NCBI GenBank assembly: GCA_007751255.1
Contig: CP036296.1
Coordinates: forward strand, 4,092,001-4,156,000
Direction of reading: 5' to 3'
DNA: 64,000 nt
DNA from: Engelhardtia mirabilis
GTDB lineage: Bacteria; Planctomycetota; UBA1135; GCA-002686595
In this document: positions 1 to 64,000 of the stretch, piece after piece
Layout of the letters: every line of letters begins with the position of its first letter
Numbering within the stretch: position 1 is the stretch's first letter
Program-made: the position numbers and the translations under genes
Notes under the pieces: model-generated
The model's input: only the letters and a program-made list of their open reading frames with translations
What the model was told of the DNA's origin: nothing
The model's database searches: none

Positions 1-648
1 CGTCGATCCCGCCGTCGATCCCGCCGTCGTCGCCGTCACCACCGCCAGGCTGCGAGGCAGGTGGTCGGCACGCTCCTCGCTCTGGGCGAGGGTCCAGTCG
101 GCGACCTCGGGGAAGGTCGACTCCAACCCGACCAGGGTGCCCTCGCCGCTGGGCGGTCGACCCCAGAGGGCCAGTTGGAGGCCGGAGCCCGACGTCAGCG
201 CGGTGCTCGGCGGCGCCAGTAGCGCGCCCACCGCGCCGCGATCGCCCTCGACCTCGGGCAGCGCCAGGTCGGATCCGGTCCCTGTCACGCGGAGGGCACT
301 CCAGTCGATCGAGAGCGGTTCGGACTCGCCTTCGAGCCCGAGTTCCAGGCGGAAGGGTTCGCCCCCCACAAGTCCCAGGCTGCGGCGCAGGGCCTGGGCT
401 TCGAAGGACTGACGCTCGTGGTCCGCGTGCCAGGGCGCCAGGCGCGCGACCAGGATGCGGTCCCCATCGAGCTCGAAACGACCGCGCCAGATCGTGACCT
501 GAGGCGGCTCCTCCACCGACACGGGCGGCTCGCCGAGGCCCGACGAAGCCGCGGGCGGCCCGACCCGCAGCCACCACAGGGCAGCCACGAGGATCGGAAT
601 CAGCAGCGCGACGGGACCGACGCGCGTGGATCGCTCGACGTCAGTCAA
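1..648 (-). CDS. Membrane-anchored protein of unknown function (3' end off window)
   Basis: The open frame continues off the left edge, so at least 216 residues are visible and the C terminus is missing. The start is a TTG whose last two bases overlap the TGA stop of the upstream HEAT-repeat gene (TTGA overlap), which fits translational coupling. Residues about 8-21 form one hydrophobic segment (VALLIPILVAALWWL), then a Pro/Gly/Glu-rich linker and a soluble domain with alternating hydrophobic and acidic residues. This suggests a bitopic protein with an extracytoplasmic domain. I recognise no family. The last visible codons come from a short DNA repeat at the window edge. The reading frame is secure; no function can be given. 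Confidence 0.6.
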   Translation of the reverse strand, partial: MTDVERSTRVGPVALLIPILVAALWWLRVGPPAASSGLGEPPVSVEEPPQVTIWRGRFELDGDRILVARLAPWHADHERQSFEAQALRRSLGLVGGEPFRLELGLEGESEPLSIDWSALRVTGTGSDLALPEVEGDRGAVGALLAPPSTALTSGSGLQLALWGRPPSGEGTLVGLESTFPEVADWTLAQSEERADHLPRSLAVVTATTAGSTAGST

Positions 649-1496
649 TCGGCGCGACCGGCGTCCCAGTCCTTCTTCTTGTTGTCGTTCCACCAATCTC
701 GCCAGGCGTAGAACTCACGCTCGTCGTGTCCGGTGAGGACCTGCAGCGTGTCCCGCACGGCGGCGGAGATGGCGTCGAAGCGCTCGCGCGCCTCCTCGTA
801 GGCCGAGCTGGCGTCCTCCCCATTGGCCAGTGCGTCCTTGAGCGGGATGATCGTCTTGAGCAGGTTCTCGACGATGTCCTTGCGGACCTTCTGATCGGCC
901 TCGACGTAGCCGGCCAGACCCACCGAAGCGGCCGCGACCAGCTCTTCGTCCTTGTGGTCGAGCATCTCGATCAAGGGCTTCACGCCCTTCTCGGGGTGCA
1001 CGCGACCCAGGGACTTCAACACGGCCCCATGGGCGCGCAGGGTCTCGCGCAGGGCCTTGTGGTCGACGAGTTTGATCAGCGCGGGGCCCGACTCGGGCCC
1101 CATGCGTCCGAGGGCGGTGGCCGCCGCGATCTGCAGGGTGTCGCGGGGCTGGTCCTCGTCGTCGAGCAGCCGCTTGACCGTCACCGCGTCGGCGATCCCG
1201 TCGACGATCGACTCGCGATCCTTGGGTCCGCTCTCGGGAAACTCCTGGAGCAGGCTGTCGACGAGGCCGACCGCGGCCTCGTCCTGCTCGCCCTTGCGAT
1301 CGTTGTAGTGCTCCTCGAGCTGGTCGAGCAGCTTGGCGACCTCGGGCCGCTCGTCAGGCTTCGGGGCCTCACCCTCCTCCTGCGACATGCCGGCAGCCGT
1401 GAGCCCAGAGATGGGCCCCGTGACTGGGGTCAGAGGAACAGCCGTTGCCGGCGTGAGGCTGAGAAGCAGGGTCAGAAGGGTGCTCATGGCGATCAT
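645..1496 (-). CDS. Secreted HEAT-repeat-like protein
   Basis: The product has 283 residues, beginning with a signal-peptide-like stretch (MSTLLTLLLSLTPATA; an alternative start at 1487 gives this Met). The rest is helical, with repeated units resembling HEAT or PBS-lyase repeats: AAATALGRMGPESGPALIKL, then HGAVLKSLGRVHPEKGVKPL, then AAASVGLAGYVEADQKVRKD. Such alpha-solenoids serve as protein-binding scaffolds; no catalytic motif is visible. The C terminus is rich in Trp, Lys and Asp. The stop overlaps the TTG start of the next gene, so the two are probably co-translated. The fold is reasonably sure; the partner is unknown. Confidence 0.75.
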   Translation of the reverse strand: MIAMSTLLTLLLSLTPATAVPLTPVTGPISGLTAAGMSQEEGEAPKPDERPEVAKLLDQLEEHYNDRKGEQDEAAVGLVDSLLQEFPESGPKDRESIVDGIADAVTVKRLLDDEDQPRDTLQIAAATALGRMGPESGPALIKLVDHKALRETLRAHGAVLKSLGRVHPEKGVKPLIEMLDHKDEELVAAASVGLAGYVEADQKVRKDIVENLLKTIIPLKDALANGEDASSAYEEARERFDAISAAVRDTLQVLTGHDEREFYAWRDWWNDNKKKDWDAGRAD

Positions 1497-1532
1497 CTAC
1501 GGAGCAGGTGGGTCGACTGCGGGTTCGCCAGC

Positions 1533-2417
1533 CTACATCGACGCACCCCGCCCGCGATCCTTCCCGGAGTCCGCCTTCCGCACCCGGGGCCCGACTTCCA
1601 GCTCCTCGAATCGCCGCTGGAGCGCGGCGGCCACCGGCCCGGCCGCCCCGGGCAGGTCGAGCCCCAGGCCCAGGACCTCGTCCACCGCCAGGACACCCTG
1701 TAGGGAATTGGTCAACAGGATCTCGCTGGCCCGGGCCAGCTCGGCGGGTGCGATCGCCGCCACCTCCGTTGGCAGGATCGGCCGATCGTCGGCCAGGAGC
1801 GTCGCGCGCGCGACGCCCGGCAGGCAGCCGCGGCAACTGGGCGGCGTCCGCAGGCGGCCGTCGACCACGACCCACAGGTTGGCGACGGTGGCCTCGACCC
1901 AATCGCCGTCCGTGGTCGCGAGCAGGGCGTCGTGGGCTCCGCGGGCGACGGCCCGCTCCCGCATCAACACCTTGCCCAGCCGTCCGGTGTGCTTGATCTG
2001 CTCGAGCAGGTCGCCCGGCCGCACGACGGGACCCGCGGGCCAGAGCACCACGCGCGCCGGACGCTCCGGCAGGGGCCGTGCCTCGATCCACCAGCGAGTG
2101 CCAGGCGCCGCCCGCGGCGAGACCGTCAAGCGCAGGGCGGCGCGATCCACGGGCAGGGCCTCGGCCAGCCGCTCGATTCCGTCGGCGAGGCCATCGAGGT
2201 CGGGCAGGTCCAGACCCAGGGAGCGCGCCGAGCGCGCGAGTCGCTGCAGGTGCGCGTCGACGAGTCGCGGCACGCCGCGCAGGGCGAGGGTCTCGAACAG
2301 ACCGATCCCCAGTCGCAGGGCCGGATCCGCGATCGAGACCCGCGCCGCGTCGGCGGGCACCAGCTCGCCCTGCAACACGACGGGCCAGGCCGCGCCGCGA
2401 TCGGTCGGGTCGCTCAC
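1533..2417 (-). CDS. pabC: 4-amino-4-deoxychorismate lyase (class IV aminotransferase fold)
   Basis: This 294-residue protein belongs to the PLP-dependent class IV family. ADC lyase converts 4-amino-4-deoxychorismate to p-aminobenzoate and pyruvate for folate synthesis in the cytoplasm. The PLP lysine lies in the block IKHTGRLGKVL (Lys about 142), matching the LK-x-LNRL block of PabC, followed by DALLATTDGDWVEATVANLW, the usual cofactor phosphate and substrate region. The start overlaps the stop of pabB by 4 nt (ATGA), and this linkage decides lyase over branched-chain or D-amino-acid aminotransferase. The C-terminal tail (KADSGKDRGRG) is basic and probably disordered. Confidence 0.85.
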   Translation of the reverse strand: MSDPTDRGAAWPVVLQGELVPADAARVSIADPALRLGIGLFETLALRGVPRLVDAHLQRLARSARSLGLDLPDLDGLADGIERLAEALPVDRAALRLTVSPRAAPGTRWWIEARPLPERPARVVLWPAGPVVRPGDLLEQIKHTGRLGKVLMRERAVARGAHDALLATTDGDWVEATVANLWVVVDGRLRTPPSCRGCLPGVARATLLADDRPILPTEVAAIAPAELARASEILLTNSLQGVLAVDEVLGLGLDLPGAAGPVAAALQRRFEELEVGPRVRKADSGKDRGRGASM

Positions 2418-3814
2418 CGCGAGCCCTCCCCCGCGGCGTCAGCCACCGCCTCGCGAGGGTCGAGACCCAAGGCCGCGAGCATGGCCCGGGCCTTGTGGAT
2501 CGTCTCCGACTCCTCGGCCGCGGGGTCCGAGTCCCAGGTGATCCCGCCGCCGACGCGCAGGGAGACCTCGCCGCCGCCGGGCGTCGGACGCCACAGCAGG
2601 GTTCGGATCAGAATGTCGAAACAGGCGCGGCCGCGGGTGTCGAGGAAACCCAGTGAGCCGGTGAAGAAGCCGCGGCCCTCGCCCTCGAGCAGGGCGATGG
2701 CCTCCATCGAGCGCAGCTTTGGCGCGCCGGTGATCGAGCCCCCCGGGAACAACGCCTCTAAGAGCGCCACCGCGTCGACCCCGGGGCGCGGGCGGGCGCG
2801 CACCGTCGCGACCAGGTGCTGCACCGCCGCGTAGCGCTCGAGCTCGGGGAAGGCGTCGACGCTGACTCCACCGGGCGTGGCCACGCGGCCCAGGTCGTTG
2901 CGCTCGAGGTCCACGATCATGGCCAGCTCGGCGCGGTCCTTGACACTGGCCAAGAGCTCCCGCGCCAGGCGCGCGTCTTCCTCGTCGTCGATGCCGCGCG
3001 GCGCGGTGCCCTTGATCGGACGGGTGACCGCCTCGCGGCCGTCGAAGTCGAGCAGCAGCTCGGGGGACGACGAGAGCAACGCCCCACCCGGGAACTCCAG
3101 GTAGCCGGCGTAGGGCGCCGGGTTGGCGGCGCGCAGGCTCTCGTAGAGCGCCAGCGGCGACTGATCGACGGAGCAACTGATGCGGTGGGCGATGTTCGCC
3201 TGGTACAGCTCGCCGTCGCGGATCAGCTCGCGCACGGCCTCGACGCGCTGGCGATGTTCCTCAGGCGGCGTGTGGCGTTTGAGTCCGCGGCCGGCAACCG
3301 CGAGCGGCGGTGGGTTGACGCGAGCGTCGGCCAGGCGATCGCGGGCGTGCTCGAGGCGCCGCTCCAGGGGTCCGCGCGGGTCGTCGTCGAGTTCGGCGGC
3401 GACGAGGGTCGCCGTCCCGCGCACGTGATCGAGCAAGAAGAAGTCGGTGTAGAGCCCTCCCGCGATCAGTGGCTGACCCCAGGGCTCCGCGGGCAGCTCA
3501 AGAGCCTCCCCCGCCACGCCGAGGTCGTAGGCCAGGGCGCCGATGAACCCGCCGGCGAAGGGTCCCTGCACGCCCAGATCAGGGATCTGGCCAACCAGGT
3601 CCCGCAGGCCGGCGATCGACGTCGTGCCCTCGGCGCGGACGAGTGGATCGAAGCCCACCAGACTCCAGCGACGCGGGCTCCCGGCGACCGAGTCCAGGGC
3701 GACGGGCCCGCCCAGGCAGACCGCCGCGCGCAGGGCGATGACCGCGTCGATCCCCTGTTCGAGCTGCAACTGCTCCACCCTCGAGGGGCGACCTGCTCCA
3801 GCGCTCCCGTTCAT
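2414..3814 (-). CDS. pabB: Aminodeoxychorismate synthase component I
   Basis: A 466-residue chorismate-binding enzyme that aminates chorismate to 4-amino-4-deoxychorismate, using ammonia from a PabA glutaminase not encoded in this window. The signature blocks are present: RPIKGTAPRG, where PIKGT marks PabB rather than the PIAGT of TrpE, then the DLERNDLGRV block, LFPGGSITGAPKLRSMEAI and GGGITWDSDPAAEESE near the C terminus. The N-terminal 150 residues are the weaker Trp-binding-like domain. It is followed directly by pabC with a 4-nt overlap. A TAGACT hexamer at 3824-3829 (minus) lies just upstream and would give a nearly leaderless mRNA. Confidence 0.92.
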   Translation of the reverse strand: MNGSAGAGRPSRVEQLQLEQGIDAVIALRAAVCLGGPVALDSVAGSPRRWSLVGFDPLVRAEGTTSIAGLRDLVGQIPDLGVQGPFAGGFIGALAYDLGVAGEALELPAEPWGQPLIAGGLYTDFFLLDHVRGTATLVAAELDDDPRGPLERRLEHARDRLADARVNPPPLAVAGRGLKRHTPPEEHRQRVEAVRELIRDGELYQANIAHRISCSVDQSPLALYESLRAANPAPYAGYLEFPGGALLSSSPELLLDFDGREAVTRPIKGTAPRGIDDEEDARLARELLASVKDRAELAMIVDLERNDLGRVATPGGVSVDAFPELERYAAVQHLVATVRARPRPGVDAVALLEALFPGGSITGAPKLRSMEAIALLEGEGRGFFTGSLGFLDTRGRACFDILIRTLLWRPTPGGGEVSLRVGGGITWDSDPAAEESETIHKARAMLAALGLDPREAVADAAGEGSR

Positions 3815-3823
3815 TCGGCCGGG

Positions 3824-3829
3824 AGTCTA
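3824..3829 (-). promoter_or_regulatory. pabB: Candidate -10 element (TAGACT) of pabB-pabC
   Basis: TAGACT on the minus strand ends 10 nt before the pabB ATG, so a start point 7 nt downstream would leave a leader of about 3 nt. It belongs to the TAGNNT set described in the findings. No convincing -35 box is visible. Confidence 0.35.
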
Positions 3830-4075
3830 CGAAAGACGGTCGGCAGCCCTTGGATTCGCTCCGGCGCGGGAGAAAGGCCGCAGGCGCCCGAGTCCCGGGC
3901 AGTAGCCTGACGCCCTCGTGCCCTGATCCCGAAGTTCGACCGCACCTGGCGGGTGTTCCGACGCGGGAACGCGTCGCTGGCGCGCCTCGCCGGCGACCAC
4001 CCGGCCCACGGCCGTTGCCGTCGACCTTCGCGCTCAGGACACCAGTTCCGCCACGGCTCCCGACTCCCTCGAACC

Positions 4076-5416
4076 TTGTCCAATAAGCGCTCCGGCCGGT
4101 CCGTCCTGGGCCTCGTGTTCCTGACCATCTTCATCGACATGGTCGGGTTCTCGGTGCTGTTCCCGCTGTTCCCGGATCTGCTCGCCCACTACTTGGATGC
4201 CGAGGGCCCTGGCAGCTTGATCGGCGGACTGGAATCGACCCTGCAGGGTTGGGTCGGCGGTCGCGAGGGTGCCGAGTTCGCGGTGATCGCGCTCTTCGGC
4301 GGCGTGTTGGGTTCGCTCTACTCGATGCTGCAGTTCCTGTTCGCACCCTTCTGGGGCGGGCTCTCCGATCGCATCGGCCGTCGCTCGACCCTGCTCTTGA
4401 CCCTCGGCGGCACCGCGCTGTCCTACCTCGTGTGGTTCTTCGCCGGCAGCTTCGCGCTCCTGATCGTCGCGCGCATCCTGGGCGGGATCATGGCCGGCAA
4501 CATCGCCACCGCCAGCGCGGTCATCGCCGACGTGAGTGAGCCGAGCAAGCGCGTCAAGAACATGGCCGTGGTCGGCATCGCTATCGGCCTGGGCTTCGTG
4601 CTCGGCCCGGCGGTCGGTGCACTGGCCTACCTGCATATCGACGTCCTGGCCTGGTGGCCCGGCGGCGAAGCCCTGGGCGTCAACCCCTTCTCGGGCGCGG
4701 CCCTCGCGGCCCTGGTCCTGGCCCTGTTCAACTGGCTGTGGGCCGCTGTCCGCTTCCCCGAGACCCTGCCCGTCGAGCGTCGCGGCAGCTCCGACGGCGC
4801 CGAGCGCTCTCGCAACCCCTTCGCCGCCCTGGCGCGCATCAACCTGCCCGGGGTGACGCGCACCAACATCACCTACCTGATCTACCAGACCTGCTTCGCG
4901 GCGATGGAGTTCACGCTCGTGTTCCTGGCCGCCGACCGCTTCCTCTACGGGCCGAAGGAGAACGCCTGGATGTTCGTCTTCGTGGGACTCACGATCGCGT
5001 TCATCCAGGGCGGCGTCGTGCGGCGCCTGTCGGGCAAGGTCTCCGAGAAGAAGATCGCCATGGCGGGGATCACGCTGATGTTCCCGGGGCTCTTGGCCGT
5101 GGGCTTCAGCGGCTCGCCCAACCTGCTCTACTTCGGCCTGTTCTTCCTGGCCGCTGGCAGCGCGCTGACCTTCCCGAGCCTGTCGGCGCTGATCTCGCTC
5201 TACGTGCCGAGCACCGACCAGGGCCTGGCCCTGGGCACCTTTCGCTCCATGGGATCCCTCTCGAGGGCCATCGGACCGGTGCTGGGTGGCCTCGCCTATT
5301 GGGGTCTGGGGACCACCGCGCCCTACTTGATGGGGGCGCTCGTGCTGATCGTGCCCCTCGCCATGGCAGCCACCCTGCCGCCGATTCCCGAGGACGAATC
5401 CGTCTCGGCTACCTGA
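4076..5416 (+). CDS. MFS transporter, TetA-like (DHA1 type)
   Basis: A polytopic membrane protein of about 446 residues with roughly 12 hydrophobic segments. The loop after the early helices carries the major-facilitator signature (GGLSDRIGRRSTLLL), and the helix pattern resembles tetracycline/multidrug H+ antiporters. I place the start at TTG 4076 (SNKRSGRSVLGLVF follows), because the 41 upstream codons in the longer frame from 3953 are Arg/Pro-rich and look non-coding. An insertion between the first helices (HYLDAEGPGSLIGGLESTL) suggests a periplasmic loop. The substrate cannot be predicted. It is divergent from pabB and has no obvious operon partner. Confidence 0.85.
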   Translation: MSNKRSGRSVLGLVFLTIFIDMVGFSVLFPLFPDLLAHYLDAEGPGSLIGGLESTLQGWVGGREGAEFAVIALFGGVLGSLYSMLQFLFAPFWGGLSDRIGRRSTLLLTLGGTALSYLVWFFAGSFALLIVARILGGIMAGNIATASAVIADVSEPSKRVKNMAVVGIAIGLGFVLGPAVGALAYLHIDVLAWWPGGEALGVNPFSGAALAALVLALFNWLWAAVRFPETLPVERRGSSDGAERSRNPFAALARINLPGVTRTNITYLIYQTCFAAMEFTLVFLAADRFLYGPKENAWMFVFVGLTIAFIQGGVVRRLSGKVSEKKIAMAGITLMFPGLLAVGFSGSPNLLYFGLFFLAAGSALTFPSLSALISLYVPSTDQGLALGTFRSMGSLSRAIGPVLGGLAYWGLGTTAPYLMGALVLIVPLAMAATLPPIPEDESVSAT

Positions 5417-5483
5417 CCGGGGTGGACGAATCTCGACCCGGGCATCAAGGCCCGGGCGGGGCCCGGTCGATCCTCCGTTCGCC

Positions 5484-5909
5484 ATGAAAGCCTCCCGCAC
5501 CCTCGCCCCCCTGCTCCTGACCGCCGCCGCCCTCGCTGGAGGCCACGCAGCCTCGCGACCCGAGGTGGCCAGCCTCCAGCAGGACAAGGCGACCCTCGAG
5601 GAGCGGGTGCTGACCCTCGAGAGCAAGGTGGCGGAGCTCTCCCGGCGGATGGAGCAGGTCGCGGCGGACGCCAGCACCTCGCGCCAGAAGACCGACCAAA
5701 CGGTGGACTACCTGCGCCGCCAGGCCAAGCAGGCCGAGCGGCTGAAGCAGTCCTTGGACGTCTCCGAGGAGGCGGGTTTCACGGCTGGCATCAACCCCCG
5801 CTCGCGCGAGGTGCTGCTCGAGGCCTTCCGCGGCGTTGCGTCCGAGGCTCAGGTCGGCCTCCCCGGTGGCAACGCCGCGCCCGCGCCGACGGGCGGGCGT
5901 CGCCCCTGA
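5484..5909 (+). CDS. Small secreted coiled-coil protein
   Basis: A 141-residue protein with an N-terminal signal peptide (MKASRTLAPLLLTAAALAGG, cleavage near HAA-S). It is followed by a heptad-like coiled coil at about residues 30-85 (LEERVLTLESKVAELSRRME and a Lys/Arg/Gln-rich continuation), then a short globular stretch and a Gly/Pro/Ala tail. It resembles small periplasmic scaffold or Lpp-like proteins, but no family is recognised. It starts 67 nt after the transporter gene on the same strand. Coding is supported by codon pattern and domain logic. Confidence 0.6.
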   Translation: MKASRTLAPLLLTAAALAGGHAASRPEVASLQQDKATLEERVLTLESKVAELSRRMEQVAADASTSRQKTDQTVDYLRRQAKQAERLKQSLDVSEEAGFTAGINPRSREVLLEAFRGVASEAQVGLPGGNAAPAPTGGRRP

Positions 5910-5972
5910 CGGGCGCTGCGCGCGACCACGAGGGGCGCGGGAAGACGGGGCGAACTGCGCGCAATCGCGGGC

Positions 5973-5978
5973 TAGGAT
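5973..5978 (+). promoter_or_regulatory. -10-like TAGGAT, 7 nt before the start codon
   Basis: TAGGAT ends at 5978 and the ATG of the next gene begins at 5985, exactly where transcription would be expected to start. No Shine-Dalgarno sequence fits between. This is a candidate leaderless promoter. Confidence 0.4.
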
Positions 5979-5984
5979 CGGCCC

Positions 5985-6905
5985 ATGTACCTGCGACCCA
6001 GCTTGTCCCCGCCCAGCCTGCGTGTTGCGGCGAGCATCGTCGCGCTGTGGATCGCCGGTACCGCCCTGGGCTGCGTCGGTGACAAGTGGACCTCGACCGA
6101 GGCCTCACCGCCTTGGCCGATCGTCGAGGGGACCTGGCGCGACGACCCGACCTGGTACGACGGCTTCGCCGAGGTCGCCGTCTACGACGCGACGCGGGTG
6201 ATCTACGGCGAGCCGCGCCACTACCGGGCCACGGCCTACACCAACAAGCAGCGCATGGACCCGGCCACCACGACCAAGGCCGAGGGTTCGGACGGTGTCG
6301 AGGTCTTCAAGCACCATTGGTCCGAACGGGTCCCCACCGAGCGCTACGACTACGACTTCTCGACCGCCGTGTTCACGCGCACGGCGGACCTGTCCACGTT
6401 CAAGTGGACCTGCGCGACCCAGGAGGACTGTGGCGCGAGCTTCAAGCAGGCCTGGTCCGACGGCGACGGCTGGCGCCTGTTCGAGTCCACCTACTTCCCG
6501 GGCGAGGGCATGACCCAGGGGCGCCGGCCCGGCCCCCTGCCCCTGTCCGTCGACGCCCTGACCCTGGTCCTGCGCGACTTCCCGGTCGACACGCAGGGCC
6601 GAACCGTGCGAATCGCCCTCCTGCCGAGCCAGCGCGACACCCATCGAGTGCCGTGGACAACCGTCGAGCTCGAGTTGGTGGACAGCGGAATCGCGACGAT
6701 CGAAGTCCCCTACGGCACGCTCGAAGCTCGACGCATCGATCTGTGCGAAACGGGCGCCAAGACGCTCGTGGCCAGCTATTGGTTCGCGATCGACGACTCC
6801 GCGCCGCTGCTGGGAGCCTTGCTGCGCTTCGAGGATCGCGACGGACGCAGGTACGAGCTGGTTTCGCTCGAACGCTACCCCTATTGGGCGCGGGGCCCCC
6901 GTTGA
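5985..6905 (+). CDS. Predicted outer-surface lipoprotein, CpcT-like size
   Basis: A 306-residue protein with a type II signal peptide: a hydrophobic run ends in GTALGC, so Cys30 is the probable lipidated residue. The mature part begins with acidic and Pro-rich residues and continues as a beta-rich soluble domain without a catalytic motif I recognise (WRDDPTWYDGFAEVAVYDAT; a Cys pair at WTCATQEDCG could form a disulfide). The start is 7 nt after a TAGGAT hexamer and no RBS is visible, suggesting a leaderless mRNA. The TGA stop overlaps the TTG start of the recombinase gene, implying coupled translation. Function unknown. Confidence 0.65.
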   Translation: MYLRPSLSPPSLRVAASIVALWIAGTALGCVGDKWTSTEASPPWPIVEGTWRDDPTWYDGFAEVAVYDATRVIYGEPRHYRATAYTNKQRMDPATTTKAEGSDGVEVFKHHWSERVPTERYDYDFSTAVFTRTADLSTFKWTCATQEDCGASFKQAWSDGDGWRLFESTYFPGEGMTQGRRPGPLPLSVDALTLVLRDFPVDTQGRTVRIALLPSQRDTHRVPWTTVELELVDSGIATIEVPYGTLEARRIDLCETGAKTLVASYWFAIDDSAPLLGALLRFEDRDGRRYELVSLERYPYWARGPR

Positions 6906-7831
6906 GCGCGGACGACACAGTGCAGCCCAGGGCCGACACGCCCCTGGCGCGCGACGTCGATCGCTTCCTGGACCACCTGGCCCACGGACGTGGATCGAGT
7001 GAGCACACGGTGCGCGCCTACTCCGGCGATCTCGAGGAGCTCTTGACGACCCTGCACGAGTTGGGCGTCGAACGGGGCGAGGACGTCACGCCGCGTCACC
7101 TGCGGCGGCATCTGGCTCGCCTCGATGCGCGCGAACTCGGCAAGACCACCATCCAACGCAAGCTCTCGGCGGCCCGCTCCTTCTTCAAGTTGCTGGTGGA
7201 CGAGGGGCGCATCGAGCTGCATCCGGCCACCGGACTGCGTCAACGCCGCACGCCCCGACACCTGCCAGGCGCCCTGTCGATCGAAGAGGTCGAGACGTTG
7301 CTGCGCGCGCCGGACCTGACGCTCGCCGCGGGGCGCCGCGACCGCGCGATCTTGGAGCTGATGTATTCGGCCGGCACTCGCGCGGCGGAAACGGTCGGGC
7401 TCGACCGCGCCGACATCGATCGGGAACAGGGCCTCGCGCGAGTGCGCGGCAAGGGACGCAAGGAGCGCTTGGCGCCCCTGGGGAGCTACGCCTTGGAGGC
7501 CCTGGATCAATACCTGACAGACCCCGAGCGTCCGACCCCCGACGAGGCTGGAGCGGTGTTCCTGAACCTCAAGGGCGGTCGCCTGACGACGCGTTCGCTG
7601 CAGCGCATCGTCGAGCAGCGCGCTCTGGAGGCGGGGCTGCGGCGGCGACCGACGCCGCACACCCTGCGGCACAGCTTCGCCACCCACCTGCTCGACGCCG
7701 GAGCGGACTTACGCAGCGTCCAAGAGCTTCTGGGCCACGCCAACCTGGTCACGACGCAGATCTACACCCACGTGAGCCTGGAGCAGCTGCGCCGCGTCTA
7801 CGAGCGCGCCCATCCGCGGGCCCTGGACTGA
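6902..7831 (+). CDS. xerC: Tyrosine recombinase, XerC/XerD type
   Basis: About 309 residues from the TTG at 6902 (alternative GTG at 6920). The N-terminal SAM-like DNA-binding domain (FLDHLAHGRGSSEHTVRAYS) precedes a complete catalytic domain with the R-K-H-R-H-Y set: Arg in SAGTRAAE, Lys in VRGKGRKERL, His and Arg in HTLRHSFATHLL, His in LGHAN and the nucleophilic Tyr in TQIYTHVS. Length and spacing match chromosomal Xer recombinases that resolve chromosome dimers at dif, rather than phage integrases. No island boundary is apparent here. Whether it is XerC or XerD cannot be settled from one gene. Confidence 0.88.
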   Translation: MSADDTVQPRADTPLARDVDRFLDHLAHGRGSSEHTVRAYSGDLEELLTTLHELGVERGEDVTPRHLRRHLARLDARELGKTTIQRKLSAARSFFKLLVDEGRIELHPATGLRQRRTPRHLPGALSIEEVETLLRAPDLTLAAGRRDRAILELMYSAGTRAAETVGLDRADIDREQGLARVRGKGRKERLAPLGSYALEALDQYLTDPERPTPDEAGAVFLNLKGGRLTTRSLQRIVEQRALEAGLRRRPTPHTLRHSFATHLLDAGADLRSVQELLGHANLVTTQIYTHVSLEQLRRVYERAHPRALD

Positions 7832-8035
7832 CCGCCCTTGCGCGACGGGAGCGAGCCTCGGCCCTGCCCGGAGCGCCAAATCCGACGGATTCGAGTCCGC
7901 GCCCGGAGCCCAGGTTGCTCCTACACCCTCGGGGCCTGCGGAGCCCTGTCGTGCCCATCCCTGGGCACCACTTCGGCCCCCAGTGGGCCCGGACGAGCCG
8001 AGGGCCGCGGCCCCAGGACGAAGGAACGAGACGCA

Positions 8036-9553
8036 ATGATCAACCACATCTCCAACCTCGGTGCGACCCTCTGGCGCGCCATGGGAGACGGCGCGCTGGT
8101 GACGGACGGAGCCCTGGTCCTGGGCGCCAATCGGGCCCTGGCCACTGCTCTGGGAACGACCGAGGAAGACCTGGTCGGTCGGCCCCTGACCGATCTGTTC
8201 GCGACCTCCCTGGCGGCGACGCACGATGGCTACGGCCCCTACACCATCGGCGATCTGGTCAGGGACGCCGCCGCGGGCCACCCAGGTCGTGCGTCGTTCG
8301 AGCTGCGCGGAGGTCGCGCCGGTGGGCGGGAGATCGAACTGCACCTCGAGCGCATGGATCCCACGACCCTGGTGGGCCTGGTCCAGCGTGGCCCCGAGGA
8401 CGGCGTCCTCGACGTGCGCCTGCGCGAGGCCCAACGCATGGAGTCGGTGGGACGGCTCGCGGCTGGGATCGCCCACGACTTCAACAACATGCTGTCGCCG
8501 ATCCTGGTCTATTCCGACCTGTTGCTGGACGACGCGCAGCTGACCGAGGTCCAGTCGGAGCAGCTGGGCGTGGTGCGCTCGGCCGCCGAGCGTTGCCGCG
8601 TCCTGTCCCGACGCCTGCTGGATCTCGGTCGACGGCGGCCCTCGGGACAGCGCGCCGCCGATCTGCGGCAGGTGGTCAGCAACCTCGAGCCGCTGCTGCA
8701 GCGCAGTCTGTCCAGTGACGTGCGCCTGGAGGTCGAACTGACCTCGGCGGAAACGGTGGTCCTCGCGGATCCGTCGCAGATCGAGCAGATCGTCTCCAAC
8801 CTCGTGCTCAACGCCCATGACGCCATGCCCACCGGCGGCGAGATCCACGTACAGATCCGGCGACGGACGTTCGCGGCCGGGGACTTGGACGGGCATCCGG
8901 ACGCCGTGGCGGGTGATTTCGGCGTGATCGTCGTCTCCGACAACGGTGTTGGAATGGACCCGGACTTGCAACAGCGCGCCTTCGAGCCCTTCTTCAGCAC
9001 CAAGGGCGACGCGGGCACCGGCCTCGGCCTGGCGACAGTGCAGGGCATCGCGCGCCAGCACGGCGGCCACGTTCGGCTATACAGCGAGCCGGGCTTGGGC
9101 ACGACGCTGCGCGTCTACCTGCCCTCGACCAGTGCGTCGATCGCAGAGCCGGTCTGCGGGCAGGCGCCGATCGAGTCGCGCCGAGGTCGAGGCGAGTTGA
9201 TCCTGGTCGCCGAAGACGACCACCTGATTCGCGCGGTGGCCAGCACGATCCTCGAACGCATCGGCTACCGAGTGATGGTCGCGCGCAGCGGCGCCGAGGC
9301 CCTCGAACTGCTCTCCACCTCGAGCGAGCGGGTCGACCTGCTCCTGACCGATGTGATCATGCCGGACATGACCGGAGCCGAGTTGGCCGCGCGGGTCAAG
9401 GCGCGCTTCCGTGCAGTGGAGGCGGTCTACATGTCGGGCTACACCGATAAGGTCGTGGCCCGCCACGGCCTACTCCATCCCCACATCAGCGTGCTGGAGA
9501 AGCCGTTCACCGAGAACGAACTCGCGGCCCAAATCGGCCGGGCACTCGACTGA
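8036..9553 (+). CDS. Hybrid sensor histidine kinase with C-terminal receiver
   Basis: A 505-residue cytoplasmic protein; no membrane segment is visible. Residues 1-120 form a PAS-like sensor. The HisKA dimerisation helix carries the phospho-acceptor in GIAHDFNNML (His147). The HATPase_c domain follows with the N box (NLVLNAHDAM), G1 (VSDNGVGM), F box (FEPFFSTK) and G2 (GTGLGLATV). A receiver domain occupies the last 125 residues, with the Asp in LLLTDVIMPDM and the Lys in VLEKPFT. This layout matches NtrB/PAS hybrid kinases. The ATG at 8036 is preferred over the upstream GTG at 7838 because GGAACGAG precedes it and the upstream codons look random. No cognate response regulator lies beside it. 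Confidence 0.88.
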   Translation: MINHISNLGATLWRAMGDGALVTDGALVLGANRALATALGTTEEDLVGRPLTDLFATSLAATHDGYGPYTIGDLVRDAAAGHPGRASFELRGGRAGGREIELHLERMDPTTLVGLVQRGPEDGVLDVRLREAQRMESVGRLAAGIAHDFNNMLSPILVYSDLLLDDAQLTEVQSEQLGVVRSAAERCRVLSRRLLDLGRRRPSGQRAADLRQVVSNLEPLLQRSLSSDVRLEVELTSAETVVLADPSQIEQIVSNLVLNAHDAMPTGGEIHVQIRRRTFAAGDLDGHPDAVAGDFGVIVVSDNGVGMDPDLQQRAFEPFFSTKGDAGTGLGLATVQGIARQHGGHVRLYSEPGLGTTLRVYLPSTSASIAEPVCGQAPIESRRGRGELILVAEDDHLIRAVASTILERIGYRVMVARSGAEALELLSTSSERVDLLLTDVIMPDMTGAELAARVKARFRAVEAVYMSGYTDKVVARHGLLHPHISVLEKPFTENELAAQIGRALD

Positions 9554-9591
9554 GGTCGGGAACGGCGCGCTTGCCGGGGGGCTCGGGCCAG

Positions 9592-9597
9592 TAGGCT
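9592..9597 (+). promoter_or_regulatory. -10-like TAGGCT with short leader
   Basis: TAGGCT lies 24 nt before the ATG at 9621, and a GGAG Shine-Dalgarno sequence sits between. It is the same hexamer class as the leaderless examples, here with a short conventional leader. Confidence 0.3.
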
Positions 9598-9620
9598 GGC
9601 CAGCCCGCAGGAGACCCACG

Positions 9621-12593
9621 ATGCAGCTACGAACTCGACTTGCCCCCGCCGCCCTCTCCGTCTGCCTCGCCCTCGGTGTCGCCGCGCCCGCGGGCGCCCA
9701 GGACATCGTCGTAGTCAATGTGGCCGACCTCGAACTCGACGGATCGGAGTGGCCCGCCGACCTCGGCCGAGGACTCGGCTGGTTTCGACCGGGTGAGTTC
9801 GAACTGAGGCTGGCGTTGGACGGAGCCCCGGAGGCGTACCTGGTCACGGCCCTCGACGACCAGGGCTGGATCGGCTACGAGGGCCTCGTCGCCGAACTAC
9901 GCAGGGGCGCGATCGTGGCGGACCTGGGCCCTGGGGCGATCCTCGAAGGGTCCACGGAGCTGCGCGGCACCCTGACGCTGCCCGCGCCCGAGCGGGGTGA
10001 CGCGCCCCTGCGGCTGCGTTTCCGTGCGCCGCGCGGTGCCTTATCGCGCGGTGCCTTATCGCGCGGTGCCTTGTCGCGCGGTGCCTTGTCGCGCGGTGCC
10101 TTGGAGTCCAGCGGCCCCCTCGACCTGGCCTATGGCCGTGCGAGACACTACGCGCAGCTGTTGGGACGCGACCTGCCGGGATCGGCCTGGTTCCGGCATC
10201 TGCGCGGCCGATCGCTCGCGCAGCTCGAGGCCGCGAGCGATGCATCGGAGGGCAGTGGCGTCGATGCCCCCCACAGCTCCTTGGAGCTGCGCTTCGGCTC
10301 GATTCACGGTCGCGACGGTGAGCTCGGGCCCTGGCGCGATCGCTGGCGCACCGACGACGCCGCGACCTTCAGTCTGGTCTCCGGCGGCCGCGCCTTGGCG
10401 GAGAACATGCAGCTCGATCGCATGTTGCCCCTGACCGTGCCCGCCGAGGACACGGTGGAGTTGGACTCGATCGAGGGCGTGACCGTCGCAGCCTTCGACT
10501 GGGGCCCCTTGGTCGAGGGACTGGATCCAGTGCGCGACGCCCTCGCCGCGCACATTCCGGCGGACCAATACGCCCTGTATTCCCCGTCGCTGGACGCCTT
10601 CTCGCGCCTGCTGGACGAGCTCGAAGCCGACGGTGCGCCCGTGGTCGCCGCACTCGAGACACGCGCGCGGGACGCGCGCACGCGCCAGATGTACGAGCGG
10701 CAGCTCTGCGCGCCCCTGGGACTCGTCGCGCGGACCCTGGGCGCACTGGTCGTGCGCTCGGTCGCCGTCACCGGAGGCGACCCCTACCTGCGAACCGGCA
10801 CCGACCTCGCGCTGCTGTTCGAGACACCCGGCCCGGGGGTGCTCGCCGAGTGGCTCCACGGGCAACAGCGTGCCGCCGCCGAGGCCCACGCCTTGGCCCG
10901 CACGGTCGAGACCACCGTCGGACCCTGGTCGGTGCGCGGCGTCGTCACGCCGGACCGCTCGATCAGCTCCTGGGTCGCCAGCGGCGCGGACTTCGTGGTC
11001 GTCAGCAACTCGATCCGCCAGTTGGAGGTCCTGGCGCAGGTCGAGGCGGGCAACCTGCCCGCCGCCGCCGAATCGCAGGAGTACCGCTTCTTCAGGTCTC
11101 GCTATCCCCTCGGCACAGAAGACGAGACCGCTTTCGTGATCGTGCCCGACGCCGCCATCCGCACCTGGTGCAGCCCCCTGTGGCGCATCGCGACCGCGCG
11201 GCGCACGCGCGCCCTGGCCTACCTCGAGGACATCGCCGTGGCCTGGCGCTTCGCGCCGGTGCTCGAGCGCCTGGGCCTCCCGCCGGTACCGCGCGACGAC
11301 GCCAGCCGCGCCATCGACGGTCTGGGCGAGCTGGCGCTGACCGTCGACGGTCCCGTCTCGGAGCACTACGGTTCGATTGCCTTCCTGACCCCCATCGCCG
11401 AGTTGGCCCTGACCCACGTGTCCAAGCGCGAGGCCGAGCTCTACGACACCTGGCGCGACGGGTTCGAGCGCAACTGGAGCAACTTCTTCGATCCGATCGG
11501 CGCGTCGGTGCGCCAGACCGAGAGCTCGCTTGCGGTGGACCTCAGCGTGATCCCGCTGATCCTGGGCAGCGACTACCGCGACATGATTCAGGTCGTCGGC
11601 GCACAGTCCCTGGAGGGCCGCGACGGCGATCCCCACGAAGGTGCGGTCGTGCACTTCACCAGCGCCCTCGATCCCGAGGGGGAGGAGATCCAGGAGGCCG
11701 GCCGCGACCTGTCCGGCTTCGTCGACGGCTTCGGGCCCAACGCGCTGAGCTGGCTCGGGGACTGGTGGTCGATCCACGCCGACGACAGCGAGCTCCTGGA
11801 CGAACTGCTCGAGGCCGAGGATCTCAACGATGCCTGGGACACGCTGGAGGCCGACCTGGACCTGCTGCCGGTGGTGTTCGAGGTCGGCGTGGCCAAGCCC
11901 CTGGCCCTGGCCGGGTTCCTGACCGCGATCCGGGCCATGGCCGAGAGTTCGGCGCCGGGTCTCGTGGACTGGCACACGGACCAGACCGCGGATGGGCGAG
12001 CCTTCGTGCGCGTGGCCAGCACGGCTCTCTCCGACGACGAGTTGGCTCTGTACTACTCAACCACGCCGCGCTCGCTGATCGTCTCGTTCAACCGCGAGGC
12101 CCTGGTGGCGGCCCTGGACCGCTGGAACCCGCCCGCGGACGAGAACGGCGAACGGCCGGCGCGACCCGACGAGACCGCCCCCACCCCGTGGCTGGGTGAG
12201 AGCGTGGCCTTCGAGTTCGAACCCCGCGCATTGCTCTACCTGGGTTTGATGGACGGCGACGACCCGCGTGAGCTGCCCCTCGAGGCGAGCTTCGCGAACC
12301 TCCCTGCCCTCGACGAGTGGCACCGGCTGTTCCCCGGCCGGGATCCGGTCGAGGTGCACGAGGAGCTATTCGGCGAGCGGCTGGTGTGTCCGAGCGGCGG
12401 CACGTACGTCTGGGACGCCGAGGCCGGGCGCATGGCGTCGAGCGTCTACGGTCATCCGGGCGCACCGCAGCATCCCGCGGGGGCCCAGGTGCTGCCCCCG
12501 GCGCTGCGCGATCTGGCGCGGATCCGATTGGGCCTGACCTTCGAGACCGCCGTCGACGGGCTGCGCGCCCGGGGCGAGCTGCTGCGCCGCTGA
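9621..12593 (+). CDS. Large secreted protein of unknown function with RGALS repeat
   Basis: 990 residues from the ATG at 9621, which follows CAGGAG by about 8 nt; the longer frame from 9411 overlaps the kinase and is rejected. A signal peptide (LAPAALSVCLALGVAAPAGA) ends near residue 25. Residues about 138-160 are five tandem RGALS units encoded by a 15-bp DNA repeat. The remaining sequence is acidic and globular with no enzyme motif I can name. Its layout (repeated ALVAALDRWN-like and LARTVETTVG-like blocks) resembles large DUF3352-like exported proteins, but that is only an impression. The final residues (LRARGELLRR) lack an anchor, so it is probably periplasmic or secreted. Confidence 0.7.
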   Translation: MQLRTRLAPAALSVCLALGVAAPAGAQDIVVVNVADLELDGSEWPADLGRGLGWFRPGEFELRLALDGAPEAYLVTALDDQGWIGYEGLVAELRRGAIVADLGPGAILEGSTELRGTLTLPAPERGDAPLRLRFRAPRGALSRGALSRGALSRGALSRGALESSGPLDLAYGRARHYAQLLGRDLPGSAWFRHLRGRSLAQLEAASDASEGSGVDAPHSSLELRFGSIHGRDGELGPWRDRWRTDDAATFSLVSGGRALAENMQLDRMLPLTVPAEDTVELDSIEGVTVAAFDWGPLVEGLDPVRDALAAHIPADQYALYSPSLDAFSRLLDELEADGAPVVAALETRARDARTRQMYERQLCAPLGLVARTLGALVVRSVAVTGGDPYLRTGTDLALLFETPGPGVLAEWLHGQQRAAAEAHALARTVETTVGPWSVRGVVTPDRSISSWVASGADFVVVSNSIRQLEVLAQVEAGNLPAAAESQEYRFFRSRYPLGTEDETAFVIVPDAAIRTWCSPLWRIATARRTRALAYLEDIAVAWRFAPVLERLGLPPVPRDDASRAIDGLGELALTVDGPVSEHYGSIAFLTPIAELALTHVSKREAELYDTWRDGFERNWSNFFDPIGASVRQTESSLAVDLSVIPLILGSDYRDMIQVVGAQSLEGRDGDPHEGAVVHFTSALDPEGEEIQEAGRDLSGFVDGFGPNALSWLGDWWSIHADDSELLDELLEAEDLNDAWDTLEADLDLLPVVFEVGVAKPLALAGFLTAIRAMAESSAPGLVDWHTDQTADGRAFVRVASTALSDDELALYYSTTPRSLIVSFNREALVAALDRWNPPADENGERPARPDETAPTPWLGESVAFEFEPRALLYLGLMDGDDPRELPLEASFANLPALDEWHRLFPGRDPVEVHEELFGERLVCPSGGTYVWDAEAGRMASSVYGHPGAPQHPAGAQVLPPALRDLARIRLGLTFETAVDGLRARGELLRR
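10031..10104 (+). repeat. In-frame 15-bp tandem repeat, about 4.9 copies
   Basis: The unit GCGCGGTGCCTTRTC (R = A in copies 1-2, G in 3-4) repeats at 10031, 10046, 10061, 10076 and partly at 10091. The length is a multiple of three, so copy-number change alters the protein by whole RGALS pentapeptides. The first two copies use TTA for leucine, a rare codon in this GC-rich region. Confidence 0.95.
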
Positions 12594-12620
12594 GGCCGCC
12601 CACCACCGAAAGGAGCCAGC

Positions 12621-13577
12621 GTGGGGCAATCAACGAGCTGGACACCGCCCGAGGTCGCCCCAGGCGCCGAGCTGCGCGCTTGCCTGCCCGTCGAGGGCTG
12701 GCGGGCGGCGATGGGCGTGATCGCCGCCCGCCACGGGCTGGATACCGCCTCCTTGGAACCCTTCGCGGGCGGCTCCGACGTCGTTTGGGCCTGCGGTGAC
12801 CGCGTGGTCAAGCTGACCGATCCGCGCTGCTCCTGGCAGCTCGCCGCAGAGGCGGACTGGCTCGAGCGGCTGGCCGGACGGACCTCACTGGCCACGCCGC
12901 GGCTAATCGACATGGGCGAGCTGGAAGGTTGGCCCTACCTCGTTCTCTCGCTCTTGCCCGGTCGCGCCCTGGGCGAGTTCTGGCCCGCACTGCCCTACGA
13001 CGAGCGGCGCCGCCTGGCCGCCGACATCGGGAACTTCATCGCCGAACTGCACGGCGTCGATCCGAGCGACGCCCCGCGCACCTGGCCCGACTTCTGGACT
13101 GACTGCCGCGAGCGCGCACCGGTGCGCGACCTGGGCGATCCGCGGTTGCCGGATTGGGCCAGGCCCCTGGCCGAGGAGGTCGGCTCGTTCCTCGAAGCCG
13201 AGGGACCGCTCGACGCGCAACGCCATGTGTGCCTGCACACGGAGTTGCTCGACCAGCACCTCTTCGCCCGAGAGCGCGCCGGCAGGGTCGAGCTGTGCGG
13301 CGTGCTCGACTTCGCCGACGGTCGCGTGGGCCCCGCCGAGTACGACTTCCCGCCCCTGGCCGATTTCGTATTCCGCGGCGAGGGCGACCTGCTACGCACC
13401 TGCCTCGAGGCCTACGGTCGACCCGGGGTCGAGCTGAACCACGGCCTCGCCCGTCGGCTCCTGGCCTGGGGACTCTCCCACCGCTTCGGTCGACTTCAGC
13501 GCATGCTCGCCGCCGTTGCGCCGAGCCGGCCGCGCACCCTGGACGAGCTCGCGACGCTGCTCTTCGGTCTCGACTGA
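12621..13577 (+). CDS. APH/choline-kinase-fold phosphotransferase
   Basis: A 318-residue protein starting at GTG 12621, 7 nt after AAAGGAG. It has the aminoglycoside-phosphotransferase (protein-kinase-like) fold: a glycine-rich loop FAGGSDVVW, VVKL with the ATP-binding Lys, the PYLVLSLLPGRAL hinge, a catalytic loop HTELLDQHLF where most relatives have HGDLHxxN, and LDFADGRVGPAEYD as the metal-binding segment. Thr-Glu in place of Gly-Asp in the catalytic loop is unusual and could mean altered activity. The substrate is unknown; such enzymes phosphorylate small hydroxyl compounds, and resistance should not be assumed. It follows the large secreted protein by 27 nt. Confidence 0.8.
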   Translation: MGQSTSWTPPEVAPGAELRACLPVEGWRAAMGVIAARHGLDTASLEPFAGGSDVVWACGDRVVKLTDPRCSWQLAAEADWLERLAGRTSLATPRLIDMGELEGWPYLVLSLLPGRALGEFWPALPYDERRRLAADIGNFIAELHGVDPSDAPRTWPDFWTDCRERAPVRDLGDPRLPDWARPLAEEVGSFLEAEGPLDAQRHVCLHTELLDQHLFARERAGRVELCGVLDFADGRVGPAEYDFPPLADFVFRGEGDLLRTCLEAYGRPGVELNHGLARRLLAWGLSHRFGRLQRMLAAVAPSRPRTLDELATLLFGLD

Positions 13578-13665
13578 CGACCGCGGAAGTCGACCGCCGA
13601 ACCCGGTCCTCCTGGTTAGCCAGCTCGGACTGTTCATGAGGACATGCTCGTGAGTAGTCCGGGCT

Positions 13666-13680
13666 AGTGTCCTGGACACT
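13666..13680. repeat. 15-bp perfect palindrome between convergent genes
   Basis: AGTGTCCTGGACACT has two 7-bp arms around a single T. With a 1-nt loop it is poor as an RNA hairpin and better read as a DNA palindrome: a protein site or a relic of an element end. It lies in the 148-bp gap between the ends of two convergent genes. Confidence 0.5.
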
Positions 13681-13725
13681 GGATGGCCGGCCGAAGACAG
13701 GCCAAATGCTCGCGGCGGTGGCGAT

Positions 13726-15015
13726 TCAGCCTTCCGACAACTCCAAGGAGCGGCGGGCGACCTTCCAGTCGGCCAGGGCCGCACCCACTGCCGAGGGCTC
13801 GCCGAACAGGCGTACGCGCAGGGCGCGCCCGGGGCCCAGGGGTAGGACCTCGAACCAGAAGCTGCGCCCGGCGGACTCGAACTCGCAAGCCTGGCCGCGG
13901 CCCAGAGAGCAGCGCACCGGTCGCACGCGCTGCACTTCCTGCTGTGCGCGGACCTGCGCGATGGTGGCCTCGATGTAGTCCGCGGCCTCCTGGGCGCCGA
14001 TGGCGTAGCCGCCGAACTCGAGCGTCACCTGCTCGCCGCCGCCGTAGAGGGTCGTGGTGAAGCGGGTGTGGTCCGCGTCGTCGCTGAGGAACCAGTGACT
14101 GGGCAGCTCGACAGTCAGGTCCAGGTCGTCGACGGTGCGCGGCACCGATCGGTAGCGCAGGCCCAGGAGCAACGCTTTGGTCACCGCGGCGCCGGTGGCG
14201 CAGTTCAGGCCGACTTCGAAGGTCGCCGAGCCCTCGAGCTGGAAGTCGATCCCCGAGCCGAACACGCTGCGCTCGCCCGACCAGTCGAGTTCCACCAAGC
14301 GGTGGGCCCGGGTGTCCACGATCAGCTTGCAGTCCCCTTCGTAGCGCACGGCGAGCACGGCCGTCTCCTCGCGACGCACCTCCGAGCTGACCAGGCGGCC
14401 GACCAACCGCGCCAGGCCCAGCTCGTCCACGGACACCAGCTCGAATTCGCCCAGGGCCGTCACGTCCCCCACGGCGTCGGTCAAGAGGGTCCCCACCGCG
14501 TGGGGCGCGACCGTCAAGCTCTCGCCGACGCCGACGCCCACTGGCAGGCCCAGGTCGAAGCCGAAGCTCGACGCCTCCGCGAGCAGTCCGTCCATGACTC
14601 GGCCGCGCACCCCACGCCCAACGGTACTGGCGTCGAACATGCCCTCCCGCTCGCGGTAGGCCACGCGGACGCCGACCAGCTCGGGGTCACGCACGGTGCG
14701 CTCGACGCTCTGGTCGAAGCGCAGGAACCGGCGCACCCCCTCCCAGCCCCCGTTCTCGATCGCGGTGAACTCGTCCACCAGTGCGATCGTGCGACGCTCG
14801 TCCACCGGCGCGCGCGAGCGCCCCTGCGGCGTCTCCGTGGTGAGCGAACCGCGCACGCGCGAGGTCCACTCGACCAGCACCGGTCGGCCGACCTGAGGCA
14901 CCGAACTCAGATCGTGCAGCACCTCCGCGGCGGTAGGTTCCTGGTACGAGGCCGCAAGGCCGGCCGCTAGGCAGGTGACCAGACTCGAAGCCAGGCTCGT
15001 CTTCGTCATTCCCAT
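13726..15015 (-). CDS. Secreted protein of unknown function
   Basis: About 429 residues if translation starts at the Met at 15015 (MGMTKTSLASSLVTCL); the longer frame from 15066 adds an Arg-rich run that looks non-coding. A signal peptide ends near AASYQ. The mature part is beta-rich, with a central LPVGVGVGESLTV region, a single mid-domain cysteine (YEGDCKLIVDTRAHRLVELD) and a C-terminal RCSLGRGQACEF segment. It resembles planctomycete exported proteins but no family is assigned. It is convergent with the APH-fold kinase gene. Confidence 0.65.
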   Translation of the reverse strand: MGMTKTSLASSLVTCLAAGLAASYQEPTAAEVLHDLSSVPQVGRPVLVEWTSRVRGSLTTETPQGRSRAPVDERRTIALVDEFTAIENGGWEGVRRFLRFDQSVERTVRDPELVGVRVAYREREGMFDASTVGRGVRGRVMDGLLAEASSFGFDLGLPVGVGVGESLTVAPHAVGTLLTDAVGDVTALGEFELVSVDELGLARLVGRLVSSEVRREETAVLAVRYEGDCKLIVDTRAHRLVELDWSGERSVFGSGIDFQLEGSATFEVGLNCATGAAVTKALLLGLRYRSVPRTVDDLDLTVELPSHWFLSDDADHTRFTTTLYGGGEQVTLEFGGYAIGAQEAADYIEATIAQVRAQQEVQRVRPVRCSLGRGQACEFESAGRSFWFEVLPLGPGRALRVRLFGEPSAVGAALADWKVARRSLELSEG

Positions 15016-15167
15016 GGTCACAGGACTGGCGCGGCGCCACGCTCGGCGGCGCCCGTCCGGGTCCATTCTGGACCTTATCGCGCCGATCGCGGAACCGCCG
15101 CGGGAATAGGTCGTGCGGGGTCGTCGTCCAGCTCCGCGCCGCCACGACCGCCCTCCAGAGAGCTCCC

Positions 15168-15485
15168 ATCCAGACCCGTTTCGTCGTCCCGCTCCTGTTC
15201 GCCGCCCTCGCCAGCGCCTGCCAGGTCCCGCACCGACACGGGTGAGAGCTGCCCTCGAAGGCGGCGGAGACGACCTCGGAACAGCCCACGCTGGCCGAGT
15301 TCCAGATTCTCACCCTCCAGAACGCCTCGGCCGCGGAACTATCCATGACTCTCCGGCCCCTGGTGCCCGAGTCGCTGCGCCTGACGGCCAATCAACGCAC
15401 CAACTCGTCGATCGTCTCCGGACCCCTGGATCAGGTCGATCAACTGAGAGCCCTGGTGGACCGCCTCGACCGGGAGGTTCGCTGA
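15168..15485 (+). pseudogene. Broken lipoprotein with secretin-N-like domain
   Basis: One frame runs from 15168 to the TGA at 15483, interrupted only by an in-frame TGA at 15243-15245. The first part reads as a lipoprotein signal (QTRFVVPLLFAALASACQ). The part after the stop resembles secretin N-domains of GspD/PilQ type (ILTLQNASAAELSMTLRPL, then the usual NQRTNSSIVSGP and DQLRALVDRLD). No ATG, GTG or TTG precedes the signal; the codon where Met is expected is ATC at 15168, after AGAGAG. Two lesions (start and stop) suggest inactivation. A recoded TGA or sequencing error is possible. If intact, it would be a lipoprotein of about 105 residues. Confidence 0.6.
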
Positions 15486-15641
15486 CAGGGAGGATGATCC
15501 AGGAGGGCTCGTCGAGCGGGCCCGCGCCAGTTCTCGGCCGCGCGGATCTGACTGCCGGGGCTTCACTTCGGCGTCCGCTTCGGCGAGAACCTGCACGGTT
15601 CGATCGACCGCCGCGCGGACGGTACCTCCCGCAACCTCCCC

Positions 15642-16949
15642 TTGAAGCCCGAACAGATCACCGAGACCGCCCGTCGTCTGCGCACGGCCGAGTCCGGCGT
15701 TCGCATCCTGCGCACGCTGAGCTGGTCGCCCGAGGTGCGGCGGGAGTTCTTCGCCCGGGACGCCCGCGAGCTGCCGCGGGTGACCTACCCGGTCATGAAC
15801 GCGGCGCCGATCCACGCCCAGTTGGCCGAGATTCGTCGGGGCATCGAGGGCGACGGCACGGTTGCACGCTGGCTGCGCCGCTGCGCGGATGCGATCGGCA
15901 GCTCGGCGGACATGCTGGCCAGCGCCGGCACGCCGGCCTTCCTCGAGTACGGCAAGCGGCTCTACGGCACCCCGACCAGCCAACAGGGGGACGCCACGGC
16001 CCTGGCCCTGGCCCAGACGGTCGAGCGGGTGTGCGACAGCGTCGCCGGCCTCGACCTGGGCGCGCCCTCGGCCGCCTGCCACTTCGCCACCGCCGTGGCC
16101 CAGGGCCTGCGCCGCGCCTGCGTGCGGCTGTTCGGCGACCAAGCGCCCGAGGTGGTCGTCGTGGACCAGCTCTCGGCCAATGCCCTGGCCGGGCCACGCC
16201 GCATCCAGGTCCGGCGCGACGCCTGCTTCACTGACCGCGACCTGAACCAGTTGATCCAGCACGAGGCCTACGTCCACGTGTGCACCTCGCTCAACGGTCG
16301 CGCCCAGGCCAAGCTGCCGATCCTGGCCGCCTCCCACGCGGGGACGACTCGCACCCAAGAAGGGCTGGCGGTCTTCGCCGAGTTCATCACCGGCACCCAG
16401 GACCCCGACCGACTGCGGCGCCTGGCGGACCGCGTGCTCGCGATCGACATGGCCCTGCGGGGCGCGGACTTCCTCGAGGTCTACCGCTTCTTCCTGGGCC
16501 GCGGCATTCCCCGCGAGCAAGCCTTCGAGAATGCCCGTCGGGTATTCCGCGGCGGCGTGGTCGAAGGCGGTGTTCCGTTCACCAAGGACGTGGTTTACCT
16601 GGACGGCTTCCTGCGGGTCACGAACATGCTGCGGGCGATCGTGGCCGGGGGGCGTGCCGACTGCCTGTCGCTCCTGTTCTGCGGCAAGTTGGACCTCGAG
16701 GACTTTCCGGCCCTGGCGGAGCTGAGCGAGATCGGCCTGTGCGCGCCACCGACTTACCTGCCCCCCTGGGCCGCCGACCGCCGTTTCCTGGTGTCGTACC
16801 TGGCCTACTCGCAGTTCCTGGACGGGGTCCGGGTCGACGAGCACCGCAGTCACTACCGCGAGCTGCTCGGGCGCACGGACACCGCGCCCTGGGGCGGCGA
16901 GACCGTTCCCACCGACATCCCCACCCGTGGGGCGGTGATCGACGGCTGA
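15642..16949 (+). CDS. QEGLA-motif (DUF1704/MATCAP-like) zinc peptidase
   Basis: 435 residues from TTG 15642. The zinc site is HEAYVH (His207, Glu208, His212; HExxxH), followed about 28 residues later by TRTQEGLAVFAE, the QEGLA motif that names the family (flavohemoglobin-expression-modulating QEGLA protein) and supplies the third ligand. The eukaryotic relatives (KIAA0895/MATCAP) are tyrosine carboxypeptidases acting on C-terminal tails. The frame stays open upstream to a TGA at 15549 with coding-like sequence (LHFGVRFGENLHGSIDRR), but there is no standard start there and no RBS before TTG, so the true start is uncertain. It lies upstream of an aspartoacylase-like gene and rimK, on the same strand. 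Confidence 0.82.
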   Translation: MKPEQITETARRLRTAESGVRILRTLSWSPEVRREFFARDARELPRVTYPVMNAAPIHAQLAEIRRGIEGDGTVARWLRRCADAIGSSADMLASAGTPAFLEYGKRLYGTPTSQQGDATALALAQTVERVCDSVAGLDLGAPSAACHFATAVAQGLRRACVRLFGDQAPEVVVVDQLSANALAGPRRIQVRRDACFTDRDLNQLIQHEAYVHVCTSLNGRAQAKLPILAASHAGTTRTQEGLAVFAEFITGTQDPDRLRRLADRVLAIDMALRGADFLEVYRFFLGRGIPREQAFENARRVFRGGVVEGGVPFTKDVVYLDGFLRVTNMLRAIVAGGRADCLSLLFCGKLDLEDFPALAELSEIGLCAPPTYLPPWAADRRFLVSYLAYSQFLDGVRVDEHRSHYRELLGRTDTAPWGGETVPTDIPTRGAVIDG

Positions 16950-17113
16950 CGGAGCGGACGTCGGAGTCCAGGGTGCCGCCAGCGCGCGAGAGGCGGGCCC
17001 GTCCGGCAGGCGATGAACGGTCCCCCCCCGCTACGTCGACTGCGCCCTCCACGACACCGGTCGACCACCGTTGGTTGACGTCGATTGGTGGCGATCGTGG
17101 CCGGGCCTCTTGC

Positions 17114-17119
17114 TAGCCT
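17114..17119 (+). promoter_or_regulatory. -10-like TAGCCT, 7 nt before the GTG start
   Basis: TAGCCT ends at 17119 and the GTG of the aspartoacylase-like gene begins at 17126. No RBS is present. A candidate leaderless promoter; a TTGACG at 17075 is too far upstream to be its -35. Confidence 0.4.
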
Positions 17120-17125
17120 GCTGCG

Positions 17126-18187
17126 GTGAATAGTGACAACGACGAAGGGGCCGGCAGCCTGGCCTCGACGACGGACCAGGGCCCCCTGGTCCTGAATGGG
17201 ATCGAGATCCCAAAGGGCACTCGCCGCACGCTCTCCCTCCCGGTGGCGCGACGCTACACCGCCGGCGAGGTGTCCTTGCCCGTGTGCGTCATCCATGGCC
17301 GCAGGCCCGGACCGCGGCTGTTCGTCTCGGCGGCGATCCACGGCGACGAGATCAATGGGGTCGAGATCGTCCGACGCCTCTTGAAGCGCCAGCTGCTACC
17401 GAAGCTGCGCGGCGCGCTGATCGCGGTCCCCGTGGTCAACGTCTACGGCTTCGTCGAGCAGACGCGCTACCTGCCCGACCGCCGCGACCTGAACCGCTGC
17501 TTCCCCGGCTCGGCCAAGGGCTCCCTCGCCAGCCGCTTGGCGAACACCTTCCTGCAAGAGGTCGCGAAGAAGGCCACCCACGGCATCGACCTGCACACGG
17601 GCTCGCTGCACCGCACCAACCTGCCCCAGGTGCGGGCCTCCCTCGACGTACCCGGCAGCGAAGCCCTGGCGCGCAGCTTCGGTGCGCCGGTGATCCTGGA
17701 TTCCGCGATCCGCGAGGGCTCCCTGCGCGAGTCGGTCGGCGAGCTCGGGGTGCCGATGATCATCTACGAGGCGGGCGAGGCCCTGCGCTTCGATGAGCTC
17801 GCCATCAAGGCGGGCCTGCGCGGGGTGCTCTCGGTCATGCGCGACCTGGGCATGCTGCCGGCAGTCAAGCAGAAGAGTCGCCGGGTCGAGCCCTTCGTGG
17901 CCCACGGCAGCTCGTGGGTCCGCGCTCCCGAGAGCGGCATCCTCGTCACCAAGCTGCAACTGGGCGCACGGGTCGCCCGCGGCCAATGGCTCGGCACCAT
18001 CTCGGACCCGCTCGCCGAGGAGGAGGAGCCGATCATCTCCCCCACCGACGGCGTCCTGATCGGGCGCACGAACCTGCCCCTGGTCAACGAGGGCGACGCC
18101 GTGTTCCACATCGGCGTCTTCGAGCGTCTCGACCCCGTCGCCGACGAAGTCGACTACTTCCAGGACGAACTCACCCCCGATTCGTGA
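17126..18187 (+). CDS. Succinylglutamate desuccinylase/aspartoacylase-family metallohydrolase
   Basis: 353 residues from GTG. The M14-like zinc site is visible: HGDEINGVE (His72, Glu75), the substrate carboxylate loop PDRRDLNRCFPG (residues 118-128), IDLHTG (His157) and a catalytic Glu in IIYEAGEA. The last 100 residues form a beta-barrel-like tail with a biotinyl/lipoyl-like hammerhead pattern (WVRAPESGILVTKLQLGARV and IISPTDGVLIGRTNL). The family removes acyl groups from amino acids or trims C-terminal residues. Coding immediately upstream of rimK with a 148-nt gap, it is a plausible eraser of glutamate tails or source of free substrate; that role is inference. Confidence 0.88.
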   Translation: MNSDNDEGAGSLASTTDQGPLVLNGIEIPKGTRRTLSLPVARRYTAGEVSLPVCVIHGRRPGPRLFVSAAIHGDEINGVEIVRRLLKRQLLPKLRGALIAVPVVNVYGFVEQTRYLPDRRDLNRCFPGSAKGSLASRLANTFLQEVAKKATHGIDLHTGSLHRTNLPQVRASLDVPGSEALARSFGAPVILDSAIREGSLRESVGELGVPMIIYEAGEALRFDELAIKAGLRGVLSVMRDLGMLPAVKQKSRRVEPFVAHGSSWVRAPESGILVTKLQLGARVARGQWLGTISDPLAEEEEPIISPTDGVLIGRTNLPLVNEGDAVFHIGVFERLDPVADEVDYFQDELTPDS

Positions 18188-18335
18188 ACACGGACGGGGG
18201 GACCGCTGGAGCCCGGGCCCCCTGCTCCAACGCTGGTCCCCGGCGGCATCCCCGCCGCGGTCAGCGCGAAGCGCCCGAGAGCACGCGCCCTGAGGCCCGA
18301 GAGAACGCGACCTGAGAAACGGGCCCCAAAGAACA

Positions 18336-19553
18336 ATGAACTCCACCATGAAGATCGGAATCCTCTCCTGCAGCCCCAACTGCTACAGCACGCGACGGCT
18401 GAGGGAGGCGGCCCTGTCCCGTGGACACAAGGTCACGGTGCTGAACACGCTGCGCTTCAGCATCGACCTCGACAAGGGTCGGCCCGCCCTCTACTACAAG
18501 GGCAAGAGCCTCTCGACCTACGACGCGATCATCCCGCGCATCGGCGCCTCGATCACCTACTTCGGCACCGCTGTCATTCGTCAGTTCGAGCAGATGGAGG
18601 TCTTCTGCGTCAACGGCGCAGCGGGTATCTCCAACTCCCGTGACAAGCTGCGTTCGCTGCAGATCCTGTCGCGCCACGACATCGGCATCCCGGCCACCGA
18701 GTTCGTCAAGAACCGGGCGGACGTGCTGCCGGCCATCGAGCGTGTCGGCGGCGCGCCGGTGATCATCAAGCTGCTCGAGGGCACCCAAGGGGTGGGCGTG
18801 ATCCTGGCCGACAGCGAGAAGGTCGCCGAGGCGATCATCGAGACCCTGCAGAGCACGCGTCAGAACGTCCTGATCCAGAAGTTCGTCTCCGAGAGCAAGG
18901 GCAAGGACATTCGCGCCTTCGTGATCGGGGATCGCGTGGTCGCAGCCATGCGACGGGTGGCCCAGGGCAGCGAGTTCCGCAGCAACGTGCACCGCGGTGG
19001 CCGCACGGAGCTGGTCGACCTCGAACCTGCCTACGCCGAGGCCGCGGTGCGCGCGGCCCAGATCATGAACCTGCAGGTGGCCGGCGTGGACATGCTCGAG
19101 AGCAGCACAGGCCCCCAGATCATGGAGGTCAACTCCTCGCCGGGCCTCGAGGGCATCGAGGGAGCGACCAAGCTCGACATCGCCGGTGCGATCATCGACT
19201 ACACCCAGGAGCACGTGCGCTTCCCCGAGCTCGACATCCGCCAGCGCCTGACCGTCAGCCGCGGCTACGGCGTCAGCGAACTGCACATCCCCGAGGGCTC
19301 GGAGTTCGTGGGTAAGACGATCGTCGCGTCGGGTCTGCGCGAGAAGGACATCGCCGTGCTGGCGCTACACCGCGGCAACACCGTCATCCCCAACCCCCGC
19401 GACAGCCGCGTGCTCGAAGGCGGCGACCGGATGATCTGCTTCGGCAAGCGCGAGTCCATGAAAGACCTGATCCCCGAGCGCCGCAAGCGCCTGCGCAAGC
19501 GCAAGACCAAGGTGCTCGACACCGAGGTCCCCACGCACCTCGGCAACGAGTGA
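18336..19553 (+). CDS. rimK: RimK-family glutamate ligase fused to a TrkA-C domain
   Basis: 405 residues. Residues 1-295 match RimK throughout: the N-terminal MKIGILS/YYKGKSLSTYDAIIPRIG domain, the ATP-grasp loop KLLEGTQGVGV (146-156), EFRSNVHRGG (213-222) and the Mg-binding MEVNSSPGLEGIEG (263-276). E. coli RimK adds glutamates to the C terminus of ribosomal protein S6 and ends near residue 300. Here a further 105 residues form an RCK_C/TrkA-C domain (VSELHIPEGSEFVGKTIVAS to LEGGDRMICFGKRESM), a ligand-binding fold typical of ion-channel regulators, then a basic tail (RRKRLRKRKTK). The extra domain may make ligation depend on a small ligand. The ATG at 18348 is an alternative start. Confidence 0.88.
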   Translation: MNSTMKIGILSCSPNCYSTRRLREAALSRGHKVTVLNTLRFSIDLDKGRPALYYKGKSLSTYDAIIPRIGASITYFGTAVIRQFEQMEVFCVNGAAGISNSRDKLRSLQILSRHDIGIPATEFVKNRADVLPAIERVGGAPVIIKLLEGTQGVGVILADSEKVAEAIIETLQSTRQNVLIQKFVSESKGKDIRAFVIGDRVVAAMRRVAQGSEFRSNVHRGGRTELVDLEPAYAEAAVRAAQIMNLQVAGVDMLESSTGPQIMEVNSSPGLEGIEGATKLDIAGAIIDYTQEHVRFPELDIRQRLTVSRGYGVSELHIPEGSEFVGKTIVASGLREKDIAVLALHRGNTVIPNPRDSRVLEGGDRMICFGKRESMKDLIPERRKRLRKRKTKVLDTEVPTHLGNE

Positions 19554-19917
19554 CGGCGAGCCGACGCCGCGAGGAAGCGCCGAGCCGGCCCGCGCCGACC
19601 GTGTGGCGCGCATGGGCGGCTGCTGCGCCTGCTCGCGCGGAGGGGTGCGGACCGGGCGGCGCTGAGGACGGACCCGGGAGAGGGAGCTGACCTGGCCTCC
19701 TCTCCCCCGGGCATCTCGCCCGGCGGGCCGCCGTCCGGTTGGTCGAGCCCTCCCCACCGGGCGCAGGAACGAGCTGGCACTCGAACAGATCGGCGTCACC
19801 CCTCGGCGGTGGCCATTCGTCGAGTGCCGGCGATAGTCCGCCAATCCCCCGAGGTGGTCGGTCGAGCCGCCGCTACCCTGCTGCGCCTTTTCGCCCGGCT
19901 CCCGCCCCTCGATCCCC
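19554..19917. other. Intergenic region before the SulP operon
   Basis: 364 bp with no credible gene. It contains a TACCCT hexamer at 19874-19879, 39 nt before the TTG start of the transporter, as the only promoter-like signal. No known riboswitch or clear terminator was seen. Confidence 0.4.
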
Positions 19918-21473
<1,556 letters not shown>

Positions 21474-21474
<1 letters not shown>

Positions 21475-22499
21475 TGACCACCGAGCCCGAGCGAACCGAC
21501 CGAGCCTCATCCCGTCGCGGAGCCTCGCTGCTGTTCGGCCTCGGGGGCCTGTTGCTCGCCCTGGCCGGCTGCGGAGGCGGCGCCACGGAGGCAGGTCAGG
21601 GCGACTATTGGCAGGGCTACGTGGAAGGCGACAACGTCTTTGCCGCGTCGTCCCAGGGCGGCAGCCTGGTGCGGATCGCGGTGGAGAAGGGACAGGCGGT
21701 AAAGAGCGGCGAACTGCTGTTCGAGCTCGACCCCGAACCCCAAGCGCTGCAAGTGGAGCAGGCGCGCGAGCGAGTGGCCCAGGCCGAGGCGCGCCTGGCC
21801 GACCTCGAGCGGGGCGTGCGCCCCAGCGAGCTCGCCGCGATCGAGGCGCGCCTCGCGGGCGCGAAGTCGGCCCTGGGGCGCGCGCGCGCGGACCTCGAGC
21901 GCCGTCGCGAGCTGTTCGAATCCTCGGGCCCCGACGTCGTCTCGAAGGAGGAGATCGATCGCTTCGCCGCCGAGGTCGAGGTCGACGCCTTCAACGTCGC
22001 GAGCCTCGAGGCGGAGCTCGAAACCGCCAGGCTCGGCGGTCGCTCCGGCGCCGTCGAGGCAGCTCGACGGGAGGTCGCCACGTTGCGCATCGCCCAGCGC
22101 GAGGCCCAGTGGGCCCTGGACCAGAAACGGGTCACGGCCCCCACCGCTGCCCTGGTCCAGGACACCCTCTTCGACGTGGGCGAGGTCGTGCCCGCCGGCC
22201 GTCCGGTGGTCTCGCTGTTGCCGCCGGGCGGAGTGCTGGTGCGCTTCTTCGTGCCCCAGTCGGCCCTGCCGACCCTCGCCGCCGGCGACTCGGTGCAGGT
22301 GCGCGTGGACGGCCTCGAAGGCGAGTTCCAGGCACGGATCCGCTTCATCACCACCGAGGCCGAGTTCACCCCGCCGGTGATCTACAGCCGCGAGTCGCGC
22401 TCGAAGCTGGTGTTCATGGTCGAAGCCACTCCGGAGCCCGATGCCCTCGCGCGACTGCACCCGGGGCAGCCCCTGGAGGTCAGGCCGGGCGCGCGGTGA
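21474..22499 (+). CDS. Membrane-fusion (HlyD/YbhG-type) lipoprotein
   Basis: 341 residues from the ATG overlapping the SulP stop. A type II signal ends in LLLALAGC, so it is probably lipidated. Next come the first half of a biotinyl-lipoyl domain (YVEGDNVFAASSQGGSLVRI), a long coiled-coil hairpin (residues about 80-215; VEQARERVAQAEARLADLER), the second lipoyl half (VTAPTAALVQDTLFDVGEVV) and a beta-barrel domain. This is the adaptor of a tripartite exporter, linking the ABC permease to an outer-membrane channel that is not encoded here. It overlaps the downstream ATPase gene by 4 nt (GTGA). Confidence 0.88.
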
Positions 22500-23437
22500 G
22501 CGACGGCGAAGCAGGCGCGCCCCCGCCCGTGATCGACGTGCAGGGGGTCACCAAGGCCTTCGGTGCGAAGACCGTGGTCGACCACATCGACATGTGCGTC
22601 CGCGCCGGGGAGATCTACGGCTTCCTGGGCCCCAACGGCTCGGGCAAGACGACCTTCCTGCGGATGCTCTGCGGCCTCTTGACGCCCGACGAGGGCACGG
22701 GCACCTGCCTGGGCTTCGACATCCGCCGCGAGTCCCTCTCGATCAAGCGCGAGGTCGGCTACATGACCCAGCGCTTCAGCCACTACGAGGACCTCAGCAT
22801 CCGCGAGAACCTCGACTTCGTGGCGCGGCTGTACGGCATCCCGAAGCGGCGCGCGGCGGTGGATCAGACCCTGGAGCAGTTGGGGCTGGTCGAACGCCAG
22901 CGGCAGCTCGCCGGCCAGCTCTCAGGCGGTTGGAAGCAGCGCCTGGCCCTGGCGGCCTGCCTTCTGCACCAGCCCAAGCTGCTGCTGCTCGACGAGCCCA
23001 CGGCCGGCGTCGACCCCAAGGCGCGGCGCGACTTCTGGGAGCAGATCCACGGGCTGGCCGCCAAGGGCCTGACGGTGATGATCACCACCCACTACATGGA
23101 CGAGGCCGAGCGCTGCCACCGCCTGGCCTACATCGCCCGCGGCCGCCTGATGACGCGCGGCACCGTGGAAGAGGTGATCGAACGCGCGGCCCTGGCCACC
23201 TTCGAGGTGCGCGCCGGCAATCGCCCGGAGCTGATCGCGCGTCTGCGCTCGGCGCCGGCCATCGCCCAGGTGGTGCCCTTCGGCAACTCCCTGCACGTCA
23301 GCGGTCCGGACCGCCGGGCCATCGAAGCGGTGCTGGCGGAGCAGGTCGGCTCGGACAGCGCTTGGAAGCAGATCGACTCCAGCCTCGAGGACGTCTTCAT
23401 CAGCCTGATGACCGAAGCGGAGCGAGCGCCGCGATGA
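22496..23437 (+). CDS. ABC transporter ATP-binding protein
   Basis: 313 residues from GTG 22496, chosen for the 4-nt overlap with the previous gene and for the immediate ATPase start (VIDVQGVTKAFGAKTVVDHI). Walker A is GPNGSGKTT, the Q-loop is GYMTQRFSHYEDLSIREN, the signature is LSGGWKQRLALA, Walker B is LLLLDEPTAGVD and the H-loop is TTHYMDEAE. The C-terminal 80 residues are the extension common in ABC-2 drug exporters (YbhF/CcmA-like). With the adaptor and permease it forms an efflux pump energised by ATP at the inner membrane. Confidence 0.92.
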   Translation: MSDGEAGAPPPVIDVQGVTKAFGAKTVVDHIDMCVRAGEIYGFLGPNGSGKTTFLRMLCGLLTPDEGTGTCLGFDIRRESLSIKREVGYMTQRFSHYEDLSIRENLDFVARLYGIPKRRAAVDQTLEQLGLVERQRQLAGQLSGGWKQRLALAACLLHQPKLLLLDEPTAGVDPKARRDFWEQIHGLAAKGLTVMITTHYMDEAERCHRLAYIARGRLMTRGTVEEVIERAALATFEVRAGNRPELIARLRSAPAIAQVVPFGNSLHVSGPDRRAIEAVLAEQVGSDSAWKQIDSSLEDVFISLMTEAERAPR

Positions 23438-24570
23438 ACCGCGTCTTCTCGCTGACTCGGCTGTTCGCGATCGTCGCCAAGGAGTTCGTCCAGATGCGGC
23501 GCGATCGGCTGACCTTCGCGATGGTGCTCGGCATCCCGCTGATGCAGCTCGTGTTGTTCGGCTTCGCGATCAACTCCGACCCCCGCCACCTGCCCACGGC
23601 GGCGCTGATCGAGGACCACAGCGCCTTCTCCCGCGGCTTGATCGCGGCCATGGAGAACAGCGAGTACTTCGACCTGACGGAGGTGGTCGAAAGCGAGGCC
23701 CGGGCCCAGGAGCTGATCGAGCGCGGCGAGGTGCAGTTCGTGCTGCACGTGCCCCAGGGCTTCGCGCGGGACCTGCTGCGGGGCGAGCGCCCGCAGTTGC
23801 TGCTGCTCGCCGACGCCACCGACCCGGCGGCGACCAGCAACGCCCTGGCCTCCCTCGACGAGGTGCTGCGGCGCGTGCTCGGCCGCGAGCTCGACGGACC
23901 CAACGCCTGGCTGCTATCGACCCCGCCGGCCGCGGCCCTGGTGGTCCACGCCGCCTACAACCCTGAGCGCATCAGCCAGTACAACATCGTGCCCGGGCTG
24001 ATGGGCGTGGTCCTGACCATGACCATGGTGCTGATCACGGGCCTGGCGATCACCCGCGAGAGCGAGCGCGGCACGATGGAGAACCTGCTCGCCACGCCAG
24101 CCCGTCCGGTGGAGATCACCCTCGGCAAGATCATCCCCTACGTCCTGATGGGCTACCTCCAGGCCGGGCTGATCCTGCTGGCGGCCAAGTTCCTGTTCGC
24201 GGTCCCGATGGTCGGCAGCATCCCCCTCCTCGCGGCGGTGACCTTGATCTTCATCGCCGCCAACCTGGCGATCGGCATCACCTTCTCGACGATCGCCCGC
24301 AACCAGCTCCAGGCGATGCAGATGGGCTTCTTCTTCTTCCTGCCCTCGATCCTGCTGTCGGGCTTCATGTTCCCCTTCCGCGGCCTGCCGGTCTGGGCCC
24401 AGTACATCGGCGAGGTGCTGCCCCTGACGCACTTCCTGCGGATCGTGCGCGGCATCCTGCTCAAGGGCAACGGCATCGAGGCGATCGCGCACGAGGTCGG
24501 GCCCATGGCCCTGTTCGCGCTCGTCGCTCTGTTGATCGGCTTGACCCGCTTCCGGCAGACCTTGGACTGA
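23434..24570 (+). CDS. ABC-2 type permease (YbhS/YbhR-like)
   Basis: 378 residues from the ATG overlapping the ATPase stop. One N-terminal helix (FAMVLGIPLMQLVLFGFAIN) is followed by a large periplasmic domain (residues about 55-170), then five helices with the ABC-2 signature region (AITRESERGTMENLLATPAR, and later LSGFMFPFRGLPVWAQYIGE). YbhFSR systems usually have two such permeases; only one is here, so a homodimer is likely. Last gene of the 19.9-24.6 kb operon. Substrate unknown. Confidence 0.9.
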   Translation: MNRVFSLTRLFAIVAKEFVQMRRDRLTFAMVLGIPLMQLVLFGFAINSDPRHLPTAALIEDHSAFSRGLIAAMENSEYFDLTEVVESEARAQELIERGEVQFVLHVPQGFARDLLRGERPQLLLLADATDPAATSNALASLDEVLRRVLGRELDGPNAWLLSTPPAAALVVHAAYNPERISQYNIVPGLMGVVLTMTMVLITGLAITRESERGTMENLLATPARPVEITLGKIIPYVLMGYLQAGLILLAAKFLFAVPMVGSIPLLAAVTLIFIAANLAIGITFSTIARNQLQAMQMGFFFFLPSILLSGFMFPFRGLPVWAQYIGEVLPLTHFLRIVRGILLKGNGIEAIAHEVGPMALFALVALLIGLTRFRQTLD

Positions 24571-24603
24571 GCGCGAGCCGTCCGGCGCCGCGCGGGGTCG
24601 GCT

Positions 24604-24884
24604 TCACGGGTCCGTCGGCCGCAGGGCGTGGTCGAGCCGATCCGGCGTCCCAGGCGGTTGCCCTCGACCGAGTCGTAGAGGAAGTGGATCCCCAGGTCGA
24701 CCCGCGAGAGGTCGCACTCCATCGCCGCCTCGGCGAAGCTGTCGAAGGAGCGCTCGGGCGGCTGAATCTCGAGCTTGCCGGAGTAGGGGCCGGCCCGATC
24801 CACCAGCGGTGTGTCCATCGTGAAAGAGTGCTGCGCGCCGAACGTGTCCTCGAGCACCGCCACGGCCGCCGCACTGGCACAGCC
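24604..24884 (-). pseudogene. Vanadium-haloperoxidase/PAP2-like gene, 3' exon
   Basis: This is the C-terminal part of the gene whose 5' part is at 26886-27918. The frame reads GCASAAAVAVLEDTFGAQHS, then RSFDSFAEAAMECDLSR, then LGIHFLYDSVEGNRLGRRIG. The His in GIHF corresponds to the vanadate- or phosphate-binding histidine and the Arg in LSR to its neighbour. After RRIG the frame slips: adding one G (GG to GGG) gives LDHALRPTDP and the stop at 24604, matching the expected end. Without it the frame runs into the ABC permease gene. The exon is separated from its 5' half by the group II intron. Confidence 0.75.
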
Positions 24885-24939
24885 ATTGGTAGACCTCAGG
24901 CGCGGTGGCGCGCGGGCTCCGTTTCCTGAGGTCCCCTTT

Positions 24940-24973
24940 CAAACCGTGCGTGCGAATTTCCCGCACACGGCTT
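24940..24973 (-). ncRNA. Group II intron domain V
   Basis: The 34-nt hairpin reads AAGCCGTGTGCGG, then a GAAA-type loop (GAAATT), then CGCACGCACGGTTTG on the minus strand. The AGC near its 5' side is the catalytic triad region and the helix carries the usual bulge. It closely resembles bacterial domain V sequences and fixes the intron's orientation. Confidence 0.85.
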
Positions 24974-24986
24974 ACCGATGGTCTCT

Positions 24987-26183
24987 TCACGACGCATGCG
25001 TGCCTCCGGGGTAGCGAATGGTGCCGAGCAGCTTGTGGAGTCCGAAGTCATGGACGAAACGAGTATGGGGCCAGTCGGAGTGGGAGAAAGGACGACGCTT
25101 CCAGCCCTCGCGCTGGGCGAGCAGGCGCACCAGTCGGGAGGTCACGAAGCGGTCCACAGAGCCAAACTGCTTCGAGGCGTTGCCGGTGCGAAAGTAGTTG
25201 CCCCAGCCCCGCAGGACCGGGTTCAGGACCGCGATCACATCGCGTATGTCCCGCAGACCCGCCCAGCGGCGCCGATTCGTCAGCTCTCGCACGCGATCAC
25301 GCACGGCGTTCATCGCTCGATGCGACGGCCAGCGGAAGAGGTAGCACCCCCCCTTGAAGACCGACTGCACCAAACGAAGATAACAGCCCAGGAAGTCAAA
25401 GCCTTCCTTCCCGATCTCAAGCTCGACCAGTTTCGTCTTCGTCGGGTGCAGCTCGAGGCGCAGGTTGGCCAGGATGCCCTGGAGCCGGCGCAGCGCCTCC
25501 GCGGCTTGGCTGCGGCGCCGGCACATCACGACGAGGTCGTCCGCATGGCGGACGAGCTGCCCCAGATGCGACCAATCGCGTTGCCACGCCTCGTCGAGTG
25601 CGTCGAGGTAGATGTTGGCGAGCAGCGGCGAAATCACACCACCCTGGGGAGTCCCCGTGGTGGCCTTGCGCACGCTGCCCTCCTCCAAGACCCCGGCTCG
25701 AAGCCACTTCCAAAGAAGCTTCAGGACCCGTCGGTCCGAGACTCGGCGAGCGATGCGATCCATCAAGACGTCTTGGTCGATCGCATCGAAGAAGCCCGCT
25801 ATGTCGGCGTCGACCACCCAATGGTGGCTACGATTGCCCGCCACGCGCAGCTGTTCTTTCGCCTGCGTCGCGCTGCGCTTCGGCCGAAAGCCGTAAGAGC
25901 AAGGCTGGAAGTCCGCCTCGAAGATCGGCTCGAGGACGAGCTTCGCGGCCTGCTGCACGACACGGTCCCGCACCGTCGGAATGCCCAAGGGGCGGGTACG
26001 CCCATCAGGCTTGGGGATGTACTGCCGCCGGACCGGACTGGGGCGGTACTTCCCATCTCGTAGCTGCTGCTGGATCAAATCCAGAAACGCGGCGACGCCC
26101 GCGGCTTCGATGGAGGCGATCGTCTCGCCGTCCACTCCCGCCGCGCCGCCGTTCGCGCGCACGCGCTTCCACGCCTCCAGCAA
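24987..26183 (-). CDS. ltrA: Group II intron reverse transcriptase/maturase
   Basis: 398 residues from a TTG. The RT domain contains [12 protein letters not shown] (RT1), [20 protein letters not shown] (RT2), [28 protein letters not shown] (RT3/4), [20 protein letters not shown] (RT4) and [11 protein letters not shown] at the catalytic site, where most relatives have YADD. The maturase domain X follows ([17 protein letters not shown]) and the protein ends without an HNH endonuclease. About 40 further N-terminal residues ([15 protein letters not shown]) lie upstream in the same frame without a start. The natural start appears to be GTG 26307, cut off by a run of seven C where six would keep the frame. 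Activity is therefore doubtful. Confidence 0.88.
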
Positions 26184-26885
26184 GACCTCACCTCGCCAGA
26201 TCCGGTCGTACAGGGCGTGGAAACGCCGCTCCCGGCTGCACTTGGCTGCCGCGTAGAGCTTGCGTTGCAGGCATCGGACTTTGTCAGGGGGGGTTGTTGG
26301 CCTTCACGGCATGCCCTCACCCGTTCCTGCAAACACAAGCATGACCAAAGCAGGGCCCCTTCCCTCGTCCCGACTTTCACCGGGCGTCAACAGCACTACG
26401 AGCCCCTCGGACTCCCTTCCGGCACGACACCACTTCGCATTCCGCTCATAGGCGTCGCCTGCGCTCGACGTGAGCCGCCGGTTAGGGTCTCTCCTGTTCC
26501 GTGACGAGCTGTCGCTGCGTGCTCTCCTCCGTACCCCGGGGGTGTCCTGCGCCGCTCCGGATTCTTGCGCGCAGTCTGTTGCCTTCGCCGTGACATGACC
26601 GGCTCGGCCGACCCCTCCCTTTCGGGGGCTTCTCTCTCGGGGCTGCAAGGTTCGCTTATGGCTGGGCCCGCAGCCTTGCTCCCCGCACGGCAGGCCTACG
26701 CCCACCGTCGGGCTCTCGACGCTCCGCTCAGACGGCGGGATCTCTCCCGACGCCCGGAGCCTGCTACCTGGCTCTCCGGCGACTACCAGGGCGGGACTTC
26801 CACCCGCGAGCTCGTCACGGCCTGCGAGCCAGCCCTCTCCAGTCCCCCTCCGGGGGACCGGGAGGGAGTTCGCGTCAGGACGCAC

Positions 26886-27918
26886 CATGGGCAGAGGGTA
26901 CGAGGGAAAGGCGTAGGTGTACCGATGGGTGTTGCTCCAGTCGGGCTCCGCCAGCGTGTCCGGGTTGCCGTCGTGCTCGGCCCAGCGAATCGCGGCGTAG
27001 GGTCGCCAGTGGTTGTAGGAGATCTTGTTTTCGAAGGCGTTCACGCAGGCGTCGTAGACCGCCATCTCGAGCAGGGCGAACAGGCGCGTGGCCTCCCACA
27101 GGTCGAGGTCCTCTTCCGTCACCTGCCGCCGCGCCAGGCGGTTGTGCGAGTTCTCCACGAAGTCCTTCCACCACCGGGCCAGGTGGCTCTGGTCCGCGCT
27201 GCGCGTCGCGCTCTCGAAGCGGCCGAGCTGGCTGACCTCGTCGAACGCGCGCGGGTAGGCCTCGCTGTCGATGGCCGGCGGCGGAGGACTGCGGAATCGG
27301 TCGCAGCGCTCGAGCACGAAGGGCCGCGCCCGCGCCACCCGGCTCCGAAGAAGAAGCCATCCGGCGTGCCGCTGTGCTCGTCGAACTCGGCGTAGACCCC
27401 GGCCCGATGGGATGCCGGCTGTACTCCCCCTCGCCGTTCCACCCGTCGGCGACCCGCCGGGCCAGCACGGCGGCGGCTGCAGCGCGACCGAGGGCCTCGC
27501 CGCCCATCGAACCGGCGCCGTCGCCGGCGCTCGCCAGGCCCTCCTCGAGCAGGCCGAGCAGGTCCTGGGCCCGGTCGGGGTAGTGGTCGACCGCGACCTC
27601 GAAGGCCGCCCGGGCCGCGGCGACCAGGGGGTCCGCTGGCGGCTCCTCGCCGCGGTAGGCGTAGCTCTCGTAGCGGGGCCTGATCACATTGAGGGCGTCG
27701 TGCACCGCCAGGTGCATCATCGCGGCGGCAGGCAGCCCCTTGAGGGTCAGGAAGCCGTCCTCCTGCTGCGCGATGGCGAGCAGCTGACCGTTCCACTCTC
27801 GGGCCAGGTCGGCCTGCGCCTGGGCGCCGAGCGGCGCCGGCGGCGCGTCGTTGGTCGGGGTGTGGGCGCAGGCGCCGGCCAGGGGCGCCAGCAAGACGAG
27901 CGTTGCGCGGGACTGCAT
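26886..27918 (-). pseudogene. Vanadium-haloperoxidase/PAP2-like gene, 5' exon (frameshifted)
   Basis: The start is MQSRATLVLLAPLAGACAHT, a lipoprotein-type signal. The sequence follows the vanadium-dependent haloperoxidase-like secreted acid phosphatase family (DLAREWNGQLLAIAQQEDGF, MMHLAVHDALNVIRPRYESY, then RWWKDFVENSHNRLARR and ISYNHWRPYAAIRWAE). Three single-base losses break the frame: near 27406 (GGGG for GGGGG), near 27340 (TGG for TGGG) and near 26895 (TACCCT for TACCCCT). Restoring the last one gives FPSYPSAHG, the catalytic-histidine motif, and the intron enters right after that His codon. The lesions suggest an inactive gene. Confidence 0.78.
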
Positions 27919-27938
27919 CCTCTTGCCTCCTCGGTCCG

Positions 27939-28520
27939 GTGGCGGTGGCCGGAGTCATCGGGAAGCGGCGGCTCGCGGACGCACCACACGCCACGTACCT
28001 GTTGACTCCTGCCGGTGGGGCCCCGGGCCCGCTGATCGATCAGATGGCCGTCAGGGGACAGCAGTTGGCGCGCGACCTGACCGACGAGGACCTCGATCCC
28101 GCCTTCCTCGCGTGGAGCATGCATGCACGCATGAACACCGAGGCCCTGCCCCCGGGCCGACTGGTGCTGGAGTTCGCCTTCGAGGGCGTGCCCGAGAGCC
28201 TGAGTCGCTTCTGGCTCGTCAGCGAGGAGCGCGTGGTCGACTTGTGTATCCGGCCCCCCGGGCTCGACACGGACCTCCTGGTGCTCGCGGACCTGCGCCG
28301 CTTCGTCGGGACCTGGCGTGGCTTCCGCGACCTGCGGGCCGAGCTGAAGGCGGGGACGATCCGTCTCAGCGGACCGGTGGAGCTGCAGCGCCAGTTCCCC
28401 GCTTGGCTGCTCCGCAGCGGACTGGCGCCCTACGAGCGCAGGCGCGACGGACGGGAGCGCCGCCTGTTCGAGGCCAGCCGCCGCGACGATCGATCGGCGG
28501 CGACGCCGCCAACGGTCTGA
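27939..28520 (+). pseudogene. 5'-truncated HxlR-family regulator (effector half only)
   Basis: The frame reads GVIGKRRLADAPHATYLLTP, the end of an HxlR winged helix, and then an SCP2/sterol-carrier-like domain (LDPAFLAWSMHARMNTEALP, ESLSRFWLVSEERVVDLCIR). Full-length relatives carry about 60 more N-terminal residues including the recognition helix; here that part is absent and the sequence abuts the start of the haloperoxidase-like gene on the other strand. Any start (GTG 27939 or upstream TTG) would give a protein without DNA-binding ability. Probably a remnant left by the rearrangement that placed the neighbouring gene here. Confidence 0.6.
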
Positions 28521-28636
28521 GCGGGTATCCGGCGTCCCGCAGGGAGGCCATACTCGCGAGTGCTGGCCCGAGATCCACGGGCGCGCCGCGGTCGACGCCC
28601 TCCGAGCTCGGCCGCGGCGCCCGGACTCCCAGAACG

Positions 28637-29107
28637 ATGCGAATCGTGTTCACGAAGCTGACGGACCAGCGCCACCGCCTCGAGCTGCGGCGCGAGGGGT
28701 ACCCGTGCGAAGCCGTCGAGCTGGAGACGCGCAGCCTGCTGCTGCACGACCTGACCCACTTCGCCGTGGAGGCTCGGGCCGAGATCACAGAGGGGGTCTA
28801 CGGCCGCCTGGCCGCGGGCTCCAGCCTCGCGGAGCTGGCCCAGGCCGTGGAGGCGCCCGGGCTCGCCATGGCCGAGGACCTGGTGGGGCCGATGCAGTCG
28901 CTGTTCAACGGTCGCGGCAGCCGCGAGCGCTACCTCGAACTCGGGCGGGCCCGCTACCCGCAGGTCGTGGACGAGGCGTTCGTCGACGACGTGCTCGAGT
29001 CCCTGCGCCGCCTAGTGGGTCGCTGGCGGGCGACCCCCTTCGGGGGCTCGATGGAGCTGACCTGGCCAGCGCGGGACGCCGTCTGGGGTCCGAGTCCGGA
29101 CCCTTGA
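28637..29107 (+). CDS. Conserved hypothetical protein
   Basis: 156 residues from ATG 28637 (MRIVFTKLTDQRHRLELRRE). The first half is a beta-strand-rich region followed by a helix with LLLHDLTHFAVEARAEITEGVYGRLAAG, a block I associate with small bacterial proteins of unknown function; the rest is helical. No catalytic motif, signal or membrane segment is visible, so it is probably cytoplasmic. It stands alone between the truncated regulator and padR and is followed by a GC hairpin at 29136. Confidence 0.6.
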   Translation: MRIVFTKLTDQRHRLELRREGYPCEAVELETRSLLLHDLTHFAVEARAEITEGVYGRLAAGSSLAELAQAVEAPGLAMAEDLVGPMQSLFNGRGSRERYLELGRARYPQVVDEAFVDDVLESLRRLVGRWRATPFGGSMELTWPARDAVWGPSPDP

Positions 29108-29135
29108 CCGTCCTGGAGCGGCTCCGTCCCGGCAC

Positions 29136-29151
29136 GGGGCCCGGCGGCCCC
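29136..29151 (+). terminator. GC-rich hairpin after the hypothetical gene
   Basis: GGGGCC-CGGC-GGCCCC forms a perfect 6-bp stem with a 4-nt loop, 28 nt after the stop at 29107. There is no U-tract, so termination would be weak or factor-assisted. Confidence 0.4.
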
Positions 29152-29154
29152 CTA

Positions 29155-29177
29155 TACATATGATTCCGATGCATGTA
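29155..29177 (+). promoter_or_regulatory. AT-rich inverted repeat, candidate PadR operator
   Basis: TACAT at 29155-29159 and ATGTA at 29173-29177 are inverted arms separated by 13 nt, partly extended (TACATATGAT versus TACATGCAT on the other strand). It is a local AT-rich spot in GC-rich DNA, 50 nt upstream of padR, and overlaps a TAGGGT hexamer (29176). PadR-family repressors commonly bind ATGTA/TACAT arms in their own promoters. Confidence 0.4.
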
Positions 29178-29226
29178 GGGTGACGCCTGGTCGCGGAAGG
29201 ACCCAACCCCGCCGCGGCCACCGACC

Positions 29227-29544
29227 ATGAACCTCAAGGGCACGCTACCGCTGTTGATCCTGAAGGTGCTGCAGGGCGGTCCCCTCCACGGGTACGCCAT
29301 CGCCCAGCGCATCCGGCTGCTGTCCGACGGGCTGCTCGACTTCAAGGAGGGCAGCCTCTACCCCACGCTCCACGGCCAGGAGAACCGCGGCCTGATCGAG
29401 TCCGTGGAAGAGCAGGAGCGGGGGCGCGCGCGGCGCAGCTATCGCCTGACTCCGAAGGGTCGCAAGGCCCTGACCACCGAGGCCCAGCAGTGGCAGAGCC
29501 TGGCTGCGGCCGTCGACACGATCCTGGAAGGTGGCCCCGCATGA
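29227..29544 (+). CDS. PadR-family transcriptional regulator
   Basis: 105 residues: a compact winged-helix protein with the PadR pattern LPLLILKVLQGGPLHGYAIA, IRLLSDGLLDFKEGSLYPTL and the wing RRSYRLTPKGRKAL. It belongs to the short subfamily lacking the C-terminal dimer domain. Its stop overlaps the ATG of a membrane protein with an HAAS-like helical domain, a standard pairing in which the partner is controlled with, and may signal to, the regulator. An inverted repeat at 29155-29177 may be its own operator. Confidence 0.9.
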   Translation: MNLKGTLPLLILKVLQGGPLHGYAIAQRIRLLSDGLLDFKEGSLYPTLHGQENRGLIESVEEQERGRARRSYRLTPKGRKALTTEAQQWQSLAAAVDTILEGGPA

Positions 29545-30200
29545 AGACCGACCGCGGCGCCCTGCCGATCGAGCTCCGCCACTGGCTGGAGCAGGCGACC
29601 CACGGACTGAGCGACGAAGCGCGCCAACGGGTGGGCCGCGAGATCGAGGACCACTTCCGCTCGGCCCTGGAGGCCGCGTCGGCCGAGGGGCTCGATCCGT
29701 CCCTGGCGCGACGCCGAGCCCTGGACGCCCTCGGCGACCCGGCTGCCGCGGCGCGTGACTTCCGCCGGACCAACCTCACCCGCTTCCAGTCGCGGTTGCT
29801 CGAAGGCCACTGCGGGCGCCCGAGGTGGCCAGTCCTGGCACTGCATCTGGGCCTGGTGGCGCTGGGGGTCTGGCTCACCGCCGCCCTGTCGGGGCCAGAG
29901 GGACCCTCGCTGGTGGCCAAGGTCTCCGTCGTCTCGATGGCCGTCGCGGCCGCGGTGATTCACCTGGTGGCGCCCTGGCTCTTCGATCGAGGCCGGAAGG
30001 GCCTCGCCGTCCTGTCTAGCGGCCTGGCCCAGTGGCTACTGTTCGCGAGCCTCTGCGTCGGTGTGCCGCGAGGACTCGACGTCCCTCCGCAGCCCCTCGC
30101 CGCCTGGTTCTACGCTGCGGTGCTGCTCGTACTCCTCGTGCTCTACCTGCCTGCCGTGAGCAAGGCCAGGCATCTGGGGCCCGAGCAGGCCGGACCCTGA
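29541..30200 (+). CDS. HAAS-type/permease-prefix membrane protein
   Basis: 219 residues from the ATG overlapping the padR stop; the upstream ATG frame from 29490 is rejected for lack of coding pattern. Residues 10-85 match the PadR-associated alpha-helical (HAAS/permease-prefix) domain: ELRHWLEQATHGLSDEARQR and LARRRALDALGDPAAAARDF. Four hydrophobic helices follow (ALHLGLVALGVWLTAALSG, VSVVSMAVAAAVIHLVAPWL, a third near 160 and FYAAVLLVLLVLYLPAV). There is no transporter motif. It probably acts as a membrane-bound sensor or partner of PadR. Confidence 0.75.
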   Translation: MKTDRGALPIELRHWLEQATHGLSDEARQRVGREIEDHFRSALEAASAEGLDPSLARRRALDALGDPAAAARDFRRTNLTRFQSRLLEGHCGRPRWPVLALHLGLVALGVWLTAALSGPEGPSLVAKVSVVSMAVAAAVIHLVAPWLFDRGRKGLAVLSSGLAQWLLFASLCVGVPRGLDVPPQPLAAWFYAAVLLVLLVLYLPAVSKARHLGPEQAGP

Positions 30201-30261
30201 CCTTACGGCTGGCCGGGTGACCGCGCCCCGGCCGGCGCGCTTCGATCCGGGGCTCGCTCGC

Positions 30262-30267
30262 TAGGCT
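30262..30267 (+). promoter_or_regulatory. -10-like TAGGCT, 7 nt before the ATG
   Basis: TAGGCT ends at 30267; the VOC gene ATG is at 30274. No RBS. A candidate leaderless promoter with the same spacing as those at 5973, 17114 and 60721. Confidence 0.4.
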
Positions 30268-30273
30268 GCTGCG

Positions 30274-30618
30274 ATGCAGGTCCACTACCTGGAGATCGTG
30301 ACCACGGACGTCGAGGGCGTCTGCACGCGCTTGGAGCGGGAGCACGACACCGTCCTGGGCGAGGGCGACCCGCTCCTGGGCGGAGCGAGGACCGCGCCGC
30401 TGGCAGGGGGCGGGATGGTCGGCGTCCGCGCGCCGCTCGACGGGTCCGAGCAGGCCGTGGTCAGGCCCTACTTCCTGGTCGACGACATCGAGGCCGCCGT
30501 GGCCGCCGCCCAGGCGCAGGGCGCCGAGGTGGCCCACCCGCCCCTCGAGCTCCCGGGCCGCGGTAGCTTCTCGATCCTGATCCAGGGCGGCCTGCACCAC
30601 GGACTCTGGCAGCTCTGA
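30274..30618 (+). CDS. VOC-superfamily (glyoxalase-like) protein
   Basis: 114 residues with a single beta-alpha-beta-beta-beta pair: YLEIVTTDVEGVCTRLERE at the N terminus and PYFLVDDIEAAVAAAQAQGAEV in the second module, with the central RTAPLAGGGMVGVRAPL strand. These are usual vicinal-oxygen-chelate features. A metal site is suggested by His5 and His residues near the C-terminal GGLHHGLWQL, but not proven. Small VOC proteins act as lyases, dioxygenases or binding proteins; no substrate can be named. Confidence 0.75.
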   Translation: MQVHYLEIVTTDVEGVCTRLEREHDTVLGEGDPLLGGARTAPLAGGGMVGVRAPLDGSEQAVVRPYFLVDDIEAAVAAAQAQGAEVAHPPLELPGRGSFSILIQGGLHHGLWQL

Positions 30619-30649
30619 CCCCACTGGCCCGCCACCCCCAGCGACGGCC

Positions 30650-32404
30650 ATGCGTGACATCTCCAAGTCCATTGGTCACACGCGGCTAGGCCAGCTGGCT
30701 GCGACCGCGATCTGCGGCAACGACATCACGTCGTCGTGCCTCTACGTCTCGGCGCTCGCGATCCTCTACGCGGGCAAGCTCGCCCCCGTCGCGCTGCTGC
30801 TGGTGGCGGGCGTGCTGTACCTGTACCGCTCGATCTACGCCGAGGTCGTCGGCGCCCTGCCCCTCAACGGCGGTGCGTACAACGCCCTGCTGAACACGAC
30901 GAGCAAGTACCGGGCCTCCGTGGCCGCCTGCCTGACGGTGCTCTCGTACATGGCCACGGCGGTCATCTCCGCCAACGAGGCCATGCACTACGTCCACACG
31001 CTCTGGGCGGGTTTGCCGATCCTCTGGGCGACGGTCGGCCTCTTGGCCGTCTTCATGGGCCTGACGATCATCGGTATCAGCGAATCCTCGCGCGTGGCGA
31101 TCGCGATCTTCGTCACCCACCTCGCGAGCCTGCTGCTGCTGCTGGCGGTCGGACTTGTCTACATCGCAGGCCACGGGCTGGAGACCTTGACACAGAATCT
31201 CGCCACGCCCTCGCCCGGCGGCTTCGCGATGGCCCTGTTCTTCGGCTTCTCCGCCGCCATGCTCGGCATCTCGGGCTTCGAGAGCTCGGCCAACTTCGTG
31301 GAGGAACAGGAGCCGGGGGTGTTCCCCAAGACCCTCCGCAACATGTGGCTGGCGGTCTCGTTCTTCAATCCGGTCATGGCGCTCCTGGCGCTGGCGCTGG
31401 TGCCGATCCCCGAGGTGGCCGAGAACCGCACCGCGCTGCTGGCCCACATGGGGCACGAGGCCGGGGGCAGTTGGCTGGCGACCCTGATCTCGCTCGACGC
31501 CGCCCTGGTCCTGAGCGGAGCCGTGCTGACCTCCTTCGTGGGCGTCAACGGCCTGGTCACGCGCATGACCCTCGATCGCTGCCTGCCCCAGTTCCTGCTC
31601 GAGACCAACCGACGCGGAACGACCCACCGCATCCTGATCGCGTTCTTCCTGCTCTCGGTCTCGGTGCTGCTGATCACCCGCGGCGAGTTGGAGGCCCTGG
31701 CGGGGGTCTACACCATCTCGTTCCTGGCGGTGATGGTGCTGTTCGGCCTCGGCAGCATGCTGCTCAAGATCAAGCGCGCCAAGCTCCCCCGCCCGACCAT
31801 CGCCACCTGGCCCACGGTCATCCTGGGCGTCGGCGCGGTGCTGGCCGGCCTGGTCGGGAACATCGTGATGAACCCGCCGTACTTCTGGGTCTTCGTGCGC
31901 TACTTCGTGCCGGCTCTGCTGGTGGTCTCGATCATGCTCGGTCGCATCGCGATCCTGAAGGCGATGCTCTACATCGCACGGCAGTTGATCGTCTCGGTCA
32001 CCAAGCCGATGGGCAAGCTGGTCGTGACGATCCGCGAGTGGATCGACGAGATCAACTCCCAGCAGATCGTCTTCTTCACCCACGGTGACGACATCGCGCA
32101 GCTCAACAACGCGATGCTTTACGTGCGGGCCAACGAGAACACCAACCGCATCAAGATCGTCCTGGTCGCGAAGGACGCCGAGGAGGTACCCGAGCACCTG
32201 CGCGAGGAGATCGCGCTCTTGGACCAGGCCTACCCCAAGATCGACATGGAGTTCGTGGTCAGGAAGGGCGAGTTCGGGCCCAAGTTGATCCACGAGCTGT
32301 CGGAGCTGTGGAAGGTGCCCACCAACCTGATGTTCATCGGCTCGCCCACGGGGCACTTGGAGTACAGCCTCAGGGACCTGGGCGGCGTACGCCTGATCAT
32401 CTGA
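30650..32404 (+). CDS. APC-superfamily permease with C-terminal cytoplasmic domain
   Basis: 584 residues. Residues 1-440 hold about 12 transmembrane helices of the amino acid/polyamine/organocation type (TAICGNDITSSCLYVSALAI early helix; GFESSANFVEEQEPGVFPKT in the helix 6 region). The last 130 residues form a soluble alpha/beta domain (QIVFFTHGDDIAQLNNAMLY, IKIVLVAKDAEEVPEHLRE and a C-terminal NLMFIGSPTGHLEYSLRDLG) resembling a universal-stress-protein-like regulatory domain seen in some APC transporters. Substrate unknown, probably an amino acid. It starts 31 nt after the VOC gene. Confidence 0.85.
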   Translation: MRDISKSIGHTRLGQLAATAICGNDITSSCLYVSALAILYAGKLAPVALLLVAGVLYLYRSIYAEVVGALPLNGGAYNALLNTTSKYRASVAACLTVLSYMATAVISANEAMHYVHTLWAGLPILWATVGLLAVFMGLTIIGISESSRVAIAIFVTHLASLLLLLAVGLVYIAGHGLETLTQNLATPSPGGFAMALFFGFSAAMLGISGFESSANFVEEQEPGVFPKTLRNMWLAVSFFNPVMALLALALVPIPEVAENRTALLAHMGHEAGGSWLATLISLDAALVLSGAVLTSFVGVNGLVTRMTLDRCLPQFLLETNRRGTTHRILIAFFLLSVSVLLITRGELEALAGVYTISFLAVMVLFGLGSMLLKIKRAKLPRPTIATWPTVILGVGAVLAGLVGNIVMNPPYFWVFVRYFVPALLVVSIMLGRIAILKAMLYIARQLIVSVTKPMGKLVVTIREWIDEINSQQIVFFTHGDDIAQLNNAMLYVRANENTNRIKIVLVAKDAEEVPEHLREEIALLDQAYPKIDMEFVVRKGEFGPKLIHELSELWKVPTNLMFIGSPTGHLEYSLRDLGGVRLII

Positions 32405-32420
32405 TGGCTCGACGGGCCGC

Positions 32421-33770
32421 TCAGGCGGTCTCCAACTCGGCCAGGCGACGCTCGAAGTAGCGACGCTCGGGAGCCTGTCGCGCGAGAGCCAGGGCGCGGC
32501 GGTAGGCGGCGGCCGCCTCGTCCCCGCGGCCGAGGCGTCGACACAGGTCGGCGCGAGTGGCGTGGGCCGGCAGGTAGCGCTCGAGCTCGCGTCCCGCCGC
32601 GCCGGCGAACAGGGCGTCGACGAGGGCCAGGCCCACGGCCGGGCCGTCGCGCATGGCCACGGCGACAGCGCGGTTGAGCTCCACCACAGGCGAGGGCGCC
32701 ACGCGCAGTAGAAGGTCGTAGAGCCCCACGATCTGGGGCCAGTCGGTGGCCTCGGCGCTCGGTGACTCGGCGTGCACGGCCGCGATCGCCGCCTGCAGGG
32801 TGTAGGCGCCGAAGTTGCGGTTGGCGAGGGCCCGCTCGACGAGGGCCACGCCCTCGGCGATCTGCCCTCGGTCCCAGAGGGCGCGGTCCTGGAACTCGAG
32901 GGTCACGAGGTCGCCCGCGACGTCGAGGCGCGCGGAACGCCGGGCGTCGTTCAGGAGCATCAGCGCGAGGAGTCCGGCGGCCTCGGTGGCGCCCGAGGAG
33001 CGGCGGGGCTCGAGGCCCAAGTCGCGCCGCGCCGCGCTCGGTGTCTCGTCGCCGCCATCGATCAGCCCGAGCACCAACCTGCCGAGGCGGATGGCCTCGG
33101 CACAAAGGTCGGCGCGCACCAGCGTTGCACCGGACGACGCGTGGTGGCCCTCGTTGAAGACCAGGTAGACCACCTGCAGGACCCCAGCCAGGCGAGCCGG
33201 CCACTCGGCCGGGCCCGGCACTTCGTAGGGGAGCTGCTCGTCGCGGATCTTCGTCTTGGCGCGGACGATGCGCTGGGCGATGGTCGACGGCGCGGTGAGG
33301 AAGGCGCTCGCGATCTCTTCCGTGGCCAGGCCGCAGACCTCGCGCAGGGTCAGTGCCACCTGCCCCTCGGGGGCGAGGGCGGGGTGGCAACAGGTGAAGA
33401 CCAGGCGCAGGCGATCGTCGACCAGCTCCCCGTCGAGGGCGGCCAAGCCCGGCGCCGAGGTGGAGCGGTAGCCCTCGGCATCGCGCTCGATCCGCTCGGC
33501 GACGACCGCCAACGACGCATCCCGCCGCGCTCGCCGCCGCAGGGCATCCAGGGCGCGGAAGCGCCCCGCCGCCACGAGCCAGGCGCGCGGGTAGGCGGGG
33601 ATCCCCTCGCTCGGCCAGCGTCGCAGGGCCTCCGCGAAGGCGTCGGAGAGGGCCTCCTCGGCCAGGTCGAAGTCGCCCAGACGCCGGATCAGCGTCGCCA
33701 GCACGCGGCGCGAATCGGCGCGGTAGATCGCGTCGATTCGCGCCGGAACGTCGCCCGCTGCGGCCGCCAT
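32421..33770 (-). CDS. ECF42-type RNA polymerase sigma factor with C-terminal extension
   Basis: 449 residues, far longer than a typical ECF sigma factor (about 200). Sigma region 2 is FDLAEEALSDAFAEALRRWP with the following RARRDA segment; region 4 is LTLREVCGLATEEIASAFLTA and the recognition helix APSTIAQRIVRAKTKIR. The C-terminal 230 residues are helical with TPR-like repeats (RALANRNFGAYTLQAAIAAV; LDALFAGAAGRELERYLPAH), the mark of the ECF42 group. That group is encoded next to DGPF/YCII proteins rather than anti-sigma factors, as here: the DGPF gene lies 3 nt upstream. The extension is thought to control activity; the signal is unknown. Confidence 0.88.
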   Translation of the reverse strand: MAAAAGDVPARIDAIYRADSRRVLATLIRRLGDFDLAEEALSDAFAEALRRWPSEGIPAYPRAWLVAAGRFRALDALRRRARRDASLAVVAERIERDAEGYRSTSAPGLAALDGELVDDRLRLVFTCCHPALAPEGQVALTLREVCGLATEEIASAFLTAPSTIAQRIVRAKTKIRDEQLPYEVPGPAEWPARLAGVLQVVYLVFNEGHHASSGATLVRADLCAEAIRLGRLVLGLIDGGDETPSAARRDLGLEPRRSSGATEAAGLLALMLLNDARRSARLDVAGDLVTLEFQDRALWDRGQIAEGVALVERALANRNFGAYTLQAAIAAVHAESPSAEATDWPQIVGLYDLLLRVAPSPVVELNRAVAVAMRDGPAVGLALVDALFAGAAGRELERYLPAHATRADLCRRLGRGDEAAAAYRRALALARQAPERRYFERRLAELETA

Positions 33771-33773
33771 CGC

Positions 33774-34139
33774 CTACTTGTGGCAGGTCGGCGAGAAGGG
33801 CCGGACCTCGATGCCCCAGCCCAGCTCCTCGCCCATGTTCGCGGCCGGGTGCAGGGCGGCGATCCGCAGGGCCTCGTTCATGTCCCGCGCCTCGATCAGG
33901 ATCAGACCACCGACCTGCTCCTTGGTCTCGAGGTACGGGCCGTCGGTGATCACTGTCTTGCCGCCCCGCGGCCGCAGGCAGACCGAATCCCACTCCAGGC
34001 TCTCACCCGAGATCAGGTGACCGCTGGCGCGCAGCTCCTCGTCGTAGACCCGCGCCTGGGCGACGATCGCCTCGAACTCGGCCGGGGTGAGCTGCTCGTT
34101 CTTGGATTGGTCGCCGTAGGCCAGGACCAGGTACTTCAT
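33774..34139 (-). CDS. DGPF/YCII-domain protein, partner of the ECF42 sigma factor
   Basis: 121 residues from ATG 34139 (MKYLVLAYGDQSKNEQLTPA). The YCII-related ferredoxin-like fold carries DGPYLETKEQVGGLILIEAR, the DGPF motif of the family, and a typical C-terminal LGWGIEVRPF. It precedes the sigma factor gene by 3 nt, so the pair is co-transcribed. ECF42 targets often include DGPF genes themselves, so autoregulation is plausible. No catalytic activity can be assigned. Confidence 0.85.
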   Translation of the reverse strand: MKYLVLAYGDQSKNEQLTPAEFEAIVAQARVYDEELRASGHLISGESLEWDSVCLRPRGGKTVITDGPYLETKEQVGGLILIEARDMNEALRIAALHPAANMGEELGWGIEVRPFSPTCHK

Positions 34140-34337
34140 CGTCGTCTCCGCTCGCGTCGCTCTTTTCTCGGGCGCCCGCCCGGACAACAGGTCCGCGAGC
34201 TCACCCACGAGTCGCTCGGCGGGGTCCACGATCGACAAGTGTCTCGAGGAAATCCAGAGGGCGGGGGCGCGTGGGCGCCGCTCGGGTTCATCGGCAGCGC
34301 GGGGCGCGCGCCAAGGGCGGTAGGGTGTTGGCCAACC

Positions 34338-36056
34338 ATGGCCCTTTGGAACAAGTGGTGGCCCCGCAAGGGCCGAGCTCCGCAGTCGAACTCGCCGGTC
34401 GCGGCACCTGCCGACGCGCCGGTACCTGGGCCGGGGGCCGAGCTGCGGATCGTGCGGGCCTACCACGAGCGGACCAAACACCACCTGCACCGCTACGCCG
34501 AGGGGCCGGCGGAGCTCGACTGGGAGAACCAGCCGGACCCCTTCCGCAGGTTCGACGGCTCCCCCACGGTCGAGCTTCCGCTGCCCCAGGAGGATCCGGG
34601 GACCGCGTACGGTCAGGCCCTGGTCGAGGGCCGCGTTGCCGCTGCGCCACTGGATCAGGCCGGCATCTCGCGCCTGCTCTACGACAGCCTGGCGATCTCG
34701 GCCTGGAAGGAGGCGGGCGAGACGCGATGGTCCCTGCGGGTCAACCCGTCAAGCGGGAACCTGCACCCGACCGAGGGCTACCTGCTCCTACCGAGTCTCG
34801 GCGTCGAGGGACTCGGCGAGAGCGCTGGTGTCTACCACTACGCGCCGCGCGAGCACCTGCTCGAACGTCGCGCGGCGTTGCCGGCCGACCTGTGGGAGGA
34901 CCTGGGCTTGGCACGGGGCAGCTTCCTCGTGGCCCTGAGCTCGATCCATTGGCGCGAGGCGTGGAAGTACGGCGAACGCGCCTACCGCTATTGCCAGCAC
35001 GACGTCGGGCACGCCCTCGCGGCGCTCGCCGTCGGCGCGTCGGGGCTCGGCTGGCGGGTGCGGCTGGTCCAGGGCATCGGCACGCGCGACCTCGGCCGGA
35101 TGATCGGACTGCCGGACACGGACGAGGACCCCGGACCCGAGGCCGAGTACCCCGACTGCCTGGTGAGCGTCAGCCCCGACGGGTCCGAGCCCGCCTTGCC
35201 GCCATCGGTCATCGCGCGCTTCGACGGTCTCGATTGGCACGGCACTCCCAACGCCCTCTCACCGGACCACGTCGAGTGGGACGTGATCGAGGTCACGGCC
35301 AAGGCAGCCCTCCAGCCGAGTGGAGCGCCGCCCTGCGCGCCCTGGCAACGCGAGGTCAGCGGCCGTCCGCCCGTGGCCGCCACCGGCAGCCTGCGCCAGA
35401 TCGTCCGCCAGCGCCGCAGCGCCCTGGCCTTCGACGGTCGCACCGGCATGTCGGCCGAGACGTTCTTCCGGATCATGGAGAGCTGCATGCCGCGCGCCGG
35501 CCGCGTGCCCTTCGCCACGCTCCCCTGGAGCCCGAGGGTCCACCTGGCCGTGTTCGTGCACCGGGTCGACGGCCTGACGCCCGGGCTCTACTGGCTACAG
35601 CGCGACCCCGCGAGTCAGGAGGCCACTCGCAGCGCGTGCCGTGAGGAGTTCCTGTGGCTCCCCGCCGAGGGCGCGCCCGAGGACCTGCCCCTCTCGCTGG
35701 TCCTCCCCATGAACCTGCGCAGCCAGGCGGCCTCGATCTCCTGCGGCCAGGCGATCGCGGCAGACGGCGCCTTCAGCCTGGGGATGATCGCCGAGTTCGA
35801 CCGTTCCCTGGACGAGCACGGCGCCTGGTTCTACCCGCGCCTGTATTGGGAGGCCGGCGCCATCGGCCAGGTCCTGTACCTCGAGGCCGAGGCAGTCGGC
35901 CTGCGCTCGACCGGCATCGGCTGTTTCCTCGACGACCCCATGCACTCGATCCTGGGCCTGAAGTCGCGGTCGTTGCAGAGCCTCTACCACTTCGCCGTCG
36001 GCAAGCCCGTCGACGACGAGCGCCTGACGGACCGGCCCGCGTATCCGGCGCCTTGA
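34338..36056 (+). CDS. SagB/ThcOx-type oxidoreductase with duplicated nitroreductase domain
   Basis: 572 residues from ATG 34338. Two FMN-nitroreductase-like modules are present: residues about 95-310 (ISRLLYDSLAISAWKEAGE, SLRVNPSSGNLHPTEGYLLL, CQHDVGHALAALAVGASGLG) and about 350-560 (RQIVRQRRSALAFDGRTGMS, then SISCGQAIAADGAFSLGMI and ending at YHFAVGKPVDDERLTD). The first resembles SagB dehydrogenases that oxidise azolines in peptide toxins. No YcaO, peptide or protease gene is adjacent, so it is an orphan member. The ATG lies 12 nt after a TAGGGT hexamer (34321-34326). Its last 66 bp recur at 41484-41549. Confidence 0.85.
   Translation: MALWNKWWPRKGRAPQSNSPVAAPADAPVPGPGAELRIVRAYHERTKHHLHRYAEGPAELDWENQPDPFRRFDGSPTVELPLPQEDPGTAYGQALVEGRVAAAPLDQAGISRLLYDSLAISAWKEAGETRWSLRVNPSSGNLHPTEGYLLLPSLGVEGLGESAGVYHYAPREHLLERRAALPADLWEDLGLARGSFLVALSSIHWREAWKYGERAYRYCQHDVGHALAALAVGASGLGWRVRLVQGIGTRDLGRMIGLPDTDEDPGPEAEYPDCLVSVSPDGSEPALPPSVIARFDGLDWHGTPNALSPDHVEWDVIEVTAKAALQPSGAPPCAPWQREVSGRPPVAATGSLRQIVRQRRSALAFDGRTGMSAETFFRIMESCMPRAGRVPFATLPWSPRVHLAVFVHRVDGLTPGLYWLQRDPASQEATRSACREEFLWLPAEGAPEDLPLSLVLPMNLRSQAASISCGQAIAADGAFSLGMIAEFDRSLDEHGAWFYPRLYWEAGAIGQVLYLEAEAVGLRSTGIGCFLDDPMHSILGLKSRSLQSLYHFAVGKPVDDERLTDRPAYPAP
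35991..36056 (+). repeat. 66-bp direct repeat, left copy (end of the sagB-like gene)
   Basis: This is the 3' end of the SagB-type gene including its stop codon. The same 66 bp occur at 41484-41549 with one difference, a synonymous ACG/ACC threonine codon. The two copies bound the 36-41.5 kb block of decayed genes. Confidence 0.95.
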
Positions 36057-36084
36057 TCCCCCGCCGCTGTTCCGTTCCGCTGGC

Positions 36085-36513
36085 CGGGCTCCGTTCCCCG
36101 ACGCGGATCGACAGAAGGCGTTCGACGCGGACCTCAAACACTGGCGTCCCTACAGGACGTGGCGCTTCGAGCGAAACGCCGACCGGGCCGACCTAGAGCA
36201 CCGCCATGGCTACGACACGAAGCACGCGATGCACCTGGCTCGACTGCTGAAGATGGGCGAGGAGGTGCCCTCCCAAGGCACGTCGATCGTGCGCCGACCC
36301 GACGCCGAGTGGCTGCTCGGAATCCGGGATGGCACCCTCGACCACGAATCGCTCGTCCAACTCGCCGAGCCGATGACCTAGAACCTCAATCAACAGATGG
36401 AGACGTCGAAACTTCCTGACGTCCCCGACCAGCAGGCCGCTGAGGACCTACTGACCGAACTCCGCCAGCAGGCTCTGGCGCCTTCTGCGAACGGATCCGA
36501 AGCGCGAGATTGA
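36085..36513 (+). pseudogene. COG3541-type nucleotidyltransferase remnant
   Basis: Only the C-terminal third remains, in one frame: DADLKHWRPYRTWRFERNAD, then HGYDTKHAMHLARLLKMGEE, SIVRRPDAEWLLGIRDGTLD and, after an in-frame TAG at 36379-36381, a matching tail (METSKLPDVPDQQAAEDLLT). GYDTKHAMHL-RLL is the hallmark of the predicted polymerase-beta-superfamily nucleotidyltransferases found in phages and islands. The N-terminal catalytic GSxxxG region is absent, so the gene is dead regardless of the TAG. It abuts the end of the SagB-type gene. Confidence 0.65.
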
Positions 36514-36912
36514 GCGCTTGCTCGAAGGCCGCGCACCGCGCGCCACCGAGTCGCCCGAGGCCGCCGGAGCCCGCTCGCAGCCGTCGAAGGCTTGGTGCCA
36601 GGGGCCCAGTGCGTCCCCTTCGACGGTGTCTCGTCTGCAACCGTCGCCACTTCCCCGGTGTATGGCCGCTTTCGCATGGGGCGTGCGAAGGGGAAGAGAT
36701 GGTGAAAGTAAGGGGACACCGTTAGAACTCTTCTCCTGCGGCGTCCTGGAGCTGGATAGTCGGATCCAGGACCTGGTCCGAGAGGCCGCATGAGAGAGCG
36801 CGTGAGGCTCCCTGGCCTGGCAGCCGGCCCATCGGGCCCAACGTGGGCCGATGCCCTCAGATCGCGTCTTGGCCGCCCAGGACGCCCGCCTGCCCGCCCC
36901 AGCGGCTTCCCC
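36514..36912. other. Island segment without recognisable genes
   Basis: 399 bp. Short open frames exist on both strands but none shows a conserved motif, a plausible start with RBS, or continuity. I see nothing functional here. Confidence 0.4.
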
Positions 36913-37640
36913 TCAGCTCGCGTTCTTCCGGGGCTGCGCAGTCCTCTCCGTGGCTCCGCCTGGGACTCCGGGATCGGGCGGCATCGCCCCCTCTTGGGCG
37001 AGGCGCCGTCGAAGCTCACATACGGATGGGCTGGCAAGGAGATGCCAAGCTGTTCCAAGCACCTCCGAGAATGCAATCGACAGTCCGTTGCCGTCGAGCT
37101 GGAAGGCCCGGCCAACATCGCTGATGAGCTTCTCGACTTCCTTGAAGGTCTCCGCCGTCGCCGAGTGGTGCGCTCCTCCGCACCTGTTGGCGACGAAGCG
37201 AACGGCCTTCTCGCGGTCAACCGTCGCTCCGAGCGTCCCGAGGCTTGGTTGCTTCCAGAACTTGCCGAGCATCACCTCATCCGTGCCGTAGTCCTTGCGC
37301 GACTCGGCAGCCAACCACTCGAACTACGGTCGGTGCGGGCTCTTCGACCGGGGCTCCCGGAGGACCCAGAGCGGTGGCACCACCTTCTCGCGGCATCGGT
37401 GCCCCCGCACTCGAAGAAGAGCGATTGCTCGATCAGATCCGCCTTCACCTTCGGGGTCGTCACCTACAAGTCCAGCCCATGATCGCGTCCCACTCGACCG
37501 AGCAGGCCGTCGTCCATGAGGACGCGCAAGATGATGCTCGCCTGGACCGCTCCCCCAGGGCCGGGATGGCCAGAGGACACGATCGCGGCGAGCTGGTCGA
37601 GGTGAAAGCAGACGAGTGCCTCGCGGCTGATGAGGGGCAT
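36913..37640 (-). pseudogene. Conserved hypothetical gene, broken
   Basis: A strong RBS (GGAAGGAGG) precedes ATG 37640 and the product begins MPLISREALVCFHLDQLAAI. An in-frame TAG at 37464-37466 is followed without frame change by VTTPKVKADLIEQSLFFECG. A frameshift near 37395 and another TAG at 37324-37326 then lead into FEWLAAESRKDYGTDEVMLG and AVRFVANRCGGAHHSATAET. The last block resembles small bacterial proteins of unknown role carrying a VRDVIRYVANxxGGVH-like motif. The reconstructed protein would have about 240 residues. Three lesions mean it is not expressed as one protein. Confidence 0.5.
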
Positions 37641-37848
37641 GGTCGGGTCCTCCTTCCGAAGGAGATCAACACTCGGAACTCTGAGCTTGAGCAAGGGAAA
37701 CGGCGCATCCAGCCGAATCCCGCCTGCGCAGTTCGGCACTCACCATTCCGACAACGAAGAAGGCCGGTCCCTGGGAGGGTCCGCCCTTGGGCACTTCCAG
37801 ATCACAGGCGCGCCATCGCCCGGCTCAACTCCAGGAAGGAGCTGCGAC

Positions 37849-38760
37849 ATGGCTCAGTATCGCCCCTGCCGATCGACCGTCCAGCGTCCGTCGCCGAGGT
37901 CGAACGACGCCACCTCGTGGACTTCGCGGTGGTACGCGCTTGCCAAGCACCTCGATGGCCGAGGACACCACAGGCGGGCGTGGCGCCTCCGCAACTGCCG
38001 ACCGCGCAAGGAAGGTGGCTTCACCTGCAAGCGTCCGCAGCTCTGCGACTACTGCCGACTCGTGCGCACCCTGGATATCAGAAAGGACTACGCGACACGG
38101 GCGCTGAGGGGCGTGAACGAGTTCCCGTCAACTCGGCTGTTCTGGGCGACCCTTACCTTGGGCGAGGACGACTCGTTCGAGTCTCAGGCCAGCGCCTTCC
38201 TCAACATGCTGCGCTCGATGCCGAGCCGGAGCAGCTCTTGGAAGAAGGTCACGGGGATCCTGTGGTCCCCTCGAACCCTCCAAGAGGGCGAGCCGAAGAT
38301 GGCGTACCCACCTCCACTGCATCCTCGCCGTCGATCTCCTCGATGCACCGAGGCATCCCAGATCTCTGGTGCTCGCATGGACACGCGCGGTCTGGGCACA
38401 CGAGCACCAAGGGAACCCCGCACCTTCCTCGAAGGCCGCTGAACGCTTCTTCCGACGCCTCGTCCTCAACCGGGACATCCGCCCGCTCCACTGCTACTCG
38501 TTGTCTGCACTCTCCACGCCTCGAATCGCTACCTACTCGACGCGCAATCTGGCCGACGACATCGGGAAGCTGTGCGAGTACGTGGGAATGCGGAAGGACC
38601 ACCGGCACGACGCAGGGCCCGCCGATTCTCGATGCGAGCCCAGGACCACGTCGACGTGGACGAAGCTCGGGTGTACCTCCGTGGCTGCACCGTGGCCTTC
38701 CGGGCCATCCCGAGGGAAGACCTCGACGCGCTCGCCGTCATCTGGAAGACTGGGAACTCG
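37849..38760 (+). pseudogene. Rep_1-like rolling-circle replication initiator, broken
   Basis: ATG 37849 follows an excellent RBS (AGGAAGGAG). The product has the Cys-rich start CKRPQLCDYCRLVRTLDI, the strand RLFWATLTLGEDDSF and the helix FLNMLRSMPSRSSSWKKVTG. The frame then changes (CCCC where CCC keeps the frame, near 38265) to continue as RRWRTHLHCILAVDLLDAPR, whose HLHCIL is the HUH metal-binding motif of pUB110-type Rep proteins. DDIGKLCEYVGMRKDHR follows, and after another shift, VDVDEARVYLRGCTVAFRA. The order matches Rep_1. The gene points to an integrated rolling-circle plasmid or phage; it cannot make a full protein. Confidence 0.6.
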
Positions 38761-38806
38761 ATTACAGAAGAGGAAACTCCGGGTAGAGCGGAACGAGGGA
38801 AGCTCG

Positions 38807-40939
38807 ATGAAGATCACCAGCCTTTGCATCCTTGCCATCGGACTCGCCGGATCGGCGAGGCTCCTCCCGTCCCAACCCCAGGATGAACAGGCCAAGTCGA
38901 GTGCCACGGTCGAGGGAGTCTTCGTCGATCAAGACGGAGCCCCGCTCGAAGGCGTTCATGTCCTCAACCGCATCTGGCCCGGGGCGGAGTCCTCGACCGA
39001 GAGTGATGGGGACGGGCACTTCGAGATCCTGCTCGAATGGGATGGCAACAAAGACGGGACCTGGTACGAGGGCTACGCCCGGAAGGAGGGTCGCGCGATG
39101 CTCAAGTTCCGCGCCGATCTTCGTGCGGGACAGGAGTTCGACTTCGGGCGACTGACGCTGACCCCCGGCGGAGTTCTCTCCGGCGAGGTCCTCGACGCTT
39201 CGGGAGCCCCCTTGTCGGGGGCCATGCTTCTCGTCGTGGATGCGGCCCAGCAAGCCTCGGCCCCCGAAGGCGCACAAGCGGACGGTCCACCTTGGGAGCA
39301 GGTCATCGACCGGGGCAGCACCGACGCATCGGGCGCCTACGAGATCATCGGTGTCCCACCGGGCACCTGGTTCATCGTGGCGAAGCACGAGAGCACCTGG
39401 TGGCTTTGGAGCGAGCCGATCAGGCTGGAGGCGGGGAAGAGGGCAACAGCATCCCCCTTCCACCTGGAGTCCCTCCCCGCGGAGTATCAGATCCAAGGCC
39501 GGGTCGTGGATCCCGGCGACAAGCCGGTCGCCAACGCGCAGGTCGCCACTTCGGTCCTCTCCCCTGACGGGCGCTTCATGATGCAGACGACGGCTCGTAC
39601 GGATGAGTCGGGCCAGTTCGTCCTGTTCTTCTCTCGGCTGCCCAGCGGGACGGTGGACCTTCGCGTCCAACCGGAGGGAGACGAACTGGATGACGGTTCG
39701 CTCTTGGATGTGTCGCCTGGAGCGCGCGACCTAGTCGTACACCTGGGAGGAACGAAGGTCCTTCGGCTCCACGTCGTGGACGACACGGGCCGACCCGTGG
39801 AGCGCTACGGATGGGGGCTTTCGATCGACAAGCCGGGCAGCTTCGTCATGACCGGGTCTGCTCCCGCGTTCCATGAGGGCGGCTACGCGACCCTGCGCGT
39901 CCCCGAGCACCCTTTCGAGCTGGAGATCCGCTCTGACGCCCACGACCGCAAGGAAATCGGCGCGTTCACGCCCGATGCCTTGCCGAAGGTCTTGGAGATC
40001 ACCCTCACGTCCTCGCAGGCGATCTCCGGCTACGTCACCTTCCAGGGCCGTCCTGTCCCGGACGTTTTCGTCGAACTGGTTCAGCGAACGCCCAACTACC
40101 TCGACGGCGTCGTCGAGGGCCACTGGAACGGACTGTACTACGGCCTCGAGAGTTCCACGACGCACACCGACCAGAGCGGACGCTTCCGCATCCCCAACGA
40201 CTTCCCCCACATCACCTACTACGCGCGGGCGTGGGCGGACGGGTACGCGGAGGGAACGTCCGGTCCCGTCAAGGTCGGGGCGACAGGGGTCCACGTCGAA
40301 CTGGGGGTTGGCGGCGAGATTGCCGGAGTCGTGAGCGTGCCTCGCGGATTACCGCCAGGTGGCATCGAGCTGGAGTTCTACCGGGAGGAGATCAAGGCGA
40401 GCAGCATCAACACCTCCGTCGGCAAGATCCTTCGAACGATAACCGACGACGACGGGTCGTATTCGCAGCCCCACCTGGATCCTGGAACGTGGCTGGTCAG
40501 AGTCCACCCCTCCGGGACGTTGCTCTCTGACCTGGGCTGGTCCGAGGCCAAGGTCGAGGCGGAGTCCCATCCGTACGTCGTGACGGTCCAGGACCAAGAC
40601 ACCACCTACTTCGACATCGCACTCGGAAGGGACGAGCCTTGCATCCTCGAAGGACGCATCTCGGTCGGGGACAAGATCCGGGAGGGCTACAGCGAGTTGC
40701 TCCTCGAAGGTCCCTTCGCGCTCGATCTCGATTTCTCCGGCGTAGACGAGCATGGACGCTTCCGGCTAGTGGCACGGTCATCCGGGAAGTACCGCCTGGT
40801 CATCAACGCCGGACCCGGACACCACCAGTACAAGACGATCACCGACCTCGTCGAGCTTGTCCCCGGCACCAACGCATGGGAACGCGACCTGCCCGTTGAC
40901 CAGTGGACGGGGGAAGGCATCCGCCTCGACGCCCACTGA
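38807..40939 (+). CDS. Secreted protein with carboxypeptidase-regulatory-like repeats
   Basis: 710 residues from ATG 38807 after CGAGGGAAG. A signal peptide (ITSLCILAIGLAGSARLLPS) is followed by at least five beta-sandwich modules of the CarboxypepD_reg/CnaB kind, each with the pattern G-x-V-x-D-x-x-G-x-P-V-x-x-A: TVEGVFVDQDGAPLEGVHVL, GEVLDASGAPLSGAMLLVV, GRVVDPGDKPVANAQVATS, GYVTFQGRPVPDVFVELVQ and LEGRISVGDKIREGYSELLL. The intervening DASGAYEIIGVPPGTW-type turns are also typical. Such proteins are surface or extracellular scaffolds in Planctomycetota and Bacteroidota. It is the only intact gene in the island. Confidence 0.8.
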   Translation: MKITSLCILAIGLAGSARLLPSQPQDEQAKSSATVEGVFVDQDGAPLEGVHVLNRIWPGAESSTESDGDGHFEILLEWDGNKDGTWYEGYARKEGRAMLKFRADLRAGQEFDFGRLTLTPGGVLSGEVLDASGAPLSGAMLLVVDAAQQASAPEGAQADGPPWEQVIDRGSTDASGAYEIIGVPPGTWFIVAKHESTWWLWSEPIRLEAGKRATASPFHLESLPAEYQIQGRVVDPGDKPVANAQVATSVLSPDGRFMMQTTARTDESGQFVLFFSRLPSGTVDLRVQPEGDELDDGSLLDVSPGARDLVVHLGGTKVLRLHVVDDTGRPVERYGWGLSIDKPGSFVMTGSAPAFHEGGYATLRVPEHPFELEIRSDAHDRKEIGAFTPDALPKVLEITLTSSQAISGYVTFQGRPVPDVFVELVQRTPNYLDGVVEGHWNGLYYGLESSTTHTDQSGRFRIPNDFPHITYYARAWADGYAEGTSGPVKVGATGVHVELGVGGEIAGVVSVPRGLPPGGIELEFYREEIKASSINTSVGKILRTITDDDGSYSQPHLDPGTWLVRVHPSGTLLSDLGWSEAKVEAESHPYVVTVQDQDTTYFDIALGRDEPCILEGRISVGDKIREGYSELLLEGPFALDLDFSGVDEHGRFRLVARSSGKYRLVINAGPGHHQYKTITDLVELVPGTNAWERDLPVDQWTGEGIRLDAH

Positions 40940-40942
40940 GCC

Positions 40943-41090
40943 ATGACGGGGGAGAACGCGCTCCATGTGCTCCAGCTCGACGACCGCCTGACGATCCGCC
41001 TGACTGCCGCCGAGAAGCACCTCATCAAGTTCCTTGCCGGTCAGGCGGGGATGTCCACGGGGCGCTACGTGGTGATGGCAGAGGGAGTAC
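40943..41090 (+). pseudogene. Ribbon-helix-helix protein fragment (MobC/CopG-like)
   Basis: ATG 40943 gives LTIRLTAAEKHLIKFLAGQA and MSTGRYVVMAEGV, a ribbon-helix-helix DNA-binding N terminus as in plasmid relaxosome proteins. The frame then continues into sequence that in another frame is the serine recombinase tail, so the RHH gene is cut at about 41085. The open frame runs to 41293 but the C-terminal residues are artefactual. Confidence 0.45.
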
Positions 41091-41483
41091 GTGTACTACC
41101 GCTGCGCTCGGTTCAACGCTCCGGGTCACCCCAGAGTTCGCGTGTTGGAGGCGGCCTTGGACGCGCAGGTCCTCGCGCTGTTCGACACGCTCCGCGTGGA
41201 GGACAACGGAGGTTCGAGCCTGATTCGTGGGGGCTCTCCAAGCGCGCACGTGGAAGGCACAGGAACGGTCGGCTCGTCACCTCGGCCGCCTGAACTCGCG
41301 CGTCGCACGCGTGCGGAGCATGCGAGACGAACTCCTCAATGGCCGCCTGGCGCGTGAGTTCGACGAGGAGACCATCGCTCGCAAGGACACCTAGCTGCGC
41401 TACGAGGAGGCCAGGCTCAAGGACCAGATCGACACGATCGACAACCACCGCACCGACGAGACGAGCTTGATCGTCGAGACGTT
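41085..41483 (+). pseudogene. Large serine recombinase, C-terminal fragment
   Basis: The zinc-ribbon end YVYYRCARFNAPGHPRVRVL and linker LDAQVLALFDTLRVEDNG read in one frame. After a shift near 41212, an in-frame TGA (41221-41223, at a position where relatives have Trp) is followed by FVGALQARTWKAQERSARHL, then MRDELLNGRLAREFDEETIA and, past a TAG at 41392-41394, LRYEEARLKDQIDTIDNHR. This is the coiled-coil tail of large serine integrases. The N-terminal catalytic domain is missing, and the 3' end stops exactly where the 66-bp repeat begins. Confidence 0.6.
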
Positions 41484-41549
41484 TTCGCCGTCGGCAAGCC
41501 CGTCGACGACGAGCGCCTGACCGACCGGCCCGCGTATCCGGCGCCTTGA
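41484..41549 (+). repeat. 66-bp direct repeat, right copy
   Basis: Matches 35991-36056 with one synonymous difference (ACC for ACG) and keeps the sagB stop codon. It is directly preceded by the broken serine recombinase and followed by unrelated sequence. Confidence 0.95.
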
Positions 41550-41866
41550 GGGCGGCCGGTCTCAGTACTGGATGAGTTGCACGGGTCAAGATCGCTGAAC
41601 GCGTGCTCGTCAACTGCGGCAAGAAGTCGGGCAGGAGCGAAGGATGAGCGCCCCCCTCGGGCCTGCGGCAACCGCGGCCCTGCGTACGGGCACCCTCGCG
41701 ATCGACAGTTGCTTCGAGCAGGTCCGCTACGGAGCGTCCAGCCCCGGAACGAGCGACCGGTGCTGTCCCCGTGAACATGTCTCGAGTGCCTGGTCACTGG
41801 GCACCTGTACCGCGGGCGCGCAGCGGCCCGCACTAGACCGATGGGCCCCGCCGTCTCTGGCCAGCC
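41550..41866. other. Region right of the repeat, no gene recognised
   Basis: 317 bp. A short frame near 41581 reads VKIAERVLVNCGKKSGRSEG and stops, which could be a coding remnant. No RBS or complete gene is visible. Confidence 0.35.
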
Positions 41867-42619
41867 ATGCGAACGACCATCCTCGGCCTGCTTCTCCTCG
41901 CCTCCTGCGCCGCCTGGCACTACGACGTCGATCAAGCGGCAAGCCCCTTGGCCACCGACCAGCGGCCCGCCGGTGTCGTTCCGACGGTGCAACACTAGGG
42001 CGGGATGCGGACGGTCCTGCGGGAGGGGCGCACCGAAGGCCGCGTCGACCTCATCGACGTCGTTGGTCCGACGACCGTCGCGGTCGGGGCCCTGGAGGGT
42101 CTGGTCGGGGAGATCAGGGTCCTGTGCGGCGTCGCCCACCTCGCCCAGGCCCAGGACTCCGCATCGGTAGACGGCCTGCTGGTCCGCAGCGCTGTCGATG
42201 GCGACCGAGCAGCACTTCTGATCGCCGCCGCCGTCGCGGATTGGAGTGAGCACAAGATCGGTTCGGTCATGAGCCTTGCCGAGCTCGAGTAGCGGATCGC
42301 GTCCGTCGCCGCCGATCAGTCCATCGACTCCAACCCCTTTCCCTTCCGGGTCGAGGGCACCGCGAGCCAGCTCGAGTTCCATGTCCTCGACCACTCCAGC
42401 CCGATCGCCCGCCCCGACGGACCTGCCCCATGGCGCCTCTCCGGCGAGGACGAGAGGGTCGTCCTGGTCGGGTTCTACGCGCGGGATGCCGGCGGCGTCC
42501 TGAGCCACCACGGGCAGACGACGCACACCCACGCGATCGTCGAGCGTAGTTGGGCTTCAGGGCACCTGGACCAGGTGTACTCCACGGGCGGCGCCACGCA
42601 CTTCTTCCCGTTTCGCTGA
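41867..42619 (+). pseudogene. Acetolactate-decarboxylase-like lipoprotein gene with two in-frame TAG codons
   Basis: One frame of 251 codons runs from ATG 41867 (lipobox LLLASC) to TGA 42617, interrupted only by TAG at 41996-41998 and 42290-42292. The parts read MRTVLREGRTEGRVDLIDVV, GALEGLVGEIRVLCGVAHLA, DRAALLIAAAVADWSEHKIG, NPFPFRVEGTASQLEFHVLD and SHHGQTTHTHAIVE. The last His cluster resembles the zinc site of acetolactate-decarboxylase-like proteins. No frameshift is needed, which is unusual for decay. Without suppression, only a 43-residue lipopeptide would be made. The family call is tentative. Confidence 0.55.
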
Positions 42620-42692
42620 GCTGGGGTCGCCGATGCTTGCAAGTGGCGCGGGCCGGCGCGGAATCATTCCCAGCCGGCCCGCCGACGATCCC

Positions 42693-44891
42693 TCAGGGCT
42701 GCCCGACCAGGATGTCGAGTCCGTTGGTGAGCCGGATGCCCGCAGTCGGCGTCAACGCAGCCCCCTGGCAGGTCAAGTATGCCCCGACGAGGGTGCAGGT
42801 GTCGGGCAGGCCCACGGCGAACGGTGCGCCCGGCGCGGTCGCCGACAGGAGCACAAAGGGTCCGCCGAGATCGCACAGCAGGGTCCCCTCGACTCCCAAC
42901 GGGAGGTTGGCGGGGATCGCACCCACCAACAGGAAGTCGGCCACGGCGCCCGGCTCGAACGTCGAGTGGTCGATCGAGGGTGACCAGATCGAGCCGACCA
43001 CGGGCTCGGCGCCCGTCGTCGGTTGGAGCGCGGCGGGGTTGGCCGGCAGCCCGCTGCGGACAACCTGCACTGGCTGGACGGCCTGGTTCCCGCAGCCGTC
43101 GATGGAGAAGACCACGTCGCTCCCGTCGGAGCTCGCTTGAACGCGTCGGTCGCGCGCGATCACGCGCACCCGCACGTCGGCGATGCCGTCACTGGACGAG
43201 AGGCGCCAGTCGTAGGCGAACTGGGTCGCGGGGAGATCGTCGATCAGCCAATGCCAGGTGCGCCCGCCGTCGTAGGAGGCCTGGAGGTCGAAGCCGCGCA
43301 GGGCCTCGTCGTCGGAGACCGTCCAGGTGACCGCGACGATGCCGCCGGAGTGATAGGCATCCCCCGCCGACGGCGAGGTCATTGCAACCATCGGCGGCGC
43401 GTCACCGATCCATGGGTGCGGGCGCAGCTCGAAGTTATCGCTGAAGTACCAGCGGTCCTCGCCGGCGCAGAACAGGGCGTAGCGCGCCAGGTCCGTGCTC
43501 GCGGCCGGCACGCGGTCGGAGAACATCGGCTGCTCCAAGCCGTAGCCGAGGTCGACGAAGGTCCCGAGGTCCTCGAGCTGCAGGTACAGGTTGCCCCAGA
43601 CGCCACCCCACGCCAACGAGTACGGCTGGCCCACGGTGACGCCCGAGGAAAGGTCCGTCTCGAAGGCGAAGGGCTGCTCCCCGTACTCCGCGTCGAAAAA
43701 GAGCACGTCGCTCCAGCCCTCCTGACCGGCGTCGTCGACGGCCACGATGCGGAACGCCGACGGGTTGATGTTGGAGGACGGCACGGGATCGGGGATCGTG
43801 ACCTCGAACGACCGCGCGAGCCCGGAGATCCCCTCGACGATCGGCGCGAGGCCCGGATTGTCGCCGTGCGCCGAGTACTCGATGCGATGGGACACGATCT
43901 CACCGTCGTCCTCGACCGTCCAGCGCAGGTGCAGCTTGCTACCCGGCTCCAGCGAGCTGGTGATGCGCGGCACCCGCACGACGGGCGGGTGGTCGTCGAA
44001 GTCGGGCGGCGTCGCGAGGAAGCGCAACACCCCGACCGGTCCCTCGACCAGATCCCCGGAGCCGCCGGGGTTCGAAGGGTGCTGGGGCCCGTCGGCGCCG
44101 CCCCAGTAGGCGCCCTGGGCCTCGTCCTCGACCGGCTCGCCGCTCAGCACCTCGCTCTGGACGGCGATGCCGTTGCCCTCGAACCAGTTGGGGTTGGGAT
44201 CCGCCTCCAGGTGGGCGCTGCCGAGGCCGGTGGCGCGCGCCCCGATGGCGTTGTCGAGGATGCGGGTCTTGCCCACCTCCAAGGTCCCGAACTGCGCCGC
44301 GGTCGCGCCGAAGTCGTTCTGCTCCAGGAGACAGCTCTCGAGCCGCACGTAGGAGTCCGACGCGACCACGCCGATCTCGGCCCCGCGAACGATGCAGTGC
44401 TCGAGCTTCGGTCGGCGGTCGTTGCCCTTGTAGCGGATGCCGGCCCAGGGCTGAGCGGGGTCGGCGGCCTCGAGCACGATCGGCGCGTCGGGTGTTCCCA
44501 GGGCATTGAAGCGCGAATGAAAGGAGGCCAACGCCTCGGCGGACGGTTCGAAGAGGATCCGCGTTCCAGGCTCGACCTCGACGATGCCGGACAGATCGCC
44601 GTCGCCGAACGCGCTGCCCTCCCGCCACAGGTAGGGCACGTCGAGGGCCCCCAGGTCGATCACGCCGCGCGCGATGTTGTCGAGGAACTCGGCGACGTTC
44701 TGCTGGTTCCCCGACGTCGGGACGACGCTGCCGGGCAGTAGCCCACCGCCGCGCAGGGTCAACGGAACCGGATTGCCCGCGATCGAGTTGTTCGGGCCGA
44801 GCATGTGGTTCGAGCCGAACAACGAGATCGGTCCCTGTCCGTAGTCGGTCTCGCCCGGTTGGTAGTCCGTGACGTAGTCGATGGCCACCAC
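42693..44891 (-). pseudogene. 5'-truncated large secreted protein (beta-sandwich modules)
   Basis: About 730 codons of clear coding sequence end at TGA 42693. At the left of the protein, VVAIDYVTDYQPGETDYG marks where homologous-looking sequence begins; no signal peptide precedes it, only frame-shadow of a TPR gene on the other strand. It contains a right-handed beta-helix-like part (FGTLEVGKTRILDNAIGARA, WFEGNGIAVQSEVLSG), two Ig/fibronectin-like modules (LHLRWTVEDDGEIVSHRIEY; VAVTWTVSDDEALRGFDLQA) and a final domain ending LTNGLDILVGQP, a style common in planctomycete secreted proteins. GTG 44891 could start translation but would give a cytoplasmic product. Confidence 0.6.
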
Positions 44892-44894
44892 GCC

Positions 44895-45347
44895 GTGCTG
44901 TTGGGCGGCATCGGCGACCTGCAGACCGCCGCGGACGAGTTGGCTACCGCCGTCGCTGAGGGCGAGAAGAGCCTGGGACCTGGTCACCCCCACCTGGCTG
45001 GCCTGCTCGACAACCTGGCCGCCGTACGCCTCGCCGCCGGCGACGCACGGGGCGCCGAACAGGCCAGCCGCGCATGCTTCGAGGTCCGCCAGCAGCTCCA
45101 CCCCAAGGGCCACTTCCTGCGCGCCCGGTCGGCGGCGCGAATCGGCCTGGCGCTCCAGGCCCAGGGCCTCGAATCCCAGGCCCTGCCCTGGCTGGAGCTG
45201 GGCGAGGTCGGCTACGCGCTCCAACTCGAAGTCGGAGACCCCCGACGAGCGGAGTTCGAGCGGGCCCTGGCGAGCTGCCGCGAGGCGCTCGGATCGGGCG
45301 AGCCCCGGCCCTCTTCTGCGAGCGAAGGCCATGCGTCCGATGGGTAG
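44895..45347 (+). pseudogene. TPR protein, C-terminal fragment
   Basis: The frame encodes tetratricopeptide-like helices (GDLQTAADELATAVAEGEKS, HPHLAGLLDNLAAVRLAAGD, ARSAARIGLALQAQGLESQA) and ends at 45347. The pattern resembles the C terminus of large TPR/protein-kinase proteins. No start with RBS lies at its 5' end, and it is cut within a few bases of the truncated end of the opposite-strand secreted-protein gene. Both halves were probably lost in one rearrangement. Confidence 0.5.
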
Positions 45348-45454
45348 TTGGCTGCCAACAGGTGGGTCCAGCGAGCGCTCGGACCGATGGCCCCCGCAGC
45401 ATGGCTGCGGCCCAGACCCCGAGGTGCACCGGTAGCAGTGCCGATGCGACTCGG

Positions 45455-45688
45455 ATGACGGCACGATCGACTCTCGAGCTTCGCGATCTCCGAGCGACCT
45501 CGAAACTCGGAGACCCGCTCGATCTCGCCCCGGCGAACGCGCCTGAGGACTACTACCTCGAAGGGTGGTCCCGCCATGAACGCTCAATCACCTCGATGGT
45601 CTGGATCTTCATCCTCGGCGAGCCCGTCCGCTGCGTGTGGTTCGACGAGGACGGGAAGCTCGCGGACTGGTTCGTCGGCGGCTCGTGA
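45455..45688 (+). CDS. Small hypothetical protein
   Basis: 77 residues from ATG 45455: LELRDLRATSKLGDPLDLAP followed by SITSMVWIFILGEPVRCVWF and an acidic end. One mildly hydrophobic strand-like segment; no motif recognised. The sequence has a natural amino acid balance, which argues for real coding, but it lies in a rearranged area and has no strong RBS. Confidence 0.4.
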   Translation: MTARSTLELRDLRATSKLGDPLDLAPANAPEDYYLEGWSRHERSITSMVWIFILGEPVRCVWFDEDGKLADWFVGGS

Positions 45689-45925
45689 TCAGCGCGGCCG
45701 TGTCCTCGGATCCCCTCACTGGCTACCCCCGGGCAATCAGGAACCCGACGCGCGTGGTCTCGAATGTGGCCACGGGGGCCGCCGCCACCGCTCTACGGGA
45801 ACTGACTTCGCACGCCGGCCGAGGCAAGGAGGCCACCCACCGGCGACACGGGCGACCTATAGTTGCAGGCGCGGCTCCCAGTGGCTGCGTGCCGCTGCCA
45901 GCCCCGCCAGCGGCCCCAATCGGAC

Positions 45926-46693
45926 ATGGACCAGCCCAAAGCGCCCAGCCGCCTCCACCTGTGGAGGTTCGTCCGAGGGGACGAACCGTCGCCGGCGTTC
46001 GAGCAATGGGCCTACCAGGACCCGACCCTGCAGACGCAACTCGGAGCCGACCTACACCTGGCGTTGATCTCGACGGACTTCTATGACGCGGAGGCCGTCT
46101 GGTCGCTGCGCGAGCGGCTGGGCTCCTACCTGCGCTCGTTGCCCGGGCCCCGCTGCCGCTGCGTGCGCCTGCGCGACCGGGACATCGTGGACATGGGCTC
46201 GTTCAACGCTCCCGCACCGGTGTTCGAGCAGGACCGTGAGTGGTCCCACGAGGACGTGATGGACACGCTCGCAGAAGTGCGACGGCGCGGTGAGCCGCGT
46301 TGGTGGCTGTGGGCCGCACGCTGTACCGCCTGCGACCAGGCATGGCTCGTCGGCTCCGAGGAGCGCCAGAACGACCTCTACTGCTTGCGACGCCTGGACG
46401 AGAAGGAGCTTCGCGCCATCGAGGATGAGGACCGCTGGCCGCAGGACTTCGACAGCTACGAGCGTCTGCTCCATCTCGGCAGAGAGGCGGGACGAAGGGT
46501 CCGATTCGCCGATCCGCTCGACTCGTCCTTGGATTGCACGATGGCCGACCTCGCGCGTGCGAGGCCAGGGATCAAGGTCGGTGAGCTGGCGAGTCTCCTG
46601 AACCTCGACATCGACTTGGCCGCCGAACTGGCGCGACGCGCCGAGCGGCAAGGCGGCGTGACCATCTCGTTCGACGAGCAATCTTCCGGGTGA
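45926..46693 (+). CDS. Hypothetical protein with a Cys-x2-Cys motif
   Basis: 255 residues from ATG 45926 (MDQPKAPSRLHLWRFVRGDE). The N-terminal 80 residues look like a small alpha/beta domain (LISTDFYDAEAVWSLRERLG). The middle has CRCVRLRDRDIVDMGSF and then WWLWAARCTACDQAWLVGSE, where CxxC and later Cys residues could bind zinc. The C-terminal helix-turn-helix-like stretch IKVGELASLLNLDIDLAAEL resembles a DNA-binding helix pair but is unproven. A TATAGT hexamer at 45858 lies upstream. Function unknown; immunity-type proteins have similar size. Confidence 0.55.
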   Translation: MDQPKAPSRLHLWRFVRGDEPSPAFEQWAYQDPTLQTQLGADLHLALISTDFYDAEAVWSLRERLGSYLRSLPGPRCRCVRLRDRDIVDMGSFNAPAPVFEQDREWSHEDVMDTLAEVRRRGEPRWWLWAARCTACDQAWLVGSEERQNDLYCLRRLDEKELRAIEDEDRWPQDFDSYERLLHLGREAGRRVRFADPLDSSLDCTMADLARARPGIKVGELASLLNLDIDLAAELARRAERQGGVTISFDEQSSG

Positions 46694-47040
46694 ACGCGAA
46701 GCGATGCGCTCGGTCGTGTAGCGGGCACCGGACGCACGCGGCCCCCCCGGCAACAACGACACTTGCAGAGCCTGCTTCGGCAGCAGGCGACGGCAGCCAG
46801 CTCCCTGATCCACCCTCCGCTGGTGGGGTTGACGCACCGTCGTTGGACGACGGCGAGTCGTCCGGAACGGCACTCGCTCGAGCCCGGCAGGCAGGAGATA
46901 GTGGAGGCAAGGTGGCAGGGTTACACCTCTCTGCTCACGGTGTCCGTAACCCAGAGCTCGATAGCGGGGAGCTGACCCTCACACCGGCCTGATCGAATGA
47001 CCGACCACACGAAGCCGTTGCATAGCAGCACGGCCCCCCC
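46694..47040. other. Intergenic region
   Basis: 347 bp without a credible gene; short plus-strand frames lack motifs and RBS. No terminator or promoter stands out. Confidence 0.4.
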
Positions 47041-48018
47041 ATGCGCGCCTACGTGATCCACGCCCCCGGTGGCCCGGATGCCCTTCAACTGGAGACGACT
47101 CCCGACCCCGCGCCGAAGGAGGGTTGGGTCCTGATCGACGTCCGCGCGTTCGGTCTCAACCGCTCGGAGTGGTTCACCCGGCGAGGAGACTCTCCCTCCG
47201 TCAGGTTCCCTCGTGTGCTCGGAATCGAGTGCACCGGGGAAGTCCTCGACGCCGGCGGCACCGACCTCGTCCCCGGCACGCGCGTTGCGGCACTCATGGG
47301 TGGCATGGGTCGCGAGTTCGACGGCAGCTACGCGGAGAAGACCCTGGTGCCGCGTGACAGCGTGTTCGCCCTCCCCAACGACCTGCCCTGGTCGCACTTC
47401 GCCGCCCTGCCCGAGATGCTGCAGACGACCCACGGGTCGCTGCACAAGGGACTCGAGGCCCGCGCGGGAGAGACGCTCCTCATTCGCGGTGGGACGAGCT
47501 CCGTCGGCCTCGCCACCCTGGCGCTCGCGAAGGACGCCGACATGACCGTGATCTCGACCACCCGGTCGCTGGAGAAGGAGGACATGCTGCGTGCGGCAGG
47601 CGCGGACGACGTGATCGTCGACACGGGCGAGATCGCCGGAGAGATCAGGCGACGAGCCCCGGGTGGCGTCGACCGCGTCTTGGAGCTGATCGGAGCGACG
47701 ACGCTCCTCGACTCCCTGCGCTGCACCCGCCGCGGCGGCGTCGTCTGCATGACGGGCATCCTCGGAGGGTCCTGGACGCTCGACCAGTTTCACCCGATGG
47801 GCGACATTCCCACTGCGGTGAAGCTGACTTCGTACGCCGGGGACGCAGGCGACATCACAGCCGACTTGCTCTCGTCCTACATCCAGAAGGTGCAGAGCGG
47901 GTCGCTTTCGATCCCGCGTGGACCCGTGTTCCGATTCGATGAGCTGCGCGAGGCGCACACGCTCATGGACGACAACAAGGCCAACGGGAAGATCGTCGTC
48001 ACCCTGGAGACCCCGTGA
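47041..48018 (+). CDS. Zinc-type alcohol dehydrogenase/quinone oxidoreductase-like protein
   Basis: 325 residues of the medium-chain dehydrogenase/reductase superfamily. The catalytic-domain start is MRAYVIHAPGGPDALQLETT, then FGLNRSEWFTRRGD, GIECTGEVLDAGGTDLVPGT and LPEMLQTTHGSLHKGLEARA. The Rossmann nucleotide site is LIRGGTSSVGLATLALAKDA (GGxxxVG) and further on GGVDRVLELIGATTLLDSLR. Structural-zinc cysteines are absent, so it belongs with NADPH-dependent quinone reductase-like members. Substrate unknown. It stands alone. Confidence 0.88.
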   Translation: MRAYVIHAPGGPDALQLETTPDPAPKEGWVLIDVRAFGLNRSEWFTRRGDSPSVRFPRVLGIECTGEVLDAGGTDLVPGTRVAALMGGMGREFDGSYAEKTLVPRDSVFALPNDLPWSHFAALPEMLQTTHGSLHKGLEARAGETLLIRGGTSSVGLATLALAKDADMTVISTTRSLEKEDMLRAAGADDVIVDTGEIAGEIRRRAPGGVDRVLELIGATTLLDSLRCTRRGGVVCMTGILGGSWTLDQFHPMGDIPTAVKLTSYAGDAGDITADLLSSYIQKVQSGSLSIPRGPVFRFDELREAHTLMDDNKANGKIVVTLETP

Positions 48019-48060
48019 GCCGTTCGCTCGAAGTCTCGATGTCGCAGAGTGCGAGAGAGG

Positions 48061-48138
48061 TGGTGACCCCGAGGGGATTTGAACCCCTGTTACCAGGATG
48101 AAAACCTGGTGTCCTAGGCCTGACTAGACGACGGGGCC
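48061..48138 (-). tRNA. tRNA-Glu (UUC)
   Basis: Cloverleaf on the minus strand: acceptor GGCCCCG pairs with CGGGGTC; the anticodon stem CCAGG/CCTGG encloses the loop TTTTCAT with anticodon TTC; the T arm is CAGGGGTTCAAATCCCCTC-like. Discriminator A and an encoded CCA end at 48061. A strong promoter lies 41 nt upstream. Confidence 0.95.
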
Positions 48139-48178
48139 ACCGGTCGCGCGAGCGGCTTGCCGCCCTGCGAAGCGAAGA

Positions 48179-48207
48179 AGTTAGGGTCCCCTACCGGGGG
48201 CTGTCAA
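48179..48207 (-). promoter_or_regulatory. Promoter of tRNA-Glu
   Basis: On the minus strand TTGACA (48207-48202), a 17-nt spacer, then CTAACT (48184-48179). The -35 is a perfect consensus and the spacing is ideal. Transcription would begin near 48172, about 34 nt before the mature tRNA 5' end. Confidence 0.7.
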
Positions 48208-48287
48208 CGCGGCGCAGGCCTAAATTGACGGGGGTCGGGTCGCGCGCGGGATCGGAGCTCGGAGCTGTCGTCGAGGGGCCGGCCCGC

Positions 48288-49562
48288 TCAGCGCAGGGGC
48301 GGTTCCCAACCGGCGGCGGCGATGCGGGCGAGCACGTGGGCGTACTCGCGCTCGAGGCCGTCGACCAGGGCGCCGGTGCCGCGTGCTTCGTGGGGCAGCA
48401 CATTCCAGGTGTAGGTCTCGATCTCCACGTGCAGCTCGTCGAGGCCCCACAGGCGCGGCTCGGCGAGCAGGTGGCCCAGCATCTGGTCGGCGTCGGCCAG
48501 GGTCGTGGTCAGGCCACCGGCGCCTTCGAGGGGGCCCGCGAGATCCACCGGCACGTGGAAGTGGCAGCGCCACTCGCGCGCGGCGTTCCAGCGCTCGCGG
48601 CCGGCCTCGTCGAGGGCGGCCAGCTCGGCGATGTCGCCGCAGCGCAGCACGCCGCCGCCTTCGCTCTTGGCCGTGACCTGGTGCAGGTAGACGGGCTCGT
48701 CGAGGGCCAGGAGGCGCTCGCGCCCGGACTCGTCAGAGCCGGGGTCGGGCAGGCGCAGGGCGCTGGAGAACTGCAGCTTGCCGAGCGGCAGGCCGACGGA
48801 GTTCGCGGCGCCGCAGGCGCGCTCGAGGTTCTCGAACTCCACGGCGGCGTGGCAGGCGTCCAGGCACAGGCCCATGTAGCGACGCACGCGCTCGCGCACG
48901 TAGCCTCCACCCAGGGCCCGCGCCACGTGGTCGACGGTCGGGGGCACGTCGGCGGACCACTCCACCGTGTCGTTGGCGCAGGAGCGTGGCTCGGGCTCGA
49001 CGCTCAGCACCATGCGCGGCGCGCCCCCGCGCTCGAGCTCCTCGAGTTCCGCCACGGCCGCGGCGAAGCCGGGCGCGCAGCGCTCGATGGCCTTGGCCGC
49101 GTGGGCTTCGGTCGAATGCATGCCCGCGTGGGTACTGATCGACACGTGGCCCGGATCGTGGCGCTGGAGCCCGGCCGCGATGCGCGCAACGCCGACCGTG
49201 TAGGCGGCGCGCTCGGCCTCGTCCCAGCGGGGCCGGAAGACGCCCTGCTTCAGCCCCTCGGCGTGGAAGTCGCCGTAGGGGAAGGCGTTGAAAGTGAACG
49301 GGTCCAGATCGCCGTCGGCCAGGACCTCGGCCAGGCGCGCGCGATCCGCGGCGCCGTTCTCGGCCGCCAGGGGCAGGGCCACCGATGCCGGCAGGTAGAG
49401 GCCCACGCCGAACGGCCCGCCGGCGCCGAGCCGCTCGCGCAGGGGCAGGGTGACCTCCCGTACGCCGGCGATGACGCCATCCAGGTCCTTGGCCGGATGG
49501 ACGTTCAGGCAGTAGGCCAGCTTGACAGCACGGCCCGGAAACCTCGGGTGAACGAAGCGCAC
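48288..49562 (-). CDS. EboE-like TIM-barrel metabolite traffic protein
   Basis: 424 residues from GTG 49562. The opening VKLAYCLNVHPAKDLDGVIA, FGVGLYLPASVALPLAAENG, LDPFTFNAFPYGDFHAEGLK and SISTHAGMHSTEAHAAKAI match the EboE family (xylose-isomerase-like TIM barrel). The conserved acidic and His residues (SVEPEP, LCLDACHAAVEFEN, CHFHVPVD, ETYTWNVLP) would form a metal site. EboE belongs to the six-gene ebo/EDB operon linked to transport of isoprenoid or pigment precursors across the inner membrane; none of the other five genes is nearby. It is followed on the minus strand by sequence leading to tRNA-Glu. Confidence 0.65.
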   Translation of the reverse strand: MRFVHPRFPGRAVKLAYCLNVHPAKDLDGVIAGVREVTLPLRERLGAGGPFGVGLYLPASVALPLAAENGAADRARLAEVLADGDLDPFTFNAFPYGDFHAEGLKQGVFRPRWDEAERAAYTVGVARIAAGLQRHDPGHVSISTHAGMHSTEAHAAKAIERCAPGFAAAVAELEELERGGAPRMVLSVEPEPRSCANDTVEWSADVPPTVDHVARALGGGYVRERVRRYMGLCLDACHAAVEFENLERACGAANSVGLPLGKLQFSSALRLPDPGSDESGRERLLALDEPVYLHQVTAKSEGGGVLRCGDIAELAALDEAGRERWNAAREWRCHFHVPVDLAGPLEGAGGLTTTLADADQMLGHLLAEPRLWGLDELHVEIETYTWNVLPHEARGTGALVDGLEREYAHVLARIAAAGWEPPLR

Positions 49563-49583
49563 GAGGGCGGGCTCGACTGGCTC

Positions 49584-49838
49584 TCAGGCCGCCGGGACGG
49601 CGATCCCCTCGTCCACGAGCAGCACCGGGATGCCGTCGCGGATCGGATAGACGATCTGGCCGTCCTCGCGGAGCAGGCCGCCCTCGATGGGCTCGGTGAC
49701 GCGCTCCCCGCCGACGTTGGTCAGGGTCCTGCCCGCGATGGCCGCGTTGACGCGGGCGATCAGAGCCCCGTCAGCCTCGGTCAGGGGCTGGAGGGTCTCG
49801 GGGCAGGCGACGATCTCGAGTAGGTCCTTGTTGATCAT
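49584..49838 (-). CDS. Trm112/UPF0434-family small protein
   Basis: 84 residues from ATG 49838; the longer frame to 49898 adds non-coding-like residues. MINKDLLEIVACPETLQPLT and the C-terminal LREDGQIVYPIRDGIPVLLV match Trm112-like/YcaR proteins, which in eukaryotes activate methyltransferases. The usual zinc cysteines are reduced to one (VACPE), a common bacterial variant. A 30-40 residue insertion in the middle (RVNAAIAGRTLTNVGGERVT) is longer than in YcaR. It ends 21 nt before the EboE-like gene. Confidence 0.8.
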   Translation of the reverse strand: MINKDLLEIVACPETLQPLTEADGALIARVNAAIAGRTLTNVGGERVTEPIEGGLLREDGQIVYPIRDGIPVLLVDEGIAVPAA

Positions 49839-49886
49839 GGCGATGGGCGCGGCGGCGGATGCGGTTAGGTTAGCCGCTCCAAGACC

Positions 49887-51035
49887 ATGCGGATCCATCG
49901 AGCCCCGAGCACCTGCTTCTGTACCGGTTTCTGGGCCGCGATGTTGGCTGTATTGCTGGCTTCGCCCCTCGTTTCCTCGACGGCCCGGGCGGCCGCGCAG
50001 GAGCTCGAGATCGGTCCACCGACGGGTATCGAGTGGCCCAGCGAGGGGCGCGTCTCCGCAGCCTTCGCGGCTCTACCCCCCGGCGAGGCCGGAGTTTCGC
50101 CGTCCTTGGCCTGGCCTCCGGTCGACGCCGCGCCCGGGGCCTGGACGGACGGCGGGCCCTGGTCGGATTGGGCGGAGGCGGTGGCCGCCGAACGCGACGG
50201 CGACCAGCCGGACGTGGCGCGACGCGAGCGGCTGTGCCTGACCGCCCTGCGCCAGGGTCGTCACGGCGACGCCTGGCGCCACGCGGCCGTGGTCGCGCGC
50301 CAGGACCCCGACCGCGGCCGAGCCCTCTTGGCTCGCCTCCAGCCTGGCGCGCCGGCTGGAACGGCGGTGCTCGGCGACGGCCGGCTCGAGCCCCTGCCCA
50401 TGGGCGTGCTGCTGGAACCCTCCCTCGCGCCCCCCACCGATCCCGGTCCCAACCGCCTCGACATCCGCGAGGTCGTCGTGCATGGCCTGCGGATCGGCGA
50501 GGGAGTGGTCGGCCTCAAGGTCGGCGTACGCGGCGACGGGGTCGAGTTGCAGATCGAGCACGAGGGCGGAGCCCCGGTCGAGCTCTCCGTGCGGGTCCCC
50601 TGCCCGATCGGCTTCCGCACCCGCGTGGAGTACGCCAACTGGGAGAAGCTGCCCACCATCGGCGAGTCGATCCCGGTGCGCGTTGAAGCGGGCGGCGAGG
50701 CCTTCCGGGTCTGGGCGCGCAACGAGCTGGATCCGACCCCCTGGCCGGCGGCGACTCCGGCGACCTTCGACAGCCGACTGACCCACTCCGGGCTGCTGCT
50801 CGTGGTCGCACCGGGCGACCCGGCGGCGGCCGAGCTGGGCGGCCTGGCGACGGCCTTCTCGCGCCTGTTGGGCGTGGCCTGCTCGACCGTCACCGACCCC
50901 CGTGCCCCGGCGGCGGGCGTCACCGCGCCGCTGCGGGTGGATCTGACCGACCCCGCGAGCCGCGGGCCGCGACTGGCGGCCCTGACCGGCGCCGTCGAAC
51001 ACTTCGCCCTGGAGCGCGGCGAAGGCGCTCGCTGA
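49887..51035 (+). CDS. Secreted protein of unknown function
   Basis: 382 residues from ATG 49887. A signal peptide (FWAAMLAVLLASPLVSSTAR) ends near residue 36. A Pro/Trp-rich segment (WPPVDAAPGAWTDGGPWSDW) and a short TPR-like helical part (RERLCLTALRQGRHGDAWRH) precede a beta-rich domain (LRIGEGVVGLKVGVRGDGVE). No enzyme motif. A TAGGTT hexamer (49866-49871) lies 15 nt upstream of the ATG. Divergent from the Trm112-like gene, 48 nt apart, so the two promoters must overlap. Confidence 0.65.
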   Translation: MRIHRAPSTCFCTGFWAAMLAVLLASPLVSSTARAAAQELEIGPPTGIEWPSEGRVSAAFAALPPGEAGVSPSLAWPPVDAAPGAWTDGGPWSDWAEAVAAERDGDQPDVARRERLCLTALRQGRHGDAWRHAAVVARQDPDRGRALLARLQPGAPAGTAVLGDGRLEPLPMGVLLEPSLAPPTDPGPNRLDIREVVVHGLRIGEGVVGLKVGVRGDGVELQIEHEGGAPVELSVRVPCPIGFRTRVEYANWEKLPTIGESIPVRVEAGGEAFRVWARNELDPTPWPAATPATFDSRLTHSGLLLVVAPGDPAAAELGGLATAFSRLLGVACSTVTDPRAPAAGVTAPLRVDLTDPASRGPRLAALTGAVEHFALERGEGAR

Positions 51036-51173
51036 GAATCCACGGCGGCCCCGAGCGCAGCGCAGGCGGGATGACGACGGTCCCGGCCCGCGCCTACCGC
51101 GTCCCGCCCCGCGCGCGACGTCCGCTGGAGCCCGGTTAGACTGCCCGCCCCGTCCCCTCCCCCCCGCGAGACC

Positions 51174-52508
51174 ATGAGCAAGAGCCGACCCTACGCCGAC
51201 CATCGCCGCCGCTTCCTCGACCTCCTGCGCGAGCAGGACGCTGCGGCGGTGATCTTCACGGCCACCGAGAAGACCCGCAACCACGACGCGGAGTACCGCT
51301 TCCGGCCGGACAGCGACTTCTGGTACCTGACCGGCTTCCGTGAGCCCGACTGCTGTCTGCTGCTCCTGCCCGATCGCGAGGAGGGCGAGTCGGTGCTGTT
51401 CCTGCGCCGGCGGGTGCCCGAGGAAGAAGTCTGGACCGGTCTACGCCTGGGCGTGGAGCGTGCCTCGGAAGTGCTCGGTGTGGACGAGGCGCGGCCGATC
51501 GAGAAGCTCTGGGACGACCTGCCGGAGCTGTTGAAGGGCTACCGCGACATCGTCTACGCCCTGGGCCGCGACGAGGGACGCGACCGCAAGATGATGGACG
51601 CGGCCAAGGTGCTGCGGCGTCAGGCGCGCGGTGGCGTCCAGCCGCCGTTGGAGTGGATCGATCCGCTCGAGACGCTGCACGAACTGCGCCTGTTCAAGAC
51701 CGAGAGCGAGCTCGAGATCATGCGCCGCGCCGCCGCGGTCACCACCGAGGCGCACACCGCCGCCATGGCCGAGACCGCGCCCGGCGTGAACGAGGCGGCC
51801 ATCGACGGCCTGCTCGAGTACACCTTCCGTCGCCGCGGTGGCACCGGTGCCGCCTACACCAACATCGTCGCGGGTGGGGCCAACGCCTGCATCCTGCACT
51901 ACATCGAGAACGACCGTCCCTTGAAGGCGGGCGACCTCCTGTTGATCGATGCGGGCTGCGAGATGGACTTCTACGCCTCGGACGTGACGCGCACCTTCCC
52001 GGTCGACGGTCACTTCAGCGCGGAGCAGCGAGCCCTGTACCAGGTCGTGCTCGACGCCCAGAAGCAGGCCATCGAGCACGTCCGCAAGGGCGTCACCTTC
52101 GAGTCGGTGCACGACGTCGCCACCCGCGCCCTGTGTGCGGGGCTGGTCGAGCTCGGTCTGGTGCAGGGCAGCGTCGACGAGGTCGTCGAGAGCGGCTCCT
52201 ACCGGCGCTTCTACATGCACCGCACCGGTCACTGGCTGGGGCTCGACGTCCACGACCAGGGTCGCTACCACCTCGCCGGCCAGTCGCGGAAGCTGCAGCC
52301 GGGGATGGTCCTGACGGTCGAACCGGGGCTCTACGTGGCGCCGGACGACGAGACCGTCGAGGCCCGCTGGCGCGGGATCGGCATCCGGATCGAGGACGAC
52401 ATCCTGGTCACCGAGAGCGGCTACGAGAACCTGACTGCCGCGATCCCCAAGGAGATCGAGGACGTCGAGGCCGCCTGTGCCGGAACCGGCAACCTGGCAG
52501 CCGTCTGA
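51174..52508 (+). CDS. pepP: Xaa-Pro aminopeptidase (M24B) with AMP_N domain
   Basis: 444 residues. The N-terminal AMP_N domain (residues 8-140) has HDAEYRFRPDSDFWYLTGF, typical of PepP. The pita-bread catalytic domain carries the metal ligands: Asp in LLIDAGCEMDFYASDVTRTF (two Asp), His in RTGHWLGLDVHDQG, Glu in VLTVEPGLYV and Glu in IGIRIEDDILVTE. PepP removes N-terminal residues preceding proline, using two Mn ions. TAGACT (51137-51142) lies 31 nt upstream of the ATG. It is followed by a membrane protein gene 10 nt later, probably in one transcript. Confidence 0.93.
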   Translation: MSKSRPYADHRRRFLDLLREQDAAAVIFTATEKTRNHDAEYRFRPDSDFWYLTGFREPDCCLLLLPDREEGESVLFLRRRVPEEEVWTGLRLGVERASEVLGVDEARPIEKLWDDLPELLKGYRDIVYALGRDEGRDRKMMDAAKVLRRQARGGVQPPLEWIDPLETLHELRLFKTESELEIMRRAAAVTTEAHTAAMAETAPGVNEAAIDGLLEYTFRRRGGTGAAYTNIVAGGANACILHYIENDRPLKAGDLLLIDAGCEMDFYASDVTRTFPVDGHFSAEQRALYQVVLDAQKQAIEHVRKGVTFESVHDVATRALCAGLVELGLVQGSVDEVVESGSYRRFYMHRTGHWLGLDVHDQGRYHLAGQSRKLQPGMVLTVEPGLYVAPDDETVEARWRGIGIRIEDDILVTESGYENLTAAIPKEIEDVEAACAGTGNLAAV

Positions 52509-52518
52509 CCCCACGCCC

Positions 52519-53481
52519 ATGGCCGATCGACCCGAGGGCGTTCCGAGCAGGCTGCCGCGCGAGCAGGTCTACGCGGCCCTGGTCGAGGCCCTGCGGGTCG
52601 CCAGTCGGCCGCGTGCGGCGTGGATCGCCGGCTTGCTCGTCCCGGTCTTCGGCTACGTCCCGCACCTGCGCGGCGACGGCTTGATGATCAGCGACGGCCA
52701 GGGGGTGGTCAGCCCCTTCAGCGGGGTCGAGTTCAACCTGGGCCAGGGCAATCTGCAGATCGCGGTCACCGCCATCGCCCTGGCCTTGCTCTGGATGCGG
52801 CTCCAGGCCAGCGCCATCGCCGGCCTGATCGTCGAAGCCGACCGCAAGGTCGGCCGCCTGGAGCGGACCGACGGCGAGCTTGGCGAGGACGAGCCGTCCC
52901 TGAAAGCCCTGGGCAAGAGCGGCGAATCGCGGGCCCAGGACTGTTTCGGTGTCCTGGTCGCCCGCTACTGCCTGGGTCTGGCTGCGATCACGGGCTTCCT
53001 GGTGCTGCCGTCGGCCGCAGCGGTCAACACCAGCAACTGGGCGCCTGGACTCGAGCCGATTGTCTGGTCGGCCTTTGTCCTGATCGTGCTCCTGGTCTTC
53101 CTCTACCTGGCCGTGGTCGAAGTGACGGCGCAGATCGCGCTGATGAGCTGCGTTCACAACGGACGCGGTCCGGTGTCGGCGCTGCAACACGCCTGGCGCC
53201 TGATGCGCTCCGACCCCGGCGCCGCCACCCGCGCGGGCCTGGCCCACTTCGCAATCTTGGTCGGAGTAGCCCTGGTTCAGGGTGTCCTCGTCGGCGTACT
53301 GGGCGGACTCGGAACCATCCTCGCGTTCGCCGCGGCCGGCGCAGGCGGGGTCGCGCGCATCAGCTTCTGGGAGCGCGCCTACGACGCCCTGGGTGGCTGG
53401 CGCACCGCGACGCCGACCCCGCCGAGGGATCCCTCGACCCAGAAACCGGTAACGGCGGGCGTCGCCGCGGTCGGCGAGTAG
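52519..53481 (+). CDS. Membrane protein of unknown function
   Basis: 320 residues from ATG 52519, 10 nt after pepP; the earlier ATG in frame overlaps pepP. About six hydrophobic helices: one near residues 33-45, one at 75-93 (IAVTAIALALLWMRLQASAI), two at 150-210 (GLAAITGFLVLPSAAAV; WSAFVLIVLLVFLYLAVV) and two near the C terminus (FAILVGVALVQGVLVGVLGG, followed by TILAFAAAGAGGVARI). The pattern resembles bacterial DUF-type membrane proteins with a buried glycerophosphodiester-like fold, but I assign none. It ends with TAG, showing TAG works as a stop in this genome. Confidence 0.65.
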   Translation: MADRPEGVPSRLPREQVYAALVEALRVASRPRAAWIAGLLVPVFGYVPHLRGDGLMISDGQGVVSPFSGVEFNLGQGNLQIAVTAIALALLWMRLQASAIAGLIVEADRKVGRLERTDGELGEDEPSLKALGKSGESRAQDCFGVLVARYCLGLAAITGFLVLPSAAAVNTSNWAPGLEPIVWSAFVLIVLLVFLYLAVVEVTAQIALMSCVHNGRGPVSALQHAWRLMRSDPGAATRAGLAHFAILVGVALVQGVLVGVLGGLGTILAFAAAGAGGVARISFWERAYDALGGWRTATPTPPRDPSTQKPVTAGVAAVGE

Positions 53482-53578
53482 CGTCCACACGCCTGGGTTC
53501 AGTTCACCCGTCCTACGTGCCCTGATCGAAATCACCGATCGGCTCGACCCGGGGGAGGACCCGCACCGGGGAGGTAGG

Positions 53579-53654
53579 TGGTGAGCGCACCAGGGATCGA
53601 ACCTGGGACCTACTGGTTAAAAGCCAGTTGCTCTGCCAGCTGAGCTATGCGCCC
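53579..53654 (-). tRNA. tRNA-Lys (UUU)
   Basis: Minus strand: acceptor GGGCGCA pairs with TGCGCTC; D arm TAGCTCAGCTGGCAGAGCA; anticodon stem ACTGG/CCAGT with loop CTTTTAA, anticodon TTT; T arm CCAGGTTCGATCCCTGG; discriminator A and an encoded CCA. Confidence 0.96.
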
Positions 53655-54024
53655 ACCGTCCGACCGGCGGCGAACCGTCGGTCGGGGGCGAAAGCATAGG
53701 GAATCGAATCCGGCGATGGAAGCCTCCCAGACTCCCGATTCCCTCGGATCCGCGGAGCACGAAGCCGCGCCCCCGGAACCCACCGGGTCGGCGGGAGCGA
53801 GGCCCCGACCCGGTCCACCACCGACCGATCCGCCCCCGACCTTCGATCGCCGCCGGCCCCCACGCTGGTCTCCACTCGCGGCAGCGCAAACACAGCTCGC
53901 GGCAGTTCAAGTCCGGCCAGCCGAACCGAGAGCCACGAGTGCGATTGCGAGCAGCCCCGGTCGAGGCAATGCGGCCGGCCTCTCTCAGCGCGGCGCCCGC
54001 ACCAGCGACACCGCGGAAACCGAC

Positions 54025-54057
54025 GACGCCTCGCGAGCCCGGGGCTCGCGAGGCGTC
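54025..54057 (-). terminator. 16-bp perfect hairpin downstream of frr
   Basis: GACGCCTCGCGAGCCC (54025-54040) is the exact reverse complement of the 16 bp at 54042-54057, with one base between. It lies 72 nt after the frr stop on the minus strand, the expected 3' end of the rpsB-tsf-pyrH-frr transcript. There is no U-tract on either side. Confidence 0.5.
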
Positions 54058-54065
54058 GGCACGAT

Positions 54066-54105
54066 CGCATCGGAATCGGCACCAGCGCATCGGAATCGGC
54101 GCCGG
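54066..54105. repeat. 20-bp direct repeat, two copies
   Basis: CGCATCGGAATCGGC occurs at 54066-54080 and 54086-54100 in a 20-bp period. It lies between frr and the hairpin. Function unknown. Confidence 0.8.
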
Positions 54106-54128
54106 CGCGCGGGAGTCGGCCCTCGGCC

Positions 54129-54686
54129 CTACTCCATGATCTCGGCGACCTTCTTCTCGTAGACCGCGTCGACCTTCTTCTCCCACTCCTTGAGCAGGAC
54201 CTGGATCTCGTCGACCAGCTTCTTGTGGTCGTCCTCGGTCAGGTCGCCGTCCTTCTTCTGCTGGTCGGCATGCTTGTTCATGTCGCGGCGGACGTTCCGC
54301 ATGGCGACGCGTGCCTCTTCGCAGATGTCCTTGACCTTGTGCGCGAACTTCTCGCGCTGCTCACCGGACAGGGGCGGCAGGGTGATGCGTACGACCTTGC
54401 CGTCGTCCTGAGGCGCTGCTCCGAGGTCGGCCTTGGAGAGGGCCTTCTCGATCTCCTTCATCACCGAGGCGTCGAAGGGCTTGATCGCCAGGGTGCGCGC
54501 ATCGGGGATGGTCACCGAGGCGAGCTGGGCGATGGGCGTCGGCGTCCCGTAGTAGTCGACCTTGATGTTGTCGACCAGCGCCGAGCTGGCGCGTCCGGTG
54601 CGGATGCCGCGCAGCATCTCGGTCAGGTGAGACAGCGCCTTGTCGAAGCGCTGCTTGGTCTCCTTGATCGTCTCGGAGTCAGCCAT
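54129..54686 (-). CDS. frr: Ribosome recycling factor
   Basis: 185 residues, the normal RRF length. Characteristic segments: LTEMLRGIRTGRASSALVDN in the first helix, VDYYGTPTPIAQLASVTIPD, DARTLAIKPFDASVMKEIEK in domain II and RITLPPLSGEQREKFAHKVK before the last two helices (ARVAMRNVRRDMNKHADQQK). RRF with EF-G splits post-termination ribosomes. Last gene of the rpsB-tsf-pyrH-frr cluster, the classical order. Confidence 0.96.
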   Translation of the reverse strand: MADSETIKETKQRFDKALSHLTEMLRGIRTGRASSALVDNIKVDYYGTPTPIAQLASVTIPDARTLAIKPFDASVMKEIEKALSKADLGAAPQDDGKVVRITLPPLSGEQREKFAHKVKDICEEARVAMRNVRRDMNKHADQQKKDGDLTEDDHKKLVDEIQVLLKEWEKKVDAVYEKKVAEIME

Positions 54687-54847
54687 TGGATTGCTCTTCC
54701 TGCGTCTGGGCGCTCGAATCGGCGCCGGGGGTCCCCATCCTAGCTCGCGGGTTCGCCGGAGCCACCTCGGGGCGGTCCAAGTTCACGACCGAACCGTCAC
54801 GGGTTCGGGGCCAAGCCCCGAGGCCGGGGCCGCTCATGCGCCGACGA

Positions 54848-55558
54848 TCAGGCCTGGATCAACGTGCCCAAGTTCTCGCCGCGGATGGCGCGCTCGATGT
54901 TGCCCTCGCGGAACAGGTCGAAGACCAGGATCCGCAGGCCTCGCTCCATGCAGAGGGTGATCGCGGTGCCGTCCATGACCTTGAGGCCGCGCTCGAGCAC
55001 TTGCATGTAGGTCAGCCGGGGCAGGCGCTCCGCGCTCGGATCGAGCTTGGGGTCGGCGGTGTAAACGCCGTCGACCTTGGTCGCCTTGAGCAGGACCTCG
55101 CAGCTCAGCTCCGACGCTCGCAGGGCCGCCGCCGTGTCGGTGGTGAAGAAGGGGTTGCCGGTTCCTCCGCCCAGGATCACCACCCGGCCTCGCTCCAGAT
55201 GCCGTAGGGCCCGACGCCGCACGAACGGCTCGGCCACCTCACGAATCTCGAGCGCCGTCATCAGGCGCGTCGGTGCGCCGGCGGCCTCGATCGCCTCGCT
55301 CAACGCGACGCCGTTGATCACGGTGCCGAGCATACCCATGTAGTCCGCGCTGGCCCGGTTGGTGCCCAGCTCGCTGAACTGGGCCCCGCGCAGGATGTTG
55401 CCCCCACCGCAGACCAGAGCGACCTGGACGCCCAGGCTGGCCACGTGGGCGACCTGCGCCGCCACGCGCTTGACTGCGTCGGTATCGAGTCCGTGGCCGG
55501 TTTGGGGATCGCCGAGGGCCTCGCCGGAGAGCTTGAGGAGAACGCGCTGGTAGGGCAT
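54848..55558 (-). CDS. pyrH: UMP kinase
   Basis: 236 residues of the amino-acid-kinase family: RVLLKLSGEALGDPQTGHGL at the nucleotide site, VALVCGGGNILRGAQFSELG, ADYMGMLGTVINGVALSEAI, VVILGGGTGNPFFTTDTAAA and LLKATKVDGVYTADPKLDPS. It phosphorylates UMP to UDP in pyrimidine nucleotide synthesis and is a hexameric cytoplasmic enzyme, usually GTP-activated and UTP-inhibited. Conserved position between tsf and frr. The 182-nt gap from tsf contains a 12-bp tandem repeat. Confidence 0.96.
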   Translation of the reverse strand: MPYQRVLLKLSGEALGDPQTGHGLDTDAVKRVAAQVAHVASLGVQVALVCGGGNILRGAQFSELGTNRASADYMGMLGTVINGVALSEAIEAAGAPTRLMTALEIREVAEPFVRRRALRHLERGRVVILGGGTGNPFFTTDTAAALRASELSCEVLLKATKVDGVYTADPKLDPSAERLPRLTYMQVLERGLKVMDGTAITLCMERGLRILVFDLFREGNIERAIRGENLGTLIQA

Positions 55559-55607
55559 CGGGGGAGTCTCGTGGGGGGCTGCGAGAGTCGGGATGGTCGG
55601 GGCCCGC

Positions 55608-55643
55608 GGTCGGCGCCACGGTCGGCGCCACGGTCGGCGCCAC
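55608..55643. repeat. 12-bp tandem repeat, three perfect copies
   Basis: GGTCGGCGCCAC occurs at 55608, 55620 and 55632, followed by a decayed fourth copy. Each unit holds the GGCGCC palindrome. It lies in the tsf-pyrH gap. Confidence 0.9.
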
Positions 55644-55740
55644 AGTCGGCTCTGCCGCCGCGGTCGTGATACGACGCGCGGCCCAACCGTCGGGGACGGT
55701 CGGACCGCGCTTGGTGGTCAGGTATGGCGACCTGGCTCGA

Positions 55741-56595
55741 TCACACTTCCATCAGGGAGAAGAACTCCACCTCGGAGTCCCCACCCAGCTCGGCCTTGAC
55801 GGCCTTGGCGACCGTGAGCTTGTCGTCGAAGATCCAGGCCTGGTCCACCAGGCAGCGATCGGAGAAGAACTTGCTCATCTTGCCGTCGATGATCTTCTCG
55901 CGCATTTCCGCGGGCTTCTTGGCGAGCTCGTCGCTGTCGCGGAAGACCTCACGCTCGCGCTCGATCACGTCGCCGGGGACATCCGCGGCGTGCAGGTAGG
56001 CCGGCTTGGAGGCGGCGATGTGCTGGCACAGTCGCACGAGCATCGCCTTGACCTTGTCGGCGTCCGCCTGGGACTTGATCGCCGCAAGGGCGCCGACCCG
56101 ATGGTTGTGGTGCACGTAGGACCCGACGTAGCCGTCTGAGGTCGTGAAGCGCGCGGCGTCGGCGACCCGGATGTTCTCGCCGAGCTTCCCGATGGCCTGT
56201 TGCACGTGCTCCTCGACCGTGACGCCGTTATCGACGGTCATGCTCGAGAAGGCCGCGGCGGCTTCCTCACCCGAGGGCAGGTCGCCGTTGAAGGCGGTCT
56301 CGGCGAGGTCACGCATCAGGGTGGTGAAGTCCTCCGTGTTGGCCACGAAGTCGGTCTCGCAGCGGATCGCGATCAGCGAACCACAGCGGGCGTCGTCACC
56401 GATCTTGGCCGCCACGCGACCCTCGGAGGTGTCACGATCGGCCTTCTTGGCGGCGGTCTTCAGGCCGGATTTGCGCAGATGGTCGACGGCGCCTTCGAGG
56501 TCGCCGCCCGAGGCCTCGAGGGCCTTCTTGCAGTCCATCATCGCCGCGCCGGTCTTCTCGCGCAGCTCGCGGACCAATGCAGCCGTAATGGCCAT
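55741..56595 (-). CDS. tsf: Elongation factor Ts
   Basis: 284 residues from ATG 56595, which has AGGAGA 9 nt upstream; the longer frame from 56724 is rejected. The N-terminal UBA-like domain MAITAALVRELREKTGAAMM DCKKAL-type, then KSGLKTAAKKADRDTSEGRV, IRCETDFVANTEDFTTLMRD (with the EF-Tu-contacting TDFV), the subdomain with QHIAASKPAYLHAADVP and the C-terminal DQAWIFDDKLTVAKAVK. It exchanges GDP on EF-Tu. Follows rpsB and precedes pyrH. Confidence 0.96.
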   Translation of the reverse strand: MAITAALVRELREKTGAAMMDCKKALEASGGDLEGAVDHLRKSGLKTAAKKADRDTSEGRVAAKIGDDARCGSLIAIRCETDFVANTEDFTTLMRDLAETAFNGDLPSGEEAAAAFSSMTVDNGVTVEEHVQQAIGKLGENIRVADAARFTTSDGYVGSYVHHNHRVGALAAIKSQADADKVKAMLVRLCQHIAASKPAYLHAADVPGDVIEREREVFRDSDELAKKPAEMREKIIDGKMSKFFSDRCLVDQAWIFDDKLTVAKAVKAELGGDSEVEFFSLMEV

Positions 56596-56832
56596 GGTGC
56601 TCGTCTCCTGATGGATCTCCAGGCCGGCTGTGCCGACGCTGTCGACCCGGGTGTCGGGTGAATCGTGGGTTACGGTCGCGGTCGCACCGGCTTCGATGCA
56701 GCCGCCCTTCGTGGAGCCAGCCACCGGGACTGAGCCGCCGAGGCCCGCCCGCGAGGGGTGGCCGTCGGGGCGATCCCGGGCGCGTGGCAGGAACGGGCGC
56801 GCGATCGATGATCACGCGCCCTCTTCCTCGGA

Positions 56833-57807
56833 TCAGTCCTTGTCGGCCTCGACGCTCTTGACGGGCGTGGCCGGCGCGTTCAACTCCGCCGCGTCCGCAT
56901 TGGCCGCGGGACGGTCGACGGTCGACGGCGAAGCGGAAGCGACTTCAGCCGAAGTAGCGGCTTCGACAGGCTTGGGGGCGCCCGCAGCGGCGGCCGAACC
57001 ACCGGCGACCGGCGTCTCGTCCGCGCGGCGCGGGGGCGGCACGTTGCCGCGCGTCGGGCGCGGCTCGTCGCCGACGGGCGCGTCCTCGTTGCGCTGGGCC
57101 GAACCCACCGCGGCCAGGCTCTCGCGAGCGTTGGCGGCACCTTCCTCGACGGCCGAGACCAGGTTCTCGACCAGCAGGCGCACCGACTTCAGCGCGTCGT
57201 CGTTGCCGGGGATGATGATGTCGATGCCCTCGGGATCGCAGTCCGTGTCGAGGATGCCGATCACGGCCAGGCCCATCTTCTTGGCCTCGCGCACCGCGTT
57301 CGCCTCGCGGCTGGGGTCGATCACCAACAGCGCGCCGGGGATGCCGCTCATCTCGCGCACGCCACCGAGGTTGCGCTCGATCTTGCGCTTCTCGCGGCGC
57401 AGCGACGCGACCATCTTCTTCGAGAACTGCTTGATCGAGCCGTCCTCCTCCATGCGCTCGAGCTCCTCGAGGCGGCGCAGGCGGCTGCGGATCACGCTGA
57501 AGTTGGTCAGGGTGCCGCCGATCCAACGCTCGGTCACGACCGGCATGCCGGTGCGCTCACCCGCGTCGCGGACCACGCCCTTGACCTGGCGCTTGGTGCC
57601 GACCCACAGGACCTGGGCGCCCTCGGCGGCCATGTGGTAGAGGAAGTTCCGCGCCCGCAGGAGACCGCGCACGGTCTCGCGCAGGTCGATGATGTGGATC
57701 AGGTTGCGGCGCGCCTGGATGTAGGGCGCCATCTTCGGGTTCCAGCGCGAGACGTGGCAGCCGAAGTGCACGCCCGAGTCGATGAGTTCTTGAACGGTGA
57801 CGTTCAT
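56833..57807 (-). CDS. rpsB: 30S ribosomal protein S2 with long C-terminal tail
   Basis: 324 residues from ATG 57807. The core (residues 1-235) is standard: VQELIDSGVHFGCHVSRWNP, KMAPYIQARRNLIHIIDLRE, VLWVGTKRQVKGVVRDAGER, GGTLTNFSVIRSRLRRLEEL and LLVIDPSREANAVREAKKMG. The last 90 residues are an Ala/Pro/Glu-rich disordered tail (AAGAPKPVEAATSAEVASAS) not present in E. coli S2 (241 residues). It opens the rpsB-tsf-pyrH-frr operon; a good promoter at 58167-58194 would give a leader of about 350 nt, long enough for S2 autoregulation. Confidence 0.95.
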   Translation of the reverse strand: MNVTVQELIDSGVHFGCHVSRWNPKMAPYIQARRNLIHIIDLRETVRGLLRARNFLYHMAAEGAQVLWVGTKRQVKGVVRDAGERTGMPVVTERWIGGTLTNFSVIRSRLRRLEELERMEEDGSIKQFSKKMVASLRREKRKIERNLGGVREMSGIPGALLVIDPSREANAVREAKKMGLAVIGILDTDCDPEGIDIIIPGNDDALKSVRLLVENLVSAVEEGAANARESLAAVGSAQRNEDAPVGDEPRPTRGNVPPPRRADETPVAGGSAAAAGAPKPVEAATSAEVASASPSTVDRPAANADAAELNAPATPVKSVEADKD

Positions 57808-58514
57808 GGGGTAGGGACCGTGATCTCCCCGGATCCGGGGGTCGTGACCGGCGGCCGCTGCAGCGGGGCAGTCGGCGCGCGGGTTGAGGTAGTTCGATGG
57901 AAGCAGATGTGGCGGCGGGAGATGCGAACCGTCGCACAGCCCGAACGCCGGCCCCCGGAACGACACGCTCGAATCACACCCGAGGGCCCCGCGCGGCCTT
58001 GCCACCCACGTCGCCGGATCAACGACGGGGTGCGGGGCGGGCGCCGGATCGCGGTGGGCTCCAGGGGAGCTGCTCTCGCGAAGGGGCGCCACGGTCCCCC
58101 ACGAGACCGGGCCAGGAGCCCCCGGAGGCAGTCCGAGGGGACCGATTCCGGAGGAGAGGGCCGACAAGAATAGCGACGGCCTCTCCACAGTCAATCGAGC
58201 GCTTGGGCTCCGTGGCCCTGGCGACGCATGTCGACGCCGATTCGAGGCCGCTCGAACCGGCGGTCGCCGGGCGGCCCGCCAACGGCCAGACGACCCTCGA
58301 CCGGCAACTTGCTGGACGACTGCAAGCCAGACCAACCCCATCGCAGGGGCCGCTCGGCGCCCGGTCGTCCGCGGCCAACAAATGCAAACCCCTTGGGCGC
58401 CGCGGCCCCCGCAATCCGGAGTCGGAAGGCCCGTTTCGAGTCTCGTCGCCAGGGAGCCGTCGACGCATAATCGGCCGCCGCGTCGGGGTTGCCCCCCCCC
58501 ACCCGACCGAAAGA
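57808..58514. other. Divergent intergenic region of rpsB and GGDEF gene
   Basis: 707 bp containing the rpsB promoter (58167-58194, minus) and its leader. No separate gene was found. The long open frames here are antisense or GC artefacts. Confidence 0.5.
58167..58194 (-). promoter_or_regulatory. rpsB: rpsB operon promoter
   Basis: On the minus strand TTGACT (58194-58189), a 16-nt spacer, then TATTCT (58172-58167). Both boxes match consensus at most positions, rare for this GC-rich window. The start point would be near 58160, leaving a leader of about 350 nt before the rpsB ATG. Confidence 0.65.
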
Positions 58515-59486
58515 ATGCACGAAACGAGCACGATCCTGGTCTGCGACCACCGAGGCGCCGGCATCCTCAAGGCCCTGCGCCCCCTCGCCGCCGCTGGCTT
58601 TCGCATCGAGTGCTCGCAAAGCCTCAAGCACAGCCTCGAACGCCTGAATCGGGCCCGGCCGACCCTGATGGTGGTCGACATGCTCTCGCCCGAGGGCTTC
58701 CACGAGCTCGGGGCGCTGGATCGCGCCCGCGAGGAGCCCCAACTGGTCCCGATGCTGGTGGTGCGGGACTCCGAGCATTCGGCTGCCTGGCAGCGGGCCG
58801 TGCGCGCCCTGCATGCCCCCGCCTGGGACCTGGTCGATCGCGAGGCCAGCGCCGAAGAGTTCCGCCTGCGGATCGACCGGCTCCTGGCCGAATCGCGCCT
58901 ACGGCACGAGGTCGACGACCTGCGCCACCGTGCCAGCCACGACGACCGAACCGACCTGCTGCGGCCCCAGGCCTTCCAGTCGCGCCTGTCCGAGCAGTTC
59001 TCCGCGGCCCAGCGCCACGGCCTGGCCCTGACCCTGGCCTTGATCGACCTGGACAACTTCGGGTCCGTGAACAAGATCCACGACCACACCGTCGGCGACC
59101 AGCTGATCTCCGAGGTCGGCAGCGTCGTGCGCCAGAGCCTGCGTACGGAGGACATCGCCGGGCGCCTGGGCGGGGACGAGTTCGCCGTGCTGCTGCCCTT
59201 CACGTCGCCCAGCGACGCCAGCGGCGTCGTGCGCCGACTTCTGACGCAGATCGAGCGCCTCTCGGGCCAGATCAGTGGCCGCTCGGGCGCCCCGCTCTCG
59301 GTCACCGGGAGCCTGGGCTACGCCACCTTTGATGGCTCCAACGTCCCGACCGCCGACGAGCTCCGTCGCCGGGCGGAGCAGGCCCTCCGCGCCGCCAAGA
59401 CGGGCGGTGGCAACCGCGCCATCGCCTGGATCGAAGTGCCCCAGACGGGCGCCGTCGACGAGGGCGTGGCAGCGCGCTCGGTCTAG
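58515..59486 (+). CDS. Response-regulator-like diguanylate cyclase
   Basis: 323 residues from ATG 58515 (MHETSTILVCDHRGAGILKA). Residues 5-125 form a receiver-like domain with the probable phospho-Asp in LMVVDMLSPEGF, though the acidic pocket is reduced. The GGDEF domain (150-310) has the intact active site GRLGGDEFAVL and an RxxD allosteric I-site (RTEDIA) five residues before it, so it should make cyclic di-GMP from GTP and be product-inhibited. LTLALIDLDNFGSVNKIHDH is the Mg-binding strand. PleD/WspR-like. Ends with TAG. No partner kinase lies next to it. Confidence 0.9.
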   Translation: MHETSTILVCDHRGAGILKALRPLAAAGFRIECSQSLKHSLERLNRARPTLMVVDMLSPEGFHELGALDRAREEPQLVPMLVVRDSEHSAAWQRAVRALHAPAWDLVDREASAEEFRLRIDRLLAESRLRHEVDDLRHRASHDDRTDLLRPQAFQSRLSEQFSAAQRHGLALTLALIDLDNFGSVNKIHDHTVGDQLISEVGSVVRQSLRTEDIAGRLGGDEFAVLLPFTSPSDASGVVRRLLTQIERLSGQISGRSGAPLSVTGSLGYATFDGSNVPTADELRRRAEQALRAAKTGGGNRAIAWIEVPQTGAVDEGVAARSV

Positions 59487-59523
59487 GGCTCTCAGCGGGC
59501 GGGGCTCTTCGCGGACGGGGCCA

Positions 59524-60714
59524 TCAGCGGACCAGGCGCAGGCGCAGCCAATCGGCCCGGTCGGCCACGTGGCGCTCGTCGGCCTCGTCGACGATCAGAG
59601 CCAGGCGCGAGACCCCCTCGAGCGAGAGCGTCGGCAGTCGGCGCACGGGATCGCCGCCGCGCTGGATCGCGCTCTCCCACAGGAGTTCGCCGTCGGCCTC
59701 GATGCGGAACTTCACCGATCCGCGGGCCGAAAGCTCGAGCACGGAATCGTCCAGGGATACCGAACCGCGCAGCTCGCGGTAATCACCGTCCAGGACGTAT
59801 TCCAGGCGACTTGGCGCGTGCACGCCGATGCCGCGCGTCCACAACACGCCGCCCGCCAGCAGCGGCCCGCCGGTCACGGCGCGATCGATGTTGTGGGGCC
59901 AAACCATGCCGAGGTCATCGCCGAACGGAGACGCGTCCACCGCCACGTCAGGCGCGAGTTCGGAAAGGTAGCGCAGGCGTCCGTCGGCGACGGAGACCTC
60001 CGCGACCGCCCGCCAGCGCAGGAAGATCGGCACGCCGGCCGGCTGGACCCGGAGCTCGACGCCGTCGCGATCGATGCGCTCGAGGTCACCGCGCAGGCGC
60101 GAGCCGTCGGCCAGGTCGACGGCCACCGGCGACGTCAGCGTCGGCCCCTCGTCCAGATCCCCGAGGGGCTCCACGAAGAGCGCCGCGACCTCTTCCCAAC
60201 TGAAGCGTGAGGCCCCCACGACCCCGTCGAACCGGACGCCCTCGGCCGAGAAGCCCGCCACAGCGCCATCGACGCGGTCGAGCCGATTGCCGACCAGTCG
60301 GTAGAGGCGATCGCCCTCGGAGGGCGCCTCCACGGCAACTCCCGGGTCACGCGGCAGGCGGCCGGAGAAGATCAGGGACTCGATCGCGTCGATGGGCAGG
60401 GGCACGAGGATCCCGGTTGCCAGCTCGAACAGCAGGCTCTCGTCCTCGCCTCCGGCGATGGCGCCGCGCAACCGGTCGCCGCCCACCAGGACGACCTCCG
60501 CGCGCTCCCTGATCGGGGGCGGGTCGGGCACCGATGTGTCGGCCACACGCAGGACCAGGCCGCCCAGGTCCGCGCGGCCGTCGGCCGGCAGACTGTCCGC
60601 AGTTGTCTCGGAGAGGGAGCCGTCAGCAGCCTCGATCAAGAGGCGCGGGACCGGGGTCTGGGGAAGGCTCGGCGGGGCAACGAGCAGGGCGGCTGTGAGG
60701 GCGGCGCGAAGCAT
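59524..60714 (-). CDS. Secreted protein with C-terminal NPCBM domain
   Basis: 396 residues. A signal peptide (LRAALTAALLVAPPSLPQTP) is followed by beta-rich modules that look like repeated strand pairs (VVLVGGDRLRGAIAGGEDES, AVDLADGSRLRGDLERIDRD). The C-terminal 130 residues are an NPCBM carbohydrate-binding domain (LAGGVLWTRGIGVHAPSRLE, SVSLDDSVLELSARGSVKFR, LIVDEADERHVADRADW). NPCBM proteins in Planctomycetota and Verrucomicrobiota bind glycans outside the cell. The start lies exactly 7 nt after a TAGCAT hexamer (60726-60721, minus). Confidence 0.82.
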   Translation of the reverse strand: MLRAALTAALLVAPPSLPQTPVPRLLIEAADGSLSETTADSLPADGRADLGGLVLRVADTSVPDPPPIRERAEVVLVGGDRLRGAIAGGEDESLLFELATGILVPLPIDAIESLIFSGRLPRDPGVAVEAPSEGDRLYRLVGNRLDRVDGAVAGFSAEGVRFDGVVGASRFSWEEVAALFVEPLGDLDEGPTLTSPVAVDLADGSRLRGDLERIDRDGVELRVQPAGVPIFLRWRAVAEVSVADGRLRYLSELAPDVAVDASPFGDDLGMVWPHNIDRAVTGGPLLAGGVLWTRGIGVHAPSRLEYVLDGDYRELRGSVSLDDSVLELSARGSVKFRIEADGELLWESAIQRGGDPVRRLPTLSLEGVSRLALIVDEADERHVADRADWLRLRLVR

Positions 60715-60720
60715 GGACGG

Positions 60721-60726
60721 ATGCTA
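60721..60726 (-). promoter_or_regulatory. -10-like TAGCAT, 7 nt before the ATG
   Basis: TAGCAT on the minus strand ends at 60721 and the ATG begins at 60714. No RBS. A candidate leaderless promoter, same spacing as at 5973, 17114 and 30262. Confidence 0.4.
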
Positions 60727-61367
60727 GCCCCCATCGGTCGCCGGCAGCCACGCCCAGCAGCGCCTACCGGCGGCTGGCGATCGCTTCTCGCGCTCTGCCG
60801 GCATGGGGCAGGTCGATCCGCCCCCATCCGGGCCAGGGTTCCGCCCCATGGGAACAGCCCACCCGGCGTCGTCAACGGGCGAACTGAACGCGAGCCCAGA
60901 CCGCAGTTCCCGCCTCCCGATGGCGCCCGGTGCAGATGCTGCGGCCCGTCAGGGGGCCCCCGCCTGCTGCAGGGGCCGCCGACCGTCCGAGCTGGATCTG
61001 CGGGCCCGCTCGGCCCCGCGGACCCGCGCCGCGGCCGAGTTCCCGGATGGGTCGCGACCGGTCGCCGGTCCGCGGGTCGCCGCCCGCTGCCAGGTTGACA
61101 GTCCTCTGGAGAGGCAACAGAGACGCCTGCCAGTGTGGCAGCGAAGTCCCGGCCCAGGGCGCCTGGCCGAGCTCCGGAGCCCTGGTTTCCGCCGCGGCAT
61201 TCTCTTTGCTGAGGCGTAAGGCTTCCACAGCGCTCGCGCCACCGCGCGAAGCCGCCCGCCTCCCGCGGGTCAGTCATCCCCACGAGGCGACGGCGCTCTC
61301 CAGACGGACAGCTCGTCCGCCTCGCCCGGCGCCCAACGCGCCGGAACCCACACAAGATCACACCCCC
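60727..61367. other. Upstream region of groEL
   Basis: 641 bp. No CIRCE element (TTAGCACTC-N9-GAGTGCTAA) is present. A TTGACA at 61095-61100 has only a weak -10 (CAGAGA) 17 nt downstream. No groES gene is present. The long open frame continuing upstream from groEL lacks conserved sequence and is rejected. Confidence 0.45.
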
Positions 61368-63032
<1,665 letters not shown>

Positions 63033-63094
63033 TCCGAGCCTGCGCCTGATCCCGTACTTCCGAACACACGAAACAAGCTGAAGAGAAACCACCC

Positions 63095-64000
63095 ATGTCC
63101 AAGCAGATCCTGTTCGACGACACCGCACGCCAGAAGATGCGCGTCGGCATCGAGAAGCTCGCCAAGACCGTGCGGGTCACGATGGGCCCGGCGGGCCGCA
63201 ACGTGATCCTCTCCAAGTCCTTCGGCGCCCCGTCCGTGACCAAGGACGGCGTCTCCGTGGCCAAGGAGATCGACCTCGACGACCCCTTCGAGAACATGGG
63301 CGCCAAGCTCGTGCTCGAGGTGGCCAAGAAGACCAACGACGTGGCCGGTGACGGCACCACCACGGCGACGGTGCTGGCCTCGGCGATCTTCGAGCAAGGG
63401 CTCAAGTTCCTGGCCTCCGGCGTGAACCCCATCTCCCTGCGCAATGGCATCGAGAAGGCCGTGGCGACCGCAGTGGCCGAGATCGAGTCCATGTCCCGCA
63501 AGATCAAGACCCACGCCGAGAAGGCGTCGATCGCCACGATCTCGGCCAACAACGACCCGACCATCGGCAAGCTCTTGGCCGACGCCTTCGAGAAGGTCGG
63601 CGACGACGGCGTGATCACGGTCGAGGAGAACACCGGCCTCGGCACCGAGCTTGAGCTGGTCGAGGGCATGGAGTTCGACAAGGGCTACCTGTCGCCCTAC
63701 TTCGCCACCAACGCGTCGAAGCTGATCGCCGAGCTCGAGGATCCCTACATCCTGATCCACGAGAAGAAGATCACCAGCGCCCGGGACCTGATCCCGCTGC
63801 TGGAGAAGACGGCCCAGACCGCCCGCCCGCTGCTGATCATCGCCGAGGACATCGAGGGCGAGGCCCTGGCCACCCTGGTGATCAACCGCCTGCGCGGCAT
63901 CCTGAACGTGTGCGCCGTCAAGGCGCCCGGCTTCGGCGAGCGTCGCAAGGCCTACCTGGGTGACATCGCGGCCCTGACCGGCGGCGTGGCGATCACCGAG
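63095..64000 (+). CDS. groEL: Chaperonin GroEL (second copy, 3' end off window)
   Basis: The first 302 residues are visible; the gene runs off the right edge. [60 protein letters not shown] and [20 protein letters not shown] are standard. It differs from the first copy throughout, so this is a diverged paralogue, not a recent duplicate. The [20 protein letters not shown] segment carries the apical substrate-binding region. Whether the GGM tail is kept cannot be seen. Confidence 0.93.

Follow-up and report, generated by a model that had tools for sequence, protein, structure and literature searches.

Three neighbouring genes at positions 15642..19553 of the 64-kb window (the whole stretch of Engelhardtia mirabilis DNA that was analysed) encode two metallohydrolase homologues and a RimK-type ligase fused to a TrkA_C domain. 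The locus raises the question of whether these genes form one dedicated cassette for editing C-terminal protein tails, as the original prediction had it, and what a domain typical of K+ channel regulators could be doing on a ligase.

Gene content and domain architecture of the locus

Three open reading frames, all on the + strand, were found where the original prediction had placed them. The features are as follows:

15642..16949, +: QEGLA/MATCAP (TMCP-like) zinc metallopeptidase homologue, 435 aa (PF08014, 405.8 bits)
16260..16277, +: HExxxH zinc motif (H207, E208, H212), invariant in the aligned QEGLA rows
16356..16370, +: QEGLA motif, invariant in the rows; E240 is the likely third metal ligand, by homology
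17126..18187, +: AstE/AspA (M14-like) hydrolase, 353 aa (PF24827); candidate C-terminal glutamate trimmer
17339..17350, +: AspA zinc ligands H72-G-D-E75 (H72 and E75 in 100% of 73 rows)
17594-17596, +: AspA H157 (100% of 73 rows)
17768-17770, +: AspA E215 (100% of 73 rows)
18336..19553, +: RimK alpha-L-glutamate ligase fused to TrkA_C, 405 aa; the start may be 18348
18348..18629, +: RimK pre-ATP-grasp domain (PF18030, 6.5e-38)
18639..19202, +: RimK ATP-grasp domain (PF08443, 1.9e-56; gapless alignment to 7qyr)
19275..19469, +: TrkA_C / RCK C-lobe domain (PF02080, 1.3e-10)
19470..19550, +: basic C-terminal tail of the fused RimK (alignment of fused-RimK rows)

The RimK reading frame probably starts at its second Met (18348), since most homologues begin there. 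In addition to the two Pfam domains of the family, the ligase part scored 241.5 bits with TIGR00768 (cut-off 143.4) and matched 7qyr with an E-value of 1.5e-99, and its score with the S6--L-glutamate ligase equivalog NF007764 (325.8 bits) was just under the cut-off of 331. Seven residues contact poly-Glu in P. aeruginosa RimK (S7, R8, S14, R64, S68, R189 and N262; PMC10092738, excerpt), and six of their counterparts are kept here in the alignment to 7qyr (S11, S18, R68, S72, R193 and N266), while R8 corresponds to C12. The TrkA_C match covers residues 314-378 with 41.5 bits against a gathering score of 27. Among PDB entries matched by the TrkA_C profile, MthK was the best (2.3e-5), with KtrC, KtrA and KhtT also matched. 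The basic tail recurs in homologues: at least six K/R occur in the 35 residues after the CFG/CYG motif in 93 of the 93 fused-RimK rows showing this motif, rows without it being skipped. The predicted architecture of RimK, TrkA-C domain and basic tail was thus borne out.

The hydrolase was correctly recognised as M14-like. It carries the AstE_AspA_cat domain (PF24827, 4.8e-41 over residues 61-239) with the H-x-x-E...H motif and catalytic E of the AstE/AspA superfamily. In an alignment of 73 rows, a few of them duplicates, H72, E75, R114, N123, H157 and E215 are conserved at 100% and R124 at 97%; these are presumably the metal-binding, carboxylate-binding and catalytic residues, by homology to AstE/ASPA. 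The protein stays below the cut-offs of all the named enzymes, with 80.9 bits against 402.7 for the ectoine-breakdown deacetylase DoeB, its best curated match, 29.2 against 180 for aspartoacylase and 20 against 305.65 for AstE. The lipoyl-like tail that had been ascribed to it was not found, as no lipoyl domain was detected in Pfam at E up to 0.1, and its C-terminal part lines up with the usual C-terminal region seen in structures of AspA and DoeB (PDB relatives 3cdx and 6twl, the latter being DoeB). AspA appears chemically suited to taking off C-terminal glutamate.

The first gene encodes the expected HExxxH/QEGLA zinc protein. The MATCAP domain (PF08014) spans residues 35-393 with an E-value of 2.1e-121, and both motifs that go with this family are in place; the score with TIGR02421 (QEGLA hypothetical equivalog) was 283.2 bits, under the cut-off of 338.65. 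All 13 aligned rows carry H207, E208, H212 and Q239-E240-G241-L242-A243 without change; 11 of these rows are distinct, since the window and the G067 assembly are each present twice, and the G064 row was dropped because its match runs across a stop.

Distribution and origin of the TrkA_C fusion

The fused RimK is widespread, being found in at least 584 related stretches; the TrkA_C Pfam domain was also confirmed in loci L134, L154 and L173. A tree was built after removal of rows that had a truncated start or contained a stop, L097 being omitted as a repeat of G067 and L038 and L098 being identical. On this tree, 86 fused RimKs lie on one side of one branch and 12 unfused ones, all from the class of the present host, on the other (support 95/64; 94% of 200 bootstrap trees, with the bootstrap not settled and L094 and L135 forming long branches). 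Given this split, a single origin of the fusion would be the simpler reading, and independent fusions were set aside.

The presence of TrkA_C makes ligand gating of RimK, which had already been suggested, plausible. The gene for DAC is present in the E. mirabilis genome. Six of 20 fused-RimK hosts lack any DAC, namely L134, L127, L136, L155, L171 (gammaproteobacterial) and L138 (record titled Deltaproteobacteria), so that c-di-AMP cannot serve all fused RimKs and was rejected as a universal ligand, the only role to which this test applies.

Partners of the fused RimK

The survey of the class covered 121 genomes, 14 of them with a fused RimK. RimK is present in 22 of 22 AspA carriers and in 22 of 22 RimB carriers. 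Neighbours were surveyed in 52 of the 80 fused-RimK loci, those with 3 kb available on both sides. RimB, a retropepsin, was the commonest among the tested neighbours (40 loci), followed by AspA (36); both were found in 32 loci and none of the tested partners in 8. AspA-like genes also lie next to two remote RimK-like genes, in L094 and L096 (30% and 34% identity). Exceptions occur as well: in G074 and G064 of the class the fused RimK has neither RimB nor AspA beside it, and G041 has two AspA-like genes without RimK in the stretch examined.

RimB was not found in the 64-kb window. In E. mirabilis it is located at 282 kb, about 3.8 Mb from the window locus, beside a second, unfused RimK, so the set is split between RimB with the unfused RimK there and AspA, the fused RimK and QEGLA here. 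Pla163 shows the same division, with RimB accompanying the unfused RimK and AspA the fused one.

RimK is present in 9 of the 11 QEGLA carriers (Fisher 4.9e-6, kinship ignored), and in the two carriers without RimK, QEGLA lies beside another ATP-grasp protein; a pairing with another ATP-grasp ligase is seen in L086 and S. meliloti. Strand and order of QEGLA, AspA and fused RimK are the same in E. mirabilis and G067. However, only 3 of the 14 class genomes that have a fused RimK show QEGLA next to it, one of them (G114) on the opposite strand, and in the 52 wider loci it was within 3 kb just once, in L097, which is G067 and already among those three. In L171 the distance is 2.8 kb, which falls outside the 3-kb rule, and in G038, a member of the same family, the two are 2.3 Mb apart. 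A Pfam scan of eight QEGLA neighbours at five other loci of the class found no ligase or hydrolase partner: three had no Pfam match, and the remainder comprised a sulfatase, release factor 3 and members of further families with no evident connection. Among three annotated plasmid contexts of QEGLA, only that of S. meliloti has an ATP-grasp neighbour. QEGLA as a core partner of the fused RimK was not supported. The predicted three-gene cassette is only partly borne out: a glutamate ligase does travel with a suited hydrolase, while for QEGLA the rare adjacency that the original prediction had named as its refutation is what was observed.

Genes for MscK/MscS-like channels were found in 11 of 80 fused-RimK loci against about 1.2 expected, one of the 11 matches being weak, and CorA in 8 of 80 against about 0.29 expected; the families were chosen after they had recurred, and the 80 loci are not independent. 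The fused RimK thus occurs near ion and mechanosensitive channels more often than expected, which is an after-the-fact lead. Within the 64 kb of the window, no gene matched MscS, CorA or MgtE. In L171 a gene of the sodium:dicarboxylate symporter family lies between QEGLA and RimK. The KEGG entry K05844 is, we assume, RimK. K05844 is among the glutamate-modification genes that are commoner in brackish than in marine genomes (PMC10219603, excerpt), and P. aeruginosa needs a RimB-related system to survive hypo-osmotic conditions (PMC12239564, excerpt). Both this channel neighbourhood and the position of RimB, the main eraser, some 3.8 Mb away lay beyond what the original prediction could see.

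Proposed function and alternative explanations

With moderate confidence, we propose that the locus encodes the regulated branch of a glutamylation cycle made up of RimB, RimK and AspA, with a ligand- or ion-gated RimK. The RimK part would ligate L-glutamate, through alpha-peptide bonds, to the free C-terminal carboxylate of an acceptor. TrkA_C, an RCK C-lobe of the type found in regulators of K+ channels and transporters, would form dimers and bind a nucleotide, second messenger or cation reporting the ionic or osmotic state, and thereby gate ligation. RimB, encoded at 282 kb, would cut long poly-Glu and leave a stub of about four residues, whose remaining C-terminal glutamates the AspA-like metalloenzyme would take off, resetting the acceptor. 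QEGLA could be an extra, lineage-limited carboxypeptidase of similar chemistry. Models of Pseudomonas ribosome glutamylation call for a RimB-independent reset protease (PMC7343187, excerpt), and AspA is a candidate for it.

A small-molecule version of the same chemistry seems rather unlikely. The ligase would then build, and AspA degrade, an acyl-glutamate, an oligoglutamate or free poly-alpha-glutamate acting as an osmolyte or K+ counter-ion, with no protein tail involved. The channel and Mg transporter neighbours of the fused RimK, the symporter family gene in L171, and DoeB as both top curated match (far under its cut-off) and PDB relative of AspA would fit this. N-acetylaspartylglutamate metabolism in mammals offers a parallel, since it involves RIMKLA and aspartoacylase. 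However, RpsF is the protein on which RimB and RimK work in Pseudomonas (PMC7343187, excerpt), and a weaker argument is that no acyltransferase was recognised by eye in the neighbour clusters, most of which have no annotation. Ordinary S6 modification as in E. coli, with TrkA_C only aiding oligomerisation and no gating, we consider unlikely, although the near-threshold score with the S6-glutamate ligase model speaks for it and the acidic tails of S6 in the class could offer the basic tail a docking site. The S6 C-terminus reads SSDKEKSQ in E. mirabilis, and S6 ends in Glu in 6 of the 24 fused-RimK hosts examined; within the class this is the case in 1 of 12 fused-RimK hosts and 1 of 20 genomes without a RimK match, a lack of contrast that leaves S6 as substrate, which the original prediction had named for testing, without support. 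The second, unfused RimK beside RimB would be a better candidate for the S6 role.

The cassette as first conceived, with QEGLA, AspA and fused RimK as one dedicated unit of two metallo-erasers and one writer, is improbable to a still greater degree. The common strand and order in E. mirabilis and G067, the frequency of RimK among QEGLA carriers and the pairing of QEGLA with other ATP-grasp ligases in L086 and S. meliloti are consistent with it, as is the removal of tubulin polyglutamylation by MATCAP/TMCP enzymes (PMC10499314, excerpt); the rare and once strand-inverted adjacency, the 2.3-Mb separation in G038 and the plasmid contexts argue against it.

If the regulated glutamylation cycle is correct, its wider meaning would be that a widespread RimK clade consists of ligand- or ion-gated glutamylation enzymes built on a K+-channel-type sensor. 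Together with RimB and with AspA as the missing reset protease, they might form a write-cut-trim cycle coupling ionic or osmotic state to protein glutamylation, acting together with mechanosensitive and Mg channels whose genes lie nearby in part of the hosts; this extension is tentative. With AspA, the analysis also puts forward a specific candidate for the reset protease invoked by the Pseudomonas models (PMC7343187). It further delineates a large group of RimK proteins with a built-in sensor-type domain and offers a lead linking such mechanosensitive and Mg channels to RimK systems.

Comparison with known systems

ATP-grasp amidoligase operons were reportedly the subject of a 2009 paper by Iyer and colleagues. 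In the literature, at the level of titles and abstract openings, neither a TrkA_C-fused RimK nor an AspA partner of bacterial RimK was found, which does not prove their absence. Words beginning with TrkA or desuccinylase are absent from the main text of PMC10092738, words beginning with aspartoacylase or succinylglutamate from that of PMC11957791, and words beginning with DUF1704, TrkA or desuccinylase from the available excerpt of PMC4431377.

The MATCAP/TMCP tubulin carboxypeptidases share PF08014, HExxxH and the downstream Glu with the QEGLA protein, which in contrast comes from bacteria and shows only a loose link to RimK. The AstE, aspartoacylase and DoeB enzymes have the catalytic domain family and metal residues in common with AspA, but AspA lies far below each curated cut-off and is tied to RimK. 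By sequence profile, the RCK C-lobes of MthK, KtrA/KtrC, KhtT and a GntR-type regulator belong to the same TrkA_C family, which here sits on a ligase rather than on a channel, transporter or repressor. The P. aeruginosa Rlo system (retropepsin RloA, RloB and ATP-grasp RloC) shares the retropepsin, the ATP-grasp protein and the osmotic setting, but differs in its secreted protease, inactive transglutaminase membrane protein and distant ATP-grasp (24% identity to RimK), and the available excerpt mentions no TrkA_C in it (PMC12239564). Pseudomonas RimABK, with RimK ligase and RimB retropepsin, has a RimK domain (7qyr) closely related to that of the fused RimK; to this scheme the system described here adds the TrkA_C domain, the basic tail and an AspA-like partner.

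Gene content of the locus

An ORF check of the window confirmed that the three predicted genes are real and lie on one common strand; Pfam searches assigned them as follows:

15642–16949, + strand: PF08014 (MATCAP) protein, a QEGLA metallopeptidase homologue
17126–18187, + strand: AstE/AspA-type hydrolase (AspA)
18336–19553, + strand: RimK ligase (PF18030 and PF08443) carrying an additional TrkA_C domain (PF02080; aa 314–378)

The metal and catalytic residues of these proteins are conserved in aligned homologues. The curated equivalog models were not reached by QEGLA (283.2 bits, cut-off 338.65), AspA (80.9 bits, DoeB cut-off 402.7) or RimK (325.8 bits, S6 ligase cut-off 331). Upstream of the three genes, a 446-aa ORF (13726–15066, − strand) has no Pfam or NCBIfam match at E-values up to 0.1, and the N-terminal part of the ORF at 9411–12593 contains the pentapeptide RGALS in a short tandem array. 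A SulP/SLC26-type anion transporter (19918–21474) lies downstream of RimK; among the 80 loci analysed below, a SulP match follows the fused RimK by 2.3 kb in one (L129) and is found in none of the other 79 at 1e-6.

A PF08443 search of the 6.95-Mb genome revealed another full RimK, located at 282 kb, unfused and directly behind RimB, the retropepsin cutting poly-Glu. RimB (PF05618) is single-copy and located there, while the single AspA copy (E up to 1e-20) is inside the window; an identical split was found in Pla163. A weaker ATP-grasp match (L003:661–2124) is a different protein, overlapped or followed by another long ORF.

Partners of the fused RimK

Among 121 genomes of the class, RimK was found in 24, AspA in 22, RimB in 22 and QEGLA in 11 (E up to 1e-40 for RimK and 1e-20 for AspA and QEGLA; PF05618 for RimB). 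RimK is present in all 22 AspA and all 22 RimB carriers, and two genomes (G062 and G097) have RimK without AspA. Ignoring kinship, Fisher tests gave 3.6e-22 for the AspA–RimK association and 4.9e-6 for QEGLA–RimK (9 of 11 carriers).

The fused RimK occurs in 14 of the 121 genomes, the G041 copy being cut by a contig end. The original prediction combined QEGLA, AspA and fused RimK in one tail-editing cassette; the co-occurrence of AspA and RimK held up, while QEGLA adjoins the fused RimK in only three of the 14 genomes (this one, G067 and G114). The 13 contexts fetched from the other genomes, each about 17 kb or less, contain AspA in 10 cases and RimB in seven. In G074 and G064 neither adjoins the fused RimK, and RimB-RimK-AspA is located elsewhere in both genomes; the cut G041 contig has no AspA or RimB in this context. 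Two AspA-like genes of G041 (L093 and L095) have no RimK in the fetched stretch, and in L094:4138–6008 and L096:4230–6142 a distant RimK-like gene (30% and 34% identity) is the immediate neighbour of a distant AspA-like gene.

When the TrkA_C part was searched against an 84,980-species collection, at least 596 stretches matched, at least 584 of them related. The best 80 of these, some cut by contig ends, all have a RimK match (tblastn) and belong, by record titles, to Planctomycetota, gamma-, alpha- and deltaproteobacteria, Acidobacteriota, Spirochaetales, Anaerolineae and others. Pfam detected TrkA_C in three of three distant members examined, and a branch of the tree separates 86 fused sequences from 12 unfused ones, which all come from this class. 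Within 3 kb of RimK, the 52 loci whose RimK has flanks of 3 kb or longer in both directions contain RimB in 40 cases, AspA in 36, both in 32 and none in eight; QEGLA was found in one (L097, again the G067 assembly). This partner set is better founded than the predicted cassette.

Ion-channel neighbourhood

The ORF clusters around the fused RimK include families recognisable as a mechanosensitive channel, CorA and MgtE. Tblastn with one query per family found MscK/MscS-like genes in 11 of the 80 loci (the L152 match being weak; 25% identity, 7e-9), CorA in eight and MgtE in four. Background density was derived from 145 MS_channel and 34 CorA matches in 121.6 Mb of sequence from 23 genomes, 22 of which were drawn from the loci, some chosen for having a match. 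It predicts 1.2 MscK/MscS and 0.29 CorA in 1.02 Mb, with Poisson P of 7e-8 and 9e-10, respectively, for families picked after their recurrence was seen, in related loci and possibly misbinned records (L111 groups with L169 and L137). The two signals are not independent, because MscS and CorA also occur as pairs. The 13 class contexts contain an MscS/MscK-like match in six (L037, L041, L042, L043, L046 and L048) and CorA in three. The other RimK locus of this genome carries an MscK-size ORF about 3.3 kb away from RimB, and tblastn found no MscS/MscK-like match in the 64-kb window. This channel neighbourhood of the fused RimK is unexpected.

CorA adjoins a 1200-residue MscK-like ORF away from either RimK in this genome (L204:6343–11111, about 3.77 Mb on C1), and coordinates show close CorA–MscS pairs in several others. 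A gammaproteobacterial locus (L171:2626–10606) comprises bestrophin-like, QEGLA, sodium:dicarboxylate symporter, fused RimK and MscS-like genes. In G091, QEGLA (tblastn; L086:3550–11921) accompanies an N-formylglutamate amidohydrolase, a glutathione-synthetase-like ATP-grasp protein, CorA, a CNNM protein and MscS; this is a second ligase module with Mg and mechanosensitive channels as neighbours. The amidohydrolase-QEGLA-ATP-grasp order recurs on Sinorhizobium meliloti pSymA, where the inspected stretch has no annotated channel.

Substrate and proposed function

The acidic tail of S6 (RpsF) in this genome (L006:1144–1875) is very long, contains an Asp run and GGDKEA repeats in tandem, and ends in SQ. 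A C-terminal Glu was seen on S6 in six of 24 fused-RimK hosts, two of these six having Glu-Glu; the 24 comprise 12 of the class's 14 and 12 from other groups. Within the class, the proportion is 1 of 12, versus 1 of 20 genomes taken from the 97 without a RimK match. S6 C-termini neither show nor exclude S6 as the substrate. The basic C-terminal tail of the fused RimK, present in 93 of 93 aligned rows with the CFG/CYG motif, may anchor the enzyme to an acidic partner or to RNA.

The TrkA_C domain suggests gating of RimK; in profile comparisons, its relatives of known structure are MthK (the best match), KtrC, KtrA, KhtT and a GntR-type regulator. With DAC missing in 6 of 20 hosts, c-di-AMP cannot serve as the ligand in all of them.

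AstE and aspartoacylase release Glu or Asp from an acyl group, hydrolysing the type of bond that is present at a C-terminal glutamyl end. Pseudomonas fluorescens RimB is described as leaving 4–5 glutamates on RpsF, and the same account invokes a second, reset protease, alongside evidence that tails are lost independently of RimB (PMC7343187). AspA is a candidate for this protease, because the bond type fits and AspA is tied to RimB–RimK; the main text of a later RimB paper (PMC11957791) has no words beginning with reset or carboxypeptidase. Alignment shows that six of the seven residues named as contacting poly-Glu in RimK-PA (PMC10092738) are kept in the window's RimK. Where present, QEGLA is plausible as a third eraser, by analogy, because its eukaryotic relatives are described as removing tubulin polyglutamylation (PMC10499314). 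We infer for the fused-RimK system that RimB would cut the tails, with AspA as candidate reset protease and QEGLA as a further eraser in some genomes. The AspA proposal would answer, in testable form, a question left open in print, and the fused RimK represents a genuine, widespread variant within a known type of system.
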